Shown piece by piece: positions 1 to 25,859 of a DNA stretch of 25,859 bases. The DNA comes from Spirogloea muscicola (taxonomy: Eukaryota > Streptophyta > Zygnematophyceae > Spirogloeales > Spirogloeaceae). A model generated the notes under the pieces. It saw only the letters and a list, made by a program, of their open reading frames with translations. It was not told the origin of the DNA and ran no database searches. Made by a program: the position numbers and the translations under genes. The DNA is taken from contig WELB01000014.1 in NCBI GenBank assembly GCA_009602725.1, positions 908,234 to 934,092 of the forward strand. The letters run 5' to 3'. The number at the start of each line of letters is the position of its first letter. Within the stretch, counting starts at the first letter, position 1.

Positions 1-93
<93 letters not shown>
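1..93. repeat. Poly-T homopolymer at the window edge
   Basis: Ninety-three uninterrupted T residues open the window, followed by a CCT-rich stretch. On the minus strand this is a poly-A tract after G/A-rich DNA, so it could be the poly(A) tail of a retroposed sequence whose body is minus-strand. It could equally be a sequencing or assembly artefact at a contig end. No telomeric unit such as TTTAGGG is present. What lies before it is not visible. Confidence 0.9.
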
Positions 94-1300
94 CCTCCCT
101 CCCTCCCTCCTCCCTCTCTCCCTCCCTGCTCCCTCGATCCCCTACTGCCTCCGTGTCCTCAGTGCTGGCAGAAGCTCCTGGTGATCTTGCCACCTCCCCT
201 GGCGGTCCAAGCTCCCACACCGGGCCAACCAGGCCAGACAGGCGGCTCGAAGCACCCCCCGCCTTCAATAAGGCCTTGCTCGCGCTTCGCGCTTCCACGC
301 CGGCACCGTAGCCTGGCGTCATGCAGTGGACGGCATCGGTGGCGCCGCGATGGGCCGGCAGCTCAAGAGGGGCCCATCCACCACCCTCCCTCTCTCTCTC
401 GTCGCACTCGGCGGTGTCAGTCAGTGTTCGTTCCTCCTCTGCCTCTCTCCGTCTCCACCCCCTCCCTCCCCTCCCTCTTCCTTTCTTCTCCCACCGCCTC
501 GCTTGCTAGCTCGTTCCATCCCTCTCTCCACTCCCCCTCTCGAGCTCTGCGCGCTCTCACTCGCATCGAACCCTCGACCTCGACCTGCCTCTGCCCCGCG
601 CCTCTGCCCACCAGCGCCGCCTCCCTCCCTCCCTCCCTCCCTCCCTCCTCCGGGGGAGCCAGAGCAGCAGCCGAGCCCCGGGCCAGGTGCCGGCGCCCAG
701 GTGCCCGCCCCAGGTGCCCCGCCAGGGAGCCCCTGCGGTTGGTGGGCCCAAGGCCGGGCCTTGCCCCCGCCGCCCGCCAACCGGTGCGCCTTGCCGCTAA
801 CTCTCTCCGACAGCTAACAGGCCCGGGCCGGCTGGCCGGCTGGCTCCGCTCCCCTTGACGGGGACGTTAGCGGGCAGGGCCAGCCGGCCCCCCCTCCTCC
901 GCTGGTCAAGGATCTTGGGATCCGGCCGGCCCGCGCCGCACGTGGACCCGCCCGTGGCCACAGAGCGCGGCACGTGGCGAGCGGAGCCCCCCCCGGGCAC
1001 TCTCCAAACCCCCGCCCTCCGACGACTCGGAAGTGCGTGCCGCTCCCGTTGACCCGCGGAGCGCTTCAGCCAATCGGAGTCCAGGAGCGGGCGACTTTCG
1101 CCAAGCGGACAGAGACTCCACCGGGGAGGGCATCCTCCCACTCCGCCAGGCCCGCCCGAGAGCGTTTGCGGCTCCGCACGCGGCATTTCGAGCGTCCCGG
1201 GCAGCGCTCGGCACCACTGCCGCTCGCCTCGCTCCGGTCCTGCGAGACAGGCACTTTCAGGCGGTCATCATGGAGGCCCAGTCGAATGGCCGATGGTTAA
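94..1300. other. C/T-rich then GC-rich region without a supported gene
   Basis: The segment starts with CCCT/CCTCC low-complexity DNA (94-135, again 400-540 and 618-650) and turns into very GC-rich DNA to about 1250. Several overlapping open frames exist on both strands (the longest 181-858), but all are rich in Pro, Ser, Arg and Ala, which is what skewed composition produces. None shows a domain, splice structure or family pattern I recognise. It could be a 5' regulatory/CpG-rich region or an unrecognised first exon. Confidence 0.5.
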
Positions 1301-2035
1301 CGTGGGACCCTCAAGAGGGAGCACAGGCCAACTCAGCAAGAAAGGGCAAAGTTGCCACTATAGTCAGCCACGCAGAAATCTCTAGTCAACACGCGCAGGT
1401 CAAGTGACTCAGCAGAAGAATTTGCTCCCCTCTCTCCCGAGGCAGCAGCCAAGGCACGGCCAGCATAGAGATGCAAGGCCTAAGCCTGGCATTGCTGCAA
1501 CGTACTGCGCAGATGCATATTGAAAATGGAAGGATGATCGTGTAGCCACGGCTGCTGGTGCGGCTGCTATGTCAGCCTGTTGCAAGCTCGCCTCCTCTGC
1601 ATCGGTGTGACTGACCTCACGCTGGTCCGATGAGCCGGCATTTTTGCGTCATTGTAATGTTACTTTTGTCTGTTGTGGTCAACCGTCTTAGCTCCTCCTC
1701 TTCTCCACTCAAAGTCCTCCATTAATTGTCTGCCCTTCATTGAAGGACCAGCAGATCGCCCTCGTCTCGGCGGTACAGACGCGAATCCGCTCTTGGTAAC
1801 ACACAGAGTTAGTCTGATAGCACACAGAGTTCAGCGCAGCACAAAAGCTCTGCCTGACCGCACACAGAGGCCGATCTAGGATAGACTAAACTCCGCCTGG
1901 TCGCAGACAGAGGCCGGACTAGCACAGGCTCCGTCTGGCCGCACAGAGCCGCAACCGTAGTGGGTGGCAGCCATAGCTAGGGCGCACAGAATGGGTGATC
2001 GCCCCAGCATCCATGATGTGCCGGGGCCTCCCTGG
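1301..2035. other. Intergenic DNA with a degenerate tandem repeat
   Basis: No gene is recognised here. The only internal structure I see is a set of imperfect repeats between about 1795 and 1960 (listed separately). The segment ends where recognisable retrotransposon coding remnants begin. Confidence 0.45.
1795..1962. repeat. Degenerate tandem repeat, unit about 40 bp
   Basis: At least three imperfect copies follow one another, built on the pattern 'gctctgcctgaccgcacaca' plus 'gaggccg'. They begin near 1847, 1890 and 1928, with shorter relics ('cacacagagtt') at about 1801 and 1821. Copies differ by substitutions and small indels and the last is cut short. Nothing indicates a function. Confidence 0.5.
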
Positions 2036-2600
2036 CTGGCGGGCCACGTCTCATCGTGGTGACAACCGACTCCTACGACCGCTTGCACCCCTCGCAATGT
2101 GCCTCCAAGGCTGGCTATTCGGTGGCCTGCGCAGCCCGGGCCAAGGGATTGAAGTACGCTGACCACTCACGGGAGGACGAAATCATCCTGCTCGCCATCG
2201 ACAGCCACGGTTTGTTGGGCGCTCGGTGGCTCGAGCTGCTCAACCAGCTCTGGCGCCACGCCATCTCCCGCCGCTACCATGGGGAGCCGGCGGATTTTCA
2301 TGGTAGCAGGCTCGCTCGCACAGGTGTATCGAATGCGCCTGTCCGTCTCGCTGCAGAGGTCCATGGCTCGGGCAATGCATCTGCGTGCCGGTCGTGCCCT
2401 CGCTGCGGCCTCCGGCTCTGGCCTGGGGAGCCGCTACCAGGAGCCCAATTTCTCCGACCTGCGGCTGCTTAGCAGGGGTTACTGAGTTTCCCGTTGCGTC
2501 GTCTTGTGTCTAGCTGTGTACATTTCCATTTCGGCATCTATTTGGCTATTTGAATTCTGTCCAGTCTTTGAGGGCTGGCCTCTGCCAGCCCCTCTTCTCT
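2035..2600 (+). mobile_element. 5'-truncated LINE-type retrotransposon remnant, copy A
   Basis: The plus strand encodes the C-terminal end of a non-LTR retrotransposon polyprotein, beginning about 2045. The frame opens with LIVVTTDSYD and continues to AKGLKYADH and RWLELLNQL. It then shifts by +1 near 2280 into a frame reading YRMRLSVSLQRS, then RAGRALAAASG, and ends with SDLRLLSRGY and a stop at 2483-2485. A hydrophobic VxVT block, an AKxxKYA block, an acid/aromatic block and a final LSVxLQR block are what I know from the region after the reverse transcriptase in algal and plant LINEs. Only the 3' end is present, as expected from 5'-truncated insertion. The downstream tail (about 2555-2600) shares 'gggctggcc' and neighbouring bases with other copies. 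Family assignment is from memory of the pattern. Confidence 0.6.
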
Positions 2601-2739
2601 ATGGGCACGCAATTTCTTCTTTACAGAGAGGCTCCAACGGCCCAATAGGCTGAGTCAGATGGCTACCCAACCCGACCCGCTGATTAACCACATCATTACA
2701 TTCAACACGAAGAAGCCGAGGCTGTTACGTCGCAGTTGA

Positions 2740-3100
2740 CAAGTATTACTATAGGAGCATTCAATTTTGAACGTCGAACAGGGACACCGCTCGACACGCG
2801 AGCTGGAGCAGAAGGTTAAGCTACCCAGCCCATATGCTCTGAATGTGTAGTGCGAGTAGACGGACTCATCCTTCACCAGATGGCCGGCATACTTCAGTTC
2901 CTTGGCCCCGGGTGGCATTGACAGCCACGTGCTCTGCCCCTCAACGGTGACGTGACCGGGCTGGTGTAGTCGAAAGCGTCCGTGGTGACCACATCGGCAA
3001 CGATGCGGTGCCCTTTGCCGGTCGTGGCGGCCACCAGGTTGACACGCCTTTTACGGGGTGCGTCGGCCCCTGCAGGGCAGTGATCTAGCTGATGACTTCG
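2740..3100 (-). mobile_element. Diverged retrotransposon C-terminal remnant, copy B
   Basis: The minus strand carries a related but diverged block: RIVADVVTTDAFDYTSPVT, then in another frame VEGQSTWLSMPPGAKELKYA and later FRAYGLGSL. The order (VVTTD, then AKxLKYA, then an aromatic-acid-Gly block) matches copy A, but it lies in the opposite orientation. The frame break coincides with a direct duplication 'gtcacgtcac' (read on the minus strand, about 2950-2960). Upstream residues GADAPRKRRVNLVA may also belong to it. The LSVxLQR end is not recognisable, so the remnant is incomplete at both ends. Confidence 0.45.
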
Positions 3101-3224
3101 GCAGCTAGTACACGAGGCGACTCCTCCAGCTGCTGACAATCTCTCCAGCCGTTGCGGCTGCAGATCGGGGGTGATTGAGCAGCCTAGTGGTCACTTGCTT
3201 TCCAGCGTGGTCAACGACGTCCAA

Positions 3225-3275
3225 ATCTCTTTGAACCTTGCCCATTTTTGGGCTAGCCTTTCAGTGTCATCGTAA
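3225..3275 (+). repeat. Retrotransposon 3'-tail relic
   Basis: The segment 'gaaccttgcccatttttggg' followed by 'ctagcctttcag' resembles the tail found downstream of the coding remnants at 2555, 3650, 4212 and 5470. The shared pattern is GGACCTTGTCCATTCT, a short gap, then GGGCTGGCCT and TCACAG. No coding part is recognisable next to it. Confidence 0.4.
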
Positions 3276-5095
3276 CGAGCAACTGATGGGTGACCGGGTG
3301 ATTGTTCTAACGGCTGGGGGTTAGCAGCCGGAGTTGGACGCTAACTTGTAGTGCAGCATCTGCGCGACTGTCTGTTACATTGGAAGGAATTCACGACTAG
3401 ACTAAAACGTTTCTACGTACTTCTGATAAGTGACGTGTCCGTCACACCAGCCATTGCCTTAAATTGGAAGAATTCTTTCATTTTATTACGGGGCATTGAC
3501 GGGGAGAGTTGGCATGGCGGTGGTGGCCAACAAATGGGTACTTTGTCGGTGGTAGACCTTAATGCCGTGAACAGGTCGTGGACGGGTAGCTACCGACAGA
3601 AAACCGTCGGTAGCAGAATTTTGATGTCTTGCTTTTTGCGCAATCCGGCCACTCCAGACCTTGTCCATTCTTTAGGGGGTGGCCTCTCACAGCCACCATT
3701 TAACTTGGAAGCGCTGTCCTCCCTCACAATGTCTCTCCTTCTTCTCCCATGATGCGTCACTCAACCTGGCACAGTCGGAGTGGTGCCCCTTGGTTAGAAT
3801 GCGAAACGGAGAACGGGGGTCTTGCAGTCCATTGGGCTATATCTAAAGGCATCCGGGATAGGAAGGATTGAACTTTGTCGCCACCCTCAGACCCCAGAAG
3901 CTTGTCACTGCAGTATCCGCTGCGTAGAATGCCACTGCAGCCCCATCCCAATGCCTTCTCCGCTTTCCTGAGAAACAGCTCATCCAATGTAATACGATGG
4001 CCGTGAGAGGCCAGCCCAAAACCTATACGTAGCCTGGGCTGCCTTGCTCTGCCGGCAGCCCGGGTATGGCTTTCCGCAGCATTCGTGACAGCACTTTGTA
4101 CATGGGCCACCCAGGTCCTCCATCACTCAATCCACGTCTTTCCATCTAGCCGGTACTCGCACCGTAGAACACGTAGCTCTCTGAAAGGCTTCCAATGTGC
4201 GTTGTGCTATCCGTCTCTTCTGGACCTTGTCATTCTTTTGTGGCTTGGCCCTTTGCAACCCTCAGCCCCTTGGGTAGAGCTACGTATCTACGTTTCTAGG
4301 GAGAAAAAACTATTTCAATGTACGGCAATGGCTGGAAGAAGCAAAGGAATGGATAAGATCTGGAATGGCGGGAAAGCGCTAAAGCCCGAACTAGTCTTCA
4401 TGACTTTTGCAAGTTGACGCTCAAAAATTTCTAGGAGCAAGTGCAGATTCGCATTACTAGAGGGCAGAAAAGCGTCGTCAGAATGGGCGAGCGCTTTCCA
4501 CGGCTAGTCAAGGTGAATGGAGTGTATTCTGAGTGGTGAAGAGCCTGAGTGGCCTCGTACAAAGGCAAGCACATTGACAGATGTACATCACCTGCTGCTA
4601 AGCTGACCCGCTCAGTAACCACGAGTCAGCACATAGAGGTCGCTAACTGATGCCTGAACACCGAGGTGGATTATACCCCTAGAACTGGGCACTTGGGCTT
4701 TATAATCTGACATTGGGGCTTATTTCTGAGCGGCGCGGGCAGCAGGATGGGTTGTGCACCGATGCCATTCGTGGCACAAGAAGGCCATGTTCCCTGACCG
4801 AAAGTGGAGGTACCGTGCTCGCAATTTCCTTCACACCAAGCAGATGAATGACGTGCCATCATGTCGACGTGTGCAGCCACCTCTGTTTTCTTTCGTTAAA
4901 GAGCAGTAAGTCAAAGGCGAGGGCGGGGCGCTGTAGAAAGCCAGCTCAAAAACAGATGGGCACGAGGGGCCCTGGCTCTGTAGGCATCTGGGCTGGCTTC
5001 TCACAGAATTCTTCTTCCTCATCACAGCCATTGCCTTAAATGGATGAGTCTTTCTCAGCGTCGTCGACAGTCTCCCATGTCTTCCCACTGGCTAC
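3276..5095. other. Repeat-derived DNA with two further 3'-tail relics
   Basis: No intact gene is seen. Tail relics lie at about 3650-3710 ('gaccttgtccattctttagg', then 'ggtggcctctcacagccacc') and 4209-4265 ('tctggaccttgtcattcttt', then 'tggcttggccc'). A short sequence 'agccattgccttaaa' occurs at both about 3451 and 5028, each followed by a similar TGGA...TCTTT stretch, so more of this interval is probably repeated. Open frames on both strands (for example 3351-3752 plus and 3757-4110 minus) show no recognisable domain, and the first overlaps the tail relic. Confidence 0.45.
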
Positions 5096-5103
5096 TTTGG
5101 GCC

Positions 5104-5545
5104 TTGTTCATTTCCGCGCTGGTGATGGACGTCCATGGGGCGTTCGACAGTCGGTGGCTGGACCTCCTGTAGCGGCTTGCATGGCGGGCCATCAATTGTC
5201 AGCAGGGACAGCAAGGTGGGCTGCCCGGCTTCAACGCCGGCCGCCTGGTCGCTTGCCAGGTGTTCCGCATGCGGCTGTCTATCACCTTCCAGCATTCCCA
5301 GGCTCACGCACTGCACTTGCGGGCAGGCCGCGCTTTGGCTGCTACTGCTGGGTCTCGTCGGGGTGCCTCTTTTCCAGCTTCAACTTACTCCGACTTGCGG
5401 CTGCCGACTGGGGGTTACTAAGCCTCCACTCTTGCATAGCTGTGTCGTTTTGGCGCCTTCTGGCTTTTTGGACCTTGTCCATTCTCTCTGGGCTGGTGTT
5501 TCACAGCTCCCGCCCTCTTCGGAAGAGCTCAAATTTCTTTTCTTG
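5104..5545 (+). mobile_element. LINE-type retrotransposon remnant, copy D, with one internal stop
   Basis: One frame runs from about 5104 to the stop at 5419-5421, encoding VMDVHGAFDSRWLDLL, a premature TAG at 5170-5172, then LAWRAIN, FRMRLSITFQHSQAHALHLR, AGRALAAT and YSDLRLPTGGY. It aligns block for block with copy A (RWLELLNQL, YRMRLSVSLQR, RAGRALAAASG, SDLRLLSRGY). The nonsense codon is the only clear break, so this copy looks younger or better preserved than A. The 3' tail follows to about 5545 with 'ggaccttgtccattctctct', 'gggctggtg' and 'tttcacagc'. Everything upstream of the C-terminal domain is missing, as in the other copies. Confidence 0.6.
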
Positions 5546-5959
5546 TAAGCTGGCATTCCTAGCCCTCCACCTTTGAAAGAGCTACTTTTCCTCTGCTCAC
5601 TTCGAAGCGCCGGCCTCCTTTGCTGGCATTGCCTTGATCCAATACGGCATCTCGGGCTGACCATACCAAATGATACACCTCCGTAGGTGGACTTCAGAGA
5701 CTACTGCACCTGGCCTTTGTGTGTATCTAGTCTCTGCTCTTTTGCCGCGTGATACCTCCTAGCGTGCTACTTTCTCGTCTCCAGCCCTGCTCAGATGTGC
5801 CGCGCATGTTGCCGCAAGGTGCCGATTTCTGCTTGCATGCGGATGTTGACCTTCTGCAACTTGATCTTTTGTTGCTCCTCGTTGCTGCACGACAGAAGGT
5901 GGCTTCTTGTTTAGTCACAAGTACAAGGACCACCCGGCGGGTGCAGCACTTCCTGGAGG

Positions 5960-6262
5960 CTCGGTGCCTTCCCGGTGGCTCAGTGCCTTCGGGTCTTGTG
6001 TCCTGCTACCGCATGCTGTTATCTGTGTCCCTACAGCGGTCCCAGGCGCTTGCTTTGCATCGCCGGGCCGGTCGCGCCCTTGCTGCAGCCTCTGGCTTGC
6101 GCAATGGGGTTGCTCTCCTCCTCTCAGCTCATTTGACTTCCTACTGCTGACTCGGGGGTACTTACTAAGAGCGCCCTGGCTGCCTAGCCTGTGGTTCCGT
6201 CATAAACATCTGTGTGCATCTGGCTGGCTTTCACAGCCGCTGTTTTGATATCAGCAGCCGCA
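5960..6262 (+). mobile_element. LINE-type retrotransposon remnant, copy E
   Basis: The plus strand encodes CYRMLLSVSLQRSQALALHR, then RAGRALAAASG, matching the last coding block of copies A and D. The final block, DFLLLTRGY, corresponds to SDLRLLSRGY of copy A but lies in a different frame, so at least one indel separates the two. The tail after it contains 'gtgcatctggctggctttca', 'cagccgct' and 'tgatatcagcagccgc', shared with a second locus at 19630-19680. Only the last roughly 70 codons plus tail remain. Confidence 0.55.
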
Positions 6263-7460
6263 TCTCTTGGTCGACTTTCCCTCAGCGAAGAGTCCTTGGT
6301 CGAGCTCACACCTCATCGGCCTCAATGACAGACAAACTAGCAGCAGCTGCATCTAGGGATGAGTCAAATGGCACTGGTATAATTGCCAGTGCCATCATTG
6401 TGCGTGCAAGTACAATGAAGTTCAGGTGACCTCGTGGCAATGGGTGCCCATACAGAAAAGGACGTGGCTCACGCCTCTCGCTTGCTGATGACTGACTCGG
6501 CATATGATATTCACTCTCGTCGCTATCCTTCAGCGATACTGGTAAGGGCTGGTGTCTCTCGGTTTGTGCCAACCTTGTGGCGCTTGTTGATGTAGGTGGG
6601 CACTGATGTAAGTGGCAGCGATGCACTTAGTCAAACATCGACAATGAGAACTAGTAGTACATATATAGCTCAATACCCGCTTATCAAGCACTTGACAAGT
6701 AGGACATATGCTTATCCATGCCCTTGCCTTTCCCTTTCACAAGGCATTTCATCAAGAGGGGCTGATTGCTGGAGCTTTGGAGATCAAGATTTCCGTATGC
6801 TACTACTACATGAGCTTCATGAATCTCCCTGAGAACTTGTAAGCGGTATTACACTTCACTCCACCTTGACTCCTTTTAAGTAACAGCTGCTCAGTCAGAG
6901 GTGCAGTTCTTGCTGCCAGTGGAAGAGCTCCATCTCCGGCATAGTCTCATAACTGTGGGACAAAGCGCTAAAGTAAGAGATGTGTAAGATTCGATAAGCT
7001 CAAGTGGACAGTAAGCCGTACGCCAGGTCATAGGATGTAAATAGCTCAAATCAACTCACTCAACAAGCATGATACTATATGACTGATATGTCAATAATGT
7101 AGGCTTGTTAATTGACCACTCGTTTGTGCATGGAACGTAGACTTACAAGTGACACAAGAAGTAGGTGTGCCCATCCTCAGGATGTTCTGCTCATAATCTT
7201 CTGGAGCAACTTTTAAGTCCTGCCAAAGCACATCAGAGCCAAGTCAGCTTGGAGGACTGAGGTCTGGTTAAGCAAACATACACTTGACGAATCATACATG
7301 TGAAACCCAGCCTCAATGTGCACAGACCTGCTAACACCAATCTCAGGTATCAGCTCTTTCAGCATTCAGCAATTGATGCTCCTGTATTGAGTTGCCGGTG
7401 AAAACGCACTTAGCAACCGTGGTGGATGTGTTGGTGGTTTCTGAAGCTCAAGATGACAAC
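6263..7460. other. Intergenic DNA, includes presumed 3' flank of the minus-strand VPS39 gene
   Basis: This stretch is less GC-rich than its surroundings. I recognise no gene. A 106-codon minus-strand frame (6306-6626) has no identifiable domain. Part of the interval adjoining 7460 should hold the 3' UTR and polyadenylation region of the VPS39 gene, but I cannot point to a convincing signal. A perfect 10-bp inverted repeat occurs at 6368-6395. Confidence 0.4.
6368..6395. repeat. Perfect 10-bp inverted repeat with 8-nt loop
   Basis: Arms 'atggcactgg' (6368-6377) and 'ccagtgccat' (6386-6395) are perfect reverse complements around the loop 'tataattg'. It lies in non-coding DNA between the retrotransposon cluster and the VPS39 3' end. 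It could be a terminator-like or transposon-related hairpin, or chance. Confidence 0.7.
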
Positions 7461-10400
7461 TCAGCCACTAAGCTGCGCTTGTGAGCACACAAAGTGGACC
7501 AGTGCCCCTCCCAATGACACTGCGAAGGCACTGAGGCCAATCCTCTTGTGACAAACGTCACAGGTGGAGTCCTCAGTCAAGAGCACGAAGCGCCTCTGCA
7601 GTAGCAGCACTTTACTTCTCACCTGGTCCCAACCAGTCAGGACCAGGGATCAGTTCTTGAGGCTCCATAACAACAAGATCATCATGCCCTCAAGGCGTCA
7701 AAGTAGCACAACGCCTCTGCAGTAATCAACAGTCAGAGGCAACATACACCCAGGGTTCTCGTACATCTGCAAACCATGTGCATGTCAAATGACTGCTGAT
7801 TGTTTGCCGTTATTTTGACCGTGCCTGCAAGTTGTCAGTTCGGCGTAGTCCTTTCACCACAGCTGAGTTGTGGCGGGTGTCTCCATCTTTCAGAAGCTTT
7901 GGCTGCAGGAAGACCAACAGCCGCTGCAACAAAAAAGTGAACCGTGTAAGCAGAAACTACGACGACTTCCTCGAGCTCACTTTCATACATTGGTGATCAC
8001 AAAAGACAATGATAGAAAGCGAGAGAATCTGACTTTATACCCTCAAGTGCTGCGGAGTCTGAGACATGTGGAGTCCATGTACCCAAAGTCTTCATGAATG
8101 CAAACGCAAAGCCCAAGACTTTGCAAACTTTGGGCTGGGATTTGGCCACCTTACCTGTAGATTAACCTCCCCAGGCACTGCAGCTAAGGCCACTAACATG
8201 TTGAGTGCACTCCATCTCCTGTCAAGAAGCCTCAGTGCCTCCTCCAGCATGACGTCTCCTCTAAATGACTTGCCAGAAGTCGAATCATTGCCCACGTCCT
8301 CATTGGCCCCCATCACCTCCTCCTGACTCCCCAACCTGTTGCTAAAGGCTTCAGTTTTTTGTGACTCCACATGCAGTGTGGAGTCACGACTTGGCTCCAC
8401 CTTTATAAGAGTCTTGTCACTTTCCATAAAGTCCTGTCGTATCTCCTCCATCCTTCGACTCTCAGGACGTGTTTGTCCAACAACCGCTTCCATGATGCCG
8501 TCTACAATTTTGTCATACTCCGTCAAGGCTGATGCTGGCTGAACATAGATCTTGAGCAGCATCATATGCAGATTGTTCCCTGGAAAGCCGGCCTCGTCCA
8601 CTGGCCAAGAAACAAGCTGTGGCTTTCTTGGGTCCTCCCTGGTAGGAACCTGATCGCAATAGGCCACCACCCTCTCAAAGTCCTCCAGCTATTGCAGGAC
8701 AAGGAGTGGAGCTTTGCTCAGCAAGAATTCTGTAGTGGGCATGATCAGCAATCTGGAGAAGACATCTACACCTCGTTTTGGCCAGAGAAGAATAGCTCAA
8801 GCACCTCCTCTGAGGCCCTGCTCCTAACAAGCACAACATACATCAGGACAAACATACATAACACCAGCCTTGCTCCATATGAGCCCAATATATCAAAGTG
8901 CCATGATCACAGTCTCACTCATTCCTTGTGATTGGACCCACTTCGCACCTTCCTGGCAAGGATGACGAGTACCACAAAATGTTGCTGAAGGGCCGAAAAA
9001 ATCAGTGACCTTTCCAGGAAGAGCTTGTCCCTTGGAAAGTGAGGGAGGATAGATATAGCGTCATACAGAAAAGGAGGGCCACTCAGAGCTGCTACAAGCT
9101 TCTTGCGAGCATCACTCATCATACTCCTGTCAGCAGGGCTGTCTCCTTGATTGGCCTCCCGCAGCACAGCCTTCAGGTGAAGGAGGATCTGCAGTAGTCA
9201 AGAGCTGACATTAGCGAAGTTTGTTGCCATTGCTTAAGTGAAAGAATGTCTCAAATCTGCAGACTCGTGCCAGATGTGGAGTAGGTGGTATGAATTTCCA
9301 CATAAGATTAATGGAGTCTTCTGTCATCCTGCTTTGACTGGCGTTCCGTGCACGATGCACGAAGTGAAAGAGTTAAAAGGCTTCTCTTCTTAGGAGCTAC
9401 ATTTAAGTAGTGTTCTGCTTACAAGTCTGGTTTGGAGTTCTCGCTGTGGAGTACTAACTCCATTCGCACTGCTGCCGACCAGGACTGCCTCCAGGTAAGA
9501 GGACTGCAACTGGGGGGCAAATTGCTTCAATTGCTGCAAGGCAATGTCTGCCACAAATGACTTGATCATGTAAGGGCAGATCCAGAGAGAGGCGACGTTC
9601 ACAAGCCACTACGACTAGATCAGACAGCCTGTCTACGTCTTGTCAGACTCATTAGTTGTGCTGTTTTGGGCGATCTGCCAGTCTGCTTAGGCACGTGCTG
9701 TTAATTAATGCAGCTGTAAAATAAGCAGGCCCTATGATACTCCAAGGTGTACTGATCAACGAGTGTGAATCAAGGCATTAACGCCCTTACACAACATAAT
9801 TGCATGATAACATCACAAGATCGACCTTAACATCGTACCTGGAGGCAGGGGTGGATGTATGGATGCTAGCAGGGAGAATCCTTGCTCAGGATGCTTTTGC
9901 AGCAGCCAAGCCAGGTTGCCAACAAGCACGTCCCGGTCACCCTGCCCCAGTGCCTGTCAAATGGTCAACCCTCTCCAGAGGTAACACATCAGAAATTCCT
10001 GCCTCTGTAGCCTCTGTTGCATCTGTAGCTTCAGTATGGCACAACTGGTGCTACACCAAAGTCTAGAAACAGCCGCAACACAAGCTTACAGAGGTCCAAC
10101 AAGATCTAGCATAGAAGTTTCAGCCTCAGTTATGTCCATGACAGCTTTGCAATAAGAAGAGGTTCACCTTGAGGTAGTCCAGTAAGGCTGTCAGCTGCTC
10201 AGTAGTGGCCGCACCCTCCACTTGGTCGTGCAGCAGCTGCAATGCTTCTTGGTGCAGCCCGTTGGCTTTATAGAGCTGCACCAGCAGCTGTCTGCCGCCA
10301 CCTCTGACCTCCAAGAAGCTCCGGCAAGTCTCCACGTCGCAGTAATTTGGGGCGAACAGGAAAGCTGCCACTGACGCTGTGTCGGCCTCCGTCTGCAGAA

Positions 10401-13362
10401 GGACTTGGAGCAATGCTGTGTCAAAGACTACTGCGGCGGCTCTGGCGACAGAGGGCCCCTCTGCTGTCCCGCCAGCCTCCAAGTCGAGGGCCATCGAGCC
10501 ACTCCTTGACTCGCCTTGGCCGCCTTCTAGCACCTCCTTGATCATCTGTGACGTCTCCTCCACATCGACCCTTTCGACGACCGCCCTCCGCCGTCGCTTG
10601 AGGCTCCCGGCAAGAGCCAGCAGCGCTCGCCTGATGTTGGCAGGGGTCAAGCCCGACACGCCCACAGATGCTTGCTCCTGCCCTTTGAGAACCTGGGCAG
10701 CTCCAAGGACTGTGAGGGCTCTGCGCGGGAGGATGAGGGAGGGGAAGAGGGAGAGGAGGGAGACGAGGTCCATGGAGGACGCATCATACTGCTCCATGGC
10801 CGCCACAAAATCGCCCTGCTGGAAGAGTTGCTGTCCGTACCTGCACATCACAGCACCCAGCATATACCACTGAGACAGTCATTTGCATACCATCCAATAT
10901 TTAAGCGATTGTTCAGGCTGTGTTTAAGATGTAAGTTTCTAACAATGAGAGGCTATGTTACGAGTGGGTTAGCAGACAGATTGAGCAGTCTGAGAAAAAC
11001 TGCAGCCAATAGTTTTCCAAAGGCTGCACCTCCTGTGGATGGAGTCCTCTTCTGAAGCCCTCAGCGCAGCGTCCTCGGGAGGGAGGCGCTGGCAGAGGGC
11101 CAGCGCTTCCTCAAACTTCCCCAGGCCTGCCAGCTGGCTCACCTGGCAAAGCCGAAGGAAGAGGGTCAACTAGCTCCATTGTACACTCTCAGTATGCTGC
11201 CGCAATTGTGCGCTCGTGTCTTGACACCTCTCAGGCTCAAGCCACGTAGCAAGATGCTCTTGATTACTCAATGCTGCCTGAAATTAACTCTTGATTTGCA
11301 ATTACCGCACGCCGCACTAATGTCGTACATATCCTGTCTGCAATATCAGTCAAGGGCAAGCTCACCTGCACGCCCAACGGCACCGGCAGCAGCCGCCAGA
11401 TGGTGGACTCGGAGGCAGCCAGGACGCCAGCTTCATTGGCCGCCAGCACAGTGACACCCCTCACAGCCAGGGTCTGGACGAGGGCATGTGGAGGGTCCAG
11501 GCTGCGGACCTGGCCAAGGAGGCCGCCGGCAAGTACGCTTGTCATCGCCGGAGCCAGTGGTCTGCGGCAGCAAAGTCGGCAAGGGAGGAGGGCCGAGTCG
11601 GCGTACGCAGGCTGCGGACTGTTCCAAAGCTCCTCAGTCGAGTCCACCGGGACTACAGAGGCATTGTATGACAGCACGTACCTAAATTGATATATCAGAT
11701 CAAACAAGATGGTGCCAAGATTGACCTTGATGACGGACTCCTGCATCCGGGAGACATACTTCAATAAAGCGCGAGAGAAGGCCGAGGGCGTATGGTTCGA
11801 CCACCGCGACAGCCAGCGGCGCCTCAGACCAACTCAGACCTCCGTGGCCAATTGGCCTGCCCCGCCAGTCCACGAGCACGCAGATACTGTCCTGCAAATA
11901 TTCAGCCAGGCCTGAGCTGCCGGCAGCAACTCAAGCAACACCAAGAAAAGCTCTTGAAGTATTTCTACAAGGATTCTGCCTGGGTAATGTATACAACTGA
12001 AGCGGTACATCGATAGTAAAACATTCAATTGGGTGATCACCAATGTCGCTAGTCCTCTAGAGCAGACCTTGCAGCTGATAACCTGAAGAGACCCGAAGTG
12101 AGCTAGCAACTGGCCCATCAAATAGTCATGCTAGTACAGAACACCTTGACACTGATGCATGCACCAGTGCAGGTAGATAGGGGCCGCTGGGTGTGGAGCC
12201 CGGGCCCAACCTTGCCAAGCAGGAGACTGCCGCCAGCGTGCACGACCAGCGGCGAAGCGGTGTAGCCGGAGGGAAAGATGTTGGACACAGTGCCCGTGTG
12301 CACGTCGAGGATCACGTACTCGCGTCGGATGGCCAGGCAGAGGCGCTCCGCAGCCGGGCCGGCCCATGCGAGCGCCTTCACCACGTCGGGCGCAGCCATC
12401 TCCTTCACCTCTTGCAGCTGCCGGCTCACGCCTGGACGCCAGGGTGCGCACACTCTTGAGATGTGTCGGAAATCATCATTTTGACAAATCTTATACAATT
12501 AAAGCAGGTAAATGCACTGGCTAGACAGCCAACTTATGCCACCAATTATACTTCAGATCCTAAAGCTGAGAAGAAAAGGTAGAATTCGCGGTCAGCATGA
12601 TTGTAGGCGGCCATAAGACTCTCGCGAGGCAACTAGCAGCTCCGCTTCTGCAACCATCGGCCGGCACAGCCACGCCAGGAGCTCGGCAGCCAAGCAGGGA
12701 GCTCGACACAAAGCACGGCTGTCCAAGCACGAGCCGGTGGCAGAGCGAGAAGGTCTAGCGGCGTAGACCGCCATGGCTGCACCAGGCCTCCCGCAGCAAG
12801 GACTGAGGCCTGACGACGACAGCAGCGGCCAGCGCTCAGTGAACTGCGGGGCGAATGGCGCACCGTCGAGGCGATAGATGAGGAGGCGGCGGCGGGGGCC
12901 GGCGACGGCCAGCGCGCCGGAGGGCGCGTGCCAGGCGTAGGCGGCGGCGCCGCGCGCGCGCGGCGGNNNNNNNNNNNNNNNNNNNNNNNNNNNNNNNNNN
13001 NNNNNNNNNNNNNNNNNNNNNNNNNNNNNNNNNNNNNNNNNNNNNNNNNNNNNNNNNNNNNNNNNNNNNNNNNNNNNNNNNNNNNNNNNNNNNNNNNNNN
13101 NNNNNNNNNNNNNNNNNNNNNNNNNNNNNNNNNNNNNNNNNNNNNNNNNNNNNNNNNNNNNNNNNNNNNNNNNNNNNNNNNNNNNNNNNNNNNNNNNNNN
13201 NNNNNNNNNNNNNNNNNNNNNNNNNNNNNNNNNNNNNNNNNNNNNNNNNNNNNNNNNNNNNNNNNNNNNNNNNNNNNNNNNNNNNNNNNNNNNNNNNNNN
13301 NNNNNNNNNNNNNNNNNNNNNNNNNNNNNNNNNNNNNNNNNNNNNNNNNNNNNNNNNNNCAT
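7461..13362 (-). CDS. VPS39: VPS39/VAM6 HOPS-complex subunit, multi-exon; 5' exon partly in assembly gap
   Basis: VPS39 is a tethering subunit of the HOPS complex acting in vacuole/late-endosome fusion; in yeast its N-terminal propeller binds the Rab7-type GTPase and its C-terminus binds VPS11. Inferred exons (minus strand, 5' to 3'): gap edge/12966-12864, 12431-12211, 11891-11760, 11509-11366, 11142-11030, 10840-10168, 9953-9839, 9547-9423, 9188-8949, 8688-8155, 7923-7820, 7766-7748 (19-nt microexon, tentative), 7595-7461; phases are continuous throughout. CNH propeller motifs: AYAWHAPSG, IRREYVILDVHTGTVSNIFP, WSEAPLAVAVVEPYALGLL, RRLLPVP-type segment. The Vps39 domain 1 includes FDTALLQVLL and NYCDVETC with LYKANGLHQEALQLL. 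The middle has SYLEAVL, RKKLVAAL and LERSLIF. The last exon holds the zinc-type motif CDVC...VHFVC, and the stop is at 7461-7463. About 886 codons are visible. The start is probably the ATG at 13362-13360 abutting the gap, in frame if the gap length is right. Exons match plant VPS39 best. Confidence 0.9.
8361..8387. repeat. Perfect 10-bp inverted repeat inside a VPS39 exon
   Basis: Arms 'gtgactccac' (8361-8370) and 'gtggagtcac' (8378-8387) flank the 7-nt loop 'atgcagt'. The hairpin sits in the poorly conserved acidic linker of the 8155-8688 exon, encoding around DSTLHVES, so it would be present in the mature mRNA. Confidence 0.75.
12967..13359. other. Assembly gap of 393 N
   Basis: The gap interrupts the first exon of the minus-strand VPS39 gene. 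Flanking DNA is extremely GC-rich (CGCGCGCGCGGCGG on the left; CGCCGGCGCCGCC on the right), which probably caused the dropout. The stated length, 131 codons, keeps the reading frame open between the ATG at 13362 and the known end of that exon at 12864, but the true length is unknown. Confidence 0.98.
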
Positions 13363-13576
13363 CGCCGGCGCCGCCTCCGCCAGGCGCGCCGCCGGTGGCG
13401 GCTCGGCGACGGCCTCGGGAGGGCGGGCCTCGTTGGGCCCGGCGCCCGGCGGCCAGATATGGCGGCCAGGGCGGCGGTGCCATCGAAGGCGCCGTCGTCG
13501 GCTCCTTCCGCACCGGCGGCGGCTCCCTCGCTCAGGCTCCGCGCTGCGCAAGGCCCCCCGACGCCTTGGCGGTGAC

Positions 13577-13616
<40 letters not shown>

Positions 13617-13633
13617 AGGCCCTGAGAGCGCCC
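13363..13633. promoter_or_regulatory. Shared upstream region of divergent VPS39 genes
   Basis: Only about 270 bp separate the inferred start codons of the two head-to-head VPS39-type genes, so both promoters and 5' UTRs must lie here or overlap the coding starts. The interval is extremely GC-rich, has no obvious TATA motif, and contains a (CGG)11 run at 13578-13610 just before the plus-strand start. A short upstream frame on the plus strand starts at 13459 and ends before the main start, and the main frame is also open upstream. Regulatory function is inferred from position only. Confidence 0.55.
13578..13610. repeat. (CGG)11 microsatellite before a start codon
   Basis: Eleven perfect CGG units end 23 bp upstream of the ATG at 13634. 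If transcribed, they would be in the 5' UTR of the plus-strand VPS39-type gene. In the gene's own frame they would encode poly-Ala, but the protein family pattern starts at 13634, so I treat them as non-coding. Confidence 0.85.
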
Positions 13634-16600
13634 ATGGGGCATGCGGTCTTCGAGGCGGCCATTGCAGTGCGCGGCTGCGGCGGCACCGTGACCAGTGCCG
13701 TGCTGTGGCGCAGCTCCGTGCTCGTCGGCTGCTCCGACGGCTCTCTGCGCGTCTTCCCCGCGCCCGCCACCGCCGCCGCCGCCGCCGCCGGCGGGCCCAG
13801 CTACGGCAATGACCACCGCCACGGAGCCCTGCTGCCGCCCTCCGCTGCTGCCGGCCCCGAGCCGGAGACGCCGGCGCCGCATGAATCTGGCACTACGCCG
13901 CCGCGGCAGAGGTCCCTCAGGGCGGCCCTGCGGGACGGCCTCCGCGCCTTCAAGCGCGGCGACCAGGCCAAGTACCAGCTGCGACTGCCGCCGCCGCCGC
14001 CGCCGGCGCCGCCTCCGCTGCCTGACGCTAGCCAGCCGCCGCCACCGCCGCAGCCCTCGCTCTCGTCGCCGGCTGCCAGCCGCACCGTCACGGGCTTCGC
14101 GACCAAGGCCGTGGTGCAGCTGGACGTGGTGGACCCCGACGGCCTGCTCCTGCACTTGGCCGACGGCGTCGGGCTGCACGCCCTCCCGGGCCTGGAGGCG
14201 GCCGTGCAGCAGCTCGACGAGACGCGCGGAGCGTACATGTACGCCTGGGACGGCCACGCCAGCCGCCTGTGCGTCGTCAAGGACCGCCGCCTGCTCCTCT
14301 ACAAGCTCGACTGTGAGAGCCCTCGCTCGCCGCGGCGGCCGCAGTGAGAGCTGCCAGAGCCCGACCTCCGGAGTCGCTTGCTAAACCCTCGAATCTAAAC
14401 CCTGAACCACCAACGATGTACCTTGCGTGCCGCCCCTGGCAGGCAGCGGGAGGCGCTTCGCAGACTTCCTTGAGCAGCGCGCGCCCGGCATCGTGCAGGC
14501 CGCGGCATGGTGCGGCCCGCGCTCGCTCTGCCTTGGCCTGGGCAGCAAGTACGTGCTGATCGACACCGAGGACGGCTCTGCCATCGCCGACGCCGCGCCC
14601 TGCAGCCAGCCGGCGCCCTGCCTGGCTGTGCCTCTGGGGAGTGGGAGTGGCGTGCTGCTGCAGCAGGTCCATTGCAGCACCCTCTGCAGGCGCCAGTTAG
14701 CAATGCCTGTCGAGGTGTGGCGGTCAAAAGCTGATGCCTCCGATGGCGGTGTTGTGCTGCGGCTACACAGGAGGGCGCGGGGGTAGTGCTCAGCGTGGAC
14801 GGACGTGCGGAACGTGGGGAACGGCTTGAGTGGCGGGAGGCACCCATTGCAGTCGCGGTGTCGCCACCGTACGCCGTCGCCCTTCTCCATTCGGGCACTG
14901 TGGAGGTGAGGCTACATGCCACCACTTGCCGACTCGAAGTTGCCGGGCCCAGCACCTGCCTGCTTGAAGGTGGCAGCTGCATTGGTGGTGGCTGTCATAA
15001 TAACGTCGAGCCCTGTGGAAGGTCGCATTGTGGCACTTCCCATGTTCTACTGGCGGCTTGCAGTCTTGCCACACCTCTCACGGTGGGCCTTGCGCTGTGC
15101 CAGGTCAGGCTGCTGGAGCCGCCCTTCCCTCTCGTCCAGACGATGGTGGTAGCCGACGGCCTGCGGCTCCTCGCCATTGACAGCGCTACGGGTGCGGTCC
15201 TTGCCAGCAGCTCCGCCGATGTCCACCTACTTACGCTGGTGCCTCTCCAGCAGCAGGTGACATAAGATTGAGGACTACGCGGTCAAGTCGCACACTAATA
15301 GGCTGTTGTCATGGGTCTCATACGGCACTACTGCAGCTGCTAACTTGGATAGGAAGTGGATGATATTGGGCTGATGCTGGCTTTGCTCATCCGCTGCTCA
15401 ATCGTTGGAGCTGACGGGGGCAAGCGCGCCGCCACCCTGCTCTCACTTCGGCGACGGCCGCAGGTCGAGCAGCTGGAGGCATCGCACGAACACAAGGAAG
15501 CATTGACGCTGTGCAAGCATCTGCCGCTCGAGGAGCGGCCTCGAGCAGAGGCGCATGTCCATGCCAGGTGCCCTGCTTGCTTGACTGCAGCTGTCCGTCA
15601 AGTGCCACAAAGGGTCCCGGTGCTTTCCCTCATTTTTAGTTCTGCTTCAGGCCACTAAAATCAGAATCAGGCAACCAAACCTGGCCATCTAACATGGCTG
15701 GACCCTTACCTCAAATCTATCCTCGACCGTGGAAGAATGAGTTGCTGCGCAAATTGTTGCGGTCTGCGCCAGTTGCTTTCACTTTCCTATGTCTTGCACC
15801 GTTCTGAGAAGCACGCTGGATCGCGGGGCCATTCCTGCAGCTTTGGGCAGCACCTATTTCGCAAGGGCGACTACACTGAGGCACTGGCGCAAGTGGCGTC
15901 ATCATCGCCAGACCTTTCTATGGTGCTTGCGCTCTACCCCAACATTTGCCAAGTGCAGCCTGCCCAGAACGACGATGGCGTCGGCGACCCCTCCACTGTG
16001 CCGGTGCTGCGCTTGCCTGGCTCGCTACTAGCCGCTTTGGGTGGCGCATCGGTCAGCGACAATGCACTCGGCGGTTGCCGAGCCAAAGATGACGTTGAGG
16101 CAAGTAGCCCCCAGGAAGCGCTGCAAGCATTGAGGAGCTACCTCCTCCAGAAGCGGCTGACGGTGCTGGAGGCTGTAGAGGCAGAGGCACGGGCTGCGGA
16201 CAGCGCTGGAACAGTCCCAGTGCCGGCCGCTGCTGACCACGATGGGCCAGGAGCAGTGGCTTGCGCCAAGGAGCTGGGCGGAGGCAGCACGGCGGCTGCG
16301 GCGGCTACTCTACTGGACACGGCGCTGCTGCAGGTGCACCTGAAGCTCGGTGGTGAAGGTGGGGGGACAGCTGCCGCTGAGCACCTCCTGCTGGGCCAGA
16401 ACTTTTGCGATGCAGCTGTGAGCGAGGCCGCGCTCGTCTCGGCAGGGCGGCGCGACTTACTCGTGCCGCTTTACCGGAGTCGCGGCTTGCACAAGAGGGC
16501 GCTGGCCATGCTACGCGAGTCAGCTGCAGAGAGCTGCCATGCGGACGGTGAGGCCGCAGTGCAGGCTATTGTGACGTACCTTCGCAAGGTTGGCCCCGCG

Positions 16601-17052
16601 GAGCAGGAACTGGTGCTGGAGTCCTCCACGTGGCTCCTTGCCGAGCACCCCCAGCTGGCACTTAACCTTCTCCAAAGTATGAAGCCCGCCATCGCCCCAG
16701 GTCTGCTCTGGCCCCTGACCCTGAACCTTGAGATATGCTAGAAGCAGACAGACACACCTGCCCAGCACTGCAAGATTACATTATAATCACTTCTCTTCAT
16801 AGCCCATGACTTCCATATTTACCAGCATGTTGACAAAAGTGTTCCTTGGTCTGAAACTCTCATAGTTTCCCACGTAAAGGCATTTCAGGAGTTGTGGCCG
16901 ACCACCTGGAGCAACATGCCCTGGCCCTGAGACCCCTCTACCTCGAGGCTGTGCTCAGGAACCGGTCCGGCGAGCGCAAGGATCCCGGGCATCTAGATGA
17001 AGCGGTGCTTGCCCACTCCTCAAGTGTCACAATCTCTTGCACAAGTCGCTAA
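13634..17052 (+). CDS. VPS39-type paralogue lacking the C-terminal third; possibly spliced to the Sel1 ORF
   Basis: This is a second VPS39-family protein, divergent from its neighbour. Inferred exons: 13634-14312, 14443-14666, 14771-14905, 15104-15256, 15464-15567, 15841-16700, 16889-17052; phases 1,0,0,0,2,1 join without a break (about 772 codons). The start MGHAVFEAAIAV followed by LVGCSDGSLRVF matches the plant VPS39 N-terminus and fixes the ATG. CNH propeller: RTVTGFATKAVVQLDVV, AYMYAWDG, SKYVLIDTEDG, WREAPIAVAVSPPYAVALLH, LLEPPFPLVQTMV. Vps39 domain 1: TLLDTALLQVHL, NFCDAAV, LYRSRGLHKRALAML, then STWLLAEHPQ and LYLEAVL. After that the frame reads on for about 30 codons to TAA at 17050, with no equivalent of the later exons or of the zinc motif. 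Intron positions equal those of the minus-strand gene, which has one more intron. Alternatively exon 7 ends at 17004 and joins the Sel1 ORF (acceptor 17286) in frame. Confidence 0.85.
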
Positions 17053-17301
17053 TGGCCAGATTGGACTTGTGGCCATGCATCCAAGCGGGTGCCAACCTTT
17101 CGCCGTTGCTCAGTCTCCATCCACTGCTACTGATGCTTGTTGTGGCTGCTGGTTGACTGCCCGAAGACTTATCTACAGTCATGTGTATAAGAGACCTGTC
17201 AAACATGCCATAGTTGCAGCCAAGTCATAGACAGCGAGTCTCTGCAATTTGACTGAGAGACCAGCGTGCTTCTTCTTGGTTGGCAGGGCCATCTTCCAGG
17301 C

Positions 17302-18795
17302 ATGCCGCTGAGCCCAAAGGACCGACCCAACAGCCTGCCCAGCAACACGGGCAACTCGGCCGTATACATTGAGACGACGGACCCGCTGCAGGCATATCGG
17401 GAGGGCGCAGAGCGTGGGGTGGCTCAGGACCAATATGACCTCGGGCTCTGCTACGAACGGGGTCGTGGAGTCGCTGCAGACCCTTGCAAGGCGGCAGCGT
17501 TGTACCGCCGGGCGGCAGAGGGTGGCCATGCCAAGGCGCAGTGCAATCTAGGCGTGCTCTATGAGCTTGGCGAGGGTGTAGTGCCAGACGCAGGCGAAGC
17601 TGTGGCATGGCACAGGAGAGCTGCGGAGCAGGGTATCGCGCAGGCGCAGTTCAACCTTGGTGCCTCGCTGGAGCATGGCCGCGGTGTGGCGCAGGACGCC
17701 ACTGAGGCTTTGCGATGGTACCGTGCCGCCGCTGAGCAAGGCACCGCCCCGGCCATGGTCTGCCTCGCCCTGCTCTGCTGCGACTGTGCCGAGTCTGTGA
17801 AGTGGCTGCGTGCCGCCGCGGCCCTCGGGAACCTGGACGCAGAGTGCCAGCTGGCGCTGAAACTCTTCCTGGGCGAGGGCGTGCCTGAAGACCACGCCGA
17901 GGGCATACGGCTGTTGCAGGCGAGCACGGCACGCGGCCACGCAGAGTCACAGTATCGCCTCGGGGACTGCTATTATGAGGGCAAGGGCGTCAAGAAGGAC
18001 CTCTTGCGTGCCACAGAGCTTTACCGCAAGGCTGCCGAGCAGGGCCAGAGCGGCGCAGCTTACAATCTGGGGGTGTGCTACAAGCACGGGCGCGGTGTGG
18101 AGGCAAGCCCGGAGCAGGCTGCAGAGTGGTACCGCTCGGCAGCCGAGGCTGGCCACATGTATGCACAGTTCAATCTAGGCGCGAGCTACGAGCGAGGCCG
18201 CGGCGTGCCCAAGGATGCTGTAACAGCGGTGCAGTGGTACCGGCTGTCAGCGGCACAGGGCTGTGCTATGGCGCAGTGCAACCTGGGAGCGTGCTTGGCG
18301 TCGGGCCGCGGGTGCGAGCGCGACGAGGTCGAGGCAGTGGAGTGGTATCGGGCGGCAGCGGAGCAGGGTGTCGCAGTGGCGCAAAACAAGCTGGGCGCAT
18401 GCTACGACGAGGGCAAGGGGTGCGAGGTGGACATGGTTGCAGCAGCAAGCTGGTATCAACGTGCTGCAGAGCAGGGCCTGGCTGCTGCTCAGCTCAACCT
18501 GGGCATGTGCCATGCAACTGGCAAGGGCGTGGCGCAGGAGTGGGGGGCGGCAATGTCATGGTACCGCGCTGCGGCAGAACAGGGCGACGCGGAGGCGCAA
18601 TACTGCCTCGGGCTGTGTCATGAGCAGGGCCTGGGCCTGGCCAAGCGCGGCGTGGTGGCAATGCAGCACGAGATGAGGGAGGCGATGCGGTGGTACCAGG
18701 CTGCAGCAGATCAAGGCCACGAGGCTGCGCTGGAGCAGATGATGGCTGCCGCGCTAAAAAGTGCCTCCTCTAGCCAGAATGCGTATGCAATCTGA
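17302..18795 (+). CDS. Sel1-like repeat protein, about 12 repeats, uninterrupted ORF
   Basis: A 497-codon frame encodes a solenoid of Sel1-like repeats (a TPR relative of about 36 residues) that generally acts as a protein-interaction scaffold, as in SEL1L/Hrd3. Twelve repeat units can be counted from the pattern A-x-A-Q-x-N-L-G-x-x-Y-x-x-G-x-G-V...A-x-x-W-Y-R-x-A-A-E-Q-G, for example AQFNLGASYERGRGV and AVEWYRAAAEQG. The fourth unit (APAMVCLALLCCD) has lost its loop and is short. The tail ends with AALKSASSSQNAYAI. No signal peptide or membrane segment is seen, so an ER role is not supported. The chosen ATG (17302) follows a strong polypyrimidine-AG acceptor at 17286, and the frame is open back to it. 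Either the gene has a 5' UTR intron or this is the last exon of the upstream VPS39-type gene. It is the only long intronless coding stretch in the window. Confidence 0.88.
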   Translation: MPLSPKDRPNSLPSNTGNSAVYIETTDPLQAYREGAERGVAQDQYDLGLCYERGRGVAADPCKAAALYRRAAEGGHAKAQCNLGVLYELGEGVVPDAGEAVAWHRRAAEQGIAQAQFNLGASLEHGRGVAQDATEALRWYRAAAEQGTAPAMVCLALLCCDCAESVKWLRAAAALGNLDAECQLALKLFLGEGVPEDHAEGIRLLQASTARGHAESQYRLGDCYYEGKGVKKDLLRATELYRKAAEQGQSGAAYNLGVCYKHGRGVEASPEQAAEWYRSAAEAGHMYAQFNLGASYERGRGVPKDAVTAVQWYRLSAAQGCAMAQCNLGACLASGRGCERDEVEAVEWYRAAAEQGVAVAQNKLGACYDEGKGCEVDMVAAASWYQRAAEQGLAAAQLNLGMCHATGKGVAQEWGAAMSWYRAAAEQGDAEAQYCLGLCHEQGLGLAKRGVVAMQHEMREAMRWYQAAADQGHEAALEQMMAAALKSASSSQNAYAI

Positions 18796-19600
18796 TGGGA
18801 AAGCCTCGCAACCATGGCAGAATTCCTGGATGCTCAATGTGCTATGTGCCATTGCTCTTGTAGACAGTCAGGCATGGTGGGCCGCCTTACCTTCACCGAG
18901 CTGCACTGGCAGTGAGTCTGACAGTGCATATGATAGGATCCTGCCATGTGGCCGACAGTCGCGGTGGCAAGTCAGACTCTGGGTGGTCAGCGTGTGCGAT
19001 CGTGGGCGTGTCGTACGTGCGCCCCGCGAGCCCCGGCAGAGGAGCCGGCGGCGGCGGCGGCGAGCGGCTGAGGGCAGAGGAGGCCCCGCCCAGTGCGCAA
19101 AGCGAGGAGCGGACTAAACCCATGAAGGCCGGGGCTCGGAACGGGCTGCCTTCGCGCCGCTGAAGCATGTCGTGCGGGGTTCCGGCGGCCCTCTGATGGC
19201 AGGACCACGGCCACGGCATCATCAGCTGCACAAGTGCGCTGGAGCGTCTACCGCAGAAGGGGTCCACCTTGGATCTGACATAGCCAGCCGCATTCTGGTT
19301 TCCACGCAGCTGCCGCGCTCTCGACTCCAGGCTGCCTGGTGCGCGGCCGGGCGGCGCCGGCCAGCACCATTGCGCTCTGCCGCCGCCGCCGCCGCCGCCG
19401 ACTGTTGGGGCCTGGCCTGAAGCCTGAGCCCGGCCTCGCAGTTGGCGAGCTGCGTAGCTTGGCGCCCGGGCATGGCACCGCCGCCGCCGGGCGCAGCGGC
19501 GACGCAGGGGCCAGCGACACCTCTTCCAATCAAGCACAACCGCATTCTCGCTTCCTTGACTTCCCTTTCGTTTTGCCCTGTCCGCCCAGCCTGTCGCTCC
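18796..19600. other. GC-rich intergenic DNA between the Sel1 and SmF genes
   Basis: No gene is recognised. A 214-codon minus-strand frame (18893-19537) and its shadows are Arg/Ala/Pro-rich and look compositional. A short plus-strand frame from the ATG at 19472 begins MAPPPPGAAATQGPATPLPI and runs about 47 codons. It reads somewhat like an N-terminal exon, but no continuation is found before a retrotransposon tail. A (CGC)6 run lies at 19381-19398. Confidence 0.4.
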
Positions 19601-19623
19601 CCCAACATAGAATAGTCATGAGC

Positions 19624-19690
19624 ACCCTCTGTATGCATCTGGCCGGCATTCACAGCCGCTCATCTGATATCAGCAGCCGCTCATTTCATG
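19624..19690 (+). repeat. Retrotransposon tail relic matching copy E
   Basis: The sequence 'tatgcatctggccggcattc', 'acagccgct' and 'tgatatcagcagccgc' is nearly the same as the tail after copy E at 6207-6260, some 13 kb away. No coding remnant precedes it here. It lies about 165 bp upstream of the SmF start codon, so it may overlap that gene's promoter. Confidence 0.6.
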
Positions 19691-19781
19691 TCTTCTGGAG
19701 ATCTCAGCTTCCAGACTTCGGGGGCTGAAGGTTTAAGGCCTTCCTTAAACCCTTGCGCCTCAATCCCTCCAACCCGCGCCT

Positions 19782-19782
<1 letters not shown>

Positions 19783-19812
<30 letters not shown>
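19783..19812. repeat. (CGC)10 microsatellite upstream of SmF
   Basis: Ten CGC units end 42 bp before the SmF ATG at 19855, in the presumed 5' UTR or core promoter. Confidence 0.85.
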
Positions 19813-19854
19813 TGTGGTCGCGGCAGCGCGCTTTGCCGCCTCCGCGACCGGGCC

Positions 19855-20967
19855 ATGGCGGTGAGACAGCCGACCGGCGACGCCGGGCTGCCTGCACCGC
19901 CACGGCTGCGCCGCCCTGGCGAGCTCCGGCGCAGAGCACGGCCTCGCCGCGCCGCTCCCAGACGCACTGACCACCGCCGCCGCCGCGGCCGCCACCGTTT
20001 TCGCCGCCGCAGACGGTGCCGGTGAACCCCAAGCCGTTCCTCAACGACCTGACGGGCAAGCCGGTGATTGTGAAGCTCAAGTGGGGCATGGAGTACAAAG
20101 GCGAGCACTCCCTCCCCCCTTCTCCTCGTCGCGCTCACGGCTCGTCGCGAGCAGGCCCGCCGTAGCCGCCTCGCTTGCAGCACCGGCAGCGGCGTCGCGC
20201 CAGATTGGCGCTGGCCTTGCCGTTGCACATGAAGAAGGGTTCAGTGCTCGGTGCTTGAGGCACTGCCACCGCTCACCAGCCTCCTGCGGCGGTCCTCTCG
20301 CAGGCTACCTTGTCTCGGTCGACTCGTACATGAACCTCCAGGTTCGACGCCCTGCCTGCACTCCTCCGCGCCTTGTCTCCAGGCGGCTACAGCATTTGGC
20401 CTTGCCGAGCACAGCAGCCTTCTGGGCGGAGGGGTGTGACACACCGTGGCCGCCGCCCCTTTGCAGCTAGCGAGCACGGAGGAGTTCATCGACGGCGAGT
20501 TCATGGGCAACCTCGGCGAGGTCCTGATCAGGTGGCTACGGCAGGCCCAATATCTTGTCGCTCTCCGCTGTCCAGTTTCATCCATATTTTGGGAGGCTGT
20601 GCCAACAGACTAATTGCTGTCCGCATGGCTGAAGTACCTCGCATGTGTGCTCTTCATTTGGCGGCAACGAAGTCAAGTGGGTCCTCAGCTCGCAAATGAC
20701 AGACGCCAAGCCATCTTTTCATTGAGAAAGATGGCTTGTAGCGCCAGCATACTTGCGGGAGGGGGCATCAGGCACCTCTATGAGCAGCAATGCACGTGGG
20801 CAACATCACCACTGACAGGCCCTCTGCAATTGGTAGTGACGGCACGGCTGCTAATCCTCTGTTTGCATGCCTTCTGTGGGACATGCAGGTGTAACAATGT
20901 CCTATACTTGAGAGGCGTGCCAGAGGATGAGGAGATTGCTGAGGCTGAGGCTGGCGAGCAGGGGTGA
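19855..20967 (+). CDS. SNRPF: Small nuclear ribonucleoprotein SmF (Sm core, spliceosome)
   Basis: SmF is one of seven Sm proteins forming the ring around the Sm site of U1, U2, U4 and U5 snRNAs in the nucleus. Five exons join in phase: 19855-19860 (only Met-Ala), 20013-20100, 20304-20341, 20467-20531, 20889-20967. The product is 91 residues, the usual SmF length. It begins [20 protein letters not shown]. Sm motif 1 is seen in [20 protein letters not shown] followed by NLQL, and Sm motif 2 in [19 protein letters not shown], with a short acidic C-terminus EAEAGEQG. The match to plant and animal SmF is near complete. Intron 2 starts with GC (20101, GCGAGC) instead of GT, and intron 4 contains a 12-bp perfect hairpin. 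The first exon holds only six coding bases. The gene converges on the L12 gene, with about 1.2 kb between stops. Confidence 0.97.
20707..20738 (+). repeat. 12-bp perfect hairpin in SmF intron 4
   Basis: Arms 'caagccatcttt' (20707-20718) and 'aaagatggcttg' (20727-20738) pair perfectly around an 8-nt loop, with three more pairs possible after a 2-nt bulge. It is located mid-intron. It could be an intronic small-RNA precursor, a splicing-modulating stem or a transposon relic; nothing distinguishes these. Confidence 0.75.
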
Positions 20968-22135
20968 ACGTGCTGCTCAGTTGCCCTCAATGCTGCCTAT
21001 ATCTATGGTCTGCTCCTCCGCAATGTGGCTACCAAGCTAACGGCACTTGAATGTGCAAAACCGCCCGGCCTCCATTCCGGCCAACCAAATGCGCACTCCC
21101 ACACCCCTCCCCTTCCAACCCTCCCCCCCACACTAAGTTGGCTTCTTTGGGGCACAGTAGCACCCCTTGACCCCTTGCCGAGCTCCCTCTGGAACAAGCT
21201 TGCTCAGAGCTTAACTGCTGAGCGCAAGCAGAGGCTTCACTTTGCCATGTCCAGTCTCTGCAGGAAGCAGTCTGCAAAAGCCGGTGCTCTTATGTGGAAG
21301 CTATGGACATGGAAAGCTGACAGATACATCTTGAGCAATTAATTGCCTGTCGAAGATCATGGCCCGCTTCCAAGTTGTTGGCACTTGCTGCACAACTGTT
21401 CTGAGAGGCACCTTACTTGCAATCAAGCTGACATGTACCAAGCGGGAGACATGCCATAGTGGGAGCAGCCGCCGTTGAGGCGGCCACCGTGGCTTACGCC
21501 GCTGGGCGCACAGTCTACATCACATGGTTGGTGCATTCGTTTAGCGCGCTTGATGAACTTGCGTGGCAATGGTAGAAATGCCACCAAGCCTTCGATGCGC
21601 GCTCACACGGCCCAAGCTTGCAGCCACTCCACCACCGCCATGCATGACCACACCCAAGGCACAGCCCATGGTGGCCAGACAAAGCATCGGCGGTGGACTG
21701 TTTCAGCTGTATGTCTGTCTGCAGACCGGTCGGTTTAATTTGCATTCGCCTGCCAGTTGCAACTCAGTATGGACCAAGCAGCAGCTGCTGTTGCAGAGTC
21801 CAGGTGCTCTCTAAGCACCGAACTTGATGCTCACACTACCGGATGCCGGCAAGCAGCCCGGCTAGTCTCTCCAGCAGTGGCAGACTGCCAGGCCCTGTTC
21901 AGGCGGCAACGGCGCATTACGCCGTGCTTAAGTGTCACAGGTGGCCAAGCTTACAACTTTACCTTGCGGACCTGGGGGAACCCAAGGGCTTACTCCTGCA
22001 ATGTAGCCGAGTTGGAGGCTTCGATGGAGGCCTCCATAAGAGGTGCCCGGCCGGACGGCCACCGAGAGGACGCCCTCTGAGAGGAGAGGGAAATGGAGAA
22101 GGAGGTGCTCCGTGGACTTTCTGTGTGATGGCCCC
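20968..22135. other. Intergenic DNA between convergent SmF and L12 genes
   Basis: This interval should contain both 3' UTRs. No gene is recognised. Open frames on the plus strand (21025-21342, 21757-22080, 21843-22409) lack family patterns. A 38-codon frame at 21459-21575 (beginning VGAAAVEAATVAYAAGR) has gene-like composition and follows a CATAG, but I could not connect it to anything. The last of the longer frames overlaps the L12 exon antisense. Confidence 0.4.
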
Positions 22136-23069
22136 TCACTCGATACCGCACGTAGCGCCGACAGCCTTGAGCTTCTCCAGCATGGCATCGGCCTCGTCCT
22201 TAGTCACGCCCTTCTTGATGATCGCAGGCGCTGACTCCACCAGATCCTTGGCCTCCTTGAGACCCAGCGCCGTCATCGCGCGCACCTCCTGCGGTGCGTG
22301 TGCGGCAAAGCACGAGCAGCGCACAGGTAGTGCCTGCCATCAGGGGTGGCCACCAAAGTGGTGGCCAACGAACGAAGCTAACGAGAGATCTTGTCTAGAT
22401 AACCTTTAACAGCAGCATAGACAACAAGAAGTTGCCTTTCTACTGGAAGTGGAGTAAGTTGACGAGGCAACACTCGTATCTAAGGGCTGCCGCCAGTGAC
22501 TCTCGGCCACTTGGGCAGCGCCACAAACCTTGATGATCTTGATCTTCTGCGCGGCGTCGAACTTCTCCAGCTTGACGTCAAAGGAGGTCTTCTCGGCGGC
22601 CGCAGAGGGGGCCGCAGCCGCCGCGCCGGCACCACCGCCGCCGCCACCGCCCATGCCCATGCCCATGGGCATGCTCATCGGCAAGTCCCCCATGCCTGCC
22701 CAAGCGCAAACGCGCACGTCCCATGTGGGGTCTCAGCGCCGTCGCCGCCACGCAGCGCCAGTCGCCAGACTGCTGCTGCCTTAAATCCCTGCCGGCGGGG
22801 TTTTGCAGAAGCAGGAGGAGGGAGGAAGGGGGGGGAAGGGGGGGGCGCGCACCCAGGCGGTGGCGCAGCAGCGAGGTGAGGCCGGAGACCTCGAGCAGCG
22901 TGAGCGAGGAGATCTCGTCCGCCAGCCGCCGCACCTTGTCCGACGGCGCGCTTGGCGCCCCCGCACCGGCCTCCGGGTGCGGCTCCACCACCACCGGCGC
23001 CCGCGCCGCGCCGCCGCCGTGCACCGCCCGACGCCAAGCGGCGNATCTCCATCCGCAGCCAAATGACAT
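22136..23069 (-). CDS. MRPL12: Mitochondrial-type ribosomal protein L7/L12 (bL12m)
   Basis: L12 forms the flexible stalk of the large ribosomal subunit and recruits translational GTPases. Three exons on the minus strand join in phase: 23069-22853, 22695-22529, 22288-22136 (178 codons). The N-terminal dimerisation domain reads [20 protein letters not shown]. The linker contains [12 protein letters not shown] and a Gly/Ala hinge, resembling the MPVMAMMMPGMG linker of plant mitochondrial L12. The C-terminal domain reads [20 protein letters not shown], then [20 protein letters not shown] and [20 protein letters not shown], ending ATCGIE. The first roughly 25 residues are Arg/Ala-rich with Trp and no clear acidic residues, consistent with a mitochondrial targeting peptide. 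The start is uncertain: the ATG at 23069 is in frame, but one codon contains the ambiguous base 23044, and a deletion there would put another ATG in frame. The chloroplast form is less likely because of the linker. Confidence 0.93.
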
Positions 23070-23103
23070 GTCTTTTCAAGCCCACTCCGCGGCTTCCTCC
23101 CGC

Positions 23104-23120
23104 CGGCGGCGGCGGCGGCT

Positions 23121-23151
<31 letters not shown>
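23104..23151. repeat. CGG runs upstream of the L12 gene
   Basis: Five CGG units (23104-23118) and ten more (23122-23151) are separated by a CTG-like interruption, about 35 bp upstream of the inferred L12 start (CCG on the coding strand). A minus-strand frame through it would encode poly-Ala but is not in the L12 frame. Confidence 0.85.
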
Positions 23152-23154
<3 letters not shown>

Positions 23155-24010
23155 TGGTTGCTAGGGAGGCACCCACGTGTCAGCCCCACGCCTGCTCGGG
23201 GACTAGCCCGGGGAGCTGTTAACTCAACTAGAAGTACGTGTAGTCAAGCGTGCCGTTTGTTGCTGCCTAATCTTATTGCCGGTTAGCTTGCAGTCCAGTG
23301 GCGCTGGGGACGCCGCTGGATACGCCATCGAGGTGAACCCATCGCTCGAGACGCCGCTCATGCCAATGAGATGCATTGGCAATGGTGAATAAGAAAGGGC
23401 GGCGAAGCTTGGCAATCCGCTGCCTGAGCTGCGCCTGGTCAACCCCGGCCTCGGTGCTGGACGCTCGCCCTGTAGTCCACGCATCACTGCCTAGCACGCT
23501 CTGTCGTGACCCTGGGGACGGGGCACTGTTGTTATTGTGCCAGAGATCAGCCTGGTGGCTGTGAAGAGAAATTTAAATCAAGGCATGTTGGAAAGAATGC
23601 GGAGCGCGAGCGCCACAGCGCTTGCGCTCGTGACTATGAAAGTATATCTCAGGGGTGCACTTCCGACGAGATGATCACTGAGGAAGCAAGCACTACTAGC
23701 ATTCGTACGAGCTTTTCTGACGTGAAGCCCAGCGGCGCAGTGCTCGTGAGCCAAGGTGGGAGGGCCTCTATGGTGTAGCCACTCGCTAGCAGAAGGTCCA
23801 GCGGCAACAGCAGGCAGTGCCTCTCCGTAACGCCCGCAGCATGCCCGTGCTACGTGCAGCAGAAATCTATGAGGATCTTGTCAAGCTTGAAAGGCTGCCG
23901 GATGCACACCGATGCCGTGGTAAAGCTGACAGCAAGTAGAAAGGCTTGATAGCAGGATGGAATTACTGTGGTGAATGAGGCACATGCGCTCCACGACTGA
24001 AGATGCTGCC
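23152..24010. other. Intergenic DNA between L12 and the pectinesterase gene
   Basis: It should contain the L12 promoter (right side of the gene, since it reads leftward) and the pectinesterase 3' UTR. No gene is recognised. A plus-strand stretch at about 23302-23395 (reading AGDAAGYAIEVNPSLETPLM before a stop) and a minus-strand frame 23224-23487 have mixed composition but no family pattern. A minus-strand frame continuing from the pectinesterase region to 23850 lies in a different frame from the real last exon. Confidence 0.4.
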
Positions 24011-25859
24011 TCATATGACTGGCGGCGGAGGCGGCGGAGGCGGGGGTGGCTGAGCGAGCAGGAGATCGGGGGGCAGTGCAGTGAGGGGCGGTGAGGGAGG
24101 TGGTGGCGAAGGAGGCGGCGGGGGCAAGCCAGCAGCTGCAAGCAGCACTGGGTCTGGCGAAGGTGGGAGAAGCGGAGGGGGTGACGGTGGAGGCGGCGAT
24201 GGCGGAGGAGGTTGCAGAGGTAGTGTGACGTCCAGCGACGGCGGCGGTGGCGGTGGTGGCGGTGGCGGGGGCGGCGAAGGAAAAGGTGGTGGAGGGGTCA
24301 GAGGCGGCGGAGGAGGGGAGGGTGGGGGTGGTGATGGTGCGGGGGGGGCCGGCGGTGGCGACGGCGGCGGCGGCGGTGAGAGCTGGAAGCCAGCAGGCAG
24401 TGGTGGCAGCGGCAGGCTCTGATTGGCGTCCAGGATGTAGTTGCGGTTGTTGTAGGGCGACACGCCATGGGCGTCCAACGTGTGCGTCCAGGCGGCTCGT
24501 GGAAAGAGAACGTGGTTTGCACCAGGGCCAGTCGACTCGTACTCCGCAAAGTAGGCAGTCGGCCGCCGCGATGTGTCGTTGCCCCAGTCCAGCCACGCCT
24601 GTGCAGCATGGTGAAGGTGATTGAGCAATTTTTACATCATTATACGTGAAGCACTTGGCCAAAGATCTACCTGTGTTTCGATAGCTGATCGCTCTGGTGA
24701 TGTGAGAGTGCCTCACCCCAGGGCCGAGGATGCCGGCAATCCGTGTGTTGATGTAGACGACGCGTGAGAAGTTGCCCCAGGGGCGGCCGAGGTATGTAGG
24801 GCCCTCGCCGACGATTGCGCAGTTGAGGAAGACGAAGCCCGTCGGGTCACTGTACCACCCGCGCTTCTGTGCCACAATGTTGCCCATGCCTTTCGCATGC
24901 AGCACGCAGCGCTCGAACAGTGCCGTCGCGTTGCCAAAGATGAAGTCCACAGAGCCCACCACCTCGCACTCCCTGCCCGCAAGGCGCCCCACCCGCAGCC
25001 TTGCTCAGTCGCCTTGAGCACAAGGTGCACGCACGCACGTTGAGTCCAAGCGCCAGGCAGAATAGTGATATGATCAAGAAAGGAGAACAGTGGGCCCCTC
25101 ACCGGTAATACTGCTTGCCTTTGTGAGCATACAGCGTGTCCTGCCAGCTCACAAAGTGTACGCCGAAGAAGGCCACACTGGTCGCCGATACTCGCACTGC
25201 CGGCGCCTGCCCAGAATAGTAAGTGGGTGGCGGTCTGCAACAGCGAGTGTCGATGAGTCGACATGAGCAGCTGTGAAGCGAGAGCATTGTGGACCACCTC
25301 TGAGACCCCTGCAAAGCACTCAAAATGGAGCAGACTGGCTGCCACCTTTGCGAGCCACGATAGACAAGAGACTGGCAGCGAATTGACATCGTCCACTAGC
25401 ACTTATCTTCCACTACTTGTGAGCTGCTTTGTGAGATGCCTGTTTCTCCGTCACAGCAGCCGTTCTTGGGTGTATTGTGGGCCACGGCCACAAGCTGCCC
25501 CTGTGGAGGTCATTGGAGGAGGTGGGAGCTGACCGCGTGGCATTGTTCATGAAGGTGATGTTGTATGCAAGGAAGCCAGCACCAAGGATGGTGACGCTGG
25601 CTGAGCGGTACGTCCCGCGGGTTCTGTTCAACGAATCGAGCCACTGCCCTGCGTTGTGCATCATCAGCACGATTGTGCCCGCCGTGGACTGGCCCCTGCG
25701 CCAAGCAAAGCTTCAACCTCAAGAACTGATTCGACAGGAGAATCGTGGAGAATCTGCATGAAAAAAGTTACGAAGCATGCAGCAGACTTACTTGAGCGTG
25801 ACAAAGCGCTTGGACTTTGGCACAACGATCTCCTCAATGTAGACGCCGTCCTTGACCTT
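24011..25859 (-). CDS. Pectinesterase (CE8) with C-terminal (Ser)Pro-rich tail; 5' end outside window
   Basis: Pectin methylesterases remove methyl groups from homogalacturonan in cell walls. Exons on the minus strand, all in phase: 25859(partial)-25792, 25695-25534, 25234-25103, 24972-24717, 24598-24011. The visible protein begins KVKDGVYIEEIVV (family GxYxE region) and continues YRSASVTILGAGFLAYNITF. All hallmark catalytic blocks are intact: GQAPAVR (oxyanion Gln), FVSWQDTLYAHKGKQYYR (acid/base Asp), GSVDFIFGN (nucleophile Asp) and YLGRPWGNFSRVVY (substrate-binding Arg and Trp). AWLDWG and YFAEYESTGPGAN close the catalytic fold. The last exon then adds about 135 residues of Pro-rich repeats (SPPPPPSPPPAPP type) ending PPPPPVI before the stop at 24011-24013. 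Such SPn modules are typical of hydroxyproline-rich wall glycoproteins of green algae and extensins. The start, any signal peptide and any inhibitor pro-domain lie beyond the window. Confidence 0.93.
24045..24405. repeat. G-rich (plus) / C-rich (coding) repeat encoding the Pro-rich tail
   Basis: Imperfect GGCGGT/GGTGGC-type units cover the stretch, with runs of G on the plus strand such as 'ggcggcggtggcggtggtgg' near 24240. On the coding strand they give CCN (Pro) with interspersed Ser, Ala and Leu codons. Length variation between individuals would be expected. Confidence 0.8.

Follow-up and report, generated by a model that had tools for sequence, protein, structure and literature searches.

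The window, by which we mean the whole 25,859-nucleotide stretch of Spirogloea muscicola DNA analysed here (C14:908234-934092, in an assembly of 153.1 Mb and 471 contigs), contains two VPS39 paralogues arranged head-to-head, a Sel1-repeat open reading frame (ORF), an SmF-like gene recognised by eye and a pectinesterase-like ORF. The minus-strand paralogue is called VPS39a and the plus-strand paralogue VPS39b. The features on which the argument depends are the following.

7464..12966, minus strand: VPS39a, full-type VPS39, with the C-terminal zinc finger zf-Vps39_C within 7464-7595; exon chain set except for 9010-8688 and 8158-7595
13634..14312, plus strand: VPS39b exon 1, with start codon, the start of the CNH/propeller and a Pro/Ala-rich insert
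14443..14666, plus strand: VPS39b exon 2
14771..14905, plus strand: VPS39b exon 3
15104..15256, plus strand: VPS39b exon 4
15464..15567, plus strand: VPS39b exon 5
15841..16700, plus strand: VPS39b exon 6, with Pfam Vps39_1; three close copies in the genome
16889..17052, plus strand: VPS39b last exon (exon 7), under constraint as far as LYLEAVL (16956), with a tail from there to TAA at 17050-17052 in which protein constraint was not detectable
17004..17005, plus strand: donor proposed by the first-pass annotation, GCG/GTGCTT; GT kept in all three copies, weak score
17053..17301, plus strand: spacer, in which the copies differ by indels of 1 and 8 bases, with two long invariant blocks
17286..17287, plus strand: acceptor-like site, CTTCTTCTTGGTTGGCAG/GGC, strong and identical in all three copies
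17302..18795, plus strand: Sel1-repeat protein ORF, 497 aa, a single open frame

The domains of VPS39a were found as CNH (9.5e-12) and Vps39_1 (1.9e-14) in one spliced piece and as zf-Vps39_C (4.7e-13) in a separate exon. A gap of N at 12967-13359 conceals the promoter region between the two head-to-head genes and the first exon of VPS39a, which extends into it. In VPS39b, the CNH/propeller domain was recognised with E 3.3e-10 (40.7 bits, cut-off 26) and Vps39_1 with E 1.1e-16 to 1.4e-16, which bears out the domain content that had been read from the plus-strand gene by the first-pass annotation. The remainder of the window gave no convincing match for a C-terminal solenoid and zinc finger belonging to VPS39b. 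Across the assembly, Vps39_1 occurred in 6 places and zf-Vps39_C in 5 places, the latter only at VPS39a and on contigs C32 and C71 and none behind VPS39b; a search with VPS39a exon 10 returned 3 places, every one of them VPS39a and none assignable to VPS39b. The gene that carries the zinc finger on C32 and C71 (C32:639065-639166 and C71:516702-516803; two places matched, a third not seen) is a separate one, has no matches to VPS39a exon 10 and, judged by eye, is probably VPS3-like. The idea that the C-terminus of VPS39b is encoded elsewhere in the assembly was therefore rejected.

When VPS39b alone was compared with PDB chains, nothing was found at E 0.01, whereas a profile built from both paralogues matched 7zty, a CNH protein, at E 3.8e-16 and yeast Vam6 in 7zu0 at E 8.1e-8, with weaker matches to Pep5 (0.039) and a Rom2 chain (0.12). 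We take 7zty to be the Chaetomium Vps39 propeller chain. Crystallisation of a Chaetomium Vps39 propeller is described in PMC9592082. In one scan each of the viral and the genome collections, exon 6 of VPS39b had no relatives. Over 507 residues the two paralogues are 37.7% identical, and their synonymous sites are close to saturation, so the duplication that separated them is old.

The locus is present as three collinear copies in the assembly, on C14, C38 and C16, and the Sel1 ORF, VPS39b exon 6, VPS39a exon 10 and the spacer were each found at all three. The identity of the main aligned pieces was 78-94%, and dS between copies was 0.12-0.15 for both VPS39b and Sel1. This collinearity and divergence fits a triplicated genome, and a genome triplication is mentioned for Spirogloea muscicola in PMC7994812. 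A second Sel1 gene was also matched at three loci (C9, C17 and C22), in several pieces and with 38-56% identity, which again fits a triplicated genome. The existence of three collinear copies made it possible to examine the proposals of the first-pass annotation comparatively.

Exons 2-7 of VPS39b up to 17004 (1592 nt) contained zero stops and zero indels in all three copies, while five of the six introns had indels between copies. Exon 1 was open in C14 and C16, with the start codon present in C16 and length differences in multiples of three; in C38, 130 bases including the start codon are N and the remainder is open. From exon 2 to LYLEAVL, dN/dS was 0.42, 0.42 and 0.39 (p<1e-5 each), near the 0.30-0.41 of VPS39a over the same stretch; for VPS39a exon 10 it was 0.48-0.64, and for the end of VPS39b exon 1 (14108-14311), where there are few changes, 0.70, 0.16 and 0.08. 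As judged from the comparison of the copies, the frame of VPS39b has been maintained by purifying selection since the triplication of the locus. We also considered that VPS39b might be a decaying pseudogene. The gene is truncated, its dN/dS is near 0.4 and its tail is unconstrained, but the intact exons beside indel-bearing introns, the significant departure of dN/dS from 1, the similar values of VPS39a and the near-saturated dS between the paralogues all speak against decay, and we regard it as very improbable. The same truncation was found in three homeologous copies, so it is older than the triplication. Together with purifying selection and the lack of any exon 10 or zinc finger for VPS39b in the assembly, this makes the reading of VPS39b as a real, truncated VPS39 paralogue, already suggested by the first-pass annotation, well supported by the genomic sequence.

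The constraint on VPS39b changes at LYLEAVL. Up to this motif, 159 of 1542 columns were variable, against 18 of 93 at 16957-17049 (p 0.015), and the share of third positions among the variable columns fell from 80/159 to 3/18 (p 0.011). Protein constraint was not detectable at 16957-17004. C14 and C38 have the stop codon TAA at 17050-17052; C16 has TAT there, and its frame continues for 27 codons more. Past LYLEAVL, these data would suit an intron or a linker as well as a loose tail at the C-terminus. According to the first-pass annotation, the minus-strand gene has a phase-0 donor directly after LYLEAVL. A GT is indeed present there in VPS39a, but the exon probably does not end at it and most likely continues for 19 codons to CTT/GTAAGC (last exon base 9423); this phase-0 donor has its GT in each of the three copies. 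In VPS39b, the equivalent point lies at about 17010 when a shared proline is aligned by eye, or at 17013 by plain codon count, and neither has a GT. The proposed donor at 17004 thus does not occupy the place corresponding to the VPS39a donor, as had been claimed, and sits 6-9 nt before it.

The first-pass annotation had further proposed that exon 7 is spliced from 17004 to 17287, giving one protein of propeller, Vps39_1 and Sel1 solenoid. Its formal elements were confirmed: GT follows 17004 in phase 0, AG at 17285-17286 leads in phase 0 into the Sel1 ORF, and the joined ORF has 1259 residues. The two sites differ greatly in quality when scored singly with a corrected matrix and compared with 14 reference introns modelled from homology. 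The acceptor is strong, as had been stated, with 7.9 in each copy, within the top 1.5% of plus-strand AGs and above 11 of the 14 modelled acceptors. The donor scored 1.0, 0.6 and 0.6 in the three copies, below 13 of the 14 modelled donors, and 48% of the plus-strand GTs in the window scored as well. Agreement of phase is no evidence for the junction, because each of 5000 codon shuffles of both flanks yielded an in-phase pair; a pair totalling at least 8.0 occurred in 69% of the shuffles, and in 19% a pair equalled or bettered the proposed one at both sites, all with an older matrix that contained one wrong VPS39a donor. In total, 30 in-phase pairs are conserved across the three copies; ranked with the same older matrix, 17004->17287 came out on top with 7.6, followed by pairs with 7.2 and 7.0. 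The pair 17023->17300 scored higher in C14, but is not common to the copies, since C38 and C16 have TG in place of the AG that precedes 17300.

A fusion of this kind could have arisen if a duplicated part of VPS39, carrying a phase-0 donor that had lost its acceptor, had landed upstream of a Sel1 gene. The sequence permits such a fusion, and several observations favour it: the product is in phase, the pair leads the kept pairs by a small margin, the donor is only a few nucleotides from the matching point, the spacer is short, and both variable sites at 17287-17301 are synonymous in the Sel1 frame (2/2). The acceptor also lies within a block of 29 nt (17266-17294) that is invariant in all three copies. 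This is weak evidence, because the spacer has another invariant stretch, of 27 nt, at 17053-17079. On the other side stand the weak donor, the chance frequency of in-phase pairs and the missing protein constraint at 16957-17004, though a linker need not have any. The Sel1 ORF itself also counts against the fusion. Its start codon at 17302 was kept in all three copies, and its dN/dS of 0.08-0.10 (17302-18700) indicates much tighter constraint than the 0.39-0.42 of VPS39b. The ORF is unbroken in C14 and C38, while the C16 copy (C16:434783-436285) has a single internal TAG although VPS39b is intact there. The dN/dS of this copy is as low as that of the others, and the TAG may reflect either a loss that happened recently or a fault in the assembly. 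We therefore consider the single fused protein unlikely, and equally doubtful the larger scenario in which the propeller/Vps39_1 half of VPS39 was joined to a Sel1 solenoid by exon shuffling before the triplication and kept in three homeologous copies.

We believe that the locus probably holds two adjacent genes, a truncated paralogue VPS39b and a Sel1 gene that would begin at ATG 17302. This reading is favoured, and judged likelier than the fusion, since coding constraint ends at LYLEAVL, the Sel1 start codon is conserved and the constraint regime of Sel1 is unlike that of VPS39b. Against it, the two ORFs are only 249 nt apart with neither AATAAA nor TGTAA in the spacer between them, the stop of VPS39b is lost in C16, the acceptor is strong and invariant with only synonymous variation up to the ATG, and VPS39b by itself matched no PDB chain at the threshold given above. 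The missing TGTAA is uninformative, because no plus-strand TGTAA was found within 2 kb past the Sel1 stop either. A mixed outcome, with read-through and alternative splicing from donors such as 16950, 16964, 17023 or 17025, would yield a short VPS39b together with small amounts of a fusion; alternatively, a splice out of frame would do no more than set the 3' end of VPS39b. Donors 16964 and 17023 outscored 17004 in all three copies, and the in-phase pair 16964->17343, also kept, totals 7.0 against 7.6 for 17004->17287 (older matrix), but acceptor 17343 is weak and the sole kept in-phase acceptor for 17023 is poor; such an outcome seems to us less probable still than the fusion.

The spacer was compared with the introns for signs of function. 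Variable columns amounted to 44/235 in the spacer and 312/1126 in the pooled introns (p 0.004). The lower variability of the spacer would fit a promoter or UTR, but it decides little because introns 1 and 2 vary equally little (17.7% and 17.9%, against 18.7% for the spacer). The invariant block at 17053-17079 includes ATTGG, which we take to be an inverted CCAAT box, and this block is a possible candidate for a Sel1 promoter element. A coding spacer was rejected: although C38 and C16 have a longer open frame ahead of Sel1, the indels of 1 and 8 bases break the frame between copies. An intron in the 5' UTR of Sel1 was also rejected, as no spacer donor was both conserved and strong across the three copies. 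Positions 17181-17195 form an exact 15-base match, the longest among the 14 adapter sequences compared, to the Tn5/Nextera mosaic end. Such a match might point to an assembly chimera at this place. The 15-mer occurs once in the 153 Mb assembly (reversed control 0) and is absent from C38 and C16, and both of these copies are collinear through the point; a chimera was accordingly rejected as scarcely credible, and the match is most likely due to chance.

Under the two-gene reading, VPS39b would be an inverted copy of part of VPS39, with the CNH beta-propeller and the first solenoid domain, Vps39_1, retained and the C-terminal solenoid and zinc finger missing. In its seventh exon, the reading frame most likely runs a few codons beyond the lost donor into the stop at 17050-17052, and the Sel1 gene would start at ATG 17302 under its own transcription. 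The tandem Sel1 repeats of this gene were detected at E 2.3e-92 in 11 stretches, with 6ok3 and 4bwr as the closest solved chains, and like known Sel1-repeat proteins it is a Sel1 solenoid.

VPS39b resembles VPS39/Vam6 of HOPS in its CNH and Vps39_1 domains, in the intron positions that it has in common with VPS39a and in the profile match to yeast Vam6. In this two-paralogue match the last significant stretch extends to residue 729 of the Vam6 chain (1049 residues), and VPS39b is therefore without most of the docking part. According to PMC9592082, the C-terminal helices of yeast Vps39 interlock with Vps11, a C-terminal helix contacts the propeller of Vps18, and a predicted Ypt7 site is located on the Vps39 solenoid. 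VPS39b differs from this arrangement in that it has neither the C-terminal solenoid nor zf-Vps39_C, the part that docks on Vps11/Vps18 (PMC9592082). The VPS3/TGFBRAP1 proteins of CORVET are a VPS39-related family whose likeness, according to PMC3785458, lies chiefly in the C-terminus; for VPS39b, identity and intron placement point instead to VPS39a as its partner.

It may be that VPS39b still recognises Rab7 through the retained part and would be unable to dock in HOPS. It could then act as a Rab7 effector independent of HOPS, regulate VPS39a or compete with it, or serve at vacuole contact sites. For the last of these, the role of yeast Vps39 outside HOPS, in vCLAMP with Ypt7 and Tom40 (PMC8762554), may offer a parallel by analogy. 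The first-pass annotation had suggested a tether that recruits something other than HOPS: the loss of the HOPS-docking part is supported by the comparison above, but the exchange of partner depends on the unproven fusion. A VPS39 copy that is kept by selection minus its HOPS-docking end would mean that the Rab7-reading half has been parted from the tethering half in nature, and an alga with such a protein would be a place to probe HOPS-free roles of VPS39. If the fusion were true, a vacuolar Rab7 reader would be wired to a Sel1 scaffold in place of HOPS. To our knowledge, the domain architecture CNH-Vps39_1-Sel1 is known nowhere else in membrane tethering. Full-text literature searches, judged from titles and the beginnings of abstracts, returned no CNH or Vps39 fused to Sel1, and a full-text search for VPS39 in green algae found no paper.

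Three further features were noted downstream of the Sel1 gene. An SmF (snRNP F)-like gene at 19857-20967 on the plus strand was recognised by eye, and the one ORF of it that was scanned gave no Pfam match. A possible ribosomal L7/L12 exon lies on the minus strand at 22409-22732 (Pfam E 0.04, below the cut-off). A Pectinesterase domain was found at 23853-25004 on the minus strand (E 1.3e-18), and a Ser-Pro-rich open frame overlaps it in a different reading frame.
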